From positions 1 through 64,000 of the forward strand of contig CANQCR010000002.1 in the NCBI GenBank assembly GCA_947589735.1: a stretch of DNA of 64,000 nucleotides. Direction: 5' to 3'. Within the stretch, counting starts at the first letter, position 1. Every line of letters begins with the position of its first letter. Both the position numbers and the translations under genes were made by a program. The notes below the pieces were generated by a model. That model was not told the origin of the DNA. It searched no databases and was given only the letters and a program-made list of their open reading frames with translations. Source of the DNA: an uncultured Bacilli bacterium. Lineage in GTDB: Bacteria > Bacillota_I > Bacilli_A > RF39 > UBA660. Of the stretch, positions 1-64,000 are shown one piece after another.

Positions 1-24
1 CCTTTCTTATTTAATTATAACAAA

Positions 25-64
25 ATAAAAGTAGATCACATTCTTTTTATGTGTCTACTTTTAC
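25..64. terminator. Hairpin, probable bidirectional terminator
   Basis: An A-rich 5' arm (AAAAGTAGA-t-CACAT) pairs with ATGTGTCTACTTTT across a short loop, with one bulged T. A runs on one side and T runs on the other suit termination in either direction. The gene it serves on the left lies outside the window. Confidence 0.5.
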
Positions 65-76
65 TTTATCACTTCA

Positions 77-102
77 AGGTGAATAAATTATTCACTTTTT
101 TT
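77..102 (+). terminator. Rho-independent terminator of an upstream gene outside the window
   Basis: GTGAATAA and TTATTCAC form a perfect stem followed by seven T residues. It would stop a plus-strand transcript entering from the left edge. No gene is visible in bases 1-139; this stretch holds only three hairpins. Confidence 0.6.
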
Positions 103-108
103 CTGCAA

Positions 109-139
109 CAAAAAAGGGTAGTCAATTGACTATCCTTTC
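109..139 (-). terminator. Terminator of the recU-pbp1A operon
   Basis: On the minus strand GGATAGTCAATTGACTACCC is followed by TTTTTT, directly after the TAA of the PBP gene. The stem is nearly perfect and the loop small. Confidence 0.75.
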
Positions 140-3037
140 TTATTCACTAGGAACAACTGGGTCCGGTTCTAAAGGAACGCTAGGACCACTAGCAATTGTA
201 ACATTAATACTTTTTCCAGTACTCATTAAACTTGTATATTTAGAGTAGCAACTACGGACGACGACTTCCATCGTTCCACTACCTGTAAGGGTATAACTAT
301 TAGAAGCGGTCCAACCTTTTAATTCGAGGTTACCACTACTATTTTTAACATAAACGTTATATCCTAAAGAACCAAATAACGATTGATTCTTTTTTAATAC
401 TGATTTTGAATAACTTGTGGCATCGCTACCGAGCGATGAATTAGCATTTAAATTAGTTATATAATCAAGATTTAAAGCATCTGGTGTCGCAATTGGACTC
501 CAAGATATAGTTGCTGTTCCATCACCATTATCACTAGCTGTAAGATTAGATACATCATCTAATTTTTTAAATCGGGTTGATGTCGAAGCTGCGTCTGGCT
601 CTGATCCAGCGACAAAGTAATAAGACTTTTTATATTTACTTGGCGTATTAGCGCTTGGAAGTAATGGAACGGCTGAATCTGTTTCAACGGTTACTTTAAC
701 AACCGAGCTTGGCATCTCAAAATCAGCTTTACTCTTAAATACGCCTTTGGCAACAGCTTGGAAAAGACGCTGATGTTGACTACTACCTAATCGGTTATAA
801 CCATCTTGAATCTTATCATAACCATACCAAACAGCTACAGCATATTCTGTATTATATCCAGCAACCCAATAGTCGTTAACGGCATTAGATGCTAGTTTGT
901 TTGCTTTAATTGTTTTAACATCGAAGTTAGAGGTACCAGTTTTAGCGGCATATTTAATACCATTAATGCTCCGGTAACTACCAGCATCGATACCATAAGA
1001 AGCTGTTTCTTGCAACATATGCGTTATGATATAGGCTGTAGAATCTTGCATAACTTGAGTTGATTTAGCGGAGTTAATATATACTTCTCCCGTATCTTCA
1101 TAAACAATTTTTGTAAAACTATATGGTTCATTATAATATCCACCATTACCGAATGCCGCATAAGCAGCAGCCATTGATAGAGGATTTTCACCATTATAAC
1201 CACCAATAGCGTGAGCTTCATGAAGGTTATCTGGAATTAGCATGGCATCACTTACATCGGATGGATTACTCTTATTTATACATTTATTGCGATCTCTTGT
1301 ATATCCAGCATTACAATAATAAGCTTCGGGATTTAATCCTAACTTACTAACGAAGTTAGCTATCTTTTCTCTTCCAACGGCTTTGAAAGTTTTTAAAGCA
1401 GGAATATTACGAGATACTTTAAGTTGATATTCAATTGTGTTAACGCCTTTATATTTTCCATCCCAGTTAGTGACAGGTGTACCATCACTATAGGTTGTTT
1501 TACTATCATCTATTAGGGTACCCGTATTCCAATTTAGATACTCAATAGCAGGTCCATAGTCATATAGTGGTTTAGCCGTTGAACCAATCTGTCTTTCAAT
1601 ATCGGTTGCTCGGTTAAGCTCCATAGCCCCCGTTACTTTTCTACCACCACCAACGGCCGCAATTGCACCTGTGTTAAGATCAACGACAGCAACACCGGCT
1701 TGAACCTTTTTATTTTGCCATTTGTATGTTTTACCAAACATAATATCAGATACATGCTTTTGAGCTTTCGTATTCATTGTAGTATAAATTGTCATTGGTC
1801 TAGAATAAGGTGACGTACCTGTTTTTTCTTCAACTTCTCTAATAACCATATCTCTAAAGAATTGATAATCAGGATCACCTAAACCTGTACCGATGGCTAC
1901 AGATGCAGTATCTTGAACGATTTTATCAACCGTCATCGCAGCAGCGATATCATATTCTTCATCAGATATGTAACCATGACGATGCATTAGATATAAAACA
2001 TCTTTTCGCCTAGCTTCTGTACCCTCCGGATTAGAGTATGGATTATAAGCACCAGGTGCCTGATATAATCCGGCAATCATCGCCGCTTCGGCTAAGTTCA
2101 AATCTTTAGCGCTCTTACCGAAATAAGCTTCGGATGTCGCTTCAACTCCGGCAGCAATACCAAGGGGGATAGAGTTAACATAAAACTCTAGTATTTCTTG
2201 TTTAGAATAGGCTGGTTCAATCTCAAAAACGGACATATAGATATCTTTAAACTTTCTTACGATGCCTTCCCAGCCACTGGCTTCATTACCATTATAGTAG
2301 TTTTTAGCAAGCTGCATCGTAATTGTTGAAGCGCCACCAGCATCAGATCTACCTAATACTTGCCCAATAGATGCGACAAAGAAACGAGGAAGATCAATAC
2401 CATTATGTTGGAAGAACTTTGAGTCTTCGGTTGCGACAATGGCATTAACTAAAACTTCAGGTAGTTCATCATAAGAAAGAATAACTCTATCTTCCGTACC
2501 GATTTCAGCGAATTGTTTACCTTCACTATCAAGCATAATGCTAGGTTCTCTAGTATACATTGCATCTTCTTTAAACTCTGGAACTTGTGATTTAATATAA
2601 AGGAAGAAAGCAACGCCAGCCGCACAGGCTGCCATAACACCGATAAAGCCAATAAGAAGTAGCGTGTAAAAAATGCCTTGAAGAATTTTTAATCCTGTTT
2701 TTTTCTTCTTTTTAGTTTTCTTTTTACCTTTCTCTTTAGCCATATCTTTTTTCGCTTCCTTTTTATCTTGTGTTAATTCCTCTAAATCTTTTGTAATATC
2801 ACCAATGACTTTCGTTTTACCTAATTCGTCATTTTCTTTTTCTTCAGGTGGTTTATTACTTTCAAGTTCATTAGGATTAACTTCTAACGCCCGTCTTTTA
2901 TAAATACGGGTTCTAGTTAATTTTTCTTCGTTTGCATTTCCACTTATTTCATTTGTCTCACTTACTTCATTTGTTGCTTTTTCCTCAGTCATGGCTTCCT
3001 GTTCCACTTTATTTTCTTTTTTCTTCTTTCGTGTCAT
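140..3037 (-). CDS. pbp1A: Class A penicillin-binding protein (PBP1A-like transglycosylase/transpeptidase)
   Basis: Bifunctional murein synthase of the outer membrane face, polymerising lipid II and cross-linking stem peptides. A long Lys/Glu-rich cytoplasmic tail (about 110 residues) precedes one membrane segment. The GT51 domain shows ATEDSKFF and TITMQLAKNYY; the transpeptidase shows STAKP (SxxK), SRNIP (SxN) and KTGTSNFD. A fibronectin-III-like segment (NGDGTATISWSPI) and an acidic/Ser tail follow. The ORF track starts upstream, but AAAGGAG sits 7 bases before the ATG of MTRKKKK, so I choose 3037 (965 aa). The start overlaps the 3' end of recU by 29 bases, the conserved recU-ponA arrangement of Firmicutes. 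Identification is firm; the exact start is likely. Confidence 0.95.
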   Translation of the reverse strand: MTRKKKKENKVEQEAMTEEKATNEVSETNEISGNANEEKLTRTRIYKRRALEVNPNELESNKPPEEKENDELGKTKVIGDITKDLEELTQDKKEAKKDMAKEKGKKKTKKKKKTGLKILQGIFYTLLLIGFIGVMAACAAGVAFFLYIKSQVPEFKEDAMYTREPSIMLDSEGKQFAEIGTEDRVILSYDELPEVLVNAIVATEDSKFFQHNGIDLPRFFVASIGQVLGRSDAGGASTITMQLAKNYYNGNEASGWEGIVRKFKDIYMSVFEIEPAYSKQEILEFYVNSIPLGIAAGVEATSEAYFGKSAKDLNLAEAAMIAGLYQAPGAYNPYSNPEGTEARRKDVLYLMHRHGYISDEEYDIAAAMTVDKIVQDTASVAIGTGLGDPDYQFFRDMVIREVEEKTGTSPYSRPMTIYTTMNTKAQKHVSDIMFGKTYKWQNKKVQAGVAVVDLNTGAIAAVGGGRKVTGAMELNRATDIERQIGSTAKPLYDYGPAIEYLNWNTGTLIDDSKTTYSDGTPVTNWDGKYKGVNTIEYQLKVSRNIPALKTFKAVGREKIANFVSKLGLNPEAYYCNAGYTRDRNKCINKSNPSDVSDAMLIPDNLHEAHAIGGYNGENPLSMAAAYAAFGNGGYYNEPYSFTKIVYEDTGEVYINSAKSTQVMQDSTAYIITHMLQETASYGIDAGSYRSINGIKYAAKTGTSNFDVKTIKANKLASNAVNDYWVAGYNTEYAVAVWYGYDKIQDGYNRLGSSQHQRLFQAVAKGVFKSKADFEMPSSVVKVTVETDSAVPLLPSANTPSKYKKSYYFVAGSEPDAASTSTRFKKLDDVSNLTASDNGDGTATISWSPIATPDALNLDYITNLNANSSLGSDATSYSKSVLKKNQSLFGSLGYNVYVKNSSGNLELKGWTASNSYTLTGSGTMEVVVRSCYSKYTSLMSTGKSINVTIASGPSVPLEPDPVVPSE

Positions 3038-3605
3038 TGCCATTCTCCTTTCTTTCAAAACTAATGTATTTTAAATAGTCGATTCTAGGCCTTAAAGAAA
3101 TAGGTATTTCTTTTCCAGTCGTTATAAAATATTCTAACGGAATCGATTTTCGATTATTAGTAGTAATAAATGCTATTAAATCATTGGCCATTAAAATAAA
3201 AATACGATTTAATTTGGTAAAAGAAACAATAATGAAACCAATCCCACCATGTTTGGTAATTCTTTTTAAATGCTCAATTTGATGCGTATGAATATTGGCT
3301 AGTGGAAAACTTGTTTTACTTATCGTTTCTTTTGCTTCAAAATCGATATAAAAACCTTTATACACACCATTATAATCCGTGGTTGAAGGTGTTAGATAAT
3401 GCGCTTCCGTGATGGTTGCGTCACACCTTGAGTGAAAATCTACTTTATTAACGGTTATAGGAGTAGGTTTTTTATAGATGATAGCGATATCATTATCCCG
3501 GTAGTAATCATTGGAAATATTGATATCTTCTTCTAATGTCATACCTCTATTTCCATAGTTTGGTGTTTCTTTAATTTGCTTTTTTATGCCGTTTGGATAA
3601 TTCAC
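3009..3605 (-). CDS. recU: Holliday junction resolvase RecU
   Basis: Homodimeric nuclease that cuts Holliday junctions during recombination and chromosome segregation. The protein carries family signatures GMTLEEDIN, KKPTPI, STTDYNGVYKG, IDFEAKET, TSFPL and HQIEHL; the Asp and Glu of IDFEAKE plus the TTDY aspartate are the usual metal-binding residues. About 198 residues matches Bacillus RecU. The ORF track begins at a GTG inside the Shine-Dalgarno region; AAAAGGTG is well placed for the GTG at 3605, giving a start VNYPNG comparable to MIRYPNG of Bacillus. It is the upstream gene of a two-gene operon with pbp1A. Confidence 0.93.
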   Translation of the reverse strand: MNYPNGIKKQIKETPNYGNRGMTLEEDINISNDYYRDNDIAIIYKKPTPITVNKVDFHSRCDATITEAHYLTPSTTDYNGVYKGFYIDFEAKETISKTSFPLANIHTHQIEHLKRITKHGGIGFIIVSFTKLNRIFILMANDLIAFITTNNRKSIPLEYFITTGKEIPISLRPRIDYLKYISFERKENGNDTKEEKRK

Positions 3606-3709
3606 GTGCATCACCTTTTCTAATTATACTATAAAATATAATTTTTTGCGAATTGAAATTTATTTCGACAGCTTTAGCTAAAAACTTATTATAAAGTAAA
3701 CTTGAGGTG

Positions 3710-3805
3710 ATGAAAATGTTAGAAAGGCATCATATTGATGAGGTAATAAATGATATGTTAAACGATATAAATTATATTAAGATGTGCATATATAAAGAAA
3801 AGTAG
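3710..3805 (+). CDS. Small ORF, 31 codons, unknown
   Basis: Too short for the ORF track. GAGGTG precedes an ATG at 3710, and the frame reads MKMLERHHIDEVINDMLNDI... to a TAG at 3805. It is acidic/amphipathic with no membrane segment or known motif. It lies just before the gpsB promoter and has no terminator of its own that I can see. The good ribosome-binding site is the only support for translation, so it could also be chance. Confidence 0.4.
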   Translation: MKMLERHHIDEVINDMLNDINYIKMCIYKEK

Positions 3806-3810
3806 TTACA

Positions 3811-3839
3811 TTGACAAAACACTTCTTTTTTGAGATAAT
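3811..3839 (+). promoter_or_regulatory. Sigma-A-type promoter of gpsB-rnpB
   Basis: TTGACA (3811-3816) and GATAAT (3834-3839) are separated by 17 bases, close to the housekeeping consensus. Confidence 0.75.
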
Positions 3840-3862
3840 AAAAGCGTGTAAAGAGGTGGCTT

Positions 3863-4192
3863 ATGTATCAGGATCGAATTGTTCTAACAAGTAAAGATAT
3901 TCTTGAGAAAGATTTTAAAATCGATACAAGAGGTTATCGACCACAAGAAGTTGATCGTTTTTTGGATATGATCATTAAAGATTATGACGAAATGATGGCG
4001 ATTATTAATGAGTTAGAAAGTGATAAAAAAGAGCTTCTTGAAGATAACTTACGTCTTAAAAAAGAGTTGCGTAATTTACGTTCTAAACTAGAACTAGCAA
4101 CGGAGAATGATACACAAGGCGCAAGTGGCGTTAACGCCGATTTACTAAGACGTTTATCTAATTTGGAAAAAATTATATACGGAAAAGAATAA
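3863..4192 (+). CDS. gpsB: Cell-cycle protein GpsB (DivIVA domain)
   Basis: Cytoplasmic membrane-associated coiled-coil adaptor that coordinates PBPs and division proteins between septum and side wall. The N-terminal DivIVA-type domain contains DILEKDFKIDTRGYRPQEVDRFLD, followed by a coiled coil rich in Glu/Lys/Leu and a short C-terminal segment (RRLSNLEKIIYG) resembling the GpsB trimerisation helix. At 109 residues it has the family's normal size. Placement immediately upstream of the RNase P RNA is the same as in Bacillus subtilis (ypsB-rnpB). Preceded by GAGGTGG and a strong promoter. Confidence 0.93.
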   Translation: MYQDRIVLTSKDILEKDFKIDTRGYRPQEVDRFLDMIIKDYDEMMAIINELESDKKELLEDNLRLKKELRNLRSKLELATENDTQGASGVNADLLRRLSNLEKIIYGKE

Positions 4193-4196
4193 TATT

Positions 4197-4524
4197 TTAG
4201 ACAAACGCTGCACATAGTGTAGAGGAAAGTCCAGGCTCGCACAGTCTGCGATGACTGTAGTGTTCGTGTAAGAGGAATAAATAACTCTTAGTAGCTTTTG
4301 CTAACGGCTCCGAAGTAACCTAAGTCTTTGATATGGTTATGGTAGGTATAAAAGTGCCATAGTGACGATACCCTTTAGAAATAAGGGGAGTGGAACGCGG
4401 TAAACCCCACGAGCGAGAAACCCAAATTTGGTAGGGGAGTCTTATGAGGGAATTGAACCAAAGTAAGGACCGATTGGTAGATAAATGTTTGTCACCCTTG
4501 TGGTACAGAACTTGGCTTATTAAA
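4197..4524 (+). ncRNA. rnpB: RNase P RNA, Bacillus-type (type B)
   Basis: Catalytic RNA that removes tRNA 5' leaders. Conserved blocks are visible in order: GTAGAGGAAAGTCC, GCTCGCACAG, GTAGTGTTCGTG, AAAGTGCCATAGTGACG, GTGGAACGCGGTAAACCCC, GAGCGAGAAACCC and the 3' ACTTGGCTTAT. The internal arrangement and the position after gpsB match the Firmicutes type B form. Ends are approximate because the P1 helix is AT-rich and I could not fold it exactly. Confidence 0.95.
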
Positions 4525-4553
4525 TATTATTATTTTAGAATAGAGGTTTTTGG

Positions 4554-5045
4554 ATGAAAGAGATAGGAGAGCGTCTTAAGGAAGCTCGCGAAAGTATGGG
4601 TATTTCCATCGAAGAAGCAGCCGAAGATTTAAAACTCCGTCCTTCACAGCTTACGAATATTGAAGAAGGCAATCGTGATGCGTTTAAAGATATTTTTTAT
4701 TTGAAATATTTTATTCGTGATTATGCCAAATATTTAGGACTAGATTATGAAGCTGTTGTTGAAGACTTTAACGAGTTTGTTTTTGACTATACATCTAAAA
4801 TATCCATTGATGATATTAAAAAGGCTAGTAATAAAAGTAAAGAGCCTAGTGTCAAAAAGGTCGCTTCACCATATACGACTCAAAAGAAGGATAAGGGAGG
4901 TATAACCCGTTATATTATTTTTGGTATAACGGCACTAGTTATATGCATTATTGTTTATTGCGTTATTTTGTTTGTGAACAAAGATAATGATAATCCTTCT
5001 GGACGTGATATAAATAGTAAAGATGTGGCATATATCTTAAAATAA
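4554..5045 (+). CDS. RodZ-like protein with HTH domain and one membrane segment
   Basis: Residues about 1-65 form a RodZ/YmfM-type helix-turn-helix (IGERLKEARESMGISIEEAAEDLKL), then a linker and one hydrophobic helix (YIIFGITALVICIIVYCVILF). RodZ links MreB filaments to the elongation complex at the membrane. The periplasmic part is very short (about 20 residues), so it is a truncated version relative to Bacillus YmfM (about 290 aa). It is followed 17 bases later by pgsA, as ymfM-pgsA are in Bacillus. Whether it binds DNA is unknown. Confidence 0.8.
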   Translation: MKEIGERLKEARESMGISIEEAAEDLKLRPSQLTNIEEGNRDAFKDIFYLKYFIRDYAKYLGLDYEAVVEDFNEFVFDYTSKISIDDIKKASNKSKEPSVKKVASPYTTQKKDKGGITRYIIFGITALVICIIVYCVILFVNKDNDNPSGRDINSKDVAYILK

Positions 5046-5062
5046 GAGGTGTGATGATTATA

Positions 5063-5689
5063 ATGAAAGGACATAAAAAGACAAGTGTTTTTAATTTGCC
5101 AAATAAAATCACTTTGGCTAGAATTGCTTTATCAGTTATTATCATTATTATATTAGTATTACCTTTAGATATGTTAGGAATTGATAGTGCAAAGTTTAAG
5201 TTTTATATCAATGAGAAATTGGTGGTTGATTTAAAATATATTATTGCTGGTACTTTGTTTATCATTGCTTCTCTAACTGATTTTATCGATGGTTATTTAG
5301 CACGTAGTCGTAATCAAGTAACAGATTTTGGAAAGATGATTGATGCGATTGCTGATAAAGTATTAGTAAACTCCATTTTGATTTTACTAGCGGCATCTGG
5401 CGATATTCATCCGATTATTCCGGTTATTATTGTTGTCCGTGATAGTGTGGTTAATTCGATTAAAATGGTGGCTGGAAGCAAAGGACACGTTGTGGCAGCT
5501 ATTAAAAGTGGTAAATTAAAAACAGCTTGCTTAATGACGGGTATTGCCCTAACGCTTTTCTACAATATGCCATTTGAGTTTTGGAACTTAAGGGTAGCTG
5601 ATTTCTTATTATTTATTGCGACAATTTTATCGTTATATTCTGGTATTCAATACTACGTTATGAATAAGGAATTAATTTTTGAAGAATAG
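5063..5689 (+). CDS. pgsA: CDP-diacylglycerol-glycerol-3-phosphate 3-phosphatidyltransferase
   Basis: Integral membrane enzyme making phosphatidylglycerol phosphate from CDP-diacylglycerol and glycerol-3-phosphate. The CDP-alcohol phosphotransferase signature D-x2-DG-x2-AR-x8-G-x3-D-x3-D is complete (TDFIDGYLARSRNQVTDFGK then MIDAIAD). N-terminal LPNKITLARI is typical of PgsA. Several hydrophobic helices follow. The ORF track begins at a GTG that lies in the ribosome-binding site (AGAGGTG); the ATG at 5063 (MKGHKKTS) has better spacing, though the ATG at 5054 is possible. About 30 extra residues around KFYINEKLVVDLKY lie between helix 1 and 2. Confidence 0.93.
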   Translation: MKGHKKTSVFNLPNKITLARIALSVIIIIILVLPLDMLGIDSAKFKFYINEKLVVDLKYIIAGTLFIIASLTDFIDGYLARSRNQVTDFGKMIDAIADKVLVNSILILLAASGDIHPIIPVIIVVRDSVVNSIKMVAGSKGHVVAAIKSGKLKTACLMTGIALTLFYNMPFEFWNLRVADFLLFIATILSLYSGIQYYVMNKELIFEE

Positions 5690-5711
5690 GTTATAAAATC
5701 TATTCTTTTTT
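5682..5711 (+). terminator. Terminator after pgsA
   Basis: AAGAATAG pairs with CTATTCTT and is followed by T residues; the 5' arm contains the pgsA stop codon. Confidence 0.65.
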
Positions 5712-5733
5712 ATATACTTTAATAGGTGATAAT

Positions 5734-6255
5734 ATGCTAAAATGGCTTTTCAAAGTAGGGATTGTAACCATTATTACCCTAGTTCTTTTAATATGTATTA
5801 AGAAAAGTAGTCATATTAAGAATTTTATTTATGATGAAGTGTATACCAAAAATATATCTTTTGCTAGTATTAATAATCTTTATAAAAAGTATTTTGGAAG
5901 TAATATTTTATTTGATGTTAAAGAAGATACCGCCCTTGTTTTTAATGAAAAATTAGAGTATTCAGAAAAGGTTAAAGATAAAGATGGTTTAAAATTAACA
6001 GTTGGTAAAGATTATCTTGTCCCTAATTTGGAAAGTGGTTTAGTCATATTTACGGGAGTAAAGGATGGCTATGGTAATGTTGTTATTGTTGAACAAATCG
6101 ACGGGGTTGATGTTTGGTATGGCAATCTCAGTAATATTAATGTTAAACTCTATGACTATCTTGAAAAAGGCGCTTTAATCGGTAATTGTGATGATAATCT
6201 TTATCTAGTTCATAAAAAGGATGGAGAAGTCTTGGATTATGAAAATAAGGTCTAA
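5734..6255 (+). CDS. spoIVFA: SpoIVFA-like regulator with degenerate M23 (LytM-like) domain
   Basis: In Bacillus SpoIVFA is a membrane protein that holds the intramembrane protease SpoIVFB inactive until signalled. Here an N-terminal membrane helix (about 5-24) is followed by a linker and a C-terminal beta-rich region resembling a peptidase M23 fold (LESGLVIFTGVKDGYGNVVIVEQ, then WYGNL where active M23 enzymes have an H-x-H). The zinc ligands are therefore missing, as in SpoIVFA. It is shorter (173 vs about 260 aa). Assignment rests mainly on its position directly before and overlapping the spoIVFB gene, and on rplU-prp-rpmA following nearby as in Bacillus. Confidence 0.75.
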   Translation: MLKWLFKVGIVTIITLVLLICIKKSSHIKNFIYDEVYTKNISFASINNLYKKYFGSNILFDVKEDTALVFNEKLEYSEKVKDKDGLKLTVGKDYLVPNLESGLVIFTGVKDGYGNVVIVEQIDGVDVWYGNLSNINVKLYDYLEKGALIGNCDDNLYLVHKKDGEVLDYENKV

Positions 6256-6946
6256 AATTTATATCCACCCCCTATATTATATCGTTTGGTTAATCGCTTT
6301 TTTAACCGGATATTTTAAAGCCTTTACGATTTATACTATCATTATTATTGTTCATGAATTAGGTCATATTTTTGCCGGATGGATTTTAAGATGGCCCATT
6401 TATCGAATAACGCTTTATCCATTTGGGGCCTTGACGACCTTTAATCATAAATTAAATTCTTCTACCCTTGAAGAATTTTTTGTTTTAATCTATGGCCCAT
6501 TATTTCAAATCCTATTCTATAAGTTATATCCCACGCCGTATCACCATTTTATTTTACTATTTAATTTACTGCCTATTTACCCTTTAGATGGATCGAAATT
6601 GCTTTTTTTATGTCTAAATAAGGTGTCAAGTTACTATACATCACACATTCTTATTTATCTATTTTCTTACCTTACTATTTTTATATTGATGGCATCTGAT
6701 GTTAATTTTCTTAATTATATTGTTTTACTTTACTTGACATATGACGTTTTTACATATTCAAAAGGTTTAAATGAAGTGATGCTTCAATTTTATTTTGAAA
6801 GATATAAAGATCCACCGCATTATCATCATTCACATCTCATTAAAGGACTTAAGATGAAGAAAATGTTTAAAGAGAAAAACAACTATTTCTTAGTTGATGA
6901 TAACTACTATTTAGAGACAGAAGTTCTTCGCCATTTTTTCATTTAA
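6239..6946 (+). CDS. spoIVFB: SpoIVFB-like M50 intramembrane metalloprotease
   Basis: Site-2-type protease; in Bacillus it cuts pro-sigma-K in the mother cell during sporulation. The zinc motif HELGH lies in a membrane helix (IIIIVHELGHIFAGWIL) and the second catalytic motif is NLLPIYPLDGSKLL, containing the third metal ligand Asp. KIYIHPLYY at the N-terminus matches the Bacillus start KIHVHPF. At 235 residues it is slightly shorter than Bacillus SpoIVFB (288) and the C-terminal CBS-like part is reduced. ORF track start 6221 moved to 6239, where GGAGAAG is 8 bases upstream. Overlaps spoIVFA by 17 bases, implying co-translation. Confidence 0.9.
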   Translation: MKIRSKIYIHPLYYIVWLIAFLTGYFKAFTIYTIIIIVHELGHIFAGWILRWPIYRITLYPFGALTTFNHKLNSSTLEEFFVLIYGPLFQILFYKLYPTPYHHFILLFNLLPIYPLDGSKLLFLCLNKVSSYYTSHILIYLFSYLTIFILMASDVNFLNYIVLLYLTYDVFTYSKGLNEVMLQFYFERYKDPPHYHHSHLIKGLKMKKMFKEKNNYFLVDDNYYLETEVLRHFFI

Positions 6947-6949
6947 ACT

Positions 6950-6978
6950 TTGACTTATATAAACTCTTGTATTATAAT
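6950..6978 (+). promoter_or_regulatory. Promoter of the paralogue pair
   Basis: TTGACT (6950-6955), 17-base spacer, TATAAT (6973-6978). It begins just after spoIVFB and decides that the next gene cannot start at the ORF-track position 6967, which lies inside this promoter. Confidence 0.75.
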
Positions 6979-6999
6979 ATGACAAGTTCGGTGATGCTT

Positions 7000-7551
7000 G
7001 TGAACATAATTATAAACTATGATTTTTGGGAACATATCTTAGATGTTCAAGAGGGAATAACAACCTTTAAAATTGTCCGCAATAATAAAAGAAAGTGGGC
7101 TAGATGGCATTTTCCTATTTATACTTTAGTCGATGCTTTAATACTTGAATCACTTGATAAGACGATTTTATGTCTAGTTATGCAATTTGGTGGACTAACA
7201 GCTGTTGAGTATATGGCGCAAAGATATTATGATGATGACCTATATGCTAAAATAGCTAAAAAGGATTTAACTCTTTTAGCGCAAAAACTTAATGATAATC
7301 ATATTAAAACTAGTTATCCTTTGCTATTAGATTCAAAGTATTACGATAAAGAGTGGCAAATCCACATTAATGAAAATAAACTACCCGAATGGATAGAGAA
7401 AAAGTATATTCTCGTTCCAACATATGCAGGTGATGGGGACATTCATAGTGTATCTATGGTTCAAAATCATGTCGTTGGATCTGATAGTTATGTTCTAACA
7501 TTAGGTTCACCAAAGAAAAGTGTTAGACCAATTTTAGCTAAGGGGGTATAA
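7000..7551 (+). CDS. Unknown membrane protein, paralogue family member 1
   Basis: Unrecognised. N-terminus VNIIINYDFWEHI, a central hydrophobic region (about 50-80: YTLVDALI, TILCLVMQFGGLTAV), a polar helix with LNDNHIKTS, and a C-terminal segment KLPEWIEKKYILVPTYAGDG then VQNHVVGSDSYVLTLG. The next gene shares all of these blocks and the gene at 8324 shares the two ends. I place the start at GTG 7000 because it aligns with MNIIINYD of paralogue 2 and because the promoter's -10 covers the upstream ATG; GGTGAT lies just before. Two base pairs separate it from paralogue 2. Function unknown. Confidence 0.8.
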   Translation: MNIIINYDFWEHILDVQEGITTFKIVRNNKRKWARWHFPIYTLVDALILESLDKTILCLVMQFGGLTAVEYMAQRYYDDDLYAKIAKKDLTLLAQKLNDNHIKTSYPLLLDSKYYDKEWQIHINENKLPEWIEKKYILVPTYAGDGDIHSVSMVQNHVVGSDSYVLTLGSPKKSVRPILAKGV

Positions 7552-7553
7552 GA

Positions 7554-8099
7554 ATGAATATTATTATTAATTATGATTTACTGGAAGAAATAAAAAACGC
7601 TAAGGAACATTTAAGTCCTTGGAAGCTTATGCGATGTAAAAGAAAAAAATTTTGCTTTTACTATGTACCTGCGATTACACTATTAAATAGTTTTTTGGTA
7701 GATGGTAGTGTACTTCCATCACTTATTTGTAGTTTAGGACTTGTTAGTATCTATGAAACCCTTCCTGAGATGCTTTCTAAAAGTGACGCTTATAGAGAGC
7801 GGGCTTACCGACGTCTTCCACGTTTAGCGAGACAAATGAATGATAATAATGTTAAGACTAGTGAAGAGTTGCTTCTTCGCTCTTGCCTTGATGCTAAAGA
7901 ATATCATTTTTACTGGAATGAAAATAAACTACCTGCTATTTTAGAACAAAAATATATTTTAGTACCGACCTATAGTGATGATGGTGAGAAAGATATGCCA
8001 ATTGTCCAAGAACATACAATTGGTACGAATCGTTACGTTTTATCAATCGGTCGGTATAACCGTGGTAAACGTTTATCTTTAGCCCATAATAATGGGTAA
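7554..8099 (+). CDS. Unknown membrane protein, paralogue family member 2
   Basis: Closest relative in the window is the preceding gene: MNIIINYDLLEEI at the N-terminus, hydrophobic centre (AITLLNSFL, SLICSLGLVSIYETL), MNDNNVKTSEELL, and C-terminal LPAILEQKYILVPTYSDDGE followed by VQEHTIGTNRYVLSIG. The arrangement suggests two membrane segments with both ends cytoplasmic, which is inference. AAGGGGG provides a strong ribosome-binding site. The gene ends exactly where the riboswitch promoter of the third paralogue begins. No known domain recognised. Confidence 0.8.
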   Translation: MNIIINYDLLEEIKNAKEHLSPWKLMRCKRKKFCFYYVPAITLLNSFLVDGSVLPSLICSLGLVSIYETLPEMLSKSDAYRERAYRRLPRLARQMNDNNVKTSEELLLRSCLDAKEYHFYWNENKLPAILEQKYILVPTYSDDGEKDMPIVQEHTIGTNRYVLSIGRYNRGKRLSLAHNNG

Positions 8100-8105
8100 A
8101 TAGCG

Positions 8106-8134
8106 TTGACAAAAAAGTAAGAATGTGATAGTAT
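8106..8134 (+). promoter_or_regulatory. Promoter of Mn2+ riboswitch 1
   Basis: TTGACA (8106-8111), 17 bases, extended -10 TGaTAGTAT (TAGTAT 8129-8134). Nearly the same promoter precedes riboswitch 2 near 56 kb. Confidence 0.8.
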
Positions 8135-8145
8135 ATGGCTTGCTT

Positions 8146-8260
8146 AAAGGGAGTAGTTCTCATTCTTCGGAATGTTTTAATCCGTCACTTCGGCTTTGCC
8201 CGGGTTAAAAGATACGCTAGTTATTGAACAAGACTTTTACAGAATAAGTAGGAGTCTTTT
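8146..8260 (+). promoter_or_regulatory. yybP-ykoY (Mn2+) riboswitch 1 with terminator
   Basis: The aptamer shows the family's two conserved internal loops and their flanking helix: AAAGGGAGTAG at the 5' side and GAACAAGACTTT at the 3' side, plus CCGTCA and CCCGGG in the middle helix. A CATTC-ttcg-GAATG hairpin forms one arm. The 3' strand of P1 (AAGACTTTTAC) can instead pair with GTAGGAGTCTT followed by TTTTTT, a terminator. Known members bind Mn2+ and metal stabilises P1, so metal should turn transcription on. A second hairpin (AACTTCT...AGAAGTT) follows at 8266-8293. Confidence 0.85.
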
Positions 8261-8265
8261 TTATT

Positions 8266-8293
8266 AAACTTCTACTTATGAGCAGAAGTTTTT
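8266..8293 (+). terminator. Second terminator-like hairpin in the riboswitch leader
   Basis: AAACTTCT pairs with AGAAGTTT and is followed by T residues, between the riboswitch terminator and the start of paralogue 3. It could reinforce termination or shape access to the ribosome-binding site GGAG. Confidence 0.4.
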
Positions 8294-8323
8294 CTTATTT
8301 ATATGATAGACTGGAGAATATAT

Positions 8324-9016
8324 ATGGTAACAATAAATTATGATTTAGTTAAAAAGATTAAGAAACATCGCCGTTTTTTAAAGCTTTATAATCGGGCTAT
8401 GCTAACCAAAGAAAAAAATAAAGATTTTTATATAAAGATTGATAAAACCTGCGATAATATTTTCAGTGAAATTGACATTGGAAATATCATCATTAGTAGT
8501 AAGGTTAGTGCGATAACATCACTCGTAATTTTAGTGTGCCTTATTAACAAGGTATGTTTAAAACATATCGCAAGGGAACAAATACCTATCGTTATCATGA
8601 CGGAGGGCAAAGCTATTTTGGCCATTTTAGGTGGTGTTGTAACAATTAATCTTGGTTTATCTTTTATTACTTTAACTAGTAATATCGTAAAGAAAAAAGT
8701 AGAAAAAGCGATAGTTGCCACCCAAGGAAAAACGGCTCATCCAACCTTTAAGTTAGATTTAACGAATCCTCATAGTGAAATAATGGTAACGAAAAAGAAA
8801 ATTAAATTTCAAAAAGATCATCAAAAAATTAAAACACCAATTATAGAAAAGCATCTTTATTGTAGAGTATTTGACGATAAATCAGCAAAGAGGAAGTATG
8901 CTGAAGTTATTCAAGAGCATAATTTAGGAGTAAAAAAATATAAATTAACTTTTAATGGTGTGTATGATACTTTAGAAGAATGTATAGATACTCAAAAAGT
9001 AAAAAAACTTAGTTAA
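8324..9016 (+). CDS. Unknown two-helix membrane protein under Mn2+ riboswitch, paralogue 3
   Basis: Starts MVTINYDLVKKI, matching the INYDL start of paralogues 1 and 2, and ends with a related segment IIEKHLYCR...VIQEHNLGVKKYKLTFNG. In between are two clear hydrophobic helices (VSAITSLVILVCLINKVCL; AILAILGGVVTINLGLSFITL). It is longer (230 aa) and Lys-rich. The ORF track starts at 8303; I prefer ATG 8324, with GGAG 8 bases upstream and agreement with the paralogues. No transporter family (MntP, TerC, P-type ATPase) typical of this riboswitch class is recognisable, so its role in metal handling is unproven. Confidence 0.78.
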   Translation: MVTINYDLVKKIKKHRRFLKLYNRAMLTKEKNKDFYIKIDKTCDNIFSEIDIGNIIISSKVSAITSLVILVCLINKVCLKHIAREQIPIVIMTEGKAILAILGGVVTINLGLSFITLTSNIVKKKVEKAIVATQGKTAHPTFKLDLTNPHSEIMVTKKKIKFQKDHQKIKTPIIEKHLYCRVFDDKSAKRKYAEVIQEHNLGVKKYKLTFNGVYDTLEECIDTQKVKKLS

Positions 9017-9033
9017 CTTAATTGCCAAAAATC

Positions 9034-9063
9034 ATTGACAAACCAAGGCTTGTATGTTAAAAT
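9034..9063 (+). promoter_or_regulatory. Promoter of rplU-prp-rpmA
   Basis: TTGACA (9034-9039), 17 bases, then an AT-rich -10 (TGtTAAAAAT) with an extended TG element. The -10 hexamer is weak. Confidence 0.55.
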
Positions 9064-9070
9064 GTATTAA

Positions 9071-9150
9071 TGTGTAGGACCTCATTCTACAACCGCACAG
9101 AACAGGTTTAAAACGTAAGTACCTCAATGGCGAGTCTTAGATTATAAAGG
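9071..9150 (+). promoter_or_regulatory. Probable L21 ribosomal-protein leader
   Basis: The leader contains AGGACCTCATTCTACAACC, GCACAGAACAGG and AAGTACCTCAATGGCGAGTC just before the ribosome-binding site of rplU, in the position and with block order I associate with the Firmicutes L21 leader element, which is thought to mediate autoregulation. I did not fold it against a covariance model. Confidence 0.6.
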
Positions 9151-9158
9151 AGGATATT

Positions 9159-9455
9159 ATGAAAGCTGTTATTGAAACAGGTGGAAAACAATACTATGTT
9201 GAAGAAGGAACTGTTCTTTACATTGAAAAGCTAGATGTTGAAGCTGGTAAAGAAGTTGTTTTTGATAAAGTATTGATGTTAGATGGTAAGGCTGGTAACC
9301 CTTATATTAAAGGCGCTAAAGTTACAGCTGAAGTATTAAAGAATGGTAAGGCTAAAAAAGTTATCGTTTATAAATACAATCAAAAGAAAAATTATCATCG
9401 TACACAAGGACATCGTCAACCATACACCAAAGTTGAAATTAAGAAGATTAAGTAG
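9159..9455 (+). CDS. rplU: 50S ribosomal protein L21
   Basis: Small 23S-rRNA-binding protein of the large subunit. [17 protein letters not shown] at the N-terminus and the C-terminal [19 protein letters not shown] are diagnostic. Normal length (98 aa). Preceded by AAGGAGG. First gene of the conserved rplU-prp-rpmA operon, with 5 bases to prp. Confidence 0.97.
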
Positions 9456-9460
9456 TTAGT

Positions 9461-9766
9461 ATGATAAAAGTAGATGTTAAAAAGAAAGATGATGTAGTAA
9501 ATTACATTAAGATATCAGGACATTCAGAATATGCTGAAGCTGGTTTTGATATCGTTTGTGCCTCAGTATCTTCAATAGCGATTACGACAGTTAATGCTTT
9601 AATTAGTATTAATGAGGACTGTCTTGTTTATAGCGAAGGTGATGGCTTATTAGAGATAGGTATTTTAATTCATGATGAAGTTATTGATAAATTAGTCACG
9701 AATATGTTAAATCTATTTAAAAACTTATCTCTAGATTATAAAGAATATATAAAACTTAATTATTAA
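9461..9766 (+). CDS. prp: Ribosomal-processing cysteine protease Prp
   Basis: Cuts the N-terminal extension from ribosomal protein L27 in Firmicutes. The catalytic His and Cys are in [20 protein letters not shown], the hallmark block of the family (YsxB). At 101 residues it is a normal size. It sits between its presumed substrate rpmA and rplU, exactly as in Bacillus and Staphylococcus. The ribosome-binding site is weak, so translation may be coupled to rplU. Confidence 0.93.
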
Positions 9767-9780
9767 GGGAGGTGCTCAGG

Positions 9781-10068
9781 ATGAAATTGATGAGATTGAA
9801 TATCCAATTATTTGCCCACAAAAAAGGTCAAGGTTCAACTAAAAACGGACGTGACTCAATATCTAAAAGATTAGGAGCAAAAGCTGCTGATGGTGAACAT
9901 GTATCTGGCGGTTCCATTTTATATCGCCAAAGAGGAACAAAGATTCATCCAGGTGTTAATGTAGGTATTGGTTCTGATGATACTTTATATGCTAAAATTA
10001 GCGGATATGTAAAATTTGAACGTTTAGGAAAAGATAAAAAACAAGTAAGTATTTATCCTGAAGTATAA
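9781..10068 (+). CDS. rpmA: 50S ribosomal protein L27 with Prp-cleavable N-terminal extension
   Basis: Large-subunit protein whose N-terminus reaches the peptidyl-transferase centre. [11 protein letters not shown] precedes [15 protein letters not shown]; the extension resembles the LNLQFF motif that Prp removes in Staphylococcus, with cleavage expected between Phe and Ala. Here the usual FF is LF. The ORF-track start (GTG 9772) falls in the ribosome-binding site; AAGGGAGG is 8 bases before ATG 9781, which I choose (95 aa). Confidence 0.96.
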
Positions 10069-10092
10069 GACTGATTAATCAGTCTTTTTTTT
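10066..10092 (+). terminator. Terminator after rpmA
   Basis: AAGACTGATTAATCAGTCTT followed by T residues, a perfect stem beginning at the stop codon. Confidence 0.85.
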
Positions 10093-10108
10093 GAAAAAAG
10101 AAAAGCTA

Positions 10109-11068
10109 TTAACTAACTTTTCCTTTTAATACTTTACAAATGGTTTCAATACATTTTTGTTTTTGGGATAATCTTGGATGTACATAAAGATTTAAGGTTA
10201 TATCAACACTAGCATGACCCAATAATTCACTTACAGTTTTATAATCCGTTCCTGCGCTGATACAGTTAGTGGCAAAAGTATGGCGAAGTGTATGAAACTT
10301 GAAATGATCTAGACCAATAAAATCAATTAATTTAGAAAAATAGCGACTATAAGAACGGGGTTCGATAGGTTTAAGTTTGCCAGATATTAGATAGCTATGA
10401 AGATTACTCGGTACATATTCTTTTAAAATATTTAAGATATCTTTACTAAGAGGAATATCGCGGTTGGCATTAACTGTTTTAGGCGAGGTGATGACTAATT
10501 TAGACAAAGCCTTATTTCCATCTTTAATATATATTCGCTGTATTGTTTTATTAATGGATATTGTTCCTTTTTTAAAATCGATGTCCTCCCATTTTAAAGC
10601 ACATACTTCGCCAATGCGAAGCCCTAAATATAATGATAATAAAATGCCAAGATTGCGATAATTCATATTATCAAGTAAATAATTAGTTAGAGTTACTTGT
10701 TCATCGTAAGATAATACATATAAACGATTCGCCTGTTTCTTGTTAGGATAGGCGAATGTTAAATCGATATAAGAAATGTATTTTTCACTCATCGCTTTTT
10801 TAAGGCTACTTTTAATAATGTTGGCAATATCTTTGATGGTTTTTAATGATAATCCCGCCTTTTTGTTATCAGATAAAGCTAGTAAAAAATCTTGAATTAT
10901 TTTATGGGTAATATCCTCTAAATAATATTTTCCTAGCATTGGAATAATATGGTTGAAAATATGGTTTGAGTAATTAGCATAGGTTGATTCTTTGACATAA
11001 TTTTTCTTATCTTTAAGCCATTCACATATCCAATTTTGGTAAAGTATTCTTTTTTTAAATATAATCAT
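10109..11068 (-). CDS. Tyrosine recombinase / phage-type integrase
   Basis: Site-specific recombinase of the lambda-integrase family. An N-terminal SAM-like core-binding domain (YANYSNHIFNHIIPMLG; LSLKTIKDI) precedes the catalytic domain with Arg I in GLRIGEVCAL, HxxR in FHTLRHTFATNC, LLGHASVDITLNLYVHP carrying the H/W and nucleophile Tyr. 319 residues, starting at MIIFKKR where AAAGGAGG lies 4 bases upstream (the ORF track starts at an earlier TTG). It stands alone: no excisionase, phage genes or repeats are visible beside it. It could serve a decayed element, DNA inversion, or host resolution, but XerC/D usually lack this longer Tn916-like N-terminus. Confidence 0.88.
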   Translation of the reverse strand: MIIFKKRILYQNWICEWLKDKKNYVKESTYANYSNHIFNHIIPMLGKYYLEDITHKIIQDFLLALSDNKKAGLSLKTIKDIANIIKSSLKKAMSEKYISYIDLTFAYPNKKQANRLYVLSYDEQVTLTNYLLDNMNYRNLGILLSLYLGLRIGEVCALKWEDIDFKKGTISINKTIQRIYIKDGNKALSKLVITSPKTVNANRDIPLSKDILNILKEYVPSNLHSYLISGKLKPIEPRSYSRYFSKLIDFIGLDHFKFHTLRHTFATNCISAGTDYKTVSELLGHASVDITLNLYVHPRLSQKQKCIETICKVLKGKVS

Positions 11069-11158
11069 ATTTCCTCCTTTCAAGGAATTTATTATATAAG
11101 AAGATTTAAAAGATTGGTGAGAGGAAAAAATTATGACATTTTTTTACAATTTACTTGT

Positions 11159-11186
11159 TTGCCAAATTAGAATATGTTAATATAAT
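11159..11186 (+). promoter_or_regulatory. Promoter of the M60 peptidase operon
   Basis: TTGCCA (11159-11164), 16 bases, TATAAT (11181-11186), then AAAGGAG before the start codon. Confidence 0.65.
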
Positions 11187-11210
11187 AATGTATAAGAAAG
11201 GAGTAAGATA

Positions 11211-14200
11211 ATGAAGAAATTATTTCGAAGTCTATTAGCTTTAGCGTTAATATTTGGTTTATATGTCCCACAAGTTTTAGCTTTCCATCCTTTATTTAAT
11301 GAACCAATTAGTATTTTAGCGGAAGCTGATAGTTTGCTAAGTACATCTTTAGAACAACCATCATTCGTTGGAACAGGTAACTTGGAACTTGATTTAAAGT
11401 TTAGTTTACCAATTAAAAATGTTGCTAATCCTAATATTAAAGTAACTCTTAAAGATAGTGCGAATGCGTCTTTTACTATCGATCTAAATGATTATCCAAC
11501 GATGACACGGGATAATTATACTTTAGGTGATCAAAAGGGCGAGTTTTCTATTCGTAAGATGGAAGTTGTTACTAAAGAAGACGGCAATATAAGCTATGAA
11601 GACGTTAAAAATGGCGTTGATAGTAGCGATGTTAAGTATTATGCGATGACCATCTATGGTTTGCGCCAAGGAACTTATAGTGTAACTTTATCTGGTAATG
11701 GTTATAAAGATTACACGGTTACTGGCATTAAACTAGATGATTACGCTAAACGTGTTACCCTTTCAAATGATCGGGGATTATTTGAAGTAGGGGATGTCAA
11801 TGGTGATAACGCTGTCGATGAAAAAGATATCGATGGTATTATTGCGCATATCGGTAGTAAAGATGCCGCAGATTTAAATAAGTATGATTTAGATCGTGAT
11901 GGCGAGATTCAAATTAACGATATGGCAATGGCAGCTTCTAGTATCAATGGTGAAGTCGAAAAAGTATCAATTGAAAATACGATGGCCATTATCAGTGCTG
12001 ATAGTTTTAGTATTGATGAATCATCAACTTCTATCGATGGCGATATAGCTGATTTATTCACGCCAGATGGAAGTGTCGGAGTTCACCCAAGTGATACCGA
12101 AGCTGAAATATCTGAGGAAAATCCGGCTGTCATTTCCCTTGATATGAAAAAGCCTGTTGAAATGGGCGAAATTAGAATTGAAACAGGACACGATAATGTG
12201 CCTGAAGAAATGACCGTTATCGTTTTAGATGAAAACGATAAGGAACACGAGTTTAAAGTTGCAAAACAACAAGTAGAAGCGATAGCGCATAAGTTTACGG
12301 ATAAGAGTAGTGAAGGTACGATTGTTGTTGACTTAGAAGGCCAAATAGCTGTTAAAAAGGTAACAATTAAAATCACGAAATCATCAGGTAAAAACTTAGC
12401 GGAAATCGCTGAAGTGGAATTCTTAAACAATGTTAAAGAAGATGTGGCTCCACCTGAAATAAATATTCCAAGTGGCTTAAAAGCTAACTTAGGTAGTGAA
12501 CAAGTAACCCTTACTTGGAATGGTATTCCAAACGTTACGGGATATGAAGTATTATTCCAAACTTTAGATACTAGTGGTAATGTCACAAAGAATGAAATCT
12601 TACAGACAACCTATACGAATTATACGGTTGAAGATTTGAAAAATTATAAAGATTATCGCGCTGCTGTAAGAGGTGTTAATGGCGATTGGAAGGGTGCCTA
12701 TAGTGCTGGAATAGATTTCCAACCCAAAGCTAGTAGAAAACCTCCAGCACCCGATATGGTTAATGTAACACCAACTTTTGCCGGTTTAGATATTAGTTGG
12801 AAAGATATGAAAGATACCTTAACCTATAATATCTATTACCGAGCTTTAGGTGCTGAAGAGTTTGAAGAAATAAGAGAATATAAAGGAACAAGTTATAAAC
12901 TACGTAACTTACTTCCATCAACAGCTTACGAAGTTTATATTTCTGGTAATAACCCAAATGGTGAAGGAGCTCGCTCATTAAAAGCTAGTGGCACGACCCT
13001 TGCTGAAGGCGCTGCTATTACCCCTCAATATAAATTAATTAATAAGCCTAATGGTGGCGATATAACTAGTCATATTAAAGAAGTTGTATCAAGTCTAGGT
13101 ACGATGTCCAACGGCGATAATACCGCTTTAGTTGATGATGATTTCCATACTTATTGGGAACATACTGATTGGCAAGTAAATGCAAGCGCTAACTATTCTT
13201 TTGGAGCACCAATAATTGTTCTAGATCAAGAATATACAATGGACCGTTTTGCTTTAACTATACCTGATTCTTACACATTTAGTTATAAGGGTGGTTCTTA
13301 TGATCCTGATAGTAGAGATTATAACGATGTTAAAGTTTTCTACTGGAGTGGTGATGATGTAAGATCAACTCAAAATAGTACAATGGTTCATGGCACATTA
13401 GAGCTAAAAAAGGATAAGAATAATCGTTCTTATTATGTTTTAAAACTTCAAAAACCAATTAAAGCTAATGCAGTTCAATTTGGTATTACCGTTGCTAATA
13501 ATAAGAGCTTAATCCAAATTAGTGAAGTAAAACTATATGAATATGATTCTATCCTTGGCGATGTTAATGCGTTATTCACGGATGACTTGCATTTAGTTTT
13601 AGCTGATGATGTTAATGAAGCTCGTCTTAAAGAGCTAGAAGAACGTCTTAATACGATTGATAAAGAAAGTGGTGAGTATCATCCAGATAAGGCTGCTATT
13701 CAAGCTGATATTGACTATGCAAGACGTATCTTAAATGATGAAGATTTAAGTAAAGAAGTTATTACGGTTAACCAAAATATAACTGCTAAAAAACATACTG
13801 GCTTTAGTCAACTTAGTGAGTTACAACCTTTAGGTATTGTTGCTCGCCCTGGTGAGACGATTACCATTTATATGGGAACTGATACGAGTGTTCGTCCACA
13901 AGTTGTCTTTACGCAGTTTTATGCCGAAGCTGGTGGATGGAATGTAACTAAAGGAACCCTTAATAAAGGCGCTAATGTTATTGAAGTACCAAAAGTAAAT
14001 TCTATGGATGTTGATAAGGGCGGCGCTGTTTATATTAAATATCCTAATCAAGCACCAACGAAAGGAACGATTAAGATTAGAGTTAGTGGTGGCGAAAGAA
14101 TACCAATGCTAGATTTATATAGTAATCTATCTGATGAAGTTGAATCTAAGGCTATTATTAGTTCTTATCTAACAGATTTAAAGAATTATGTTCAAAAAAT

Positions 14201-16391
14201 TCGGGCAACCGATGGTTTTGATGAAAATCTTAGTGTTATTAACTCAACAGAAATAGGAACTAAGAATGCGTTATTCTCTGTTCCAGCTACTAAAGTATAC
14301 GATAGTATTATAAGCGGTATTGAAGGAGATACAACCGCTCAAATTAATCGTGTTTATAATTCATTATTGGCGTTTGAAGAAATGATGACGATTTTCTATA
14401 ATCATAAGGGCTTATCTTTAACGCCAGAAGAAAGTGTTGATATGGCTCCAGCATCAAGAATTAACATTCGGGCAATGCGGATGTTTGATGGCGCATTCAT
14501 GTATGCATCTGGTGATCACATCGGTATCGGTCAGGCATCAGTACCTGGCTTAATGCAAGGTATACCAAATCAAGGTACGGGTGCTGATATGACAACAACT
14601 GGTTACTTTGGTTGGGGTATCAGCCATGAGATTGGTCACCAAATCAATCAAGGTAATTTAGCTCATGCGGAAGTTACTAACAATGTCTTTGCTTTACTTG
14701 CGCAAACAAGTGATGATAAAACCGCTCCTCGTATCGCTGATCGAATGGACCGCATTTATCAGAAAGTAACATCTAATACTTTGGGTAAAGGAACAGATGT
14801 CTTTGTTACTTTAGCAATGTATTGGCAATTACATTTAGCTTATGATGATAATTATACTTTCAGTGATACAAACTCTATCTTTGCTAAAATAAATAAAGAG
14901 AGTAGAAGAGTAAATCAAGATGAAACATTAAAGAGTATGAGTAAAGATGAACTTCTTATTGCTCTTGCTAGTAAGGCGTCTGGTTATGACCTTAGAGAAT
15001 ACTATCGTCATTGGGGCCTTGCATCAACAGAAAAAGTTGATAGTTATATTGCGGGTCTAAATCTAAAGACGGAAGAAAGACCAATCTGGTATATCAATGA
15101 TAGTGCTAGAAGATATCGAATGAATGGTGGCGCTAAAACACCAGAGACGACATCAATTACGGCTTTCTTATCTGAAGAAGATCCACAAAATAAACGTTAC
15201 ACTTTAACTTTCAATCCAATTGATGGCTCTGATAGTCGTTATATCTTGGGTTATGAAATTAAACGTAATGGTGTACCAATTATGTTTACGACGGAAACGT
15301 CATTTACAGATGTTATTGGTGCTTTAAATAATCAAGCTCTTACATATGAAGTAACAGCTTATGATATGTATTTAAAACCAACTAATACCGTTAAGTTAAA
15401 AGAAGTTAAAGTAAGACACGATGGAAGCATTAATAAAGAAGGCTTTACTATCGAGTCTAACTTCAAACATAATGGTGAAGTTGTAAGCTATGAAGATGAA
15501 AGTTTTGATAGCAAGAAATTAAGTGTTAATAATCTATTAGATGGAAAAAATAGTACCTTCATTGGTGATACGAGAATTTCTGATAAAGAAGTTGAAACAG
15601 TTGATAAGGGCGACGCTAGTATCATTATTGATTTAAATAGTGCAATGTCCGTATCAGGTATTGCTTATACGGCTGGTACTGATGAAAATGGCCTTTTAGC
15701 TAACACTATTTCTAAGTATGCTATTTATGTAAGTAAAGATCGTAATACTTGGGATAAAGTAAAAGAAGGTACATTTGTTCTAAAAGAATCTAATAATTAT
15801 AAAAATACCATTTATTTTGACAAAATAGGTACAACTGGTGGTAACCAATTATGGACTTATAATGATATATCTTATATTAAGATTGTATCTGTCGGAAATA
15901 AAAATGGTATAAGTGGTGCGGAAATAGATGTTATTGCTCCTCCAGGCGATAATGTTGAATTAGATAATGTTGGTAAATTATCCAAAGATTATAAATATCA
16001 AGGCGAAGATGGAAGTGAGAAAACAATCGAAGCTGGCTCAATTGTCTTCACAGGTAATTATCGTGGTAATCCAACTTTCAACGTTATGTTGATGGTTGAT
16101 GCTACCAATGCTGAAAAAGTCTTTGATGGTGAAAACTTCTTATTTGCTAAATTAACAGACGATGGTAGTGTTAGTGAAGTTGCTGATGGTACTTGGTTCT
16201 ATGTCGTTAGTAAAGAAACTTATGAAGATATGCGTAAAGGTAGTGTTAGAGCCGAATTATATCGGGTAAATGATCCACATACTAATGATGGTGAACGCCT
16301 TACAAGTACATCACTTTCCTTAAGTGATTTAGCAGCTTATGAAGAACTTCCAGATTTAAATATTGTTGACTCTACTAAGGAGGTTTCATAG
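11211..16391 (+). CDS. Secreted M60-like zinc metallopeptidase, multidomain with dockerin-like segment
   Basis: Predicted exported protease of the M60/enhancin type, a group that cleaves mucin-like O-glycoproteins. Signal peptide (MKKLFRSLLALALIFGLYVP, cut near VLA). In order: N-terminal beta domain; dockerin-like pair of Ca-binding loops (GDVNGDNAVDEKD about 194-206; LDRDGEIQIND about 226-236); discoidin-like region (about 255-410); two fibronectin-III domains (about 418-600); discoidin-like region (about 620-780); M60 region starting near 860 (KKHTGFSQLSEL, PGETITIYMG) with HEIGH at 1139-1143 and downstream Glu in HAEVTNN; C-terminal discoidin-like region. No membrane anchor of its own. The next gene follows after one base with an AAGGAGG inside this gene's end. 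Confidence 0.9.
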   Translation: MKKLFRSLLALALIFGLYVPQVLAFHPLFNEPISILAEADSLLSTSLEQPSFVGTGNLELDLKFSLPIKNVANPNIKVTLKDSANASFTIDLNDYPTMTRDNYTLGDQKGEFSIRKMEVVTKEDGNISYEDVKNGVDSSDVKYYAMTIYGLRQGTYSVTLSGNGYKDYTVTGIKLDDYAKRVTLSNDRGLFEVGDVNGDNAVDEKDIDGIIAHIGSKDAADLNKYDLDRDGEIQINDMAMAASSINGEVEKVSIENTMAIISADSFSIDESSTSIDGDIADLFTPDGSVGVHPSDTEAEISEENPAVISLDMKKPVEMGEIRIETGHDNVPEEMTVIVLDENDKEHEFKVAKQQVEAIAHKFTDKSSEGTIVVDLEGQIAVKKVTIKITKSSGKNLAEIAEVEFLNNVKEDVAPPEINIPSGLKANLGSEQVTLTWNGIPNVTGYEVLFQTLDTSGNVTKNEILQTTYTNYTVEDLKNYKDYRAAVRGVNGDWKGAYSAGIDFQPKASRKPPAPDMVNVTPTFAGLDISWKDMKDTLTYNIYYRALGAEEFEEIREYKGTSYKLRNLLPSTAYEVYISGNNPNGEGARSLKASGTTLAEGAAITPQYKLINKPNGGDITSHIKEVVSSLGTMSNGDNTALVDDDFHTYWEHTDWQVNASANYSFGAPIIVLDQEYTMDRFALTIPDSYTFSYKGGSYDPDSRDYNDVKVFYWSGDDVRSTQNSTMVHGTLELKKDKNNRSYYVLKLQKPIKANAVQFGITVANNKSLIQISEVKLYEYDSILGDVNALFTDDLHLVLADDVNEARLKELEERLNTIDKESGEYHPDKAAIQADIDYARRILNDEDLSKEVITVNQNITAKKHTGFSQLSELQPLGIVARPGETITIYMGTDTSVRPQVVFTQFYAEAGGWNVTKGTLNKGANVIEVPKVNSMDVDKGGAVYIKYPNQAPTKGTIKIRVSGGERIPMLDLYSNLSDEVESKAIISSYLTDLKNYVQKIRATDGFDENLSVINSTEIGTKNALFSVPATKVYDSIISGIEGDTTAQINRVYNSLLAFEEMMTIFYNHKGLSLTPEESVDMAPASRINIRAMRMFDGAFMYASGDHIGIGQASVPGLMQGIPNQGTGADMTTTGYFGWGISHEIGHQINQGNLAHAEVTNNVFALLAQTSDDKTAPRIADRMDRIYQKVTSNTLGKGTDVFVTLAMYWQLHLAYDDNYTFSDTNSIFAKINKESRRVNQDETLKSMSKDELLIALASKASGYDLREYYRHWGLASTEKVDSYIAGLNLKTEERPIWYINDSARRYRMNGGAKTPETTSITAFLSEEDPQNKRYTLTFNPIDGSDSRYILGYEIKRNGVPIMFTTETSFTDVIGALNNQALTYEVTAYDMYLKPTNTVKLKEVKVRHDGSINKEGFTIESNFKHNGEVVSYEDESFDSKKLSVNNLLDGKNSTFIGDTRISDKEVETVDKGDASIIIDLNSAMSVSGIAYTAGTDENGLLANTISKYAIYVSKDRNTWDKVKEGTFVLKESNNYKNTIYFDKIGTTGGNQLWTYNDISYIKIVSVGNKNGISGAEIDVIAPPGDNVELDNVGKLSKDYKYQGEDGSEKTIEAGSIVFTGNYRGNPTFNVMLMVDATNAEKVFDGENFLFAKLTDDGSVSEVADGTWFYVVSKETYEDMRKGSVRAELYRVNDPHTNDGERLTSTSLSLSDLAAYEELPDLNIVDSTKEVS

Positions 16392-16392
16392 A

Positions 16393-17265
16393 ATGAAGAA
16401 AATGATGTTAACTTGCTTTGCAGTTACATCTTTCTTCCTATGCTTAATGGTTACACATGCGACAACCTTAAATCGCGAAAGTAGTAGTAATGGCGAAGTT
16501 AAATTATCCTTAACGGTTGATGAAGGATATGTTGGTGGTATTGATGTAACATTAAAAATATCAGGGGATGTAACTTATAGTAATTTTACTTGGGATACTT
16601 CATTTAGTAAGTATGTTAAGAAAAATATATATAATGAAAATAATAAAGAATTAAGCCTTTATGTCGCAACCGGTAGTACTAGTAAAAACTTAGCTAATGA
16701 TAAACGTAATATCCCACTAGGAACGATGAAAGTAAGTTCTAGTAAGGATACAAAGTACAATATTACAGTTAGCAAATTAGTTCTTACCGATATGGATTAT
16801 AAATATATTACAAAAACCGATGTAACTAATAATCCTGATAGCGAATTAACTTTTAAAAAGACGAATAGTTCTAATTCAAATAGTAACTCTAGTAGCAACT
16901 CCAATAGTAATTCTAATTCTAGTTCTAGTGGAAATAGTAGTTCTGGCTCTGGTTCTAGTTCTAGTGGAGGAACTAGTAGTGGTACAACATCAAATAGTAG
17001 TTCAACACAAAGTACAGGAAGTACATCATCTAATGCTATGAGTAGTAATTCATCATTAAATAATGATACTTTAGATGATCAAACTAGTAATACTTCCAAA
17101 GATGATACTATAACTAGTAATAGCAATAAGGAAATAGCTGAAAGTACTAAAGAAGAAAAAGATAAAAAAAGTAATAGTAACGCTATTGCGATTGTATCTT
17201 TCTGTATCTTAGTTGTCGTTGCGGCTTGTCTCATCTTATGGCGGAGTATAACCAAAACAAAATAG
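16393..17265 (+). CDS. Membrane-anchored surface protein, possible cohesin-like domain
   Basis: Signal peptide (MKKMMLTCFAVTSFFLCLMV), a beta-rich extracellular domain (about 27-150; VKLSLTVDEGYVGG, PLGTMKVSSSKDTKYNITVS), a long Ser/Asn/Gly/Thr linker (about 155-250) and a C-terminal membrane helix (AIAIVSFCILVVVAACLIL) with a basic tail. The strand pattern (self-interaction strand, then GTMKVS and YNITV) is reminiscent of cohesin modules, which bind dockerins. Its partner gene one base upstream encodes a dockerin-like segment, so it may tether the M60 protease to the cell. The cohesin call is inference from pattern only. Start placed at ATG 16393 after AAGGAGG rather than 16363. Confidence 0.72.
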   Translation: MKKMMLTCFAVTSFFLCLMVTHATTLNRESSSNGEVKLSLTVDEGYVGGIDVTLKISGDVTYSNFTWDTSFSKYVKKNIYNENNKELSLYVATGSTSKNLANDKRNIPLGTMKVSSSKDTKYNITVSKLVLTDMDYKYITKTDVTNNPDSELTFKKTNSSNSNSNSSSNSNSNSNSSSSGNSSSGSGSSSSGGTSSGTTSNSSSTQSTGSTSSNAMSSNSSLNNDTLDDQTSNTSKDDTITSNSNKEIAESTKEEKDKKSNSNAIAIVSFCILVVVAACLILWRSITKTK

Positions 17266-17266
17266 A

Positions 17267-17294
17267 GAAAAGGATTTATCTTTTCTCTTTTTTT
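17267..17294 (+). terminator. Terminator after the M60 operon
   Basis: AGAGAAAAG and CTTTTCTCT form a stem followed by seven T residues, directly after the stop codon. Confidence 0.75.
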
Positions 17295-17320
17295 GTTATA
17301 ATAGTTAAAGAGGTGATAGA

Positions 17321-18184
17321 ATGCCAGAACTACCAGAAGTAGAAACAGTAAGAAAAGTTTTAGAGAAAAAAGTTGTTGGGGAAAAGATTAAAGAAGTATA
17401 TGTATATTATTCTAAAATTATTGAAGAACCTAGCGTTGAAGAGTTTAAAGAAAAATTAAAAGGTAAAACCATAACAGCGATGGACCGGCGCGGGAAATGG
17501 TTAATATTCGTTTTAGATGATACATACTATTTACTTACCCATCTAAGAATGGAAGGACGCTTCTTCTTTAGAAATCATGATGATGAGGTCTCACGCCATG
17601 AACACGTTGCTTTTCTTTTTGAAAGTGGTTTAGAACTAAGATATAATGATACTCGTAAATTTGGCCGAATGTATCTATTAAACAAAGATGATGCCTTTAA
17701 GGTTAAACCTTTAAATGAGCTTGGTAAAGAGCCTTGGGATAAAACATTAACTGAAGATTATTTACTTTCTTCTTATAAGATGCGACGTCTACCTATTAAA
17801 ACAGTTTTATTAGATCAAAGTATCATTACAGGTATTGGCAATATTTATGCTGATGAAATCCTTAAAATGAGTTCTTTATATCCTCTCACACCAGCTAATG
17901 AATTAACTAGGAGAGATTGCACTAATATTATTAATAATACGAAAGAGGTCTTAAATAAGGCTCTCGCTAGTGGGGGAACGACAATTCGTTCTTATGAGTC
18001 TAGTGAGGGTGTTCACGGCCGGTTTCAAAACCAACTATTAGTCCACAGTAAAGAGGGGGAGGATTGCCCTAGTTGTGGCTCTAAAATCGTCAAAATAAGA
18101 GTCGGTGGAAGGGGTACCTATTACTGCCCTAATTGCCAGCGAGAAAGGGCTAAAGAAGCAAAAACCAAAAAGGTAAAAAAATAG
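17321..18184 (+). CDS. mutM: Formamidopyrimidine-DNA glycosylase
   Basis: Base-excision repair enzyme removing 8-oxoguanine and ring-opened purines, with AP-lyase activity. The catalytic N-terminal Pro lies in MPELPEVETVR; LRMEGRF, DTRKFGRM and QSIITGIGNIYADEIL are conserved blocks, and the C-terminal zinc finger is CPSCGSKIVKIRVGGRGTYYC plus PNC. Length 287 aa, slightly long because of a Lys-rich tail. Preceded by GAGGTG. Monocistronic, between two terminators. Confidence 0.96.
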   Translation: MPELPEVETVRKVLEKKVVGEKIKEVYVYYSKIIEEPSVEEFKEKLKGKTITAMDRRGKWLIFVLDDTYYLLTHLRMEGRFFFRNHDDEVSRHEHVAFLFESGLELRYNDTRKFGRMYLLNKDDAFKVKPLNELGKEPWDKTLTEDYLLSSYKMRRLPIKTVLLDQSIITGIGNIYADEILKMSSLYPLTPANELTRRDCTNIINNTKEVLNKALASGGTTIRSYESSEGVHGRFQNQLLVHSKEGEDCPSCGSKIVKIRVGGRGTYYCPNCQRERAKEAKTKKVKK

Positions 18185-18215
18185 AAAAATAAAATTTGTC
18201 AAAAACTAAAAAATT

Positions 18216-18258
18216 AAAAAAAGAGAAAAAAAGTTAAAATGCAATTTTTCTCTTTTTT
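18216..18258 (+). terminator. Terminator after mutM
   Basis: AAAAAAGAGAAAAA pairs with TTTTTCTCTTTTTT across a short loop; low GC stem but long T tract. Confidence 0.55.
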
Positions 18259-18299
18259 AATACTTTTTCCTTATATTTCAAAGGAATAAAGGACTTGAA

Positions 18300-18314
18300 G
18301 TGTCAAAATGACAC
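18300..18314. promoter_or_regulatory. Inverted repeat, possible operator upstream of nrdD
   Basis: GTGTCA-AAA-TGACAC is a perfect inverted repeat. It falls between a TTGAAG (18295) and GATAAA (18319) that could be promoter elements, a typical repressor position. It does not match the NrdR box pattern well and I see only one copy. Confidence 0.4.
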
Positions 18315-18439
18315 ACTAGATAAAAATTTAAAAAAATTAAAAATTAAAAAATGTAAAGAAATAAAAAACTAAATTATTGAAAAAATAATACATAAAGGTA
18401 ACATCATTAAAAAACCACTCAAAAAGTGATCAAAAAGTA

Positions 18440-18469
18440 TTGCATTCTGTCTAAAATGAAGAGTATAAT
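18440..18469 (+). promoter_or_regulatory. Promoter of nrdD operon
   Basis: TTGCAT (18440-18445), 18 bases, TATAAT (18464-18469). The transcript would start just before the AGGAGG used by nrdD. Confidence 0.55.
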
Positions 18470-18500
18470 CAAATTAGATAGTAGGAGGTCAAGTAAGGAT

Positions 18501-20816
18501 ATGTCAGATTCATACAACAAGATAACATTAGACGTAATTAAAAGAAATGGAAAAAAAGTATCCTTTGATGCTAGTAAAATAGCCCTAGCTATTAAAAAAG
18601 GTTTTGATAGCGTTGTTACAGTATCAAATGATGCCGAAGGCGAAGAAAAGAAAGTATACACCGGTGAGGATATCAATAAAGTATATCTTGGCGTTATTAA
18701 GAGTATTGAGAAAAAATATAAAGATGAAACCAGAATTAAAATTGAAGAGATTCAAGATTTAATTGAACAAGAATTAGAGAAACAAGGTTATGATGATGTT
18801 TATAAATCATTCTCTGAGTATCGGGAACGTCGTAACCAATCAAGAGCTTTGTTTGCTGATGATAAAAAGATTCACAAGTTTTTAAAAACCCTTGAAGGAC
18901 TAGGGTTAAAATCAGCAACCGAAGATGATACTAAAAGAGAAAATGCTAATATCGATGGCGATAGCGCTATGGGTACCATGCTTCAATATGGTAGTACTGT
19001 TTCTAAGGAATTTGCTAAAGCATACTTAATGAAAAAAAGATTTTCAATGGCTCATGATGAAGGAGATATCCACATTCATGATATGGATTTCTTAGCTATG
19101 GGTACAACCACTTGTATGCAAATTGAACTTGATAAACTATTTAAGAAAGGTTTTTCAACCGGTCATGGTCATTTAAGAACACCAGCTAGTATCGGTTCAT
19201 ATAGTGCGTTAGCAGCAATTGCTATTCAGTCTAACCAAAATGATCAACATGGTGGACAATCAATTCCGGCATTCGATTATTATATGGCTCCAGGTGTTAT
19301 TAAGACCTTTAAAAAAGAGTTTAAACAACAAATATATGATTTGTTAGATTATATGGATTTGCTTTCATTTATCAATATGGATAGAGTTGTTAAAGAAATT
19401 GATAAATTGACATCAATCGAATTTGATATTGAAAGATTTGAGCCTATTTATAATAATTCAGCATCTATCAAAAGATTGTTTGTTAAGTCATATGAAAAAG
19501 CTTTAGCTAAGACAAATCGTCAAACTTATCAAGCTATGGAAGCTTTTGTTCATAACTTAAATACGATGCATTCAAGAGCAGGAGCGCAAGTACCATTTTC
19601 ATCTGTTAACTTTGGTACGGATACGAGCGCTGAAGGAAGAATGGTTATTAAAAACTTCCTAGAGGCTACAGAAGCTGGTCTTGGTAAAGGTGAAACACCA
19701 ATCTTCCCAGTATCTATTTTCAAGGTTAAGGAAGGGGTTAACTATAATCCAGGTGATCCTAACTATGATTTATTTAAGTTAGCTTGCCGAGTTTCAGCTA
19801 AAAGATTATTCCCTAACTTTTCTTTCTTAGATGCTCCATTTAACTTGGAATATTATAAAGAAGGCGATTACCGCACCGAAGTTGGTTATATGGGATGCCG
19901 AACAAGAGTTATGGCTGATGTAACTGATGTTAACAATCAAACAACTGGTGGTCGTGGTAATTTATCATTTACTTCTATTAACTTACCAAGGCTAGGTATA
20001 AAGCATGGTATTTGCTTAAAAGAACGTGATAAAGCTGATATGAAAGGCTTCTATAAAGATTTAGGCGAGATGATGGATTTAGTTCGTGATCAATTACTTG
20101 AACGTTTTGAAATCCAATGTAGTAAAAGAGTTTATAACTTCCCATTCTTGTTAGGCTCTGGTGTTTGGACTGATGGTGATAAGCTAAAACCAACTGATCG
20201 CTTACGGAAGATTTTAAAACACGGGACTTTAACAATTGGTTTTATCGGCCTTGCTGAAACGCTTAAAGCTTTAATTGGTAAACATCATGGTGAGAGTGAT
20301 GAAGCTCAAAAATTAGGTTTGGAAATAATTACCTTTATGCGTAAAAGATGCAACGAATATTGTAAAGAATACAACTTAAACTTTACTTTAATTGCAACCC
20401 CAGCTGAAGGTTTGTCAGGACGCTTTGTAGCGATTGATAAAGCAATCTATGGACGGATTAAAGGTGTAACAGATAGAAATTATTATACGAATTCTTTCCA
20501 CGTTCCTGTTTACTATAATATTAGTATTAAGGATAAGATTATGAAAGAAGCTCCATATCATAATTTAACTAATGGTGGACATATTTCTTACATTGAGTTA
20601 GATGGTGATACGGTTCAAAATGTTGAAGCTTTCGAGAAAGTAATTCGTTTAATGAAAGAAGCAGGCATTGGTTATGGTGCAATTAACCACCCTGTTGATC
20701 GTGATCCTGTATGTGGATACGTTGGGGTTATTGGTGATGTTTGTCCAGGATGTGGACGTAAAGAGTTTGATAGTGTACCACTAGAAGAAGTAAAATCCCT
20801 TAATTGTGGATGTTAG
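18501..20816 (+). CDS. nrdD: Anaerobic (class III) ribonucleoside-triphosphate reductase, main subunit without glycyl-radical tail
   Basis: Makes deoxyribonucleotides under anaerobiosis. N-terminal ATP-cone (ITLDVIKRNGKKVSFD, about 10-95) followed by the catalytic barrel (GTTTCMQIELDKLF; STGHGHLRTP; HNLNTMHSRAGAQVPFSS; NFTLIATPAEGLSGRF). Near the C-terminus is the Cys cluster VCGYVGVIGDVCPGCG. The protein then ends in SLNCGC, 771 aa, without the RxxGY glycyl-radical loop, which is encoded by the next ORF. AGGAGG lies upstream of ATG 18501; the earlier ORF-track start (18426) overlaps the promoter. First gene of nrdD - radical ORF - nrdG. Confidence 0.93.
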   Translation: MSDSYNKITLDVIKRNGKKVSFDASKIALAIKKGFDSVVTVSNDAEGEEKKVYTGEDINKVYLGVIKSIEKKYKDETRIKIEEIQDLIEQELEKQGYDDVYKSFSEYRERRNQSRALFADDKKIHKFLKTLEGLGLKSATEDDTKRENANIDGDSAMGTMLQYGSTVSKEFAKAYLMKKRFSMAHDEGDIHIHDMDFLAMGTTTCMQIELDKLFKKGFSTGHGHLRTPASIGSYSALAAIAIQSNQNDQHGGQSIPAFDYYMAPGVIKTFKKEFKQQIYDLLDYMDLLSFINMDRVVKEIDKLTSIEFDIERFEPIYNNSASIKRLFVKSYEKALAKTNRQTYQAMEAFVHNLNTMHSRAGAQVPFSSVNFGTDTSAEGRMVIKNFLEATEAGLGKGETPIFPVSIFKVKEGVNYNPGDPNYDLFKLACRVSAKRLFPNFSFLDAPFNLEYYKEGDYRTEVGYMGCRTRVMADVTDVNNQTTGGRGNLSFTSINLPRLGIKHGICLKERDKADMKGFYKDLGEMMDLVRDQLLERFEIQCSKRVYNFPFLLGSGVWTDGDKLKPTDRLRKILKHGTLTIGFIGLAETLKALIGKHHGESDEAQKLGLEIITFMRKRCNEYCKEYNLNFTLIATPAEGLSGRFVAIDKAIYGRIKGVTDRNYYTNSFHVPVYYNISIKDKIMKEAPYHNLTNGGHISYIELDGDTVQNVEAFEKVIRLMKEAGIGYGAINHPVDRDPVCGYVGVIGDVCPGCGRKEFDSVPLEEVKSLNCGC

Positions 20817-20830
20817 AAAGGAAGGATATT

Positions 20831-21010
20831 ATGGAAAAATTAGTTGGTGAAGGAGTTGGCTTTGAAAGAATTAGAAGGGTAACAGGATACCTTTCAGGAG
20901 ATGTTAGACGTTTCAATAACGCTAAACAATGCGAAGAAAAAGATCGTGTCAAACATTCCGGAATCAAAGAAGTTTTAAATAGTTCAACTTGCCCAAAAGA
21001 AGCTAAATAA
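20831..21010 (+). CDS. Separate 59-residue glycyl-radical domain of class III RNR
   Basis: The sequence FERIRRVTGYLSGDVRRFNN then AKQCEEKDRVKHS is the C-terminal glycyl-radical segment normally fused to NrdD; Gly19 in RRVTGY would carry the radical. It has its own ribosome-binding site (AAAGGAAGG) and ATG, lies in a different frame from nrdD 14 bases after its stop, and its TAA overlaps the ATG of nrdG by one base. It ends with an extra tail (GIKEVLNSSTCPKEAK). A sequencing indel that split one gene is the alternative, but the dedicated Shine-Dalgarno speaks for a true split. The ORF-track start 20804 is too early. Confidence 0.85.
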   Translation: MEKLVGEGVGFERIRRVTGYLSGDVRRFNNAKQCEEKDRVKHSGIKEVLNSSTCPKEAK

Positions 21011-21573
21011 TGACGATTCGGTTAGCTAGTGAACTACAAATCGATAGTGTGGTTGATGGAACGGGTGTTAGGGCTGTTATCTGGACACAAGGTTGTGCTC
21101 ATAACTGTCCTGGATGCCATAATCCACAAACCCATAGTTTCGATGATGGTTTTTTAAAAGATGTCGATGAGTTGATTAGTGAGATTCAAGCTATGGAAGG
21201 GCAGACAGGTATAACCTTTAGTGGTGGCGATCCCATGTATCAACCTGAGGCGTGTGCGGTTATTGCGAAAGCCGCTCATAAATGTAAGTTGGACGTATGG
21301 TGTTATACCGGATTTACGTTTGAAGAAGTACTTAAAATGCGTGATACAAATAAAGCTGTTAAAGACTTCTTAAATGAGATTGACGTTCTTGTTGATGGAA
21401 GGTTTATAATGGCTAAGCGTAGTTATAATATCAAGTTTAGAGGTTCAACGAATCAAAGAATTATTGATGTTAAAAAGAGTTTAAAACAAAAAAAAGTTGT
21501 TATAGCTTTATCAGATGATGTTGAAGTAACCCATAACTATGGCAGATATAATGATAAAGGACTATACATTTAA
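21010..21573 (+). CDS. nrdG: Anaerobic RNR-activating radical SAM protein
   Basis: Generates the glycyl radical on NrdD using S-adenosylmethionine and a [4Fe-4S] cluster. The cluster motif CxxxCxxC is CAHNCPGC in WTQGCAHNCPGCHNPQTH; FSGGDPMYQPE is the GGE-type SAM-binding motif. 187 residues, somewhat longer than E. coli NrdG (154). ATG overlaps the preceding stop (TAATG), so translation is coupled. It would have to act on the small separate radical protein. Confidence 0.93.
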   Translation: MTIRLASELQIDSVVDGTGVRAVIWTQGCAHNCPGCHNPQTHSFDDGFLKDVDELISEIQAMEGQTGITFSGGDPMYQPEACAVIAKAAHKCKLDVWCYTGFTFEEVLKMRDTNKAVKDFLNEIDVLVDGRFIMAKRSYNIKFRGSTNQRIIDVKKSLKQKKVVIALSDDVEVTHNYGRYNDKGLYI

Positions 21574-21596
21574 AGCTACTATTTAGTAGCTTTTTT
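21572..21596 (+). terminator. Terminator after nrdG
   Basis: AAGCTACTATTTAGTAGCTT followed by T residues, directly after the stop codon. Confidence 0.8.
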
Positions 21597-21642
21597 GTAT
21601 AATTTAAAATTAACCTCATATAATGAAAATGAGAGGTTATAT

Positions 21643-22101
21643 ATGCATAAAAAATTAAAAAATATCTTTTATATCTTTTTTCCTTTAGTTATTGGTGGTA
21701 TAGTTAGTTTAATAATTAAAGATCATATCGATTATACGACTCTTAGTAAGCCACCTTTAAGTCCCCCTAAATGGGCTTTCCCTGTTGCTTGGAGTATCAT
21801 CTACCTTTTAATGGGAATTGCTTATTACGTATTTAGAAAAAAATATCAAACCAATGAGAAGACAGTTTCTCGTCTTTATTATTTACAACTCGGCGTCAAT
21901 GCTTTATGGAGTATCATTTTCTTCTTATTTAAATGGCGCTTTATAGCTATCTTATGGATTTTATGGTTACTTTCTTTAATTATTCTATTGATGATATCTT
22001 TTAAAGAGAAGGAAAAATTATCTTTTTATCTATTTATCCCATATCTTGTTTGGGTCTTATTTGCAACCTACCTAACAATCGGTATTTACATTTTAAATTA
22101 A
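21643..22101 (+). CDS. tspO: TspO/MBR family membrane protein
   Basis: Five-helix translocator-protein family; bacterial members bind tetrapyrroles and are linked to stress or porphyrin handling. Typical blocks are LSKPPLSPPKWAFPVAWSII and YLLMGIAYYVFRKK, then LQLGVNALWSIIFF and WILWLLSLIIL. 152 residues from ATG 21643, which has GAGAGG upstream; the ORF-track start 21595 lies within the preceding terminator. Monocistronic. Confidence 0.9.
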   Translation: MHKKLKNIFYIFFPLVIGGIVSLIIKDHIDYTTLSKPPLSPPKWAFPVAWSIIYLLMGIAYYVFRKKYQTNEKTVSRLYYLQLGVNALWSIIFFLFKWRFIAILWILWLLSLIILLMISFKEKEKLSFYLFIPYLVWVLFATYLTIGIYILN

Positions 22102-22124
22102 AGTTACATTATGTAACTTTTTTA
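22100..22124 (+). terminator. Terminator after tspO
   Basis: AAAGTTACATTATGTAACTTT followed by T residues, overlapping the tspO stop codon. Confidence 0.75.
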
Positions 22125-22194
22125 ATTATGTAAAATAGCTTGAAGAAGTAGAAAAAAACCTTAATTTAGATTATAATATTAATTAGGTGATACA

Positions 22195-23133
22195 ATGAAT
22201 GATATCAAAGTCGTTTTTATGGGAACACCTGATTTTAGTGTGCCTGTATTAGAAATGTTAATTGCTAATTATAATGTTGTTTTGATCGTTACTAATCCTG
22301 ATAAACCGGTCGGAAGAGGGGGGAAAGTAGCTTTCTCACCTGTCAAGGAAGTAGCGTTAAAAAATAATATTCCTCTTTTTCAACCTGAAAAAATTAGAGT
22401 TGATTATGAAGACGTTTTAAAGATGGAACCTGATCTTATCGTTACTTGTGCTTACGGACAGATTATTCCTAAAGAAGTTTTAGATTATCCCCGTTTGGGA
22501 TGTGTAAATGTCCATGCTTCTTTACTTCCTAAGTATCGTGGTGGGGCACCTATTCATCACGCTATTATTAATGGCGATAAAAAAACGGGTATAACCATTA
22601 TGTATATGGATGTAGGTATGGATAGTGGCGATATTATTGCGCAAAAAGAAATACCTATTGAAAATGATGATACGGCTGAAACCTTATTTTCTAAATTATC
22701 ATTATTAGGAAGTGACTTCTTAAAAGAAATTTTACCATCAATTATTAATGGTACTAATAACCGGATTAAACAAAATGAAGAAGATGTTACTATCGCTCAT
22801 AATATTAGTCCTACTGATGAGATAATTGATTTTACGAAAACAAGAGAAGAAGTTTATAATCAAATAAGGGGGCTTAATAGTTGGCCTGGTGCGTACACTT
22901 ATTTAGATGGCAAAAGACTAAAGGTTTGGATGTCAAAAATAGGTGCTGAAAAAGATTATCAAGATATGGGTGTTATTACAAACATATATAAAGATGGCGT
23001 GGGTGTCAGTACAAAAGATGGGGAGATCATTTTAACGGAACTACAGATAGAAGGTAAGAAAAAAATGACCGCCCATGATTATTTGAATGGCCTTACGAAT
23101 CGTGATGAATTAGTTGGAAAGAAATTGGGGTAG
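22195..23133 (+). CDS. fmt: Methionyl-tRNA formyltransferase
   Basis: Formylates initiator Met-tRNA using 10-formyl-tetrahydrofolate. Blocks: FMGTPDFSVPVLEML, NPDKPVGRGGK, the catalytic NVHASLLPKYRGGAPIHHAI, ITIMYMDVGMDSGDI and the C-terminal domain with GLNSWPGAYTYLDGKRLKVW. 312 aa, normal size. AGGTGAT precedes the ATG. It leads a run of six closely spaced genes; peptide deformylase, its usual neighbour, is not in the window. Confidence 0.96.
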   Translation: MNDIKVVFMGTPDFSVPVLEMLIANYNVVLIVTNPDKPVGRGGKVAFSPVKEVALKNNIPLFQPEKIRVDYEDVLKMEPDLIVTCAYGQIIPKEVLDYPRLGCVNVHASLLPKYRGGAPIHHAIINGDKKTGITIMYMDVGMDSGDIIAQKEIPIENDDTAETLFSKLSLLGSDFLKEILPSIINGTNNRIKQNEEDVTIAHNISPTDEIIDFTKTREEVYNQIRGLNSWPGAYTYLDGKRLKVWMSKIGAEKDYQDMGVITNIYKDGVGVSTKDGEIILTELQIEGKKKMTAHDYLNGLTNRDELVGKKLG

Positions 23134-23139
23134 GTAGCT

Positions 23140-24009
23140 ATGAAAAAGTTTTGGGAATTTGTTAAAGGTATTTTTAAAGATAAACGCAAACGAGCTATAC
23201 TAAGCCTTGTCTTATGGATTATTTTCTTTATCATCGTTTTTGCGATGGTTGGCGGTCCTGTTAATATTGATTATGAGTATCAAAAAAGAACTTCCGCATC
23301 AAATTCTAATGTAAGTAAACCGGTTACTAAAAATACTCTTGAAAATTTTAAGAAGGTTGAAAATACAGAGTTTACTTATGATGTCACCATTACGGAATAT
23401 AACAAAACTCTAAATTATAAAATTGAAGGTACATACTATGATAAAGATTATTATTTTACATTAGATGGTGTATCTTATTATTTAAAGGACGATATTATCT
23501 ATCTTGTCGATGATGTAAACCATAATTTAATAACTTTCCGTCCTGATGTAAACCATCTTTTTAATCGGATGGATGGCAAGTTAATGCAAATGCTTAGAAT
23601 TAGTGAGTTATACACAACACTTACTTCTAGTGAAGAACAAACAAAAACTACTTATAAGGATAATACGACGGTAACAAGTTTTGCTTATAAGTTTTATGAT
23701 GGTAGAAGTGTGGCTATTAAAATGACCGAAAAAGATAACAAACTAACATCACTTAGCCTTGATTATACTAATTATGCTATACCTAAAACCCAATTGTTTC
23801 GGGTTGATATAACATATAATAATATGGATAATATTGCTGATTATAATAAGGATTATCACACATATACTTATGATGCGGTCATAACACCTGATACGACAAG
23901 TAATCCATCTAGTGATTTAGATAGTTTAACTAGCAATTCAAATAATACGACTAGTAATTCTAATACTGTAACTAGTAATAATTTAACCCCCGTAAAGGAA
24001 GGTGTTTAA
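23140..24009 (+). CDS. Unknown membrane-anchored extracytoplasmic protein
   Basis: Not recognised. A basic cytoplasmic start, one membrane helix (AILSLVLWIIFFIIVFAMVGG, about 19-39), an extracellular beta-rich region with many Tyr/Asp pairs (YDVTITEYNK, YYDKDYYFTLDG, FRVDITYNNMD) and a Ser/Asn/Thr-rich C-terminus. The alternating strands recall lipoprotein-type DUF domains. It lies 6 bases after fmt and its stop overlaps the ATG of the next gene (TAATG), so it is part of the fmt-mraY operon; role may be envelope related by context only. Confidence 0.75.
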   Translation: MKKFWEFVKGIFKDKRKRAILSLVLWIIFFIIVFAMVGGPVNIDYEYQKRTSASNSNVSKPVTKNTLENFKKVENTEFTYDVTITEYNKTLNYKIEGTYYDKDYYFTLDGVSYYLKDDIIYLVDDVNHNLITFRPDVNHLFNRMDGKLMQMLRISELYTTLTSSEEQTKTTYKDNTTVTSFAYKFYDGRSVAIKMTEKDNKLTSLSLDYTNYAIPKTQLFRVDITYNNMDNIADYNKDYHTYTYDAVITPDTTSNPSSDLDSLTSNSNNTTSNSNTVTSNNLTPVKEGV

Positions 24010-25373
24010 TGATAAATATTAAATCGGACTCAAGAAAGATTCAAAAAGGGGATACCTTTATCGCTTTAAGAGGGATAGCAAGCGATGGCCATGATTATAT
24101 TGAAAAAGCTATATCAAATGGAGCTTCTAAGATTATTGCTGAAGAAGGTAGTTATAGTGTTGAAACAGAAATTGTACCAGATACGCGGGCTTATTTAAAT
24201 AAATATTTAGAGGAGCATTATCATTATTTAATTGATGAGATGACTCTTATTGGTGTGACTGGCACGAATGGTAAAACGACTAGTTGTTATTTAACTTATC
24301 AAGCTTTAAATAAATTAGGCTATAAGTGTGCTTATATTGGAACAATCGGTTTTTATTTAGATGGTAAAGTTAAAGATTTACCTAATACTAATTGTGATAT
24401 ATGTGATACTTATGAAATGTTAGATGAAGCCTACCAAAAGGGATATAGATATGTTGCTTTAGAAATTAGTAGTCAAGGATTATCTTATGGCCGAGCTGAA
24501 ACTCTTTTATTTGACTATGCTGTTTTTACAAACTTAACAAGAGATCACTTAGATTATCATAAGACAATGGAAAACTATGCCTTAGCTAAACAAAAGTTGT
24601 TTCATCAGCTAAAACCTAATGGCATCGGTATTATCAATACGGATGATGCGTATGCTTCATATTATCAAATTGGTCATTATGTAACTTACGGCTTTAATGG
24701 TGGCGATTATACCATTACGGATTATCATTTGAACGCCGATAGTTTAACCTTTAAAATTAATAGTGGAGATACTTTAGAAGCTAATCTTATTGGTAAATAT
24801 AATATTTATAATCTTACAGTAGCTTATATTTTATTAGATAAGATAGGTATAACAAGTAACCAAATTAAAGAAGTATTTAAAAGTTTAGTGCCACCTAATG
24901 GCCGCACAGACATTATTAAAGATGGCACCAATACAATCATTATTGATTATGCTCATACACCTGATGCGATGGAAAACTTATTTTCGGCTATTAAAGATAT
25001 AAGGTATCATCATCTATATATCGTTTTTGGTTGTACTGGAGATCGTGATCGTGAAAAAAGGCCAATGATGACTAAACTTGCTCTTGATATGGCTGATTAT
25101 ACTTTTATTACTAGTGATGATCTGCATAATGAGGATTTCTCACAAATTATTGATGACATGTTAAAAGAAAATACGAAGACTAATTATAAGGTTATTGAAG
25201 ATCGTTATGAAGCTATTTTAAAAGCGATGTCGTTACTTAAAGAGCATGATTTATTACTTATTTTAGGTAAAGGTCATGAAGAATATATTATTGTTAAAGA
25301 TAAGAAAATTCCTCATAATGACCATAAAGCTGTTCTAGAGATTATCAAGGAACACAAGCATATTAATGTTTAG
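24009..25373 (+). CDS. MurE-type Mur ligase with divergent substrate motifs
   Basis: Member of the Mur ligase family. The ATP-binding GVTGTNGKTTSCYLTYQ and the central FTNLTRDHLDYHKTMENY and IIIDYAHTPDAMENL motifs are intact, so an ATP-dependent ligase is likely. However, where MurE that adds diaminopimelate has DNPR, this protein has SDDLHNEDF, and the NTTPGS block that contacts the UDP-MurNAc-dipeptide is NTNCDICDTYE. It therefore probably uses another amino acid or another acceptor. It is a tandem paralogue of the next gene. 454 aa. Confidence 0.85.
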   Translation: MINIKSDSRKIQKGDTFIALRGIASDGHDYIEKAISNGASKIIAEEGSYSVETEIVPDTRAYLNKYLEEHYHYLIDEMTLIGVTGTNGKTTSCYLTYQALNKLGYKCAYIGTIGFYLDGKVKDLPNTNCDICDTYEMLDEAYQKGYRYVALEISSQGLSYGRAETLLFDYAVFTNLTRDHLDYHKTMENYALAKQKLFHQLKPNGIGIINTDDAYASYYQIGHYVTYGFNGGDYTITDYHLNADSLTFKINSGDTLEANLIGKYNIYNLTVAYILLDKIGITSNQIKEVFKSLVPPNGRTDIIKDGTNTIIIDYAHTPDAMENLFSAIKDIRYHHLYIVFGCTGDRDREKRPMMTKLALDMADYTFITSDDLHNEDFSQIIDDMLKENTKTNYKVIEDRYEAILKAMSLLKEHDLLLILGKGHEEYIIVKDKKIPHNDHKAVLEIIKEHKHINV

Positions 25374-25374
25374 G

Positions 25375-25425
25375 TAAAAAAACACTTTTGGATATTTGTC
25401 ATAAAATATACTGAGGTGTTTTTTT
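25375..25425 (+). promoter_or_regulatory. Hairpin covering the murE ribosome-binding site
   Basis: AAAAAAACAC just after the stop of the first ligase can pair with GGTGTTTTTTT just before the ATG of the second; the GAGGTG Shine-Dalgarno lies in the 3' arm. It could act as a leaky terminator or as a translation control. Pairing is mostly A-T, so stability is modest. Confidence 0.35.
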
Positions 25426-26721
25426 ATGTTACAATCAGATTCCCGGAAAGTCAAAGATGGCGATACTTTTATTGCCCTCAAGGGGTATAAGGAAGACGGC
25501 CATAAATATATTTTGGACGCTATTAATAATGGCGCCAAAAAAGTTATTGCCAAGCGTGGTAAATATGCGGTTGAAACGTTAATTGTTGATGACACTAATG
25601 AATATTTACATAAATATTTTAAAATAAATAAAATTGATATCAAACTTATCGGTGTGACCGGTACGAATGGTAAGACGACAACGTGTTATCTTTTGTATCA
25701 ATTACTAAATGGACTAGGCTGTAAATGTGCCTATATTGGTACAATTGGGTATATTGTTGATGATGTTGTAACGCCCCTTGATAATACCACACCAGGTAGT
25801 TTAGAATTATATAATTTATTAGAAGATAGCTATAACCATAACTGTGAATATGTCGTGATGGAAGTAAGTAGTCAAGCTCTTGATCAAAAAAGAGTTGACT
25901 ATTTAGAGTTTGATGCCGCTATTTTTACTAATCTAACGAGAGATCATCTAGATTATCATAAGACATTAGAAAATTATATTGAAGCTAAAAGAAAATTATT
26001 TTATCTATTAAAAGATGATGGTATTTCTTTAATCAATAATGATGATCCGTATGCCGCTAATTTTAAAATAAAAAATTATAAAACGTATGGATTTACTGAT
26101 AGTGATTATACTATTGATGATGAGAATGTTATCAATTCCCATCCTTATAATATTCCTTTAATTGGTAAGTATAATAAATATAATACGCTTGCCGCCATCA
26201 GTCTTTTATATGAATTAGGTTATCAATATGATGATATTAAGGAGCTTGTTCAAAACTTAAAAGAACCAAGTGGTCGGATGGAAGTTATCAATTATAAAAC
26301 GAACAAGATTATTATCGATTATGCCCATACACCTGATGCTTTACAAAATGTCATCAATACTTCTTTAGAACTTACTGATGGACACGTTTATGTCATTATT
26401 GGTTGTGGTGGCAATAGGGATAAAGGCAAAAGAAAAATGATGGGATTAATCGCTACGGATATGGCTTATTACACAATCTTTACAAGTGATAATCCTAGAG
26501 ATGAAGACCCTTTAGATATCATTAAAGATATGACTTCAAATCTCGATAAAGATAATTATCAAATTGAAGTAAATCGTGAAAATGCGATTAAAAAGGGTAT
26601 ACAATTACTTAATAATAATGATATACTATTGGTGCTGGGAAAAGGCCACGAAAAATATCAAATTATTGGTAACGAACGCTTACCATTCGATGATAAACAA
26701 ATTGTATTAGATAATATTTAG
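25426..26721 (+). CDS. murE: UDP-MurNAc-tripeptide synthetase MurE (meso-DAP type motif)
   Basis: Adds the third residue to UDP-MurNAc-L-Ala-D-Glu. ATP site GVTGTNGKTTTCYLLYQ, carbamylated-Lys region FTNLTRDHLDYHKTLENY, C-terminal domain IIIDYAHTPDALQNV and, decisively, SDNPRDEDPLDII: the DNPR motif is associated with meso-diaminopimelate use. NTTPGSLELY, the dipeptide contact block, is present. 431 aa, slightly shorter than the usual 480-490, with a compact N-terminal domain. mraY follows 11 bases later. Confidence 0.92.
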   Translation: MLQSDSRKVKDGDTFIALKGYKEDGHKYILDAINNGAKKVIAKRGKYAVETLIVDDTNEYLHKYFKINKIDIKLIGVTGTNGKTTTCYLLYQLLNGLGCKCAYIGTIGYIVDDVVTPLDNTTPGSLELYNLLEDSYNHNCEYVVMEVSSQALDQKRVDYLEFDAAIFTNLTRDHLDYHKTLENYIEAKRKLFYLLKDDGISLINNDDPYAANFKIKNYKTYGFTDSDYTIDDENVINSHPYNIPLIGKYNKYNTLAAISLLYELGYQYDDIKELVQNLKEPSGRMEVINYKTNKIIIDYAHTPDALQNVINTSLELTDGHVYVIIGCGGNRDKGKRKMMGLIATDMAYYTIFTSDNPRDEDPLDIIKDMTSNLDKDNYQIEVNRENAIKKGIQLLNNNDILLVLGKGHEKYQIIGNERLPFDDKQIVLDNI

Positions 26722-26732
26722 GAAGTGAAAAT

Positions 26733-27725
26733 ATGTTAGTTTTAGCCAAAGCTGTCCTTTCGATGATGATTGGATTTATCATATCTGTTATCCTAGGGGC
26801 TATTTTAGTACCAATTCTAAAAAAAATTAATGTTAAACAAAAAATAAGTACTTATCTTTTAAAAAGACATCATGATAAAGAGGGTACACCAACAATGGGA
26901 GGACTCATCTTTATTATTCCGACTGTTGTATCGACATTTATTTTACTTTTTATGGGTAAAATCGAGATGTCTCACAACTTAGCGATTGTTCTTTTCGTCT
27001 TTATTTCATATGCTGTTTTAGGATTTATTGATGATTATTTGATTATCAAGCGTGGTAATAACTTAGGCCTAACCGAGTTTCAAAAACTTTTTGGACAAAT
27101 TGTTATCGCTCTAGTGTTTTTCTACATTTTCATGAAATCCGGGGCTACACCAACCATCGATATAACAAGTTTGGGTATTAAAATAAATATGGGCTGGTTA
27201 TATGGCGTGTTCTTATTATTTGTTTTAGTAGCTAGTAGTAATGCCGTTAATATAACAGATGGCTTAGACGGCCTAGCTGGCGGCCTATCCTTAATTGCTT
27301 TTCTAACTTTAGGACTTATTAGCTGGAACTCAAGAGGTATAGCTGGTAGTAGTGATATTGCTATTTTCTGTTTTATCCTTTTTGGATCTTTACTAGGATT
27401 CCTTCTATTTAATACTTATCCTGCTAAAGTTATTATGGGTGACACGGGATCGTTATCTTTGGGAGCTACTTTAGCTAGTGTTGCTTTAATTACTAAACAT
27501 GAATTAACATTTATTGTTATTATGGGTGTCTTTATTTTTGAAACCCTAGTTTGTATTATTCAAATTGTCAGTATGGTTTGGTTCCATCATAAAGTGTTCT
27601 TGATGACACCATTCCATCATCATCTTGAAAAACTAGGTTGGGCTGAACCGGATATTGTTAAATTATTCTGGGTCATTGGTCTAATTCTTAGTATGGGCGC
27701 TATTATCTTTGGCGTTTGGATTTAA
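26733..27725 (+). CDS. mraY: Phospho-N-acetylmuramoyl-pentapeptide transferase
   Basis: Ten-helix membrane enzyme that makes lipid I from UDP-MurNAc-pentapeptide and undecaprenyl phosphate. Diagnostic sequences: GTPTMGGLIFI, FIDDYLIIKRGNNLGLT (DDxxK region), NAVNITDGLDGLAGG, NTYPAKVIMGDTGSLSLG and MTPFHHHLEKLGW. 330 aa, normal size. Last gene before a terminator; murE-mraY order matches the dcw cluster although murD and ftsW do not follow. Confidence 0.97.
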   Translation: MLVLAKAVLSMMIGFIISVILGAILVPILKKINVKQKISTYLLKRHHDKEGTPTMGGLIFIIPTVVSTFILLFMGKIEMSHNLAIVLFVFISYAVLGFIDDYLIIKRGNNLGLTEFQKLFGQIVIALVFFYIFMKSGATPTIDITSLGIKINMGWLYGVFLLFVLVASSNAVNITDGLDGLAGGLSLIAFLTLGLISWNSRGIAGSSDIAIFCFILFGSLLGFLLFNTYPAKVIMGDTGSLSLGATLASVALITKHELTFIVIMGVFIFETLVCIIQIVSMVWFHHKVFLMTPFHHHLEKLGWAEPDIVKLFWVIGLILSMGAIIFGVWI

Positions 27726-27748
27726 AAGAGAAATAATCTCTTTTTTTT
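27724..27748 (+). terminator. Terminator after mraY
   Basis: AAAGAGAAATAATCTCTTT followed by T residues, overlapping the mraY stop. Confidence 0.75.
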
Positions 27749-27749
27749 C

Positions 27750-27777
27750 TTGTAATAAATGGTAAATATGATATAAT
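27750..27777 (+). promoter_or_regulatory. Promoter of pyk-GH31
   Basis: TTGTAA (27750-27755), 16 bases, TATAAT (27772-27777), then AGGTG before the start codon. Confidence 0.6.
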
Positions 27778-27797
27778 TAATAATAGGTGAATAGGGT

Positions 27798-29216
27798 ATG
27801 TTAAATAAGACAAAAGTAGTAGCGACAATCGGTCCAGCCACCATTGAAAAAGAGCAATTACGCCGCTTGATGGAAAATGGTATGGATGTTGCGCGCATTA
27901 ATATGAGTCATAGTGATTACAATTTTTGCCGTGAGGTAGCTGATGAAATTGGCGAGCTTAATAAAGAATTAGGTTTAAATGTTGCCATCATGATGGATTT
28001 AATGGGACCAGAAGTGCGGATTGGTCATTTTGTTAACGGGCAAGCACATTTTACTAAAGGTGACAAAGTTAAAGTGTATATGGATGATGTGGAAGGTGAT
28101 AATACCAAGTTTTCCGTTAGTTATCCTAATTTAATTAATGAAGTTACACATAATAATGTTATTAGTGTTTCCGATGGTAAGATGCTAATGGAAGTCATTG
28201 ATATTTTACCAGATGCTTTTGTGTGTGAAGTTTTAAATGATGCCGTTATTGAGGATCATCAGACTTTAACGGTTAAAGACGTTAAATTAAAGATGCCATA
28301 TTTAACTAACAAAGATGAAACTGATATTACGATTGCTCATAAATTAGGTTTCGATTTTATTGCCCTATCTTATGTATCCGAACCAGATAATGTTTTAGCT
28401 GTTAATGATGTTTTAATCAATCTTAAAAATAATCATATCGGGCTAATATCTAAAATTGAAACGGAAGAAGGGGTTAACAACATTGACGCTATTATCCAAG
28501 TAAGTGATGGCGTGATGGTTGCTAGAGGTGACCTTGGTGTTGCTATATCACTAGAACGGATTCCTGGTATTCAAAAGAAAATTATCAATAAGTGCCATAG
28601 TGCTGGTATTGTCAGTATTGTTGCTACAGAATTATTATCATCAATGGAACATTCTGCTAGACCAACAAGAGCAGAGGTTAGTGATGTTGCTAATGCTGTT
28701 TTAGATGGCGCTGATGCAGTTATGTTATCAGGGGAAACAACGGTTGGTAAGTATCCAATTGAAACGCTTAAAATGATGGAAAAAATCATTAATTCTGCTG
28801 AGTTAGATGTTGATTATGGTGATTTCATCAGTCGTAGCGCTAATGCTGTTAAAGAAGACATCACAGGAGTTATTTCCCTTGGTGTTGCTGATGCGGCTAA
28901 CAGGCTTAAATGTTGTGCGATAATTGCGCCAACGCAAACGGGTTATACAGCTAGAGTTATGAGTCGTTTCCGTCCAAGTTGTCCAGTGATTGCGGTTAGT
29001 CCTAATCTTGATACAGTTAAATCATTACAACTTCATTTTGCCGTTAATCCGGTTTTAATTGATGAACTTAATACCTTTGATAAGATTATTGAAGTATCTA
29101 AAAAGATAACTTTTAAACTTGTATCAACCAAGCCTGGTGATAAAATAATTATTACAGGTGGTTATCCATTTAAAGAGGTTAAGTTTACAAATTTTATGAA
29201 AATAGAAGAATTATAG
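27798..29216 (+). CDS. pyk: Pyruvate kinase
   Basis: Final ATP-yielding step of glycolysis (phosphoenolpyruvate to pyruvate). N-terminal TKVVATIGPAT and ARINMSHSDY; K+ and Mg2+ site region GLISKIETEEGVNN and MVARGDLGV; regulatory-type C-terminal domain VIIAPTQTGYTARVMSRFRPSCP (read as CAIIAPTQTGYTARVMS). 472 aa, lacking the extra PEP-utiliser domain found in Bacillus Pyk. Co-transcribed with a GH31 glycosidase 15 bases downstream, which ties sugar release to glycolysis. Confidence 0.96.
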   Translation: MLNKTKVVATIGPATIEKEQLRRLMENGMDVARINMSHSDYNFCREVADEIGELNKELGLNVAIMMDLMGPEVRIGHFVNGQAHFTKGDKVKVYMDDVEGDNTKFSVSYPNLINEVTHNNVISVSDGKMLMEVIDILPDAFVCEVLNDAVIEDHQTLTVKDVKLKMPYLTNKDETDITIAHKLGFDFIALSYVSEPDNVLAVNDVLINLKNNHIGLISKIETEEGVNNIDAIIQVSDGVMVARGDLGVAISLERIPGIQKKIINKCHSAGIVSIVATELLSSMEHSARPTRAEVSDVANAVLDGADAVMLSGETTVGKYPIETLKMMEKIINSAELDVDYGDFISRSANAVKEDITGVISLGVADAANRLKCCAIIAPTQTGYTARVMSRFRPSCPVIAVSPNLDTVKSLQLHFAVNPVLIDELNTFDKIIEVSKKITFKLVSTKPGDKIIITGGYPFKEVKFTNFMKIEEL

Positions 29217-29231
29217 AAAAAGGGTGATGCT

Positions 29232-31661
29232 ATGTACGATTTAGGCGATCAGTTTAAATTAGATTTAAATAGAGCGTTAGCTAATCCAGCCTGTGTTTTA
29301 AAAGGGGATAAATATCGTATTACCATTTTAACAGAACGATTAATTAGATTAGAATATAATGAAAATGGCCTATTTGAAGATAGCCCAACGGAATTAGTTT
29401 GGTATCGTAATTTACCAAAGCCAGATTTTGCGGTTATTAATAATCCAGCTAATTTAATTGTTGAGACTAAGTATTTTTCATTAAATTATGTTAAAGAAGC
29501 ACCATTTACGGGTAAGTCTGTCAATAAGACAAATACTTTACGGATTGATTTAAAAGGAACCGATAGAGTTTGGTATTATGGTCACCAAGAGATAAAGAAC
29601 TTTGGAGCTCCTGTTTTACAAAAAAATGGTGTAGCTGATGATGATATGAACTACAATATGCGTGGTTTATATTCCATTGATGGTTTTGCGTCTATTGATG
29701 ATTCTAATACGCCGCTGCTTAATGCTAGAGGTAATGTGGTTGCAAGAACTAATCCGGAGATTGATGTATATGTCTTTATGTATGGCCGTGATTTTTCGCT
29801 AGCACTTAAAGATTACTATATGATAACTGGTTATCCCGCTTTAATTCCACGTTATGCTTTTGGTAACTGGTGGAGTAGAAATGATACTTATGATGATGCT
29901 AAAATAGCTGATTTGATGAAGAATTTTGATGATCATCACATTCCTATTTCCGTATTGATGCTAGATAAGGATTGGCACCTACGGATAAAAGAAGAAAATC
30001 GGCATTTAATGACAGGTTTTACCTTTAATGGTAGCTTATTTAAAAATCCATCTGAACTAGTTAGTAAAATTCATGAACGAGGTATCAGAATTGGTGTTAA
30101 CATTAATCCGGTTGAGGGTTTTTATCCTATTGATGCTTTCTTTGAAACAGCTGCTAAGTATTTACCAAAAAATGAAAATGGTATTATTCCGTTTAATGTA
30201 TATGATGCGAAAACAGTTGATGTTTATTTAAAAGTCTTCATTCACCCACTTGATAATTATGGTATTGATTTCTTCTGGGTTGATTGGTATGACGAAAAAA
30301 GAACACAAGAATTAGCTATGCTTAAACATTATCATTTCTATGATATGATGCGTAATTATAAAAGAAGACCGATGGTCTATGGATATAATGCTCGTGTTGC
30401 TGCTCATCGTTATCCCGTTTTATATGCCGGCAAGAGTGTTGTGGGATGGGATACTTTAGCGTTAATTCCATATTTTAATGGCCGGGCTGCTAACATTGGT
30501 GTTAGCTGGTGGAGTCATGATATCGGTGGCTACTTTAATGGTATGGAAGATAATGAATTATATGAACGTTATGTTCAATTAGGAACTTTCTCACCAATTT
30601 TAAAATTAAGTGCTGATGAGGGTCGCTTTTATAAAAGAGAGCCTTGGCGGTGGGGTATTAGGACTTACGCTATTGCAACCGAATACTTAACTTTGCGTCA
30701 TCGCTTAATTCCATATCTATATTCAGAAGCTTATCGTTATTATAAATATGGTATACCTTTTATCCAACCGGTTTATTACCAGTATCCGGAATTATTTGAT
30801 GATGTACTATATCGTAATGAATATTCTTTGGGTAGTGAGTTCTTTATTAGTCCAATTATTACTAAAAAAGATCCAATTATGGAGCGAACAATTCATAAGT
30901 TCTTCTTACCAGAAGGAACTTGGTTTAACTACCGTAGTGGTAAAAAATACTTAGGTAGAAGAAAACATATTTCGTTCTTTAGAAACGAAGAATATCCAGC
31001 TTTCGTTAAAGCGGGAGCTATTATTCCGATGGCTATTCATTCAAACATTAATGATACAAGGCCACCAATAACGATGGAAGTTCAAATCTTCCCAGGTGAA
31101 AGTAATAGCTATAGACTATATGAAGATGATGGTGTCAGTGATTTATACTTACAAGGATATTCTATTACAACCTTAATTGAATATAACTACTTACCAAATA
31201 ACTATACGGTTATTGTAAGACCTATTGAGGGTAAAACAGGTATTATTCCAGCTAAACGTAATTATATTTTCCGGTTTAGAAATACAAGGGAATCAAGTGA
31301 TGTTCAAGCCTATATAAAATCAGCTAAGACGGCTGTTAAAACATCAGTTGATGGAACAGATTTTATTGTTGAAGTAAGAGATGTTCCAACGACGGAACAA
31401 TTGACCGTTAACTGTAAAGGTAAAGATATCGAAATCGATGCGATTCGGATTGTCTTAGATGATATTGAGGAAATCATTAGTGACTTACCAATTTTAACTG
31501 AGCAAAAAGAGATGGTTTACAATCTTCTAACAGATAAGAATATGGTAAAAGATAAAAAACGGATTGAACTTCATAAATTATCAAAGGGTAAAAATGCCTT
31601 TGATAAGAAATATATTCAGTTATTCTTACAATTACTTGAATATATGGATCAAGTTAAATAA
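29232..31661 (+). CDS. Glycoside hydrolase family 31 (alpha-glucosidase-like)
   Basis: Retaining alpha-glycosidase. The N-terminal galactose-mutarotase-like domain is followed by the barrel with PRYAFGNWWSRNDTY, VLMLDKDWHL, the nucleophile Asp in DFFWVDWYDEKR, the probable acid/base Asp in VVGWDTL, and GVSWWSHDIGGYF; then TFSPILKLSADEG and a C-terminal beta region, plus a C-terminal helical extension of about 80 residues (EEIISDLPILTEQKEM...). No signal peptide, so it acts in the cytoplasm on imported oligosaccharides. Exact substrate (alpha-glucoside or alpha-xyloside) cannot be read. 809 aa. Confidence 0.9.
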   Translation: MYDLGDQFKLDLNRALANPACVLKGDKYRITILTERLIRLEYNENGLFEDSPTELVWYRNLPKPDFAVINNPANLIVETKYFSLNYVKEAPFTGKSVNKTNTLRIDLKGTDRVWYYGHQEIKNFGAPVLQKNGVADDDMNYNMRGLYSIDGFASIDDSNTPLLNARGNVVARTNPEIDVYVFMYGRDFSLALKDYYMITGYPALIPRYAFGNWWSRNDTYDDAKIADLMKNFDDHHIPISVLMLDKDWHLRIKEENRHLMTGFTFNGSLFKNPSELVSKIHERGIRIGVNINPVEGFYPIDAFFETAAKYLPKNENGIIPFNVYDAKTVDVYLKVFIHPLDNYGIDFFWVDWYDEKRTQELAMLKHYHFYDMMRNYKRRPMVYGYNARVAAHRYPVLYAGKSVVGWDTLALIPYFNGRAANIGVSWWSHDIGGYFNGMEDNELYERYVQLGTFSPILKLSADEGRFYKREPWRWGIRTYAIATEYLTLRHRLIPYLYSEAYRYYKYGIPFIQPVYYQYPELFDDVLYRNEYSLGSEFFISPIITKKDPIMERTIHKFFLPEGTWFNYRSGKKYLGRRKHISFFRNEEYPAFVKAGAIIPMAIHSNINDTRPPITMEVQIFPGESNSYRLYEDDGVSDLYLQGYSITTLIEYNYLPNNYTVIVRPIEGKTGIIPAKRNYIFRFRNTRESSDVQAYIKSAKTAVKTSVDGTDFIVEVRDVPTTEQLTVNCKGKDIEIDAIRIVLDDIEEIISDLPILTEQKEMVYNLLTDKNMVKDKKRIELHKLSKGKNAFDKKYIQLFLQLLEYMDQVK

Positions 31662-31666
31662 AAGAC

Positions 31667-31695
31667 TTGCAAAACCTTATTAACTATATTATAAT
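31667..31695 (+). promoter_or_regulatory. Promoter of the T-box leuS operon
   Basis: TTGCAA (31667-31672), 17 bases, TATAAT (31690-31695), immediately upstream of the T-box leader. Confidence 0.7.
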
Positions 31696-31697
31696 AA

Positions 31698-31910
31698 TCA
31701 CATAGCGATGAAGAAGAGTAGTAATAATAAAGCATTATCTAGAGAAAAAGTGGTCGGTGTAAACTTTTAATGTGATATTATGAACTTACTTTGGAGCCTT
31801 TTATATGATAAGTATAAAACGTCTGTCTGCGTTAAAGATTTAAGAGCATAATTAAAGTATTATGAAGTAGGGTGGTACCGCGTAAGACGTCCCTACACAT
31901 AATACTTTTT
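31698..31910 (+). promoter_or_regulatory. T-box riboswitch, leucine specifier
   Basis: tRNA-sensing leader. The T-box itself is AGGGTGGTACCGCG (about 31869-31882); stem I carries GAAGAAGAGTAGTAA and an AGAGAAAAAGTGG distal part. The 3' edge of the specifier loop reads GAA-CTT-ACTTTGGAG, giving CTT (Leu, 31785-31787) at the position where GAA-CUC-ACC occurs in Bacillus leucine leaders. A terminator (AAGTATTATG...CATAATACTT plus T run, 31855-31909) competes with the antiterminator. Uncharged tRNA-Leu should therefore allow transcription of leuS. Confidence 0.92.
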
Positions 31911-31923
31911 TGTTGGAGGATTT

Positions 31924-32289
31924 ATGGATATATTATTATTTTTTATAGGAACGTTCCTAATAATTTATTTGTTTTACTTTATTTTTGTTATACATAAGGC
32001 TAATGCCCTTAAAAAGATGCAAAAAAGTAAAGAGGTTAAATTGCTCTGTCAATTAGGAAAAATTGATCAAAATAAAATCGAGTTTAAAAGATTAGCAACT
32101 ATTCTTTCTTTAGCCAATTCTTTTATTATTGCTTTGATGGGTAGTTTAGTAATGCTTTTAAATAAGTTTATTACCAATTTTTATGTTTGGTTAATTGTAA
32201 GTGCTCTTATCGCTTTAGTTTTATTAGTTCCTCTTATTATTGGAACATATAAAATAGCCGGCAAGCTAATTAAAAAGGAGAGAAAATAA
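31924..32289 (+). CDS. Unknown small membrane protein between T-box and leuS
   Basis: 121 residues with three hydrophobic helices (ILLFFIGTFLIIYLFYFIFVI; TILSLANSFIIALMGSLVMLL; FYVWLIVSALIALVLLVPLII) and a Lys-rich cytoplasmic loop and tail. Strong ribosome-binding site (GGAGG). No family recognised. It is the first gene after the leucine T-box and its stop is adjacent to the ATG of leuS, so it is co-regulated with leucyl-tRNA charging. Confidence 0.8.
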   Translation: MDILLFFIGTFLIIYLFYFIFVIHKANALKKMQKSKEVKLLCQLGKIDQNKIEFKRLATILSLANSFIIALMGSLVMLLNKFITNFYVWLIVSALIALVLLVPLIIGTYKIAGKLIKKERK

Positions 32290-35133
32290 ATGTATAATTT
32301 TAGTGTTATTGAAAAGAAATGGCAAAAAAAATGGTTGGATGAAAAGTGTTTTAATGTTAAAGTTGATCCAAGTAAAGAAAAGTTTTATATGCTTGTTGAG
32401 TTTCCTTATCCATCAGGTGTTGGTTTGCATGTTGGACACGCTAGAGTATATACGGCATCTGATGTGCAAGCACGTTATCGAAAAGCTTTAGGATATAATG
32501 TTTTATTCCCAATGGGTTGGGATGCCTTTGGAGCGCCAGCTGAACAATATGCGATTCAAAATCATATTCATCCTAAGGAAGCTGTTAATGAAAATATCAA
32601 AGTTTTTAAAGGCCAAATGCAATCACTTGGTTTAGCTATTGATTGGTCTAGAGAATTTTCAACTACCGATCCTGAATATTATCGTTTAACGCAATGGCAA
32701 TTTTTACAATTTTATAAAGCAGGTCTTGCTTATAAAGCCGAAAAAGAAATTAACTGGTGTCCAAAGTGTAAGACCGGTTTATCTAATGAAGATGCCCAAG
32801 GTGGTGTTTGTGAACGATGTGGTTCGAAGACGACCAAGAAGTTAAAAAATCAATGGGTTTTAAAGATGAGTGCATACGCTGATAAACTTATTGATGGTTT
32901 GGATGATACGGAGTTTTTGGATAAAGTTAAAATAGCGCAAATAAACTGGATTGGTAAAAGTATTGGGGCTTCTATTAATTTTAAATTAAAAGATACCGAT
33001 GACTATCTTGAAGTCTTTACAACGCGAGCTGATACTTTATATGGTGTCACCTTTATGGTTGTAAGTCCTGAACACCCTTATCTTGAAAAGTATAAGGATA
33101 AGATTCACAACTTAAAAGAATTACAATCTTATCAAGAAGCCGCTCGTCATAAAAGTGATATTGAAAGAACGGATGCTACACGTGAAAAAACGGGTATTTG
33201 TCTAGATGGCTTGACGGCTATTAATCCTATCAATAATGAAGAAATACCAATTTGGGTAAGTGATTATGTCCTAGCGGGTTATGGAACGGGTGCTATTATG
33301 GCAGTTCCTGCTCACGATGAAAGAGACTATGCTTTTGCTAAAAAGTTTAATATTCCAATCAGACAAGTTATCATTCCGGTTTATGAAGGGGATGATGCGC
33401 CACGTCCTGGTAAAAAAGAAACAAAACGTGAAGTTGTTGTTTTAATGGTAAAACATCCAACGGAAGATAAATATCTATGCGTTAAAAACTTAAAATTAGG
33501 TTGGAAGAGTCTTCTTATGGGTGGCATTGAAGAGGGTGAAACACCAGAAGAAGCCGCTAAAAGAGAATTAAGAGAAGAATCAGGATATATTAATTTTGAC
33601 CACGATTGGACTTTTGACTTTATGTTTAGAGAAAAGTTCTATGCTGCTCATAAAGATGTTAATCGTAATATTACTAACCACATTATTGTTGGACACTTGT
33701 CAACTTTAACGCAAGGTGAGATTAGTGAGGAAGAAAAAAATACCCAAGAAGCATTCTGGGTTAGTGCTGATGAATTAATGGATACCTTAGACTTTACAAC
33801 CCATAAGAAAGTTGTCAGTGACTACTTTAATGGTGAGAATGCCTATGTTGGCGACGGTGAGATGGTTAATTCCGATATCTTAAATGATATTGATAATAAA
33901 AAAGATAGTATCGACAAAATGATTAACTATCTAGAGAGTAAAGGTATTGGTAAAAAGACGACTAATTATCGTTTACAAGATTGGATTTTCTCCCGTCAAC
34001 GTTTCTGGGGTGAGCCAATTCCAATGGTTAATTGTCCTAAATGTGGCTGGGTACCAGTTAACGAAGAAGACTTACCGGTCGTTTTACCAGATGTTAGTGC
34101 TTATGAACCAACCGAGACAGGGGAAAGCCCACTTGCTAATATTAAAGAATGGGTTAAGACAACTTGTCCAAAATGTGGTGGCGAAGCCGAAAGAGAAACC
34201 GATACGATGCCAAACTGGGCTGGTTCTAGTTGGTATTGGTTAAGATATATGGATCCTCATAGCGATAAAATAGCTAGTGATGAAGCTCTAAATTATTGGG
34301 GTAAGGTTGATCTATATGATGGTGGTATGGAACATGCGACAAGACATTTACTATATGCTAGATTCTGGAATATCTTCTTACACGAACAAGGCTTAGTTCC
34401 TAATAGTGAGCCATTCTTAAAACGTATCAGTCATGGTATGATTTTAGGTGAAGGCGGCGAGAAGATGAGTAAGAGTAAAGGTAATGTCGTTAATCCTAAT
34501 GATATGATTCGGGATTATGGAGCCGATGCCCTAAGAACATATGAGATGTTTATTGGTGATTACTCTAAAGATGCGGCTTGGAGTGAGAATGGTTTAAAGG
34601 GATGTAAAAAGTTCTTAGACCGGATATGGAAGTTACAAGATAAATTAAATAATGAAGAAGGCTATACGAAAGCCTTAGAAACAATAATTCATAAAACGAT
34701 TAAAAAGGTAACTTTAGATATTGCTAATTTGGATTATAATACAGCCGTATCAGCATTGATGATTTTACTTAATGAAACAGATAAGTGTGAGAGTATCACG
34801 AAAAGTGATTATCGAACTATCTTAGCTCTTTTAAATCCTTTTGCTCCACATATTACGGAAGAATTAAATGAGATATGTGGCCTAGGAGAACCATTCTATA
34901 ACAGTAGTTGGCCTACTTATGATGAAGCTAAGACGAATGACACTAGTTATGAAATGGTTGTTCAAGTCAATGGTAAAGTAAGAGGTAAGATTGAAGTTTT
35001 AACGGATACAACCGATGAAGAAATGAAGTCTTTAGCGCAAGATATTGATAATGTTAAAGTTCATCTTGAAGGTAAAGAAATTGTTAAGATTATCGTTGTT
35101 CCTAAAAAACTTGTTAATATTGTTGTCAAATAA
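32290..35133 (+). CDS. leuS: Leucyl-tRNA synthetase with inserted NUDIX domain
   Basis: Charges tRNA-Leu. HIGH motif as HVGH in YPSGVGLHVGHARVYTASD; first zinc knuckle CPKCKTG...CERCGS; editing (CP1) domain with TTRADTLYGVTF and YGTGAIMAVPAHDERDYAF; second zinc region CPKCGW...CPKCGG; KMSKS in GGEKMSKSKGNVVNP; anticodon-binding and C-terminal domains complete. Between the end of CP1 (about residue 362) and AYVGDGEMVNSDIL (518) lies about 150 extra residues with a perfect NUDIX box, GGIEEGETPEEAAKRELREE then SGY (411-433). Ordinary bacterial LeuRS has a short linker there. 947 aa. The reading frame is continuous through both borders. Confidence 0.96.
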   Translation: MYNFSVIEKKWQKKWLDEKCFNVKVDPSKEKFYMLVEFPYPSGVGLHVGHARVYTASDVQARYRKALGYNVLFPMGWDAFGAPAEQYAIQNHIHPKEAVNENIKVFKGQMQSLGLAIDWSREFSTTDPEYYRLTQWQFLQFYKAGLAYKAEKEINWCPKCKTGLSNEDAQGGVCERCGSKTTKKLKNQWVLKMSAYADKLIDGLDDTEFLDKVKIAQINWIGKSIGASINFKLKDTDDYLEVFTTRADTLYGVTFMVVSPEHPYLEKYKDKIHNLKELQSYQEAARHKSDIERTDATREKTGICLDGLTAINPINNEEIPIWVSDYVLAGYGTGAIMAVPAHDERDYAFAKKFNIPIRQVIIPVYEGDDAPRPGKKETKREVVVLMVKHPTEDKYLCVKNLKLGWKSLLMGGIEEGETPEEAAKRELREESGYINFDHDWTFDFMFREKFYAAHKDVNRNITNHIIVGHLSTLTQGEISEEEKNTQEAFWVSADELMDTLDFTTHKKVVSDYFNGENAYVGDGEMVNSDILNDIDNKKDSIDKMINYLESKGIGKKTTNYRLQDWIFSRQRFWGEPIPMVNCPKCGWVPVNEEDLPVVLPDVSAYEPTETGESPLANIKEWVKTTCPKCGGEAERETDTMPNWAGSSWYWLRYMDPHSDKIASDEALNYWGKVDLYDGGMEHATRHLLYARFWNIFLHEQGLVPNSEPFLKRISHGMILGEGGEKMSKSKGNVVNPNDMIRDYGADALRTYEMFIGDYSKDAAWSENGLKGCKKFLDRIWKLQDKLNNEEGYTKALETIIHKTIKKVTLDIANLDYNTAVSALMILLNETDKCESITKSDYRTILALLNPFAPHITEELNEICGLGEPFYNSSWPTYDEAKTNDTSYEMVVQVNGKVRGKIEVLTDTTDEEMKSLAQDIDNVKVHLEGKEIVKIIVVPKKLVNIVVK

Positions 35134-35159
35134 AAGGAGTACTAAATGTACTCCTTTTA
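35132..35159. terminator. Bidirectional terminator between leuS and the NAGPA-type gene
   Basis: AAAAGGAGTAC-TAAAT-GTACTCCTTTT, a perfect stem with A and T runs on both sides, between convergent genes; it overlaps both stop codons. Confidence 0.8.
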
Positions 35160-36293
35160 GCGAACAATCCAAGCATTTGGTAAGTAACGATCACCAGCAT
35201 AGCCGTAGCCTCTTGGGTTATTAACAATTTTATTATCAATAACAAGAATTGATGATCCACCACCATCTAAATTAGCAGCGTTATAAGCGTTATACTTTTG
35301 AAATAAGGTAATCATTTCTTGATAAGAAATCCCTTTACTACCATTAGCGCCCCGGCCATCAATGACAAGGAATAAAACGATACCATCTTTTCTTTGAGCA
35401 ATAGCCGTTCTGTTAGCATCGGCACCATTACCTTTGGCGTTTGTAGCTTTACCGTTAACAATTAAGAATGGTCCAAACGTCATCGCGTTATACATACCTT
35501 TTTTTATAGCACTTTCAGCACTTCCAGATGATAGCATCAATACGTGATTTTTAGTAAAACCAATCAAGCCCCCACCATGGGTATTACGTCTACCAACTGA
35601 GGCTATCTTACCATTTTTAATAACTGTTCCATGAGGTATTAAAGCACTACCCACATGTGAAAAACCACTCGCATTAATAGCTACTTTAGCTTTAGCTTCT
35701 TTAGCCATTTGAAGCATTCCTTGCCCACCACTTTTAATTTTAGATGATGTGTATAAACTAATTCTAGCGGGATCATAAATGACCACCATATAGCCATTAT
35801 AATCTTTTTCGTCAATTGTAATTAATTTATAAATCGCATCTTTATCACGTTTTAAAATCTGTTCTTCATAGGCTGATTCATAATTGTTAGTATCAGTATT
35901 ATCAAAAGTAATTTCACTCGTATTTGTGTCATCACTAGTTTCAACGATGACACTTTCTTTAGCGATTCTTTCAATCTCAGCATCAGAATATAAAACATTA
36001 GCAAAATATTTGTGATGACCTGTTTCTAAAGCTGTGGTTATCCACCAATTTTTAAAGTTATCAAAAGGTCCATAAACGACGAAAAATAAGGTAAGCGCGA
36101 CAAAATCAGCTAAAGCGCATAAGATAGTTAGAATTGATACCTTCTTTTTCTTTTTTGAATCTTCTATTTTGGTTACATCATCTTTTTTGATGTTTTTCTT
36201 TTCTACTTTAGTGGCATCATTTTTTTTGCCACTTTTTTTCTTTTGATTGTTTTCTTTTTTTGTCACATCATTTTTTTTCTTTTCAACTTTCAT
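35157..36293 (-). CDS. Phosphodiester glycosidase (NAGPA/DUF2233) family membrane protein
   Basis: Resembles the domain of N-acetylglucosamine-1-phosphodiester alpha-N-acetylglucosaminidase, found in bacterial exopolysaccharide and wall-related proteins. A Lys-rich N-terminus with near-repeats (KKNDVTKKE, KKNDATKVE, KKDDVTKIE) precedes a membrane helix (ILTILCALADFVALTLFFVVY), then the catalytic domain with VAINASGF, FGPFLIVNGK, NRTAIAQRKDGIVLFLVIDG and AANLDGGGSSILV. No LPXTG. Stop of the upstream gene overlaps the ATG (TAATG). 378 aa. Confidence 0.85.
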   Translation of the reverse strand: MKVEKKKNDVTKKENNQKKKSGKKNDATKVEKKNIKKDDVTKIEDSKKKKKVSILTILCALADFVALTLFFVVYGPFDNFKNWWITTALETGHHKYFANVLYSDAEIERIAKESVIVETSDDTNTSEITFDNTDTNNYESAYEEQILKRDKDAIYKLITIDEKDYNGYMVVIYDPARISLYTSSKIKSGGQGMLQMAKEAKAKVAINASGFSHVGSALIPHGTVIKNGKIASVGRRNTHGGGLIGFTKNHVLMLSSGSAESAIKKGMYNAMTFGPFLIVNGKATNAKGNGADANRTAIAQRKDGIVLFLVIDGRGANGSKGISYQEMITLFQKYNAYNAANLDGGGSSILVIDNKIVNNPRGYGYAGDRYLPNAWIVR

Positions 36294-37651
36294 TATGAAC
36301 TACCTCCTAACATTAAAGGGGATAGATATGTTCCATTGCCACTTTTAATTTCGATATCGCCTTTTAAATAAATAGCCGGGCGAACATTAAGTTTTTGTGT
36401 TGTCATACTTTCATATAAACCTTTATTAGCATTAACTGAGAAAATGGCTGATTCATTAGCTATATCGGTTGTAAGAAGGAAGGTGTTAGGAACTTCATAA
36501 GCAAATAAATCGGCAACTGATAACATACCAACTTTAAGATTAGTAGTATTTTTTAAAACCGTTCGATAATCATTTGTACTAAGAGAATAGGTACCGGTAT
36601 AAAAAGGTCCACTAACCATTAAAGCGTTATCTTTAATGCTATTTAAATAAGTTTTATTTAAGTAATACATTAGATTTGTTTTATCTGATGTACTTATTTT
36701 ATTAGAATAATTAGAATAAGCAAGGCTAAGACATTCTTCACCATTCTTTATACATTCGGTGCTGACTAGTTTAACTTTGTCTTTATCTTTTGCAACAATT
36801 CGCCATAAAGTATCATTGAACGTTACATAATTACCAACATAGGCATCAGTTAATTTATTTAAAGAAACATTGTCAATTAAATATGGATTTTCAGATATAC
36901 CCTCGCCACCTAAGACTTCCGTTTTATCAGTAAGAGTAATGACTGGCCGAATGCCTAATTTAGTATTATTTAAATTATTACTAACTAAACCATCTGAAGC
37001 AATATACCAAACATTTTCGGAATTGTAGCGATTACTTGTCCAGAAGGATGTTTCATTAACAAGATAACTTTCATTCGCACCGGCTTTTAAATAATCATCA
37101 AGGCTTAAAAGACTAATTTTATAATCATAAGTCGTCTCATAACAACCGGCTACGCCAATATCATTAAACTTATCAAGACACGTCTTGTTTTTCGTAAGCG
37201 CACTACTGTCTTCCAAGGCTGTCTCAAAAACACCTCCCACGTCTTCCGTTTTATTTAAATAAGGAATAATTAGGGTATCAATACTAGCGCCATAAGCAAG
37301 CGAAGTAATCGTATCTTCTGATATCATTGTAATGGAATGATCGGGATTAATTCTAATAATCCGCCATAAGAATCCCTTATATTTAACATAGTTATTGTTA
37401 ACATTGCCAACGAAACGATAGATATCATTTAGTTCAATAAAATTAGCCTTAAGGTCATAAGTATCATTTTCTTCAATGACACGCTCATATAAAAGATTAG
37501 AATAAACAACCGGCTTATTACTATCTTTATAATAATGGATAAATCTTCCTATATAGTATATAGAACAACCTAATAAGAATATAATACTTATGAGGTTGAA
37601 GATTAATTGCTTTTTAATTTTTCTTCTTACTTTTTTGTTCTTTTTTTTCAT
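36293..37651 (-). CDS. Unknown membrane-anchored protein with two tryptophan-box repeats (DUF6273-like)
   Basis: Single N-terminal membrane helix (LIFNLISIIFLLGCSIYYIG) followed by a large outer domain. Two internally similar units are visible: VKYKGFLWRIIRINPDHSIT and VTFNDTLWRIVAKDKDKVKL, each followed by SLAY and a later GIRPVITL or VRPAIYL block. This resembles the DUF6273 repeat seen in secreted proteins of gut Firmicutes, but I am not certain of the family. Start placed at ATG 37651 (GAGGG five bases upstream) instead of the TTG at 37663. Co-transcribed with the NAGPA-type gene. Confidence 0.75.
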   Translation of the reverse strand: MKKKNKKVRRKIKKQLIFNLISIIFLLGCSIYYIGRFIHYYKDSNKPVVYSNLLYERVIEENDTYDLKANFIELNDIYRFVGNVNNNYVKYKGFLWRIIRINPDHSITMISEDTITSLAYGASIDTLIIPYLNKTEDVGGVFETALEDSSALTKNKTCLDKFNDIGVAGCYETTYDYKISLLSLDDYLKAGANESYLVNETSFWTSNRYNSENVWYIASDGLVSNNLNNTKLGIRPVITLTDKTEVLGGEGISENPYLIDNVSLNKLTDAYVGNYVTFNDTLWRIVAKDKDKVKLVSTECIKNGEECLSLAYSNYSNKISTSDKTNLMYYLNKTYLNSIKDNALMVSGPFYTGTYSLSTNDYRTVLKNTTNLKVGMLSVADLFAYEVPNTFLLTTDIANESAIFSVNANKGLYESMTTQKLNVRPAIYLKGDIEIKSGNGTYLSPLMLGGSS

Positions 37652-37702
37652 AGAATCCCTCAATTACTCAACGTTACCATTATATCAAAAAAAGCCTTAG
37701 GA

Positions 37703-37727
37703 GACAATTAATTTGTATACAATTGTC
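37703..37727. promoter_or_regulatory. Inverted repeat upstream of the CotH cassette
   Basis: GACAATT and AATTGTC flank an inner TTGTATACAA palindrome, just upstream of a TATAAT (37739-37744). The nested symmetry suggests a dimeric repressor site. The matching -35 element is not obvious. Confidence 0.4.
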
Positions 37728-37782
37728 GAATTATATAGTATAATATAGTTGTCTTTAAAATGTAAAGGAGCGTGATAGCCAT

Positions 37783-40659
37783 ATGTTTGAAAAGAAAAAA
37801 ATGAAACATCTTTTCCCACTTATTGTGTTGATGGCTATTTTAGCTCTTATTTTAATTATTATTGAAATTTTTACATCTTATGACGGATCTAGTGATAATG
37901 AAAAATTAGATAGTGACGAAATTAATATCAATGCTTTAGTTATTAATGAGATTATGACATCTAATAAAGGGGCCCTAGCAGATGAAGAGGGAAATAACTA
38001 TGACTGGTTAGAGTTATATAATGGTACTAGTAAAGATATTGATCTTACCGGTTATGGCTTGAGTGATGAACAATCCGGAAATACGAAATGGCTTTTTCCT
38101 AATGCCACAATTAAAAGTAAAGAATATTTAATTGTTTATTTAAGCGGTTCTAATAAAGATGGAATGTATGCTAATTTCGCTTTAGATAAAGCAGGTGGTG
38201 AGACCCTTACTTTAAAGAAAAAATCCGGTAAAGTCGTCGATTCGGTTAAGACTAAAGCTATTGCTAAAAATAGTGTTATGGCTAGAAACAGTAAAGGTAA
38301 ATGGATTGAAACGACAGATATTACTCCGGGTTTTGCTAATAACGATGAAGGCCGTAAGGCTTTCCTAGAAGACCTTAGTGTCATCGATGATGATCCTGTT
38401 ATTATAACGGAGTTTTTGCCACGTAATGATGGTAATATCAGTTTTGATGGTCACTTATATAGCTATATAGAAATTCAAAATACCGGTAAGGAAAGCGTTT
38501 CTTTAAACAATTATTTTGTATCTAATGACCTTAACAGGCCATATCAATATCGTCTTCCTGATGTGATGTTAAAGCCTCTTGAAACATATCTTATTTATAC
38601 ATCAAATCTAGGACATGATAATCACGCTAATTTTACTTTAAAAAGTAAAAATGGTGTTGTTATTTTAGCGCATGGCTCTAAAATTGCTGAAAAGGTTGAA
38701 TATACCGATGTCCCTAATGGAAGTGCTTACATCAAAACTTCGGGTGGTGAGTTTAAGGAGGGCGTTAATATTACGCCAGGTTACCCTAACACACCGGAGG
38801 GGATGGAGGCTTTCACTAATTATGAACGTAAAAATCCTACGGATTTAATGATTAGTGAACTTATGAACGCCAATACAAAGTATTTAGCTCAAAATGGTGG
38901 TGAATACTATGATTGGATTGAATTATATAATAATTCTGGTAAGACGATTAATCTTGCCGATTATGCTCTTTCAACAGATACTGGTAATAAAAAGATGTAT
39001 GTTTTACCAAAGAAAGAATTAAAAAGTGGTGAGTATTACGTTTTAATGGCATCGGGAGATACCGCTTTAAGTAATTCTAAATATGCTCATACTAATTTTA
39101 AAATATCCGAAAGTGAAAGTATCTTCTTATATAAAGGAAGTAATCTAATTGATTCTGTTTCTATATCCAACATTCCAAGAGGATATAGCTATGGTAGGAG
39201 TAATGTCAAAGGATTTTACTATTATGCGACACCAACCCCGGGTGCGAAAAACAATAATAGTGGCATTTTCGAAATCGCTTATGAACCCGTTTTTGTGACA
39301 AAACCAGGTATATATAATAACGTTTCTAACGTTTCTGTGGCATTAACAGGGGAAGGGACTATTTATTATACTTTAGATGGTTCAACACCAACTACTAAAT
39401 CTAAGGTGTATAATAGTCCTATTATTTTAAAAAAAACAACCGTCGTTAAAGCTATTGCTTATGAGAGTAAAAAAAAAGCGAGTGCGGTTGTGACCGGATC
39501 ATATATTATTAATGAAAATCATACGCTTCCGATTTTATCCGTCAGTTTACCACCAACCTCTTTTAAATCTGTAAGTGCAAGGACAAGTGCGAGTGGTTAT
39601 GTTGTTGCGGCCCATGCGGAATTATATGAAAAGGATAAATCTTTTTCCATTGATTGTGGATTAAAATTGTTTGGTGGATCGACAAGATATATGGCGAAGA
39701 AAAGTTTTACTTTAAAGTTTTCCAATAAATATGGTCCCGCTACTTTAAATTATAAAGTCTTCGATAACCGGGATGCGGTTAAGTATGATTCCTTGGTCAT
39801 TCGAAGTGGTTCCCAAGATAGCACCGGAACAATGATTCGTGATGAACTTGCTACATCCTTGATGAATGATTATGGAACGGTTGATGTTCAAGCTTATAAG
39901 GGTGTTATTCTATATATCAATGGTGAGTATTGGGGCATTTATTTTATCCGGGAGAAAGTTGATGAAGAGTTTGTCCGTCACCACTATGATGTTCCAGAAG
40001 AAGGAACGAATATTGTTAGGATTGATAATCAAGTTAGTGCTGGATCATCAAAAGATTACCGGTCACTTGTTAATTATGTTAAAAGTCATGATATGAGTGT
40101 CGCTAGTAATTATGATTATGTTACGAAAAAATTAGATATCGACAATTTTATTGACTATTGGATTGGCGCTATGTATACAACCAATAACGATATTGTCAAT
40201 ACTAGATTTTTTAATAATCCTAACCTTGACGGGGGAAAAATTAAAATGATCTTTTATGACTTTGATTATGCCTTCTATAATACGGATCGTAATTACATGC
40301 AATGGATGACCGCTAGTAATGGTCTTTCCGCTTATACGTGGAGTTATGATAATTCACTTCTTCGTAATCTACTCAAAAATAAAACATTTAAAAAACGTTT
40401 CTTAGAGCGAGCATCTTATAATTATAAAAACTTATGGAATAAAAATGTTGTTATGAAAAGGTATAATGAACTTATCAATTTAATCAAACCGGAAATAAGT
40501 CGTAATCAAAAACGTTGGAATAATACGATGAAGGATTGGGAAAACGAATGTAAAACCCTTAAAAACTATATTAATAACCGCGATACTTATTTTGTTAATC
40601 ACATTAAAAGTTATTTTGGCTTAAGTAGTAAGGAAGTGAAAGAATACTTTGGAACATAA
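37783..40659 (+). CDS. CotH-type kinase protein with three lamin-tail domains
   Basis: N-terminal signal anchor (IVLMAILALILIIIEIFT), then three lamin-tail (LTD) repeats, recognisable as INEIMTSNKGALADEEGNNY, ITEFLPRNDG and ISELMNANTKYLAQNG with WLELYN/YIEIQN/WIELYN motifs; a chitobiase-C-like segment (IYYTLDGSTPTTKSKVY, about 525-545); and a C-terminal CotH domain (GEYWGIYFIREKVDEEFV; MIFYDFDYAFYN). CotH proteins of Bacillus are atypical protein kinases of the spore coat. It is first in the CotH-VTC-DUF4956 cassette and its end overlaps the next gene. 958 aa. Confidence 0.9.
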   Translation: MFEKKKMKHLFPLIVLMAILALILIIIEIFTSYDGSSDNEKLDSDEININALVINEIMTSNKGALADEEGNNYDWLELYNGTSKDIDLTGYGLSDEQSGNTKWLFPNATIKSKEYLIVYLSGSNKDGMYANFALDKAGGETLTLKKKSGKVVDSVKTKAIAKNSVMARNSKGKWIETTDITPGFANNDEGRKAFLEDLSVIDDDPVIITEFLPRNDGNISFDGHLYSYIEIQNTGKESVSLNNYFVSNDLNRPYQYRLPDVMLKPLETYLIYTSNLGHDNHANFTLKSKNGVVILAHGSKIAEKVEYTDVPNGSAYIKTSGGEFKEGVNITPGYPNTPEGMEAFTNYERKNPTDLMISELMNANTKYLAQNGGEYYDWIELYNNSGKTINLADYALSTDTGNKKMYVLPKKELKSGEYYVLMASGDTALSNSKYAHTNFKISESESIFLYKGSNLIDSVSISNIPRGYSYGRSNVKGFYYYATPTPGAKNNNSGIFEIAYEPVFVTKPGIYNNVSNVSVALTGEGTIYYTLDGSTPTTKSKVYNSPIILKKTTVVKAIAYESKKKASAVVTGSYIINENHTLPILSVSLPPTSFKSVSARTSASGYVVAAHAELYEKDKSFSIDCGLKLFGGSTRYMAKKSFTLKFSNKYGPATLNYKVFDNRDAVKYDSLVIRSGSQDSTGTMIRDELATSLMNDYGTVDVQAYKGVILYINGEYWGIYFIREKVDEEFVRHHYDVPEEGTNIVRIDNQVSAGSSKDYRSLVNYVKSHDMSVASNYDYVTKKLDIDNFIDYWIGAMYTTNNDIVNTRFFNNPNLDGGKIKMIFYDFDYAFYNTDRNYMQWMTASNGLSAYTWSYDNSLLRNLLKNKTFKKRFLERASYNYKNLWNKNVVMKRYNELINLIKPEISRNQKRWNNTMKDWENECKTLKNYINNRDTYFVNHIKSYFGLSSKEVKEYFGT

Positions 40660-41344
40660 ACAATATCGTTATGAGTTAAAGTTTATCTTAAATAGGAAAC
40701 AAGCTGAAGTTTTGAAACATCGTCTTTCACTTTTAATGGAAGTAGATGCTAATTCGGTTAATCCTAATCACACTTACTTTATTAGAAGCTTATATTTTGA
40801 TGATTTAGAAGATAGTGCCTACTATGAAAAAGTGGATGGTATCTATGAAAGAAATAAATATCGTATTCGTATCTACAATTTAGATGATTCTTATATTCGA
40901 CTTGAGCGTAAAGAAAAAACGCGTGATTTGACTTATAAAAAACAGGCTATCATTTCTAAAGATGCTTGCCTTAGGATAATTAAAGGGGATTTACCAAATC
41001 CGGCTTCCATTGAAAATGAACTGGTTAGAGAGTTCGCTATCAAACAAAAACTATCCAATCTTAAGCCTAGTGTCATTGTTGATTATGAGCGTTTAGCGTA
41101 TACATATCCGGTTGAGGATGTCCGGGTAACGTTTGATGAAAATATTAAATCAGGACGTTTTAGTGATGATTTGTTTGATCCTGATTTACTTACTTTTGAT
41201 GTTTTAGAACCTGATGAAGTCGTTTTAGAAGTCAAATACAATAATTATATTCCTAGCCATTTAGTTAGTGTTATTACAAGTATTCCATCATTAAGACAGG
41301 CTGTTTCGAAGTTTGCCTTATGTCGAGAGAAGAAGGAGGTATAA
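40649..41344 (+). CDS. VTC-domain polyphosphate polymerase-like protein
   Basis: Related to the catalytic VTC4 domain that makes polyphosphate on the membrane. Blocks: YRYELKFILNRKQAEVL, YFIRSLYFDD, YRIRIYNLDD, IRLERKEKTRDLTYKKQ (basic tunnel residues) and VLEVKYNNYIP. The start codon is TTG at 40649, supported by AGGAAGTG about 11 bases upstream and by MEHKQYRYELK matching the family N-terminus; it overlaps the CotH gene by 11 bases. 231 aa. Confidence 0.88.
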   Translation: MEHKQYRYELKFILNRKQAEVLKHRLSLLMEVDANSVNPNHTYFIRSLYFDDLEDSAYYEKVDGIYERNKYRIRIYNLDDSYIRLERKEKTRDLTYKKQAIISKDACLRIIKGDLPNPASIENELVREFAIKQKLSNLKPSVIVDYERLAYTYPVEDVRVTFDENIKSGRFSDDLFDPDLLTFDVLEPDEVVLEVKYNNYIPSHLVSVITSIPSLRQAVSKFALCREKKEV

Positions 41345-41346
41345 AA

Positions 41347-42000
41347 ATGGGCTTTTTAGATTTAATTAAAAAGAGTGTCGTAGCTGAGTTTAGTAATTCA
41401 TTATCGACTGTGGATGTATTTTTCTCACTACTTATAGCTTTTTTAGCTGCTATTATCATTATTACAATTTATAAGAAAACTTATACGGGAGTTTCTTATA
41501 CTAAATCATTTGCGTTATCAATTGTTTTACTTGCGATGGTAACATCTTTAGTTATTAGAACTATCAATTCTAATTTAGCGCTTTCTTTAGGTATGGTTGG
41601 TGCGTTATCAATCGTTCGTTTTAGGACGGCTGTTAAAGATCCCGTGGATACCATCTTTATGTTTTGGGCTATTACAGCCGGTATTATGGCTGGAGCTGGG
41701 CTTTATCTTATTACCTTAATTGCTACTTTAATTTTAGGTATTTTATACGTTGTTAGTTATACAACCACTTTTAAAGCCTCAAAAAAATATCTTTTAGTCA
41801 TTAAAGCTACCAAAGAAGCTGCTCCAGCGATTATCAAAATAATGGGTAAAAAGAAAAAATGCGTTTTAAAAACGGAGTCATATAAGAAAAATAAAGCCGA
41901 ACTTACTTTCGAGTTAGCCTCACGAGGTACGACGGAAGATATAATGAAACTACAAAGTATGGAAGAAATTGAAAGTCTACACTTAATAAATATTGATTAA
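41347..42000 (+). CDS. DUF4956 membrane protein
   Basis: Four predicted membrane helices (FFSLLIAFLAAIIIITIY; FALSIVLLAMVTSLVI; LGMVGALSIVRFRTAVKDPVD; GAGLYLITLIATLILGILYVV) and a C-terminal soluble domain, the hallmark of DUF4956. This family regularly accompanies VTC and CotH genes; its function is unknown, perhaps polyphosphate or phospho-substrate export. ORF-track start 41320 moved to ATG 41347, with AAGGAGG in front. 217 aa. Confidence 0.9.
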   Translation: MGFLDLIKKSVVAEFSNSLSTVDVFFSLLIAFLAAIIIITIYKKTYTGVSYTKSFALSIVLLAMVTSLVIRTINSNLALSLGMVGALSIVRFRTAVKDPVDTIFMFWAITAGIMAGAGLYLITLIATLILGILYVVSYTTTFKASKKYLLVIKATKEAAPAIIKIMGKKKKCVLKTESYKKNKAELTFELASRGTTEDIMKLQSMEEIESLHLINID

Positions 42001-42024
42001 GAAAGAAAAGACTTTCTTTTTTTT
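42001..42024 (+). terminator. Terminator after DUF4956 gene
   Basis: GAAAG and CTTTC stem, followed by eight T residues. Confidence 0.55.
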
Positions 42025-42057
42025 GATTAATAAGATATAATGATAATAGGTGATAGT

Positions 42058-42594
42058 ATGAATGATATGGAAAATGAAACAAAACTAGAAGAGACACCAG
42101 AAGAAAAAGTAAGTGAAGAAAAAAAGAAGATTGATTTTGAAAAAATACTTAATAATATATGGAAAGCTATTAAAAGATTTTTCTTAAGATATTGGCCCCT
42201 TATGTTAATGAATGTAATCATCTTTGTTTTAACTGTTTTTGTTGAAGGTATTTATTTTAATAACTTAACAGCTGGATGGGCTATTCTTAATGCGGCAGCC
42301 TTTATTATCGTTCCAACCATTATCTTTAATATATGGGGTAGGGTAACATCTGAAGATATTATCTTGAGTATTCCAATGTTATACATTTTATTTCTTATTT
42401 CTTTAGGATATTGTACTTTAAGAGATTTATATTGGATTACAGATGGCGCTGTTGATATGATACCAGCTTTCTTAGATGCTTTATTTGTTGTCTTTATCTT
42501 TACTTTTATCGAGTATATTCCATCCTTCATTGTTACTAAATTAAAAAGAGTATCTGATTATAATAAACAAATGGCACATAAACACCAAAAATAA
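42058..42594 (+). CDS. Unknown four-helix membrane protein
   Basis: Acidic N-terminus (ENETKLEETPEEKVSEE), then hydrophobic segments WPLMLMNVIIFVLTVFV, WAILNAAAFIIVPTIIF, IILSIPMLYILFLISL and LDALFVVFIFTFIEYIPSF, with a basic C-terminus. No family recognised. ATG 42058 has AGGTGAT upstream (ORF track 42040 is earlier and less supported). Separate from the cassette upstream because a terminator intervenes; it is monocistronic. 178 aa. Confidence 0.75.
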   Translation: MNDMENETKLEETPEEKVSEEKKKIDFEKILNNIWKAIKRFFLRYWPLMLMNVIIFVLTVFVEGIYFNNLTAGWAILNAAAFIIVPTIIFNIWGRVTSEDIILSIPMLYILFLISLGYCTLRDLYWITDGAVDMIPAFLDALFVVFIFTFIEYIPSFIVTKLKRVSDYNKQMAHKHQK

Positions 42595-42608
42595 TTGGTG
42601 TTTTTTTT
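42581..42608 (+). terminator. Terminator after the four-helix membrane protein gene
   Basis: AACACCAAAAATAATTGGTGTT followed by T residues, overlapping the stop codon. Confidence 0.75.
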
Positions 42609-42672
42609 ATATTTTTTAAAATAAAAAAGGAAATCGCTATTAAACCAATAATAATTTAATAGGAGGTTTAAT

Positions 42673-43833
42673 ATGCGAAAGATAATTTTATTTTTGTTGT
42701 TGATGTTAATAGGTACTAATGTTTATGCGAGTGGGGATACCTTCTTTTATGATAGTGAAAAAGTAAGTGATATGTGGATTACTAAAGAAAAGGGCGATGT
42801 AAAAAGATCAGCTCATCCCTATAAATTAAAAAGAAGAAGGGATAATGCTTATATTTATTGTTTGGAACCCTTTGTTCTTCTTAAAAAGGATGCGACAACC
42901 TATGTAGAAAATGCCGATTTTACAAAGTATAACTTAACTCAGGAATCACTTGATCGCATCAATTTAATCATATATTATGGCTATGGATATCGTAATCATA
43001 CTACAAATACGTGGTATGGTGTTACCCAATACTTGGTATGGCAAGAAGTTGACAAAGAAGCGGACATTTATTTTACAAGTAAAAAAGATGGTCCTAAAAA
43101 GGCACTTTATACGAAAGAAATAAATGAGATTGAGTCTTTAATTAGTGAACATAAAAAAGAAGCTAATTTTAAAGATACATATCTTTTATCTACTAATCAA
43201 ACTTTAGATATTGATAGTAATATTACTTTAGATGACTATGATATTACATCTGATATACCATATGAACAAGATGGTAATACTTTAAGAATAACTAATCCTA
43301 AAGTGGGTGAATATACTTTTCATTTAGTTAAAAAGAATAATCGTTTTAAAACAGAGTTTCAAATGTTTTATAGTAAGAATAGTCAAAATGTCATCGTTCC
43401 TGGTAATAGTCCTATTTATAATAAAGAGTATAGTTTTAAGGTTATTGTCAAAGAAGGAGAGTTAGAATTAACTAAAAAGAGTACGACAACTAATAAGTAT
43501 TTAAGTAATGCGGTATATGGCATATATCAAAACGGAGCTTTAATTACTAAAATTAAAACCGATAAAAATGGTAAGGCTAAAGCAACCCTACCATTTGGTA
43601 CATATATCATTAAAGAATTAGTTGCACCTAGTGGATATAAACTAGATAATCAAGAATACCAGATTGTTATTGGGGAGGATAAACTTAAAATAGAGCTTAA
43701 TTTATATGATGATGAAGATATCTATGAAGTACCAGATACGGGAACCAATTATGTTTTTTATAGTCATTTAGGATTAATTGTTTTAGGGGTTATAGGCCTT
43801 TTATATGTTAAGAAAAAGCATTACATGCATTAG
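42673..43833 (+). CDS. Thioester-domain surface adhesin with SpaA-type domain and sortase signal
   Basis: Predicted cell-wall-anchored adhesin. Signal peptide (MRKIILFLLLMLIGTNVYAS). The thioester (TQXA-type) domain has the Cys in YIYCLEPF and the Gln in YGVTQYLVWQE, which can form a Cys-Gln thioester able to bind host amines. A middle beta region is followed by a SpaA/Cna-B-like prealbumin domain (LELTKKSTTTNKYLSNAVYG; GTYIIKELVAPSGYKL). The C-terminus is VPDTGTN, a membrane helix and KKKHY, a sortase signal of non-canonical VPDTG type. Overlaps the sortase gene by 29 bases. RBS AGGAGG. 386 aa. Confidence 0.88.
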   Translation: MRKIILFLLLMLIGTNVYASGDTFFYDSEKVSDMWITKEKGDVKRSAHPYKLKRRRDNAYIYCLEPFVLLKKDATTYVENADFTKYNLTQESLDRINLIIYYGYGYRNHTTNTWYGVTQYLVWQEVDKEADIYFTSKKDGPKKALYTKEINEIESLISEHKKEANFKDTYLLSTNQTLDIDSNITLDDYDITSDIPYEQDGNTLRITNPKVGEYTFHLVKKNNRFKTEFQMFYSKNSQNVIVPGNSPIYNKEYSFKVIVKEGELELTKKSTTTNKYLSNAVYGIYQNGALITKIKTDKNGKAKATLPFGTYIIKELVAPSGYKLDNQEYQIVIGEDKLKIELNLYDDEDIYEVPDTGTNYVFYSHLGLIVLGVIGLLYVKKKHYMH

Positions 43834-44374
43834 TTTGTTATTTATTGGCTATGGTATTACTTTCTTTGGTATTGATTATCACGATAAATTAGAAGATATC
43901 GAAGAAAATGAATTAGAAATGGCTAAATACTTTGAAAGAAAAGTCATTCCTAAAGAAAACCCTTACGTGGCTGTTTTAGAAATACCTAAACTAAAGTTTA
44001 AAAGGGGCTTATATAAGATTAAAGATCCTAAGAGTAAGCTTGATAAAAATATTATCTTTTTAGATAAATCTGATATGCCTGATAAAGAAAATAGTAGGGT
44101 TATTATTGTAGGACATAGTGGAGCCACTAGTAATTCTTATTTTAAAAATATTCATAAATTAAAAAAGAAAGATAAAATATATTTATATTACGATAATGTA
44201 AAGTATATTTATAAAGTAACTGATCGCTATGACATTATCAAAAATGGGACTTTAGCTTTAGAGTCTAATCATGATAAGAAAACTTTAACTCTCGTTACTT
44301 GTAAAGGTAATACTAAACAATTAGTTATTATTGCAACATTAACAAAAGAAGAAAAAGAAAAAGATGCTAATTAG
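43805..44374 (+). CDS. Sortase dedicated to the adjacent adhesin
   Basis: Transpeptidase that links surface proteins to the wall. N-terminal membrane anchor (SLLFIGYGITFFGI), catalytic His in VIIVGHSGATSNS and Cys in TLTLVTCKGNTKQLVIIATL. The catalytic Arg expected a few residues after the Cys (x-R-L-V-V) is replaced: the aligned stretch is KQLVI. The Cys-to-strand loop is also short. It may be an unusual class or a weak enzyme. No Shine-Dalgarno is clear, so it is probably translationally coupled to the adhesin. 189 aa; its stop lies in a palindrome shared with rnj. Confidence 0.85.
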   Translation: MLRKSITCISLLFIGYGITFFGIDYHDKLEDIEENELEMAKYFERKVIPKENPYVAVLEIPKLKFKRGLYKIKDPKSKLDKNIIFLDKSDMPDKENSRVIIVGHSGATSNSYFKNIHKLKKKDKIYLYYDNVKYIYKVTDRYDIIKNGTLALESNHDKKTLTLVTCKGNTKQLVIIATLTKEEKEKDAN

Positions 44375-44383
44375 CATCCTTTT
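44357..44383. terminator. Palindromic bidirectional terminator shared by two convergent genes
   Basis: GATGCTAATTAGCATC (44363-44378) is a perfect 16-base palindrome with A-rich 5' and T-rich 3' flanks. It contains the TAG of the sortase gene on the plus strand and the TAG of the RNase J gene on the minus strand; both proteins end in KDAN because they share the palindrome. Confidence 0.8.
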
Positions 44384-46046
44384 TAATATCCATAATGACA
44401 GGTAAAATAATAGGATTACGACCTGTTTTTTCATAGATATATGTTGATAAACTACTTACAAGTTCACTTTTTATTTCATTATAATTAACATGGCTATTAA
44501 TCTTACTTGTAATAACTTGATTACTGATATCTTCTAATTCTTTAATTAGATCAGCGCTATCTTGGATGATAACAAAGCCGCGCGATGTTATATTGACGCT
44601 TCCTAGTAATTGATTATGTTTAGTATCAATATTGGCAATAACGACAACAATGCCATCACTAGACATAAGTTTGCGATCACGCATAACAGCGGATCCTACC
44701 TCACCAATGCGGTTGCCATCGATATAAACATCACCTGCTAAGACTGATCCTTCCGCTTTAACTTTGCCTTTATACATTGTAAGAACATCGCCATTTTCTA
44801 AGACGAAAGTGTTTTCTCTTGGAATACCACATTCTACAGCTATATCAGCATGTCTTTTTAACATTCGATATTCACCGTGAAAAGGCATAAAGTATTTAGG
44901 TTTAAATAATCTTATCATCAGTTTTAGTTCTTCTTCGCTACCATGACCCGATGTATGGACATCACTTAAAGATGTACTCGTACATACTTTAACCCCTTGC
45001 AAGTATAATTTATTAATGATTTTAGAAATGCTTAGGGCATTACCCGGAATAGCTGATGATGAAAAAATAACTAAATCATCAGATTGTAATTTAATTTGAC
45101 GATGACTACCATTGGCTATTCTTGATAAGGCAGCTAGAGGTTCACCTTGTGAGCCCGTACATAATAAACATACTTGATTAGGTGGCAAGTGATTAGCTTC
45201 TTCTGGTGTGACAAAGATTTCTTTATGTTTGATATAGCCTTCATTTAAAGAAATCTCAATATTGTTTTCCATACTACGGCCAAAGATAGCAATCTTACGA
45301 TTGTTCTTTTTACAAGTATCGACAATATGTTTTAACCGGTAAATATTAGAAGCAAAGGTGGCAATAATAATGCGGCCATTATGCTCTTTAAATATCTCTG
45401 CTAAAGCTTCATCAACTCTTGATTCACTCATACTAAAACCACTATTTAAAGCATTAGTGCTATCACTAAGGAGAAGTGTAACACCTTTTGCTCCGATAGC
45501 TGCCATTTTTTGTAAGTTTGACATCGGTCCAATTGGCGTTAAGTCGAACTTAAAGTCACCGGTTGTGACAATGACCCCATTCGGTGTCGTAATAGCGATA
45601 CCATGAGAATCAGGGATAGAATGCGTTGTTCTAAAGAACTCCACGCTCATCGTCTTAAATTTAATTTTTGATTTTTCCGTATAGATAAATAAATTTTTAT
45701 AATTAATATCACGTTCTTCAAGCTTTTTACGAATTAGACTAACGGCTTGATTAGGTGCATATATAGCTGGAATATTAACTGTTTGAAGTAAATATGGTAT
45801 TCCACCAATATGATCTTCATGTCCGTGAGTAATAAAAAGTGCTTTTATTTTGCTTTCGTTTTTCTTTAAAAAACTAAAATCAGGAATAATATAGTCAATA
45901 CCTGGTAGTTCATTAGATGGAAATGTTATACCGACATCCGTAATAATAATTTCATTATCAGTCATAACGCAATACATATTTTTTCCAACTTCACCTAAAC
46001 CACCTAAGGCAAAGACTTTTGTTATTCCGTTATCAAAAAACTTCAA
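44367..46046 (-). CDS. rnj: Ribonuclease J
   Basis: Metallo-beta-lactamase/beta-CASP nuclease with 5' exonuclease and endonuclease activity in mRNA decay. KVFALGGLGEVGKNMY, the zinc motif FITHGHEDHIGGIPYL, TGDFKFDLTP, LLSDSTNA, and the beta-CASP IIATFASNIYRLKHI, HTSGHGSEEE and MPFHGEYRML are present. 559 aa with a normal C-terminal domain. The start codon is TTG at 46046 with AAAGGAG upstream; no ATG fits. Only one RNase J copy is visible here, so J1 or J2 is not decided. Confidence 0.95.
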   Translation of the reverse strand: MKFFDNGITKVFALGGLGEVGKNMYCVMTDNEIIITDVGITFPSNELPGIDYIIPDFSFLKKNESKIKALFITHGHEDHIGGIPYLLQTVNIPAIYAPNQAVSLIRKKLEERDINYKNLFIYTEKSKIKFKTMSVEFFRTTHSIPDSHGIAITTPNGVIVTTGDFKFDLTPIGPMSNLQKMAAIGAKGVTLLLSDSTNALNSGFSMSESRVDEALAEIFKEHNGRIIIATFASNIYRLKHIVDTCKKNNRKIAIFGRSMENNIEISLNEGYIKHKEIFVTPEEANHLPPNQVCLLCTGSQGEPLAALSRIANGSHRQIKLQSDDLVIFSSSAIPGNALSISKIINKLYLQGVKVCTSTSLSDVHTSGHGSEEELKLMIRLFKPKYFMPFHGEYRMLKRHADIAVECGIPRENTFVLENGDVLTMYKGKVKAEGSVLAGDVYIDGNRIGEVGSAVMRDRKLMSSDGIVVVIANIDTKHNQLLGSVNITSRGFVIIQDSADLIKELEDISNQVITSKINSHVNYNEIKSELVSSLSTYIYEKTGRNPIILPVIMDIKKDAN

Positions 46047-46085
46047 TCAATTCGCTCCTTTCTTTAAGTTTAAATCAACTATAAC

Positions 46086-46114
46086 ATTATACCTTTTTTT
46101 TATTCTTTTGTCTA
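46086..46114 (-). promoter_or_regulatory. Promoter of the RNase J gene
   Basis: On the minus strand TAGACA, 17 bases, TATAAT. Confidence 0.65.
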
Positions 46115-46148
46115 TACACAAAAAGTGTAAAGGAAACTTGCTTCTTCA

Positions 46149-46177
46149 TTGACTATTAACTTGGGGCGTGTTAGAAT
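46149..46177 (+). promoter_or_regulatory. Promoter of the 110-residue gene
   Basis: TTGACT (46149-46154), 17 bases, TAGAAT (46172-46177). Confidence 0.65.
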
Positions 46178-46200
46178 GTTTCTAGAATAGGAGTATGGCT

Positions 46201-46533
46201 ATGGAACTAAGAGATGAAGTATTAAGTTATGATCCTGTAATGCGAATTGTCCTAGCTTTTTATGATTTCGTTCGTCATAATCAAGATTGGTACAATCGTC
46301 TTCAAAATGTTGTAGCGAATTATGCTAAAAATAGTAGTGATTATGATTTTGAATATGATCGAAAGTTATATAGTTTTTTCTATAAGCATCTAGATAATAA
46401 AAATGTTCGTTGTTATGTTAGAGAGTATGATACTTTTTATGATTTGACTAAACGTTGTAGCTATATTCTTTTTGATTATAATTTAAATAATGGAAATGTT
46501 ACAAAAGTGTATCGTTACGGAGAAGAGAAATAA
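46201..46533 (+). CDS. Unknown small acidic/aromatic protein
   Basis: 110 residues, soluble, unusually rich in Tyr, Asp and Asn (SSDYDFEYDRKLYSFFYKHL; CSYILFDYNLNNG). No recognised family. The ORF-track ATG (46195) is one base from AGGAG, so the second ATG (46201, MELRDEV) is the likelier start. It has its own promoter and terminator, and stands between RNase J (divergent) and ftsY. Confidence 0.7.
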   Translation: MELRDEVLSYDPVMRIVLAFYDFVRHNQDWYNRLQNVVANYAKNSSDYDFEYDRKLYSFFYKHLDNKNVRCYVREYDTFYDLTKRCSYILFDYNLNNGNVTKVYRYGEEK

Positions 46534-46545
46534 TCTCTTTTTTTA
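46523..46545 (+). terminator. Terminator before ftsY
   Basis: AAGAGAAATAATCTCTT followed by T residues. Confidence 0.7.
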
Positions 46546-46614
46546 TTAAACGACTTTAATTTTACTCACTTTTATAGTAAAATATATATGTAAACAATTA
46601 GGTAGGAGGATATT

Positions 46615-47586
46615 ATGGGATTTTTTGGTAAGTTTAAAAATCTCTTTACTTCTAAAGAAGAGCAGCAAGAGGTTGAAGTTTACGATAAAGGTTTAGAGAA
46701 AAGCCGTAAGGAGTTTGTTTCTAAAATAACTTTACTTAATACACGTTATAAAAAAGTTAGTAACGAATATTTTGAAGAATTAGAAGAAATCTTGATTATG
46801 GCCGATATTGGTGTCAATACGGTTATGGAGTTTATTGATAAATTAAAAAAGCGAGTTAAACATGAAAACATTGAAGACGTTAATGATTTAAAAGAAATTA
46901 TCGTTGATGAGATGTTTATCATCTATGTTGATAATGCCATTATGGTAAATAAGATTAAATATGCGGATGAAGGACCTACCGTTATTCTTTTTGTAGGTGT
47001 TAATGGCGTGGGTAAGACGACAACTATTGGTAAAATGGCAGCAAAGCTTAAAAGTGAAGGGAAAAGCGTTTTATTAGTAGCTGGTGATACCTTTAGAGCG
47101 GGGGCTGTGGAACAACTATGTGAATGGGGTGAAAAAACATCTTGTCCGGTTGTTTATAAAGAAAATGCCGATCCTGCTAGTGTTATGTACGATGGCGTTG
47201 ATAAAGCCTTAAAGGAAAATTATGATGTCGTTTTAGTTGATACCGCTGGCCGTTTACAAAATAAAACGAATCTTATGAATGAATTAGATAAAATAAATAG
47301 GGTTATCGGTAAATTAATTCCTGGAGCGCCACATGAGACATTACTAGTTATCGATGCGACAACCGGTCAAAATGGTATTAGTCAAGCTAAAGAGTTTCAA
47401 AAAATTACCAATATTACTGGTATTGTTTTAACGAAATTAGATGGAACAGCTAAAGGTGGTATTGTCTTAGCTATTAAAGAAGAAGTGGGCATACCTGTTA
47501 AATATGTTGGCTTAGGTGAAACGGCTAAAGATTTACAAGTATTTGATATTGAAAAATATATATACGGTTTATTTAAAGATATGTGA
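46615..47586 (+). CDS. ftsY: Signal recognition particle receptor FtsY
   Basis: SRP receptor GTPase delivering nascent membrane proteins. After a short acidic N-terminus comes the NG domain: FVGVNGVGKTTTIGKMAAKL (P-loop), GDTFRAGAVEQL, LVDTAGRLQNKTNLMNEL, TKLDGTAKGG and GLGETAKDLQVFD. 323 aa, the short A-domain form typical of Firmicutes. Ends with TGA, which shows that TGA is a stop here. AGGAGG precedes the ATG. Confidence 0.96.
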   Translation: MGFFGKFKNLFTSKEEQQEVEVYDKGLEKSRKEFVSKITLLNTRYKKVSNEYFEELEEILIMADIGVNTVMEFIDKLKKRVKHENIEDVNDLKEIIVDEMFIIYVDNAIMVNKIKYADEGPTVILFVGVNGVGKTTTIGKMAAKLKSEGKSVLLVAGDTFRAGAVEQLCEWGEKTSCPVVYKENADPASVMYDGVDKALKENYDVVLVDTAGRLQNKTNLMNELDKINRVIGKLIPGAPHETLLVIDATTGQNGISQAKEFQKITNITGIVLTKLDGTAKGGIVLAIKEEVGIPVKYVGLGETAKDLQVFDIEKYIYGLFKDM

Positions 47587-47594
47587 GGTAAAAA

Positions 47595-47876
47595 ATGCAT
47601 AATGTTGAAGTAATTGAAATAAAATCTTTTTCTTTTAAAAATATCAGTTTAAAAGTTCAATTATTTTTATTAATTGTTTTAATCGGGTGCTTTATTGCCT
47701 ATTTCTTTGTCGATCCTAATATAATGATACCGATTATATATGGTGTTTTAGCGCTTATGATGTTAGTAATGGCTTATAATAATAAGGTCTATTATAAAAG
47801 AAAATATTTGGGTATTGTCTACATTATTTTAAGTATTACACTTATTATCAATTTGGTGGTTGAACTGATATGGTAG
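47595..47876 (+). CDS. Unknown small membrane protein
   Basis: 93 residues with three hydrophobic segments (VQLFLLIVLIGCFIAYFFV; MIPIIYGVLALMMLVMAY; YLGIVYIILSITLIINLVVEL). No family recognised. It sits between ftsY and ylxM, where Bacillus has no gene, and overlaps ylxM by 7 bases, so it is part of the SRP operon. Confidence 0.75.
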   Translation: MHNVEVIEIKSFSFKNISLKVQLFLLIVLIGCFIAYFFVDPNIMIPIIYGVLALMMLVMAYNNKVYYKRKYLGIVYIILSITLIINLVVELIW

Positions 47877-48157
47877 ATGTTCGACTTAGTATCCTTTTTG
47901 ATTATTATGGAGACTTATTAACTAAAAGGCAACAAGCATTTTTTAAAGATTATTACTTTGATAATTTGACACTTCAAGAAATCGCTGATAACAATGGTAT
48001 TAGTAGAAATGCTGTTCATAAAACCTTAACTGCAATTAATCAAAAATTAGAGTATTATGAAAATACTTTATCCTTAATGGCTAAGGCGGAACAAATCAAA
48101 GAACTTATCAAAGATTTAAGTGAAGAAAAACGTGAAAAAATAGAAGAGTTAATATAG
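47870..48157 (+). CDS. ylxM: SRP-associated YlxM/p13-like DNA-binding-type protein
   Basis: UPF0122 family, sigma-70 region-4-like helix-turn-helix (LTKRQQAFFKDYYFDNLTLQ and EIADNNGISRNAVHKTL). In streptococci and Bacillus the gene lies between ftsY and ffh, and YlxM modulates SRP GTPase activity. 95 aa, somewhat short. Here ffh itself is about 3 kb downstream, separated by two plus-strand genes and one minus-strand gene. Confidence 0.9.
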   Translation: MVDVRLSILFDYYGDLLTKRQQAFFKDYYFDNLTLQEIADNNGISRNAVHKTLTAINQKLEYYENTLSLMAKAEQIKELIKDLSEEKREKIEELI

Positions 48158-48175
48158 ATAAGAAGGGTGATGACT

Positions 48176-49933
48176 ATGTTTGGAAAAATTGTATACATTA
48201 GTGATAACATTGCGCATGTTGAAGTTCCTAAAACGGATGAAGTTGTCGTTAATTTAATGAATCGTCATGTCGTTTTTGAGGATGAAGATAAGAAGATACT
48301 AGGTGAAGTTGAAGATATCTCTCCAGAAATTATGAAGATTCGTTTTTTAGGGGAACTTACTAAAGATAGCTTTATTGGTGGTGTTTTAAGAAAACCTAAT
48401 TTAACAGCTAAAACAAGACTTATTAATGAAGATGAACTTAAAATTATTATGGGTGATCCCGGGGAAGGTTCATTTGTTTTAGGTGTTAGTCCTTTGTACG
48501 ATGAGAAACCAATTAACATCAATATTAATGAAGTTTGCAGTAACCATCTAGCTATTTTTGGTAATACTGGTAGTGGTAAATCATATGGTGTTGCTAGATT
48601 TATTCAAAGCTTATTCTATGATCCTAAGTTTGTCCCACTACGCTCTAACTTTATGATTTTTGATGCTTATGGTGAGTATCACAATGCGTTTAAAAATCTA
48701 AGTCAAATTAATCCTAATTATAACTTTAAGTTTTATACAACTAATAAATCTCAATTAAAAGAGGGTGGCGAGCTTTTACGTATTCCTCTTTGGTTATTAG
48801 GTGTCGATGATTTTGCTTTACTTCTTAGTGCTGAAAAGCATTCACAATTACCAATTATTGAGCGAATGATAAAGCTTGTTCGGGTTTTTGCTACGGAAGG
48901 TGATATTAGTACTAGATATAAAAACCACTTAATAGCGAAAGCCATTATGGATATTATGTATACGAATCAAACATCCGCTAGTAAAAGAAATGATATATTC
49001 TCTATCTTAGCTAGTTGTTCGACACAACAATTTAATCTAGAAGCACCTGTTCAAGGTATTGGTTATGTTCGAAAATTCCGTGATTGTTTCTTAATTGATA
49101 CCGCTGGACAATTCACTGAAAGTGTTTTAGTAACACAATATATTACATCATTTATTGATGAGGAATTGGAAAAATATGAACCAACAGCTAATCATTTCTT
49201 TACCTTGGATGATGTTGAAAAGGCTTTACAGTTCACTTTAATTTCGGAAGGTTTACTTCGAAATGAAAAATTATATAATGAAGCTATTACTTTAAAAGTT
49301 CGTCTTCATGCTTTAGCTGTTGGCGAGAATAAAGAGTTCTTTAATTATCCACAGTATATAACAATGGAAAATTATATTGCTTCTTTAGTTACTTATAATA
49401 ATAAAAAAGCTCAAATTGTTAACTTTAACTTAGAGGATGCGGATGATCGCTTATCTAAAACAATTGTTAAGATTTATGCTAAGTTGTTCTTTGATTTTAC
49501 TAAACGGTTAAATGAAAGAGCATCTATTCCATTCCATTTAGTTTTAGAGGAATCACACCGTTATGTTCAAAATGATAATGATAACTTCTTACTTGGTTAT
49601 AATATCTTTGAACGTATCGCTAAAGAGGGTCGTAAGTTTGGTATGTTACTTTTCTTAATCTCACAGCGTCCCGTTGAATTATCGGAAACCGTTATCTCCC
49701 AATGCAGTAACTTCTTAATCTTTAAGATGACGCACCCAAGAGATCTTGAATATATGGAAAAGATGTTACCAAATATGAGTGCGGAAATTATGGAAAAACA
49801 AAAGAGTTTACAACCAGGTACTTGCGTTGCTTTTGGTAGAGCTTTTAGTATTCCGATGATTGTTAAAATGCCACTTCCAAATCCTGAACCATATAGTACG
49901 AATGCTGATATTGTTGGTCGTTGGACACATTAA
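48176..49933 (+). CDS. HerA/FtsK-type hexameric ATPase (DUF87)
   Basis: Motor ATPase of the HerA group. A short N-terminal HAS-barrel-like beta domain (FGKIVYISDNIAHVEVPKTD) precedes the ATPase core with Walker A FGNTGSGKSYGVARF, Walker B FHLVLEESHRYV and an arginine-finger region SQRPVELSETVISQCSNFL. 585 aa. HerA enzymes pair with NurA or Sir2-type partners in defence or DNA end resection; none of these is visible nearby. The ORF track starts at a GTG in the ribosome-binding site; AAGGGTG fits ATG 48176. It follows ylxM by 18 bases. Confidence 0.85.
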   Translation: MFGKIVYISDNIAHVEVPKTDEVVVNLMNRHVVFEDEDKKILGEVEDISPEIMKIRFLGELTKDSFIGGVLRKPNLTAKTRLINEDELKIIMGDPGEGSFVLGVSPLYDEKPINININEVCSNHLAIFGNTGSGKSYGVARFIQSLFYDPKFVPLRSNFMIFDAYGEYHNAFKNLSQINPNYNFKFYTTNKSQLKEGGELLRIPLWLLGVDDFALLLSAEKHSQLPIIERMIKLVRVFATEGDISTRYKNHLIAKAIMDIMYTNQTSASKRNDIFSILASCSTQQFNLEAPVQGIGYVRKFRDCFLIDTAGQFTESVLVTQYITSFIDEELEKYEPTANHFFTLDDVEKALQFTLISEGLLRNEKLYNEAITLKVRLHALAVGENKEFFNYPQYITMENYIASLVTYNNKKAQIVNFNLEDADDRLSKTIVKIYAKLFFDFTKRLNERASIPFHLVLEESHRYVQNDNDNFLLGYNIFERIAKEGRKFGMLLFLISQRPVELSETVISQCSNFLIFKMTHPRDLEYMEKMLPNMSAEIMEKQKSLQPGTCVAFGRAFSIPMIVKMPLPNPEPYSTNADIVGRWTH

Positions 49934-49961
49934 AAAAGTTATCTTTGGATAACTTTTTTTA
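49934..49961 (+). terminator. Terminator after the HerA-like gene
   Basis: AAAAAGTTATC-TTTG-GATAACTTTTTTT, directly after the stop codon. Confidence 0.8.
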
Positions 49962-49972
49962 TATACTTAATT

Positions 49973-50569
49973 ATGAATAATTTAATTGCGCATCGCTCAC
50001 TTGACAAACATCAGTATCCGGAAAATAGCCTTTTAGCTAGTTTGTTTTGCCTTAAGCAAGAATATATTTTGGGTATTGAAATTGATGTTCGGATGACTAA
50101 AGATAAAAAAATGATTATGTACCATAATTATTTATACAATTTTAAAAAGGTTACTAATTTAAAATATAGTGAGTTAATTAATATCGATAAGTTAGAAGAT
50201 TTATTAAAAAAGATTAACTCTTCGAAAATAATTTTGCTTGATCTTAAATGTGAAGATGATAATGATACGGATTATCTTAAGCATCTTCTTCGCCTTTTAA
50301 ATAAATATCCCTTAAATTATTATTTATGTTCTTTTAATTATGCTCTTACCAAAAAGCTTACAGCAATGACAAAATATCCGGTGGGTTTATTTATTAGTGA
50401 TTTAATCAATAAAAATAAAGATTATAAGCATCTTTCTTTTTTAGCTTTATCACGCCATAGTTATTTTGATATTCCCTTTGATACGAAAATGGCTTGGACA
50501 ATTAATGATACGAAAGAGATTTATAAATATGAGTACATTATAACCGATACGCCTTATTTATTATCATAG
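49973..50569 (+). CDS. Glycerophosphodiester phosphodiesterase
   Basis: Hydrolyses glycerophosphodiesters released from lipids. The catalytic first block is LIAHRSLDKHQYPENSLLA, the metal-binding pair in GIEIDVRMTKDKKMIMYHN, and a later TINDTKEIYKYEYIITDTPY closes the barrel. 198 aa, shorter than most (about 240), the compact form. No signal peptide: cytoplasmic. It has no clear ribosome-binding site. The 3' end overlaps the convergent next gene by 16 bases. Confidence 0.85.
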   Translation: MNNLIAHRSLDKHQYPENSLLASLFCLKQEYILGIEIDVRMTKDKKMIMYHNYLYNFKKVTNLKYSELINIDKLEDLLKKINSSKIILLDLKCEDDNDTDYLKHLLRLLNKYPLNYYLCSFNYALTKKLTAMTKYPVGLFISDLINKNKDYKHLSFLALSRHSYFDIPFDTKMAWTINDTKEIYKYEYIITDTPYLLS

Positions 50570-51039
50570 TAAGAGGCTTTTTCCGTTATAATCATTGCTT
50601 TAGAATCAATTAGTTTAATAAGTCTGACGAGTGAAAATTTCTTTTTTCTAGGAATCATAATAAGTAGGACTTTCTTTTTATCATTTATTCCCTCGCCATC
50701 AATCGTTGTTACTTGATAATTTAAAGCTCGAAGGCCATCGATTAGTTTATTATCATCTTCAGTAATACAAGTAATCATATTTTCGCCCAAGGCTATTTTT
50801 TCTTCGATAAGACATCCTAAATAGGAACCGGTAAAACAACCTAGGGCAAATGCGACAATTTTAAGGGGTTTACTTGTAAAATTATGGAGCAGAGCAACCG
50901 TCGCATAAATCCAAATAATAGCAATAAAAATATTTAAGATAGCGCCTAATAATTTCTTTTGATTAGAAATGACAATAATTCTAATCGTTGTTAAAATATT
51001 TTCTAAAGTTTTAGCTCCAAAAATCAATATATATTGCAC
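50554..51039 (-). CDS. UPF0316 membrane protein (DUF5698 + DUF2179)
   Basis: Matches the YebE-type architecture: three N-terminal hydrophobic helices (ILTTIRIIVISNQKKLLGAI; NIFIAIIWIYATVALL; VAFALGCFTGSYLGCLIEEK) with ALGENMI, then a soluble DUF2179 domain (ALNYQVTTIDGEG; VLLIMIPRKK; IKLIDSKAMIITEKASYYD). DUF2179 folds like a nucleotide or small-ligand sensor. Function unknown. 161 aa, about normal. Confidence 0.88.
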   Translation of the reverse strand: MQYILIFGAKTLENILTTIRIIVISNQKKLLGAILNIFIAIIWIYATVALLHNFTSKPLKIVAFALGCFTGSYLGCLIEEKIALGENMITCITEDDNKLIDGLRALNYQVTTIDGEGINDKKKVLLIMIPRKKKFSLVRLIKLIDSKAMIITEKASYYDNK

Positions 51040-51113
51040 GCTCTCACCATTTTTATTATTTGATTAAATGGTATTTATATACAAAAAGATAGATTTTTTA
51101 ACATTTAAAATGT

Positions 51114-51119
51114 TATAAT
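51114..51119 (+). promoter_or_regulatory. Extended -10 element of ffh
   Basis: TGtTATAAT upstream of ffh; no convincing -35, so the TG extension is probably important. Confidence 0.5.
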
Positions 51120-51136
51120 GAGATGTAGGTGATAAT

Positions 51137-52435
51137 ATGTTTGAAAGTTTAGGCGATCGCTTACAATCAGCTGTCAATAAAATTAAAGGCTATGGTAAAA
51201 TTACCGAGGATAATATCAGTGACGTAACAAGAGAAATCCGCCTTGCTTTACTAGAAGCCGATGTTAACTATAAAGTTGTTAAAGAGTTTATTAATAATGT
51301 TAAAGAAAAAGCTTTAGGGGAAGAGGTAGCAAAATCTTTAAAACCCGGTGAGATGTTTGTTAAGATCTTAAAAGATGAACTTGTTGATCTTTTAGGTGGT
51401 GATGATGCGCCTCTTTATATGAGTGGTCATCCATCTGTTTTAATGCTTGTCGGCCTACAAGGTAGTGGTAAAACGACAACCATTGGTAAACTAGCTCTTC
51501 GCTTACGAAAAAAGGAAAAGAAGCGTCCTTTATTAGTTGCCTGTGACGTTTATCGTCCTGCTGCTATTGATCAGTTAAAAACATTAGGACGAGAACTTAA
51601 TATTGAGGTTTATTCCGAAGGTAAGGGTAATCCTGTTGAAATAAGTAAAAATGCGATTAAGTATGCGAAAGAAAATAATTATGATTATGTTTTAATTGAT
51701 ACGGCTGGTCGGTTGCATATCGATGAAGAGTTGATGGACGAATTAAATAACATTAACTCTGAAGTAAATCCCGATGAGGTTCTACTAGTTATCGATAGTA
51801 TGACTGGTCAAGATGCGATTAATGTTATTGAGGGCTTCAATAATAAGTTACCTCTTACGGGCGCTATTTTAACGAAATTAGATGGCGACACTAGAGGTGG
51901 TGCGGCTTTATCAATTCGTCATCTTACCAATGTTCCAATTAAGTTTATCGGTATTAGTGAAAAATTAGATGGCTTAGATGAGTTCCACCCTGATCGGATG
52001 GCTTCTAGAATCCTTGGTATGGGCGATCTTATGACGATGATCGAAAAAGCTGAAGACGTGATTGATCAAGATGAAGCAATGAAAACGGCTAAAAGAATGC
52101 AGGAAGGAAAATTTGATCTTGAAGACTTTTTAAGTGCCCTAAAGCAAGTTAAAAAGCTAGGACCTTTAGAAAATTTAATTAAAATGATGCCGGGTATGCC
52201 AAAAGAAGCACGTAATTTAAAAGTTAATCCTAAAGATATGGCTCATATTGAGGCGATTGTCTTATCGATGACACCATATGAACGAAGACATCCAGAATGT
52301 CTTAAGAATAGTCGTAAAATCCGCATATCTAAAGGATGCAATCGGCCGGTTGAAGAGATTAATCGTCTTCTTAAACAATTTGAAGAGATGAAAAAAATGA
52401 TGAAGATGATGAAAAATGGGAAAATGCCATTTTAA
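51137..52435 (+). CDS. ffh: Signal recognition particle protein Ffh
   Basis: SRP54 GTPase that binds signal sequences and 4.5S/6S RNA. N domain helix; G domain with LVGLQGSGKTTTIGKLALRL, CDVYRPAAIDQLKTLG, LIDTAGRLHIDEELMDELN, TKLDGDTRGGAALS; then the Met-rich M domain (FDLEDFLSALKQVKKLGPLE, MMPGMPKE, SRKIRISKGCNR, FEEMKKMMKMMKN). 432 aa, normal. AGGTGAT before ATG. The SRP RNA is not seen in the window. Confidence 0.97.
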   Translation: MFESLGDRLQSAVNKIKGYGKITEDNISDVTREIRLALLEADVNYKVVKEFINNVKEKALGEEVAKSLKPGEMFVKILKDELVDLLGGDDAPLYMSGHPSVLMLVGLQGSGKTTTIGKLALRLRKKEKKRPLLVACDVYRPAAIDQLKTLGRELNIEVYSEGKGNPVEISKNAIKYAKENNYDYVLIDTAGRLHIDEELMDELNNINSEVNPDEVLLVIDSMTGQDAINVIEGFNNKLPLTGAILTKLDGDTRGGAALSIRHLTNVPIKFIGISEKLDGLDEFHPDRMASRILGMGDLMTMIEKAEDVIDQDEAMKTAKRMQEGKFDLEDFLSALKQVKKLGPLENLIKMMPGMPKEARNLKVNPKDMAHIEAIVLSMTPYERRHPECLKNSRKIRISKGCNRPVEEINRLLKQFEEMKKMMKMMKNGKMPF

Positions 52436-52458
52436 AGTGTAGCGATACACTTTTTTTA
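52434..52458 (+). terminator. Terminator after ffh
   Basis: AAAGTGTAGCGATACACTTT followed by T residues. Confidence 0.8.
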
Positions 52459-52565
52459 ATGTTATTAATGTCATAAAAACTGTCAGATATTAACTTTCAT
52501 AGACGCTATAATCTTGCCTATTTACTAACTCTATGTTATCATTATTACAATAGGGTAGTGGTGTG

Positions 52566-55229
52566 ATGAACAAAGATTTTCAACTGATGACCGAAGAAGA
52601 AATTCTTCAAAGTTTAAAAACAAATATTAATGGTCTAACCGATAATGAAGCAAGTGAAAGACTATTTTCTTATGGATTTAATGAACTACCTAAAAAGAAA
52701 AAGGATGGTATCATTAAAATCTTTTTTATGCAATTTTTAAATGCCATTACAATGATTATGATTGCAGCTGCCGTTTTATCTTTTTTAATTCATGAATATA
52801 CTGATGCGATAGCCATTATTTTTATCATTATGGCGGATGCAATTATGGGTACTATTCAAGAATGGCGCGCTAATAAGAGCGCAGAAGCCTTGGCTAATAT
52901 GATTCGGATGAAAACAACTGTTATAAGAGGTGGCAAAGAAGAAGAAATCGATGCTGCTTATTTAACTTTAGGTGATATTGTATCTTTACAATCCGGTGAT
53001 AAAGTACCGGCTGATGGTCGTATTTTAGAGTGTAACAATTTAACGATTGACGAATCTGTTTTAACAGGGGAGTCTTTAGCTAGCAATAAAACTGATGATA
53101 TCCCACTTGAGGTAAAACCAGTGAGTGATGCTAAAAATATGTTATATGCGGGTACTAGTATCCTAACCGGACGGGCAAAAGCTGTTATTGTTGCCACGGG
53201 AGCAAACACCGAAATTGGTAAAATTGCATCTAAAGTAATTAATACAGAAGATACACCATCGCCACTTACTATTAGAATGAATAAGTTTACGAAACAAATT
53301 AGTATTTTAATAGTTATTATTGCGGTTTTATTAATTTTCCTTCTTCTAGGAAAAGACTATACTTTAGATGAGATTTTTATGTCTGTTGTTGGTCTTGCTG
53401 TTTCCGCTATGCCAGAAGGACTTCCACTCGCTTTAACACTTGCTTTGACAATTGGTTCAAGTCGGATGGGACGTCGTAATGTTATTGTTAAAAAATTAAA
53501 TGCTGTTGAATCACTTGGTAGCTGTACTGTTATTGCTAGTGATAAAACGGGTACTTTAACAGTAAATGAGCAAACAGCTAAGAAAATTGTTTTACCTAGC
53601 GGTGATGCCTTTGAAGTATCAGGAACGGGGTATAATGACAATGGTAAAATTATGGGGCCAAAATCTTTAATGCCTCATGCTTTAGCGATTGCTAAATTAG
53701 GATATTTAAATAATGAAGCAGGTCTTACTTATGAAGATAATATGTGGCTTAGTTATGGCGATAGTATTGATGTCGCTTTCTTGGCTCTAGGTAAAAAAGC
53801 GCATTTAAATCTTGATAACTATGATAAATTAGGGGGTATCCCTTATGAGTCAGAAAATAAGTATTCAGCTATTTATTTTCAAAATAATGATGGCGTTATG
53901 TGTACCGTTAAAGGATCTTTAGAAACGGTTTTTACGTTCTGTGATAAGATGCTTGTTGGAAACCGCGTTGTCCCAATTGATAAAGATGTTATTTTAAAAC
54001 AAAATGAGGCTTTAGCTCGTGATGGATACCGCGTTATTGCCTTGGCAGCTAGTGAATTTAAATCTTTTGTAAAGAAAGCTAATTATACGGCGGATGATAT
54101 CCCACCACTCGTTTTCTTTGGGCTTGTCGCTTTTATTGATCCAATTAGAGAAGAAGCGAAAGACTCTATTAAAAAATGTAAGAAAGCGGGTATTAGAGTT
54201 GTTATGGTAACGGGTGATCACCCCTTAACAGCTTATAGTATTGCTAGAGATTTAGGATTAACGAATACCTATGATGAAGTAGCAACCGGGGACGATATTG
54301 CTGAGGCTTTAGCGCTTGGTCATGATAGTTTTGATAAATATGTTAATACTAAAAGAGTATTTACAAGAGTAACGCCTCTTCAAAAGCTTGAAATTATTGA
54401 AGCTTATAAAAGAAATGGCGAGTTTGTCGCTGTAACTGGTGATGGGGTGAATGATGCCCCAGCGATTAAAGCTGCTAATATCGGTATTGCAATGGGTAGC
54501 GGATCGGATGTTGCTAAAGAAACGAGTAATATGATTATTATTGATGATAACTTTATGTCCATTGTATCGGGTATTGAAGAGGGACGTAATGCTTATGCTA
54601 ATATTCGTAAAGTTGTTTATATGTTAGTATCGTGTGGCCTAGCTGAAGTATTGTTCTTTAGTTTATCCATTTTATTAGGTTTACCAATGCCACTTGTGGC
54701 TGTTCAATTATTATGGCTTAATCTAGTTACGGATGGTTTACAAGATCTTGCTTTATCCTTTGAAAAAGAAGAAGAGGATGCCATGAATGAAAAACCTCGT
54801 AGTCCAAGTGAACCATTATTTGATAAATTATTGATTCAAGAAATTGCGGTATCAGGATTATTCATCGGCCTTATCGTTTTCCTTGTTTGGTTTATATTAT
54901 TAAAAGAGTTCAATATGGACACGACTCTAGCTAGAGGTTATATTATGGCTCTTATGGTATTTATGCAAAATATTCATGTCTTTAACTGCCGCAGTGAGAA
55001 AAAATCTACTTTTAAAATTAGTTTATCTAGTAACTGGTTTGTATCTGTTGCTGTCTTCTCATCAATTGGTTTACAAATATTAATTATGGAAGTACCATTC
55101 TTAAGTCATTTCTTAAGTACCGAAAGTATTCCTGTTAATCACCTTATCTTACTATTACTTGCGTCTTTACCAGTTTTAGTCATTATGGAATTATTTAAAT
55201 TACTAAAAAGAGCAAAAGAGGCATCATAA
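52566..55229 (+). CDS. Cation-translocating P-type ATPase, type II (Ca2+-ATPase-like)
   Basis: Membrane pump of the PMCA/SERCA-like type II group. N-terminal cation ATPase domain, actuator LTGES region (IDESVLTGESLA), M4 motif SAMPEGLPLALTLAL, phosphorylation site ASDKTGTLTVNEQ, nucleotide-binding KGSLETVFTFCD, hinge MVTGDHPLTAYSIARDLG and TGDGVNDAPAIKAANIGIAMG, and C-terminal helices with LLWLNLVTDGLQDLALSFE. 887 aa from ATG 52566. Likely exports Ca2+ or Mn2+; the motifs do not separate the two. Stop overlaps the PP2C start (TAATG). A Mn2+ riboswitch follows downstream but does not precede it. Confidence 0.93.
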   Translation: MNKDFQLMTEEEILQSLKTNINGLTDNEASERLFSYGFNELPKKKKDGIIKIFFMQFLNAITMIMIAAAVLSFLIHEYTDAIAIIFIIMADAIMGTIQEWRANKSAEALANMIRMKTTVIRGGKEEEIDAAYLTLGDIVSLQSGDKVPADGRILECNNLTIDESVLTGESLASNKTDDIPLEVKPVSDAKNMLYAGTSILTGRAKAVIVATGANTEIGKIASKVINTEDTPSPLTIRMNKFTKQISILIVIIAVLLIFLLLGKDYTLDEIFMSVVGLAVSAMPEGLPLALTLALTIGSSRMGRRNVIVKKLNAVESLGSCTVIASDKTGTLTVNEQTAKKIVLPSGDAFEVSGTGYNDNGKIMGPKSLMPHALAIAKLGYLNNEAGLTYEDNMWLSYGDSIDVAFLALGKKAHLNLDNYDKLGGIPYESENKYSAIYFQNNDGVMCTVKGSLETVFTFCDKMLVGNRVVPIDKDVILKQNEALARDGYRVIALAASEFKSFVKKANYTADDIPPLVFFGLVAFIDPIREEAKDSIKKCKKAGIRVVMVTGDHPLTAYSIARDLGLTNTYDEVATGDDIAEALALGHDSFDKYVNTKRVFTRVTPLQKLEIIEAYKRNGEFVAVTGDGVNDAPAIKAANIGIAMGSGSDVAKETSNMIIIDDNFMSIVSGIEEGRNAYANIRKVVYMLVSCGLAEVLFFSLSILLGLPMPLVAVQLLWLNLVTDGLQDLALSFEKEEEDAMNEKPRSPSEPLFDKLLIQEIAVSGLFIGLIVFLVWFILLKEFNMDTTLARGYIMALMVFMQNIHVFNCRSEKKSTFKISLSSNWFVSVAVFSSIGLQILIMEVPFLSHFLSTESIPVNHLILLLLASLPVLVIMELFKLLKRAKEAS

Positions 55230-55999
55230 TGTTTGATATTGAAGATTTTGTTATTGTTAATCGTGGCTTGAAAAGAGAAGTTAACCAAGATAATATCTAT
55301 GTTAATGGCTTTAGTTTACCACTTCATAATGATGGGTTTGATAATTATCAAAAAAAGATAAACAGTTCATCAGATACACTTATCTATGGCGTGTTTGATG
55401 GCGTTGGTGGATTAATTAATGGTGAGGTATCATCCTTTAAAGCCACTCATAATATCGATTTAAAAAAAGGCGTATCTTCCTTTTTAAAAGAAGCTAATCA
55501 TGCGATTATCAAAAATAATCAAGAAGAAAAAATGGCTAGTGGTTCGACCGCCTCAATTATAACGATTAAAGGACATAAACTAAATACTTATGAAGTAGGG
55601 GATAGCCCCATCATCATCTATTCTAAGGGACATTTAGAAAAAGTACTGGATGAAAAAAATCCTAAACTACTTAATAATTATTTAGGCAAGGATGAAGATC
55701 TTAAAATAACAACAAATATATATCGTCTTCACCACGATGATCGCATTATCATATGTTCTGATGGCCTTACTAATAATGTTTTAGAAAAAGATATCTTAAA
55801 GATTATTAGTTCTAGTAAAGATGCATCATATATAACCCAAAAGCTTTTAAATCTAGCTCTATTAAATGGTGGGAATGATAATATTTCGATTATTACGTTA
55901 GTCGTTAAAAGAAATTATTATATGTTAGTTTTATTTAGTATTATGCTTCTTTTAATTCTTATCATTATTGTGCAAATTGTTATTCTTCTTTCAATTTGA
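55229..55999 (+). CDS. PP2C-type serine/threonine phosphatase with C-terminal membrane helix
   Basis: Mn2+/Mg2+-dependent phosphatase. The metal motifs are visible: KREVNQDN, VFDGVGG, YEVGDSPIIIYS, IICSDGL and GGNDNIS. Residues about 233-256 form a hydrophobic helix (YYMLVLFSIMLLLILIIIVQIVILL), anchoring it to the membrane. Bacterial PP2Cs usually lie beside a PASTA kinase; here the partner is a P-type ATPase sharing a TAATG junction, so the pump may be phospho-regulated (inference). The TGA stop overlaps the TTGACA of the next promoter. 256 aa. Confidence 0.9.
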   Translation: MFDIEDFVIVNRGLKREVNQDNIYVNGFSLPLHNDGFDNYQKKINSSSDTLIYGVFDGVGGLINGEVSSFKATHNIDLKKGVSSFLKEANHAIIKNNQEEKMASGSTASIITIKGHKLNTYEVGDSPIIIYSKGHLEKVLDEKNPKLLNNYLGKDEDLKITTNIYRLHHDDRIIICSDGLTNNVLEKDILKIISSSKDASYITQKLLNLALLNGGNDNISIITLVVKRNYYMLVLFSIMLLLILIIIVQIVILLSI

Positions 56000-56024
56000 C
56001 AAAAAGGCATAAATGTGATAGTAT
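55996..56024 (+). promoter_or_regulatory. Promoter of Mn2+ riboswitch 2
   Basis: TTGACA (55996-56001), 17 bases, extended -10 TGaTAGTAT (TAGTAT 56019-56024), almost the same as promoter of riboswitch 1; it overlaps the stop codon of the phosphatase gene. Confidence 0.8.
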
Positions 56025-56035
56025 ATAGCCTGTTG

Positions 56036-56154
56036 AAAGGGAGTAGTTCTCATTCTTAGAATGGTTTTGGCTCGTCATTCCGGTTTTAATACCCGGGTCA
56101 AAAGATGTGTTATCGAACAAGACTTTTACACAATGGTGTGAAGTCTTGTTTTTT
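56036..56154 (+). promoter_or_regulatory. yybP-ykoY (Mn2+) riboswitch 2 with terminator
   Basis: Same architecture as riboswitch 1: AAAGGGAGTAGTTCTCATTC at the 5' side, CGTCA and ACCCGGGTCA in the centre, and CGAACAAGACTTTTAC at the 3' side. The expression platform is stronger: CAAGACTT-ttACAC-aatg-GTGTgAAGTCTTG followed by TTTTTT. Metal-stabilised P1 would use the ACTTT arm and prevent this hairpin, so Mn2+ should switch on the downstream gene. Confidence 0.87.
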
Positions 56155-56250
56155 GTCTTTTCAAGACCCGGTATTGTGTAAAAGCATTCCTATTCAAAAT
56201 ATTGCAAAGAAAGGAGTATTAAAAGGCAAATAAGAAAAGGAGTGAAAATT

Positions 56251-56820
56251 ATGAAAACAAAAATTGTATTAAAAAGTGTGCATCCAGAAGAGTATGGGGA
56301 TATCGAAGTTGAATGTCGTGTTTTAGAAAGAGCTGATATACCAGCTTATATTGATACCATCCCAAAAACGGAAAAGTTTATGGGTGTTAAAGTAGCGCCA
56401 GTTGTAGCTAGACGTGCTACTCCAGGTGAAGTAATTCATACAATGCTTACTACCGAAATTGGTGGTAGATTATATTTATTATCTGAAGAATCTAATACGG
56501 CTAGAGAAGGGGATTATGTTGTAACTAATGTTGGTAGTACATCCAACGAACAATATATCGTTCGTGGTGAGAAGTTTGCCAAAATGTATGAAGCTAATGC
56601 AGATGGAACATTTACACCTGTTCCTGATCCTAGAATGTTAACAAGAGTACCAGAAAATATTATGTTTACAACATCTTGGGGTGCTCCAGCTATATGTTTA
56701 ATGGGATCATTCCTTGTTACATATAGTCCAACATCATTTAATACCCTTGAAAAAGATGCCTTTGCTAAAACTTATGCCCCTTATGTACCATCAAATCCAG
56801 AAAAGAAACTAATAGGTTAA
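56251..56820 (+). CDS. Unknown soluble protein under Mn2+ riboswitch 2
   Basis: 189 residues, no signal peptide or membrane segment. Noticeable segments are VAPVVARRATPGEVIHTML, SNTAREGDYVVTNVGSTS and FTTSWGAPAICLMGSFLVTY; the GDYVVTN portion recalls PGDYG-like domains, but I cannot assign it. It is not one of the transporters usually controlled by this riboswitch class. Start ATG 56251 follows AAAAGGAG (ORF track 56242 is a GTG inside that site). Followed by its own terminator. Confidence 0.8.
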   Translation: MKTKIVLKSVHPEEYGDIEVECRVLERADIPAYIDTIPKTEKFMGVKVAPVVARRATPGEVIHTMLTTEIGGRLYLLSEESNTAREGDYVVTNVGSTSNEQYIVRGEKFAKMYEANADGTFTPVPDPRMLTRVPENIMFTTSWGAPAICLMGSFLVTYSPTSFNTLEKDAFAKTYAPYVPSNPEKKLIG

Positions 56821-56835
56821 ACTATTAGTTTTTTT
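56807..56835 (+). terminator. Terminator of the riboswitch-2 gene
   Basis: AAACTAATAG-GTTAAA-CTATTAGTTT with a following T run, overlapping the stop codon. Confidence 0.75.
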
Positions 56836-56901
56836 GCATAGACATTCGTACATTCCTCTTTAGGGTTTTATCATATTATAGATTAGATAAGGAGGATTTG
56901 T

Positions 56902-57177
56902 ATGTTTAATCGAAATTGCTGTCAAAAAAATAATATGTTTAAATGTGGCTGTGGGGAAAGAGAAGTAGCTAATCAAGTTATTGAACCAACAATAACTAAA
57001 TGTGTTCAAAAAGATTTCTACCATGAGGTACCACATATTTGTCCAATTCATACGCATGTAATTAATCGTCACATTTATAATCATACTTATACACCACAAT
57101 ATACTTGTTCTGAAGAAAATCAAGTTGTTAACAATGATTGTGGAAAATGTAGTGGCTTTATGAATCAACGCTACTAA
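56902..57177 (+). CDS. CotD-like small Cys/His-rich spore coat protein
   Basis: 91 residues with many Cys and His: FNRNCCQKNNMFKCGCG, then EVPHICPIHTHVINRHIYNH and TPQYTCSEENQ, ending FMNQRY. The H-x-C/H-P-x-H-T-x-x-x-N-x-H spacing resembles the inner coat protein CotD of Bacillus (HIHPTHTT..NH motif). Family call is from this motif alone. AAGGAGG precedes the ATG, and CATATTATA just upstream could be a sigma-K-type -10. Together with spoIVFA/spoIVFB it suggests some sporulation-derived machinery. Confidence 0.65.
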   Translation: MFNRNCCQKNNMFKCGCGEREVANQVIEPTITKCVQKDFYHEVPHICPIHTHVINRHIYNHTYTPQYTCSEENQVVNNDCGKCSGFMNQRY

Positions 57178-57206
57178 GGTGTTTGGCGACAAATACCTTT
57201 TTTATG
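57175..57206 (+). terminator. Terminator after the CotD-like gene
   Basis: AAGGTGTTTG-GCGA-CAAATACCTT with T run; one G-T wobble. Confidence 0.65.
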
Positions 57207-57210
57207 CATA

Positions 57211-57231
57211 AAAAAAGGGTTACCCCTTTAA
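57211..57231 (-). terminator. Terminator of the VanY-type gene
   Basis: On the minus strand AAGGG-GTAA-CCCTT followed by TTTTT, overlapping the TAA stop. Confidence 0.6.
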
Positions 57232-58184
57232 TTATTTTCAATATAGTAAGCATAATATTCATCAAAAGTAATGTTACTATCATGAATAATGGTTGCAGCA
57301 TCAACACCAACATAGCGATAATGCCATGACTCATAGGTATATCCGGTTATGTTTTCTTTTTCATTTGGATATCTTAAAATAAAGCCAAAATTGTGTGCAT
57401 TATTTTGAAGCCAACTAAAGGCGTCAGTACTTTCAAATTGTGATCCGGTTACACCATAAGTTGTAATATCAACCGAAAGACCGGTTTGATGTTCTGAATG
57501 TCCGGGACGCGCGGCAACACCATCTGTATACGCTTGACCATGGTTTTTTAAATATTGATTATAGACTTCTTCTTGTTCTTTATAAGAACGATAAGCCGAA
57601 TTAATAATTAGCGTTATACCTTCCTCTTTAGCGGCATTAAACATATCGATAAAAGCATTATAAGCTTCATCTCTTAATTTAACATTGGTGCCGTAAGCAT
57701 ACCAGTTTTTAACATCAACTAAATCTTCTGGTTCATAATCACTAGGTAGTTTATAAAATTTATTGTTAATCATTAAAATATCTTTACTTAAATCGGTATC
57801 TTTAATATGACTATACCATTCTTCGTTAGCGCCAGCATTAACCATTGTAACAACCTCAGTTGATGAAGCATTTAAGTGATCATTATAGTATTTAACATAA
57901 TCTTTAAGTTTATTTTTTATATAATAACCTTCCGTGATGATATCAATGTAGACTCTATCATACTCTTCCTCGAGTAAACTATTCATAAAATCTTCATCAG
58001 TTTTTTTTTGTAATAAAGAAACTTCTTCTTTGTTATATCCTTGTTGTAATAGTTTGTATTCAATTGTTTTACGATAGTTTAATTCATTAACCGTTTTAAC
58101 AATGAAAATGATAAGGACAATTAGTAATATAATTGAACATACTAAAACGATTACGGGTTTCTTTTTTAATTTTCTTCCTTTCAT
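57228..58184 (-). CDS. D,D-carboxypeptidase of the VanY/M15B family
   Basis: Zinc peptidase that trims the terminal D-Ala of peptidoglycan stems. N-terminal membrane helix (VIVLVCSIILLIVLIIFIV), a helical linker (about 40-130), and the M15B domain: INSAYRSYKEQEEVYNQYL, ARPGHSEHQTGLSVDI with the zinc His/Asp (SxHxxGxxxD), and WLQNNAHNFGFILRYP, ESWHYRYVG with the last His. 318 aa, single gene with GGAGG before ATG. More likely a housekeeping VanY-like trimmer than a resistance gene: no vanRSHAX genes are visible. Confidence 0.92.
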   Translation of the reverse strand: MKGRKLKKKPVIVLVCSIILLIVLIIFIVKTVNELNYRKTIEYKLLQQGYNKEEVSLLQKKTDEDFMNSLLEEEYDRVYIDIITEGYYIKNKLKDYVKYYNDHLNASSTEVVTMVNAGANEEWYSHIKDTDLSKDILMINNKFYKLPSDYEPEDLVDVKNWYAYGTNVKLRDEAYNAFIDMFNAAKEEGITLIINSAYRSYKEQEEVYNQYLKNHGQAYTDGVAARPGHSEHQTGLSVDITTYGVTGSQFESTDAFSWLQNNAHNFGFILRYPNEKENITGYTYESWHYRYVGVDAATIIHDSNITFDEYYAYYIENN

Positions 58185-58297
58185 AGTATCCTCCGTTATT
58201 CTTATTATACCTCAAAAGTCATAAAAATAATACATAAATTAAAGGATGTGTTAGTTATAAACCAAGGATATTTTCATATATATTATTAGAGGTGTCT

Positions 58298-59455
58298 ATG
58301 AAAAAAATCTTGTTTTTATTTATTTGTTTATTTTTATTTATAGGTGGCGTTTTGGCGAAAGAAGATAATTCTTTATCGCCCAAAGCTAAAAGTGCGATTA
58401 TTATGGAAGCGGATAGTGGGGAAGTTTTATATCAATATAATGCCCATGCCAAATTAGCGCCCGCTTCGATGACTAAAATGATGAGCTTAGTTTTAATTAT
58501 GGAAGCGATTGATAAAGGTGTTATAAAATATGATGAGATGGTTACGGTTAGTAAGAATGCTTCTGATATGGGCGGATCGCAAATATTACTTGAAACCGGC
58601 GAAAGTATGAGTGTTGATGATCTTCTTAAAGGAATTACGGTGGCGAGTGGGAATGATGCTGTCGTCGCACTCGCTGAAAAAATTGCTGGTACCGAAGATA
58701 ATTTTGTTAAAATGATGAATGATAAAGCTAAAGAGTTGGGTTTAAAAAATACTAACTTTAAAAATTGTCATGGACTGGACGCTAAAGATCATTATTCAAG
58801 TGCCTATGATATGGCTATTATTGCCAAAGAATTAGTTAAACATCAAAAAATATTAGATTATAGTTCCATCTATGAAACATACTTAAGAAAGGGAACTGAT
58901 AAACAGACATGGCTTGTTAACACCAATAAATTAGTGCGTTTTAAGCAAGGCGTGGATGGCCTAAAAACTGGTTATACATCATCATCTGGTTATTGCCTTA
59001 CCGCAACCATGAAAAAAGATAATATGCGGATTATTGCCGTTACGATGGGTGAGCCTAGTAGTGATGTAAGAAATGATGAAGTAAGTGGAATGTTAGATTA
59101 TGCTTTTGCGCAATATGCGATGAATACCATTTATAATAAAGGAACTATTGTTGATAATATTAAATTAGAAAAATCTGATATGGAAAACGTTGATGTCGTC
59201 CCTATAGAAGATGCTAAAGTATTATATAAAAAAACGGATGGCAAGAAAGATATTCAAACCGAAATTAAATATGATAAAATCAAAAAAGAAATAAAGGTCG
59301 GTGATGTGATTGGTGAACTTATCTTAAAAGATGGAGATAAGAAGATAAAAAGTGTTCCTTTAACGGTTAATAAAAATGTTGGTAAAGCTAGTTTTATAGA
59401 TTTACTTATACGGTATTTTAAAGATATGATTACAGGTAATATCAAAATAAATTAA
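58298..59455 (+). CDS. D-alanyl-D-alanine carboxypeptidase (DacA/DacF-type PBP)
   Basis: Serine-type low-molecular-mass penicillin-binding protein. Signal peptide (ILFLFICLFLFIGGVLA), active-site SxxK as ASMTKMM, SxN as VASGNDA, KTG as LKTGYTSSSGY, and a C-terminal PBP5-like domain with an amphipathic membrane-binding tail (IDLLIRYFKDMITG). 385 aa. GAGGTG fits ATG 58298. The next gene is 53 bases downstream with a separate -10 (GATATAATT) in between. Confidence 0.94.
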   Translation: MKKILFLFICLFLFIGGVLAKEDNSLSPKAKSAIIMEADSGEVLYQYNAHAKLAPASMTKMMSLVLIMEAIDKGVIKYDEMVTVSKNASDMGGSQILLETGESMSVDDLLKGITVASGNDAVVALAEKIAGTEDNFVKMMNDKAKELGLKNTNFKNCHGLDAKDHYSSAYDMAIIAKELVKHQKILDYSSIYETYLRKGTDKQTWLVNTNKLVRFKQGVDGLKTGYTSSSGYCLTATMKKDNMRIIAVTMGEPSSDVRNDEVSGMLDYAFAQYAMNTIYNKGTIVDNIKLEKSDMENVDVVPIEDAKVLYKKTDGKKDIQTEIKYDKIKKEIKVGDVIGELILKDGDKKIKSVPLTVNKNVGKASFIDLLIRYFKDMITGNIKIN

Positions 59456-59508
59456 CTCTTTTTATTTACCATTAGTTATGATATAATTATCGTAATGAAG
59501 GTGGATAT

Positions 59509-60195
59509 ATGCGAAGTAAACGAAAGAAAAGACGCGTTAAAAGAATTGTAACATTAGTTATTGTCTTATTAATTTTAGGTGGTTTTGGATTTGCTGGTTA
59601 TAAAGTTTATGATATGATTAAAACGCATATTGAGGAAGAAAAGAATGCTTGGAAGATTGAAATAATCACCGAATCGGTTAATGTTAGAAATGATCATAAT
59701 GCTATTGCTCCACACTATGGTAAAGCTTATAAGGGTGAAGTTTTTAAAGTTGTTGAAACATATCGTGATGATAAAAAGTTTGTCTGGTATAAGGTTAAGT
59801 TCCGTGGCGATATGGAAGCTTGGATAGCGAGTGATCGAAATAATCCTTATGTTAAAGAGATAAATAATAAAGAAATTGAAGAGGCCGAAGAGTCATCGGA
59901 ACATCCTTTTGAATATGTAAAACCAGATGTTAAGTTTTTCTCTGAAGATTATTATGTCAAAGACATTAATAGTATTACCACGGATCACTTAGATATTTAT
60001 GATGATTCGGATTATACGATTAAATATGAAGTCTATTACGAAGAAAAACCACTTGACCGTGATGAACCACAATATTGGATTCAATGGGTTGTTACTGATG
60101 AGTTTGGTAATACGACAAAAAAGGTTCAAAGAATAATTTTTGAGGTTGAACCACAAAAGGGAACGGTTAAAGATTTTAAAAAGATGAAAAGATAA
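59509..60195 (+). CDS. Membrane-anchored SH3b-domain protein
   Basis: Basic start, one membrane helix (IVTLVIVLLILGGFGFAGYKV) and an extracellular SH3b-like domain (about 50-110: ITESVNVRNDHN, YGKAYKGEVFKVVETY, VWYKVKFRGDMEAWI), then an acidic region and a second beta-rich part (YTIKYEVYYEEKPL; WIQWVVTDEFGNTTKK). SH3b modules bind peptidoglycan, so a wall-associated role is likely but unproven. 228 aa. Followed by a terminator. Confidence 0.78.
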   Translation: MRSKRKKRRVKRIVTLVIVLLILGGFGFAGYKVYDMIKTHIEEEKNAWKIEIITESVNVRNDHNAIAPHYGKAYKGEVFKVVETYRDDKKFVWYKVKFRGDMEAWIASDRNNPYVKEINNKEIEEAEESSEHPFEYVKPDVKFFSEDYYVKDINSITTDHLDIYDDSDYTIKYEVYYEEKPLDRDEPQYWIQWVVTDEFGNTTKKVQRIIFEVEPQKGTVKDFKKMKR

Positions 60196-60216
60196 CTAGT
60201 GTTAGTTATCTTTTTA
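60188..60216 (+). terminator. Terminator after the SH3b gene
   Basis: AAAGATAACTA-GTGT-TAGTTATCTTT with T run. Confidence 0.75.
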
Positions 60217-60218
60217 AA

Positions 60219-60247
60219 TTGACTTTCTAATTCTTTGATGATAGAAT
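60219..60247 (+). promoter_or_regulatory. Promoter of the small leader ORF / ABC transporter
   Basis: TTGACT (60219-60224), 17 bases, TAGAAT (60242-60247). Confidence 0.65.
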
Positions 60248-60273
60248 GATGATGTTTGATAAGGAGTGGGAAA

Positions 60274-60363
60274 ATGAAGTTATCAAGAAAACATTTAAAA
60301 CACTTAAAGGTAGTTTGTTTAAATAGGGAATTACTCATTTCCCATTTTAACCATAGATTGTAG
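60274..60363 (+). CDS. 29-codon leader-like ORF upstream of the ABC transporter
   Basis: Below the ORF-track limit. AAGGAGTGGG precedes the ATG; the basic peptide begins MKLSRKHLKHLKVVCLNREL and ends HFNHRL. Inside the frame lies GGGAATTACTCATTTCCC, a hairpin, and the stop codon opens a terminator (CTACC-TTTA-GGTAG plus T run, 60362-60387). Promoter, short ORF, internal hairpin and terminator in 170 bases look like an attenuation leader for the following transporter. Confidence 0.5.
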   Translation: MKLSRKHLKHLKVVCLNRELLISHFNHRL

Positions 60364-60388
60364 CTACCTTTAGGTAGTTATTTTTTAT
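60360..60388 (+). terminator. Terminator/attenuator before the ABC transporter
   Basis: GTAGCTACC-TTTA-GGTAGTTA followed by TTTTTT, starting at the stop of the leader ORF and ending just before the transporter ribosome-binding site. Confidence 0.6.
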
Positions 60389-60399
60389 GGAGGTGAATT

Positions 60400-62127
60400 A
60401 TGAAAGGATTAAAAGAATTTAAACCTTTAATCAAACTGATTAAAGAAGAAAAAGTTAAAATTATTATTGCTAGTATATGTATTTTTGCATCTGGTATTTG
60501 TGAAATATTCACTGGTTACTTAAATGGTGCGGCTATTGATGCCTTAACCGTTGGCGATGTTAAAAAATCAATTTTGTTTTTACTAGCTTATTTACTCTTA
60601 TCGGTAACAATGGGGTGCTTTTTACTTTATATTGCTAATGCTATTTTACATAAAGCCGAAAGTTCTCTAACCCGTAAATTGGGTTATTTTACTTATAAAA
60701 AATCCCTTAATCTTCCAGCTGTTGCTTTCGAACAAAAATCAAGTGGAGAGATTATCAACCGGATTACCAATGATGCTGATTCTTTAAGTTTTTCCTTTGG
60801 TAGACTTTTAGATGTTGTCTCATATCTTGTTGGATCCGTTTTAATTGGTATATACGTTTTCTTTAATTCTTGGATTGTTGGTGTTGAAATATTATTTTTT
60901 GTTCTTATTCTTTTCTTTGTTTTAAAACATTATAATCCATTACTTAAAAATATTCATAAGGAAAGAAAGCAGGAACAAGATCATTTCACATCATTAGTTA
61001 CAGAATCGATTCGGGGTATTAGAGAGATAAAAACGCTCGGTATTAAAAATAGTTTACTAGTTGATATGCGAGCTATTATCCATCGCATTTATGATAAGTC
61101 AACGAAAGAAATTGACATTAATAAAGAGTTTGAAATTGTCTCACGTTTGCTTAAATCATTATTAGAGGTTGGCGTCTTCATTACCTGCGCTATTTTAGTT
61201 TATACAGGCGAAGTAACATTTACTTTCTTTATTGCTATGACTTATTATATTTATCGTTATACGTGGTTTTTGGAAAGTATGACGGATTTAAGTCAAACTT
61301 ATCAAAAATTGGTTGTCTCTTTAGGCCGTGTTAATGAAATATTAGAAAATCGTCTATATGAAGATGATGCTTTTGGTGATAAGATAATCAAAGATATCAA
61401 AGGGGTAATTGAGTTTAAAGATGTCACATTCTCTTATCCTGATGAAGAAGTTACCCTAGAAAACTTCAATCTAAAATTAGAGCCTAAAAAGAAAATTGCT
61501 ATTGTCGGTAAATCGGGTCAAGGTAAATCAACTCTTTTCAACTTAATAACTAGGATATTTGATCCAACATCAGGAAAGATTCTATTAGATGATATTGACC
61601 TAAAAGATTTAAGCGAAGAGGAATTACGTAAGCAAATATCGATTATTCGGCAGGAACCTTTTATTTTCAATCGAACCATTAAGGAAAACTTTGAATTAAT
61701 CAAGCCAGATATAACGATTGATGAAATAAGAAAGTATACCAAAATGGCTTATTTAGACGATTATATTATGTCTTTGCCTAAACAATATGATACGATTTTA
61801 GGTGAAGGTGGCGTTAACTTATCCGGAGGTCAAAAACAACGATTATCGATTGCTAGGACCTTATCAAAACAGAGTCGAGTCATCCTTTTTGATGAAGCGA
61901 CAAGTGCCCTTGATAACGATTCACAAAACTATATTAAACGGGCCATTGATGATTTAGTAAAAGACCATACGGTTATTATTGTTGCCCATCGTCTATCAAC
62001 AATTATTGATGCCGATGTTATCCATGTTGTGGATGGGGGACGCGTTATTGCTTCGGGTACCCATGAACAGTTACTTGACGAAAGTCAAATCTATAAAACA
62101 TTATATGAAACAGAAGCATTAAATTAA
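60400..62127 (+). CDS. ABC transporter, fused membrane and ATPase domains
   Basis: Type I exporter half-transporter (MsbA/LmrA-like). Six hydrophobic helices (about 20-300) precede the ATPase: Walker A IVGKSGQGKSTLFNLITRIF, Q-loop IIRQEPFIFN, signature VNLSGGQKQRLSIART, Walker B VILFDEATSALDNDS and H-loop IIVAHRLSTI. 575 aa. It works as a dimer; the partner is either itself or a gene elsewhere. Cargo cannot be read from the sequence. AGGAGG... -type GGAGGTG precedes ATG. Confidence 0.93.
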   Translation: MKGLKEFKPLIKLIKEEKVKIIIASICIFASGICEIFTGYLNGAAIDALTVGDVKKSILFLLAYLLLSVTMGCFLLYIANAILHKAESSLTRKLGYFTYKKSLNLPAVAFEQKSSGEIINRITNDADSLSFSFGRLLDVVSYLVGSVLIGIYVFFNSWIVGVEILFFVLILFFVLKHYNPLLKNIHKERKQEQDHFTSLVTESIRGIREIKTLGIKNSLLVDMRAIIHRIYDKSTKEIDINKEFEIVSRLLKSLLEVGVFITCAILVYTGEVTFTFFIAMTYYIYRYTWFLESMTDLSQTYQKLVVSLGRVNEILENRLYEDDAFGDKIIKDIKGVIEFKDVTFSYPDEEVTLENFNLKLEPKKKIAIVGKSGQGKSTLFNLITRIFDPTSGKILLDDIDLKDLSEEELRKQISIIRQEPFIFNRTIKENFELIKPDITIDEIRKYTKMAYLDDYIMSLPKQYDTILGEGGVNLSGGQKQRLSIARTLSKQSRVILFDEATSALDNDSQNYIKRAIDDLVKDHTVIIVAHRLSTIIDADVIHVVDGGRVIASGTHEQLLDESQIYKTLYETEALN

Positions 62128-62129
62128 TT

Positions 62130-62158
62130 TAAGAAAGTAGCTTTTTACTTTCTTTTTT
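62130..62158 (+). terminator. Terminator after the ABC transporter
   Basis: AAGAAAGTA-GCTTTT-TACTTTCTT with T run. Confidence 0.7.
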
Positions 62159-62229
62159 CTTACCTAATATTATTGATAAATATACTTTTATATGATAAAA
62201 TTATAGTATATAGGGTAGAGGATGATGTT

Positions 62230-62751
62230 ATGGATAAGTATGTTCCTGATATCTATCAAAAAGATATATACACAATAAATTATGATCAGTTATATGCTCG
62301 TGGTATTAGATGCCTCTTGTTTGACCTAGATAATACACTTGTCCCTATAGATGTTAAGACACCACCAAAGGAAGTAAAAGACCTTTTTGATACATTGAAA
62401 GCCAAAGGCTTTAAAATCATTCTTTTTTCTAATAGTTTAAAGAAACGTTTACGTCCTTTTAAAAATGGCTTAGAAGTTGATTGCTGTCCAATGGCTTGTA
62501 AACCGCATCCTCGGAAATTTTTATCAATTATTAAGGTTTACAATTTGAATTTTAGCGAGATAGCTATTATTGGTGATTCCTTAACCGATGATATTTATGG
62601 TGGGAATAACGTTGGTATTACAACTATTCTAATTGAACAGTTAGCACCAAAAGAGTTTTTCTTTGCTAAGTTAAGAAGAAAAAGGGAAAAGAAAATCTTA
62701 AAACGTTTACGTTTACAAAACCTTTTCACTAAAGGAAGATACTATGAGTAA
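62230..62751 (+). CDS. yqeG: YqeG-family HAD phosphatase
   Basis: Haloacid-dehalogenase superfamily, subfamily IIIA. The nucleophile motif is LLFDLDNTLVP, motif II IILFSNS, Lys motif ACKPHPRKF, and motif IV IIGDSLTDDIYGG. N-terminal PDIYQKDIYTINYDQLYARG is the family start. 173 aa from ATG 62230 (the ORF track's 62173 is too early). The substrate is unknown. It overlaps yqeH by 8 bases, the same order as in Bacillus. Confidence 0.92.
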   Translation: MDKYVPDIYQKDIYTINYDQLYARGIRCLLFDLDNTLVPIDVKTPPKEVKDLFDTLKAKGFKIILFSNSLKKRLRPFKNGLEVDCCPMACKPHPRKFLSIIKVYNLNFSEIAIIGDSLTDDIYGGNNVGITTILIEQLAPKEFFFAKLRRKREKKILKRLRLQNLFTKGRYYE

Positions 62752-63733
62752 GTGTGTAGGCTGTGGGGCAACACTACAAATTGAAAGCCCTGATATGATT
62801 GGATATACAAAGAGTTTAGAACACTTATTATGTGAACGTTGTTTTAGAATCAAACATTATAGCGATTATAAAATTGTTATTAAGACAAATAATGATTTTA
62901 TACCCATTCTAAACAAGATAGCGGTTACTTCATCACTAGTTGTTTTGGTTGTTGATTTGTTTCATATTCCAAGGACACTAGAAGCTTTAAAACAATATTT
63001 ACCTAATGATGTCATTTTAGTACTAACGAAAAGAGATCTTTTACCTAAATCTGTGTATGATGTCAAACTAGAAGAATATTTTAAAAGATATTCTTTAAAT
63101 ATTGTTGATACCATTATCATTAGCAGTATGAAAAATTATCATTTTGATCTTTTAATAGATAAGATTAGACAGTATCAAAAAGATAAGAATGTCTATGTCG
63201 TTGGTTTTACTAATGCTGGTAAGTCAACGATGATTAATCGTCTTTTATATAACTATGGTAGTACTAATCCCGTTATTACAACATCTTTTTTACCGACAAC
63301 GACGATTGATACAATAGAAATTGCTTTAGATGATGATCTTACTTTAATTGACACACCGGGGTTATTAGAAGAGGGAAATATTATCAATTATATTAATCCC
63401 GATTTTATCAAAGAGATTATGCCCCAAAAAGAGATTAGACCGATTACTTATCAAATAAAAGAACCCCAAACGATACTATCACAAGACCTATTTAGGATTG
63501 ATTGTTATGACGAAAATAGTTTAACATTTTATATGTCAAATCAGTTATCATTAACACGTACTTTTAAAAAAATAGATTCGCCATCAAAGCTTTCGCCTCA
63601 TCATTTAAAAGTAGGTGATAATATGGATATTGTTATTTCAGGACTTGGGTTTATTAAGGTTGTAAAAAAGGGAGTATTTGATATATACACATTAAAAGAT
63701 GTTGATGTGTATGTTCGCGATGCTTTAATATAA
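62744..63733 (+). CDS. yqeH: Ribosome biogenesis GTPase YqeH (circularly permuted)
   Basis: GTPase needed for 30S subunit assembly. An N-terminal zinc finger (CVGCGATLQIE...CERCFRIKHY) precedes a circularly permuted G domain: G4 LTKRDLLPKS comes first, then G1 VGFTNAGKSTMINRLLY and G3 IDTPGLLE. The C-terminal domain (LGFIKVVKKGVFDIYTL) resembles the TRAP-like end of YqeH. 329 aa versus about 366 in Bacillus. Confidence 0.94.
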   Translation: MSKCVGCGATLQIESPDMIGYTKSLEHLLCERCFRIKHYSDYKIVIKTNNDFIPILNKIAVTSSLVVLVVDLFHIPRTLEALKQYLPNDVILVLTKRDLLPKSVYDVKLEEYFKRYSLNIVDTIIISSMKNYHFDLLIDKIRQYQKDKNVYVVGFTNAGKSTMINRLLYNYGSTNPVITTSFLPTTTIDTIEIALDDDLTLIDTPGLLEEGNIINYINPDFIKEIMPQKEIRPITYQIKEPQTILSQDLFRIDCYDENSLTFYMSNQLSLTRTFKKIDSPSKLSPHHLKVGDNMDIVISGLGFIKVVKKGVFDIYTLKDVDVYVRDALI

Positions 63734-63743
63734 GGAGGAAAAT

Positions 63744-64000
63744 ATGAATAACGAAGATTACGAAAAAGAAAAAGAGAAGATGCGTCGGGAAATTTTAGAA
63801 GAATTAGAAAAAGATCAGATGCGAAAAGAGATTCTTGATGAATTAAACACCAAAGGACGTGAAAATCCTAATAGTGGTAGTGAGACGATTCAAGCTTTTG
63901 GTCAAACTAAAAAGAAATCAACAGTAAGTTTTAATAAAAAAGAGGAGGAGCCATCTTTAGAGGCTATTGATGATGATGCTATTCCTGCTTTGGAGGCTGT
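63744..64000 (+). CDS. Acidic coiled-coil-like protein, cut by the window edge
   Basis: Open reading frame from ATG 63744 (AGGAGG 5 bases upstream) to the right end with no stop. The visible 85 codons are rich in Glu and Lys (EKEKEKMRREILEELEKDQM), then Ser/Thr, then a second acidic region (EAIDDDAIPALEA). No family recognised. It follows yqeH by 10 bases and is probably co-transcribed. The rest lies outside the window. Confidence 0.6.
   Translation, partial: MNNEDYEKEKEKMRREILEELEKDQMRKEILDELNTKGRENPNSGSETIQAFGQTKKKSTVSFNKKEEEPSLEAIDDDAIPALEA

Follow-up and report, generated by a model that had tools for sequence, protein, structure and literature searches.

The window, that is, the whole stretch of 64,000 nucleotides that was analyzed, carries three genes, A, B, and C, between the spoIVFB open reading frame (ORF; 6221-6946) and rplU (9159-9455). 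Gene A (7000-7551, + strand) begins with GTG and encodes 183 amino acids (aa), gene B (7554-8099, +) encodes 181 aa, and gene C (8324-9016, +) encodes a 230-aa protein with a longer middle part; the starts at 7000, 7554, and 8324 and the reading frames of the initial annotation were correct. Genes A and B, separated by 2 bp, both lie behind a putative sigma-70-like promoter (TTGACT-17-TATAAT; 6950-6978, +) matching 11 of 12 consensus bases. Gene C is preceded by a putative promoter of the same type (TTGACA-17-TAGTAT; 8106-8134, +; 10 of 12 consensus bases, with TG before the second hexamer), a riboswitch aptamer of the yybP-ykoY (Mn2+) class (8141-8243, +), and an intrinsic terminator (8230-8258, +; 11 pairs and a T tract, from its fold) overlapping the 3' strand of the riboswitch helix P1 as the expression platform. 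With its own promoter-like site and terminator, the riboswitch-C unit is separate from the A-B transcription unit, as was proposed when two of the genes were assigned to one promoter and the third to a metal riboswitch.

Downstream of gene C, a promoter-like site (9035-9063) from the promoter scan and an L21 leader (9081-9147) recognized by Rfam precede rplU, and a solitary tyrosine recombinase gene is located nearby (10109-11083). The scan returned 13 promoter-like sites compared with 12.2 expected from shuffles; as the class is not enriched, the calls for A-B, C, and rplU depend on their high match and position. For terminator-like sites, 2 were found and 0.7 expected.

Kinship of the three proteins

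Proteins A and B share 37% identity over 181 aa (BLASTP, E 7e-40), and judged from these sequences their paralogy is far beyond chance. Pairwise matches to C were marginal for B (E 6e-4 over 58 aa) and reached only E 0.27 for A. When 16 A/B-type proteins were compared by hhalign with a C/D profile of four proteins, namely, C, its ortholog in genus member G004, and two copies of a further relative, D, carried by G003 and G004, the C-terminal block matched with a probability of 95.8% and E 6.7e-9. When 372 genomes from the GTDB family were searched, the C/D-only profile hit only 3 genes besides C of the window's own genome (G000), and all three fall on A/B-type genes of G098, G228, and G321 that had been found independently. 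Both results identify C as a diverged family member, and on the profile evidence it is a real, if distant, third member of the A/B family. The claim of three paralogs was thus borne out, and the objection that the shared blocks are due to chance is contradicted by the A/B alignment and by the profile comparison that includes C.

Gene C has the features of family profile A1, namely, the N-terminal INYD motif, the hydrophobic middle, and the C-terminal QEH..G..Y block. The long common ending described initially, EK-xYILVPTY...VQEHxxG-xxYVL, holds for C in its QEH..G..Y part; the KYILVPTY part is degenerate, with EKHLYCRVFD in place of EKKYILVPTY. Across 36 members, M1, D8, L88, L91, and H154 are invariant, and N6, Y7, T102, and K133 are retained in 35.

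Every compared ortholog pair of A, B, C, and D is under purifying selection (dN/dS 0.12 to 0.34). Gene A is 67% identical to its ortholog in G003 (dN/dS 0.17) and 79% to that in G004 (0.12), gene B shows dN/dS of 0.20 to 0.26, and C is 73% identical to its G004 ortholog (0.19).

Searches against known families

No family match for the A, B, and C family was obtained in Pfam, NCBIfam, PHROGs, or PDB sequences, where a match was defined by the curated cutoff (Pfam and NCBIfam) or, for PHROGs, which have no cutoff, by a strong E value. The best Pfam values were above 0.03 for A to C and 16 members, the best NCBIfam value for the three proteins of the window was 0.0077 (MPN565, 15.9 bits against a cutoff of 130), and the best PHROG E value among the 36 members was 0.0035. 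The NCBIfam and PHROG matches were weak and each confined to a single member; kinship to these families was rejected. A PADLOC match of PDC-M50A to the helical part of C (19 bits, E 3.1e-4) was taken as a composition effect. No report of the protein family was found in the literature with search terms other than the family motifs. The initial view of a membrane family new to these collections, matching none known, therefore stands.

Predicted structure and topology

The AlphaFold2 model of B, built from 36 sequences, reached a mean pLDDT of 90.1 and a pTM of 0.80, with helices at residues 9-17, 22-28, 30-48, 53-75, and 79-97 and strands at 2-5, 111-121, 127-141, 144-155, and 161-165. As proposed for a topology and structure check, it predicts a short two-helix membrane hairpin (30-48 and 53-75), together with a soluble domain to which the two ends of the chain contribute. 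The double hydrophobic center noted initially is seen as two helices in this model and, by the hydropathy cutoff, as two segments in C (63-79 and 98-114) and in 16 of the 36 A/B-type members; A and B themselves do not pass it twice. In these 16 members, the mean number of K and R residues is 7.0 before the segments, 0.8 between them, and 4.0 in the 25 residues after them, which by the positive-inside rule suggests that both ends are inside and the soluble domain is cytoplasmic. The model of C was poor (mean pLDDT 65.2).

Foldseek comparison of the B model with the PDB gave nothing under E 0.001; the best value, 0.014, was for a fold other than the NTF2-like, VirB8, or MOG1-like ones. A viral fold library had no match under E 0.05. 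VIA-align gave a maximum Z of 4.4 in mixed rows, with DotI at Z 4.1 and TraM and SciW both at Z 4.0, values below 8 that may reflect just a common arrangement. We take DotI and TraM to be VirB8-like/NTF2-like domains and SciW to be a MOG1-like domain. Unrelated folds likewise appear at Z 4, so no fold is claimed for B, and the VirB8/MOG1 resemblance serves as a lead.

Distribution of the family

A search with B alone matched 13 of 96 relatives, its own genome counted, and none of 39 genomes from other families of the class. With the family profile, matches were obtained in 34 of 386 genomes and 28 of 150 genera of the GTDB family to which the window belongs. A class-wide draw matched 5 of 296 genomes, 3 of them in the same GTDB family (the window's own included); the other two matches, one with internal stops and one covering 64 positions at E 0.0096, were marginal and were rejected. 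The 33 loci found by a homologous-locus search all come from uncultured bacteria or metagenome assemblies; their record titles include uncultured Bacilli bacterium and Candidatus Pelethosoma merdigallinarum, and several samples point to rabbit (Lapin), sheep, and goat. Members of the protein family thus occur only here and there in a single GTDB family of uncultivated gut Bacilli, with no credible find beyond it.

Within the genus, the same locus in relatives, suggested earlier as a check, shows A/B-type genes inserted between spoIVFB and rplU in 6 of 12 members (G000, G003, G004, G006, G007, and G008). In G011, the rplU region directly follows spoIVFB without an A/B-type insert, and the order spoIVFA-spoIVFB-rplU-prp-rpmA, which A, B, and C had been said to interrupt, is indeed unbroken there. 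In G002, a different 333-aa ORF lies between spoIVFB and rplU; another large ORF precedes rplU in G010, which carries its family member elsewhere in the genome, and in G001. The G005 contig starts just before rplU, and rplU was not found in G009. In other genera, the family gene is mostly solitary, with one tandem pair, and neighbor clustering across these genera gave no recurrent partner.

This scattered occurrence, the lack of conserved neighbors outside the genus, and the recombinase at 10109-11083 would suit an accessory island set (defense, immunity, or mobile-element cargo), for which the spoIVFB-rplU position and the manganese switch would be incidental. We regard such an origin as improbable: no relative of the family was found in viral contigs and phages, PADLOC over 21 members returned only one 19-bit match for one member and three weaker single-member matches, and the position beside rplU is stable in half of the genus members.

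A yybP-ykoY-class riboswitch precedes gene C

The element at 8141-8243 is a yybP-ykoY-class riboswitch by its sequence, structure, and covariation. Rfam, run at the gathering score and at E values up to 10, gave no RF00080 match over this segment, and the genome-wide RF00080 search likewise gave nothing over C. The riboswitch was initially doubted after these negatives, and an independent model was then built. Of 198 Bacilli genomes, none had a match over the cutoff of the RF00080 model itself, and of 14 control genomes, 2 had one; below the cutoff, the model matched 10 of the 198 (19 to 34 bits, several with exporter-type genes downstream), none of them from the GTDB family of the window. Covariance model R1 was made from 12 of 13 RF00080 copies from other Bacilli families (one was dropped for a long insert), with the structure taken from the fold of one copy and no sequence of the window's GTDB family used. 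It detected the element before C at 38.1 bits (E 2.1e-7), so that the metal riboswitch named in the initial annotation and missed by Rfam was recovered independently. A second riboswitch of the class was detected at 56031-56132 (+; 53.2 bits, E 2.7e-11), and the next match in the window had only 10.4 bits. The second element precedes an orphan gene (56251-56820, +; start codon picked from the ribosome-binding site) whose product matches Pfam PGDYG (PF14083) at E 0.011 and 16.5 bits, below the cutoff of 27.

The copies before the related genes of G003 and G004 scored 47.2 and 40.0 bits, respectively, with the best other match at 15.2 bits in 155,999 bases; together with the window copy, they are 87% identical on average. 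Throughout the genus, 8 of 12 genomes contain R1 matches at E <=5e-6, 13 matches in all and 3 of these in the genome of the window; after them, the E value jumps to 0.15. In an alignment of 26 copies, including that of the window, pairing holds in 86.4% of cells, and changes on both sides occur in 30 of 33 pairs, counts that lean towards the model because the alignment was fitted to it; 0 of 500 shuffles reached any of the measures, and slid controls were far lower. The conserved P1-P4 paired architecture is present with covariation at 8141-8243. When folded to minimum energy, the G004 copy adopts the layout seen for L137, a copy from another family, and the single-sequence fold of the window copy, partly different, lacks the full four-way junction.

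Ligand and direction of control

In the window copy, L1 is GGGAGUAG and L3 is UCACUUC, and both the L1 motif GGGAGUA and the equivalent of the Mn-contacting L3 adenosine, at 8187, are present. As described in PMC6754395, this adenosine is A41 within UCA41AU43UC in Lactococcus lactis and A48 within ACA48UACU in Xanthomonas. Among 54 aligned copies, the loop bases are UCA in 31, ACA in 19, AUA in 2, and ACU in 2, and the adenosine is retained in 52, that of the window included. The window L3 is identical at 6 of 7 positions to UCAAUUC of the crystallized Lactococcus aptamer. For the L. lactis switch, Mn2+-specific ON control with P1.1 opposing the terminator is given in PMC9190785. The adenosine, the Lactococcus-like loop, and the terminator overlapping P1 argue that Mn2+ most likely turns C ON; by this analogy, sensing of Mn2+ and an ON response of C are strongly indicated, and P1 and the terminator at 8230-8258 are probably mutually exclusive. 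A changed-ligand variant, suggested by an L3 unlike the UCAACA of most other Bacilli copies, was dropped as the main reading, since L. lactis itself has UCAAUUC, and was kept as a rival.

Association of the riboswitch with C/D genes

The pairing is restricted to one branch of the family. Within the genus, the riboswitch is tied only to the C/D genes of G000, G003, and G004, where it has been kept with 85 to 91% element identity, and at 44 loci with A/B-type genes in other genera, some places being counted twice from two collections, no riboswitch was found (best 14.3 bits, E 2.2). The element before C is 90% identical to a copy on contig C12 of the same genome and 85% to the orthologous G004 copy, from which it follows that riboswitches were copied between loci. 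Such copying would also fit the chance capture of a riboswitch-promoter cassette by an unrelated gene, which would leave Mn2+ control of C without adaptive meaning. We consider this rather unlikely, as the element and the C/D gene persist together in three species with the terminator-P1 overlap intact in each. Synonymous sites have strongly diverged over the same interval (dS 0.67 to 1.46 for SpoIVFB, A, B, C, and D; only 0.25 for RplU, the exception), so the retained pairing argues for use.

The wider riboswitch set

Covariance model R2, trained on the 26 copies, located the element in 32 genomes out of 359, and these cover 20 of the 150 genera. Altogether, 40 loci of the GTDB family (13 genus matches of R1 and 27 from R2, the latter being matches with a locus of their own), holding 41 aligned elements, were classified mechanically by the first downstream ORF. 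Cation exporters follow at 6 loci (Na/Ca-exchanger type at 5 and a P-type ATPase at 1). The other downstream ORFs include an ABC protein, the three C/D genes, S-adenosylmethionine decarboxylase (2), deoxyribosyltransferase-like proteins (2), peptide deformylase (1), NfeD (1), Band 7 (1), a PGDYG-like group of 7 (5 linked by BLAST and 2 by eye), four homologous orphans, three related lipoprotein-like proteins, and one transglutaminase-like protein with a subthreshold match; the remaining ORFs were left unassigned. The 41 riboswitches thus mostly precede orphan or non-transport genes, which was unexpected.

That most riboswitches of the class in this lineage precede genes without an evident manganese role speaks against the Mn2+ reading, and the ligand could differ. 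The element before C might then belong to a yybP subgroup whose ligand is a different divalent ion or that reads a wider physiological state, with C in a general adaptation regulon instead of manganese detoxification. The loci without exporters, with the decarboxylase, deformylase, NfeD, Band 7, and orphans among them, are in favor, and a review anticipates yybP variants with altered metal specificity (PMC7266159). We rate this alternative as unlikely, though the least so of the three considered, because the GGGAGUA loop is retained together with the adenosine that contacts Mn, L3 closely resembles that of the crystallized Mn2+ aptamer, and Na/Ca-exchanger-type genes of the GTDB family (L145, L178, and L192) likewise follow elements of this loop type (..GUCA). 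Somewhat more plausible, and still tentative, is that the yybP-class riboswitch of this lineage acts as a general metal signal for many orphan or non-transport genes, the hairpin family included, so that manganese or a related ion would be a physiological cue beyond efflux.

DISCUSSION

We propose that A, B, and C form a lineage-restricted hairpin family and that C, under an Mn2+ ON riboswitch, is an accessory membrane protein that helps the cell to meet an excess of Mn2+. We give this proposal about an even chance. In all three proteins, two transmembrane helices would form a hairpin that anchors the protein in the cytoplasmic membrane, and the N-terminal strand with its NYD motif probably joins the C-terminal beta meander (KYI.VPTY and QEH..GS..Y) in a single cytoplasmic domain. 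An ordinary promoter would drive the coexpression of A and B, and C would have been placed, or kept, under the yybP-ykoY-class riboswitch. At high cytoplasmic Mn2+, the ion would bridge loops L1 and L3 and stabilize helix P1, which would prevent formation of the overlapping terminator and allow C to be made. Since C has only two hydrophobic helices, it may act as a membrane-bound binding, adaptor, or regulatory domain rather than as a transporter. Mn2+ as the ligand at this locus, the ON direction, and the topology are inferred, and the part that C plays in the manganese response is a conjecture, the simplest guess being an accessory role when Mn2+ is in excess. Counting against the proposal are the failure of RF00080 to report the element, the four-way junction that is incomplete when the window copy is folded alone (the G004 copy forms it), the many riboswitches of the class before genes without an evident manganese role, the riboswitch-free family members of other genera, and the poor model of C.

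The role in metal homeostasis suggested in the initial annotation suits only the C/D branch, which carries the riboswitch, and not the whole family, given the ordinary promoter of A and B and the riboswitch-free loci of other genera. Nothing was found in favor of the envelope-stress role suggested alongside it.

An unrecognized membrane-protein family is added that is open to expression and study, and the riboswitch before C points tentatively to manganese control of unusual genes in this gut Bacilli lineage. Because copies in low-GC gut Bacilli escape RF00080, the annotation of Mn2+ regulons in these bacteria is probably incomplete. According to PMC7266159, some yybP RNAs precede genes that fit manganese sensing poorly, the ligand may have changed, and some variants probably respond to different ions. 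The lineage, in which 41 copies were aligned and several gene families recur, offers a compact set for testing such a change.

Comparison with known systems

The B model may weakly resemble NTF2-like domains of the VirB8-TraM-DotI type and MOG1-PsbP-like domains (SciW) in fold, and differs from them in that the membrane hairpin sits within the domain. The riboswitch of the L. lactis P-type ATPase gene yoaB (RF00080) and the window element have in common the GGGAGUA loop L1, a pyrimidine-rich L3 starting with UCA, the P1-terminator overlap, and the four-helix architecture. In contrast to yoaB, the window element is not reported by the RF00080 model and probably controls the gene of an orphan membrane protein. 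The Escherichia coli mntP and alx leaders, of the same riboswitch class, are described as Mn2+ riboswitches of Mn2+-induced membrane proteins, with translational control in the case of mntP (PMC9603457, PMC11647493). Unlike the efflux protein MntP, C has no more than two hydrophobic segments.

Genes downstream of rpmA

Immediately past rpmA lies the gene of a solitary tyrosine recombinase (10109-11083, minus strand; Phage_integrase, E 5.6e-28), the two genes being convergent. A 1726-aa protein is encoded at 11211-16391, with matches to Peptidase_M60 (enhancin-like), F5/8 type C, fibronectin III and dockerin-like domains, and it is probably a secreted protease acting on mucin or glycoprotein.

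Distribution and variants of the riboswitch class

The second Mn-type riboswitch of the window (56031-56132, plus strand) outscores the copy before gene C (8324-9016). Behind it, within 56031-56820, is an orphan gene resembling PGDYG, and the gene after that, at 56902-57177, matches Spore-coat_CotD (Pfam, E 8.2e-6).

The curated Rfam model of the yybP-ykoY class, RF00080, reached its cut-off in none of 198 Bacilli genomes and in none of 145 genomes of the window's GTDB family, and exporter-linked riboswitch copies do occur in genomes where the model stays under cut-off. One genome, G378, which is about 1.1 Mb in size, carries six riboswitches of the class; on its contig C3, two lie roughly 600 bases from each other, and locus L175 contains this pair. 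S-adenosylmethionine decarboxylase genes were located behind such riboswitches at L172 and L193, loci from two genera, suggesting a possible link between manganese and polyamines.

In the elements of loci L197 and L198, both at 1501-1600, loop L3 reads ACU, with U where the Mn-contacting adenosine would stand; owing to this replacement, both copies are candidates for a changed ligand. A lipoprotein-like gene lies downstream of the L197 element.
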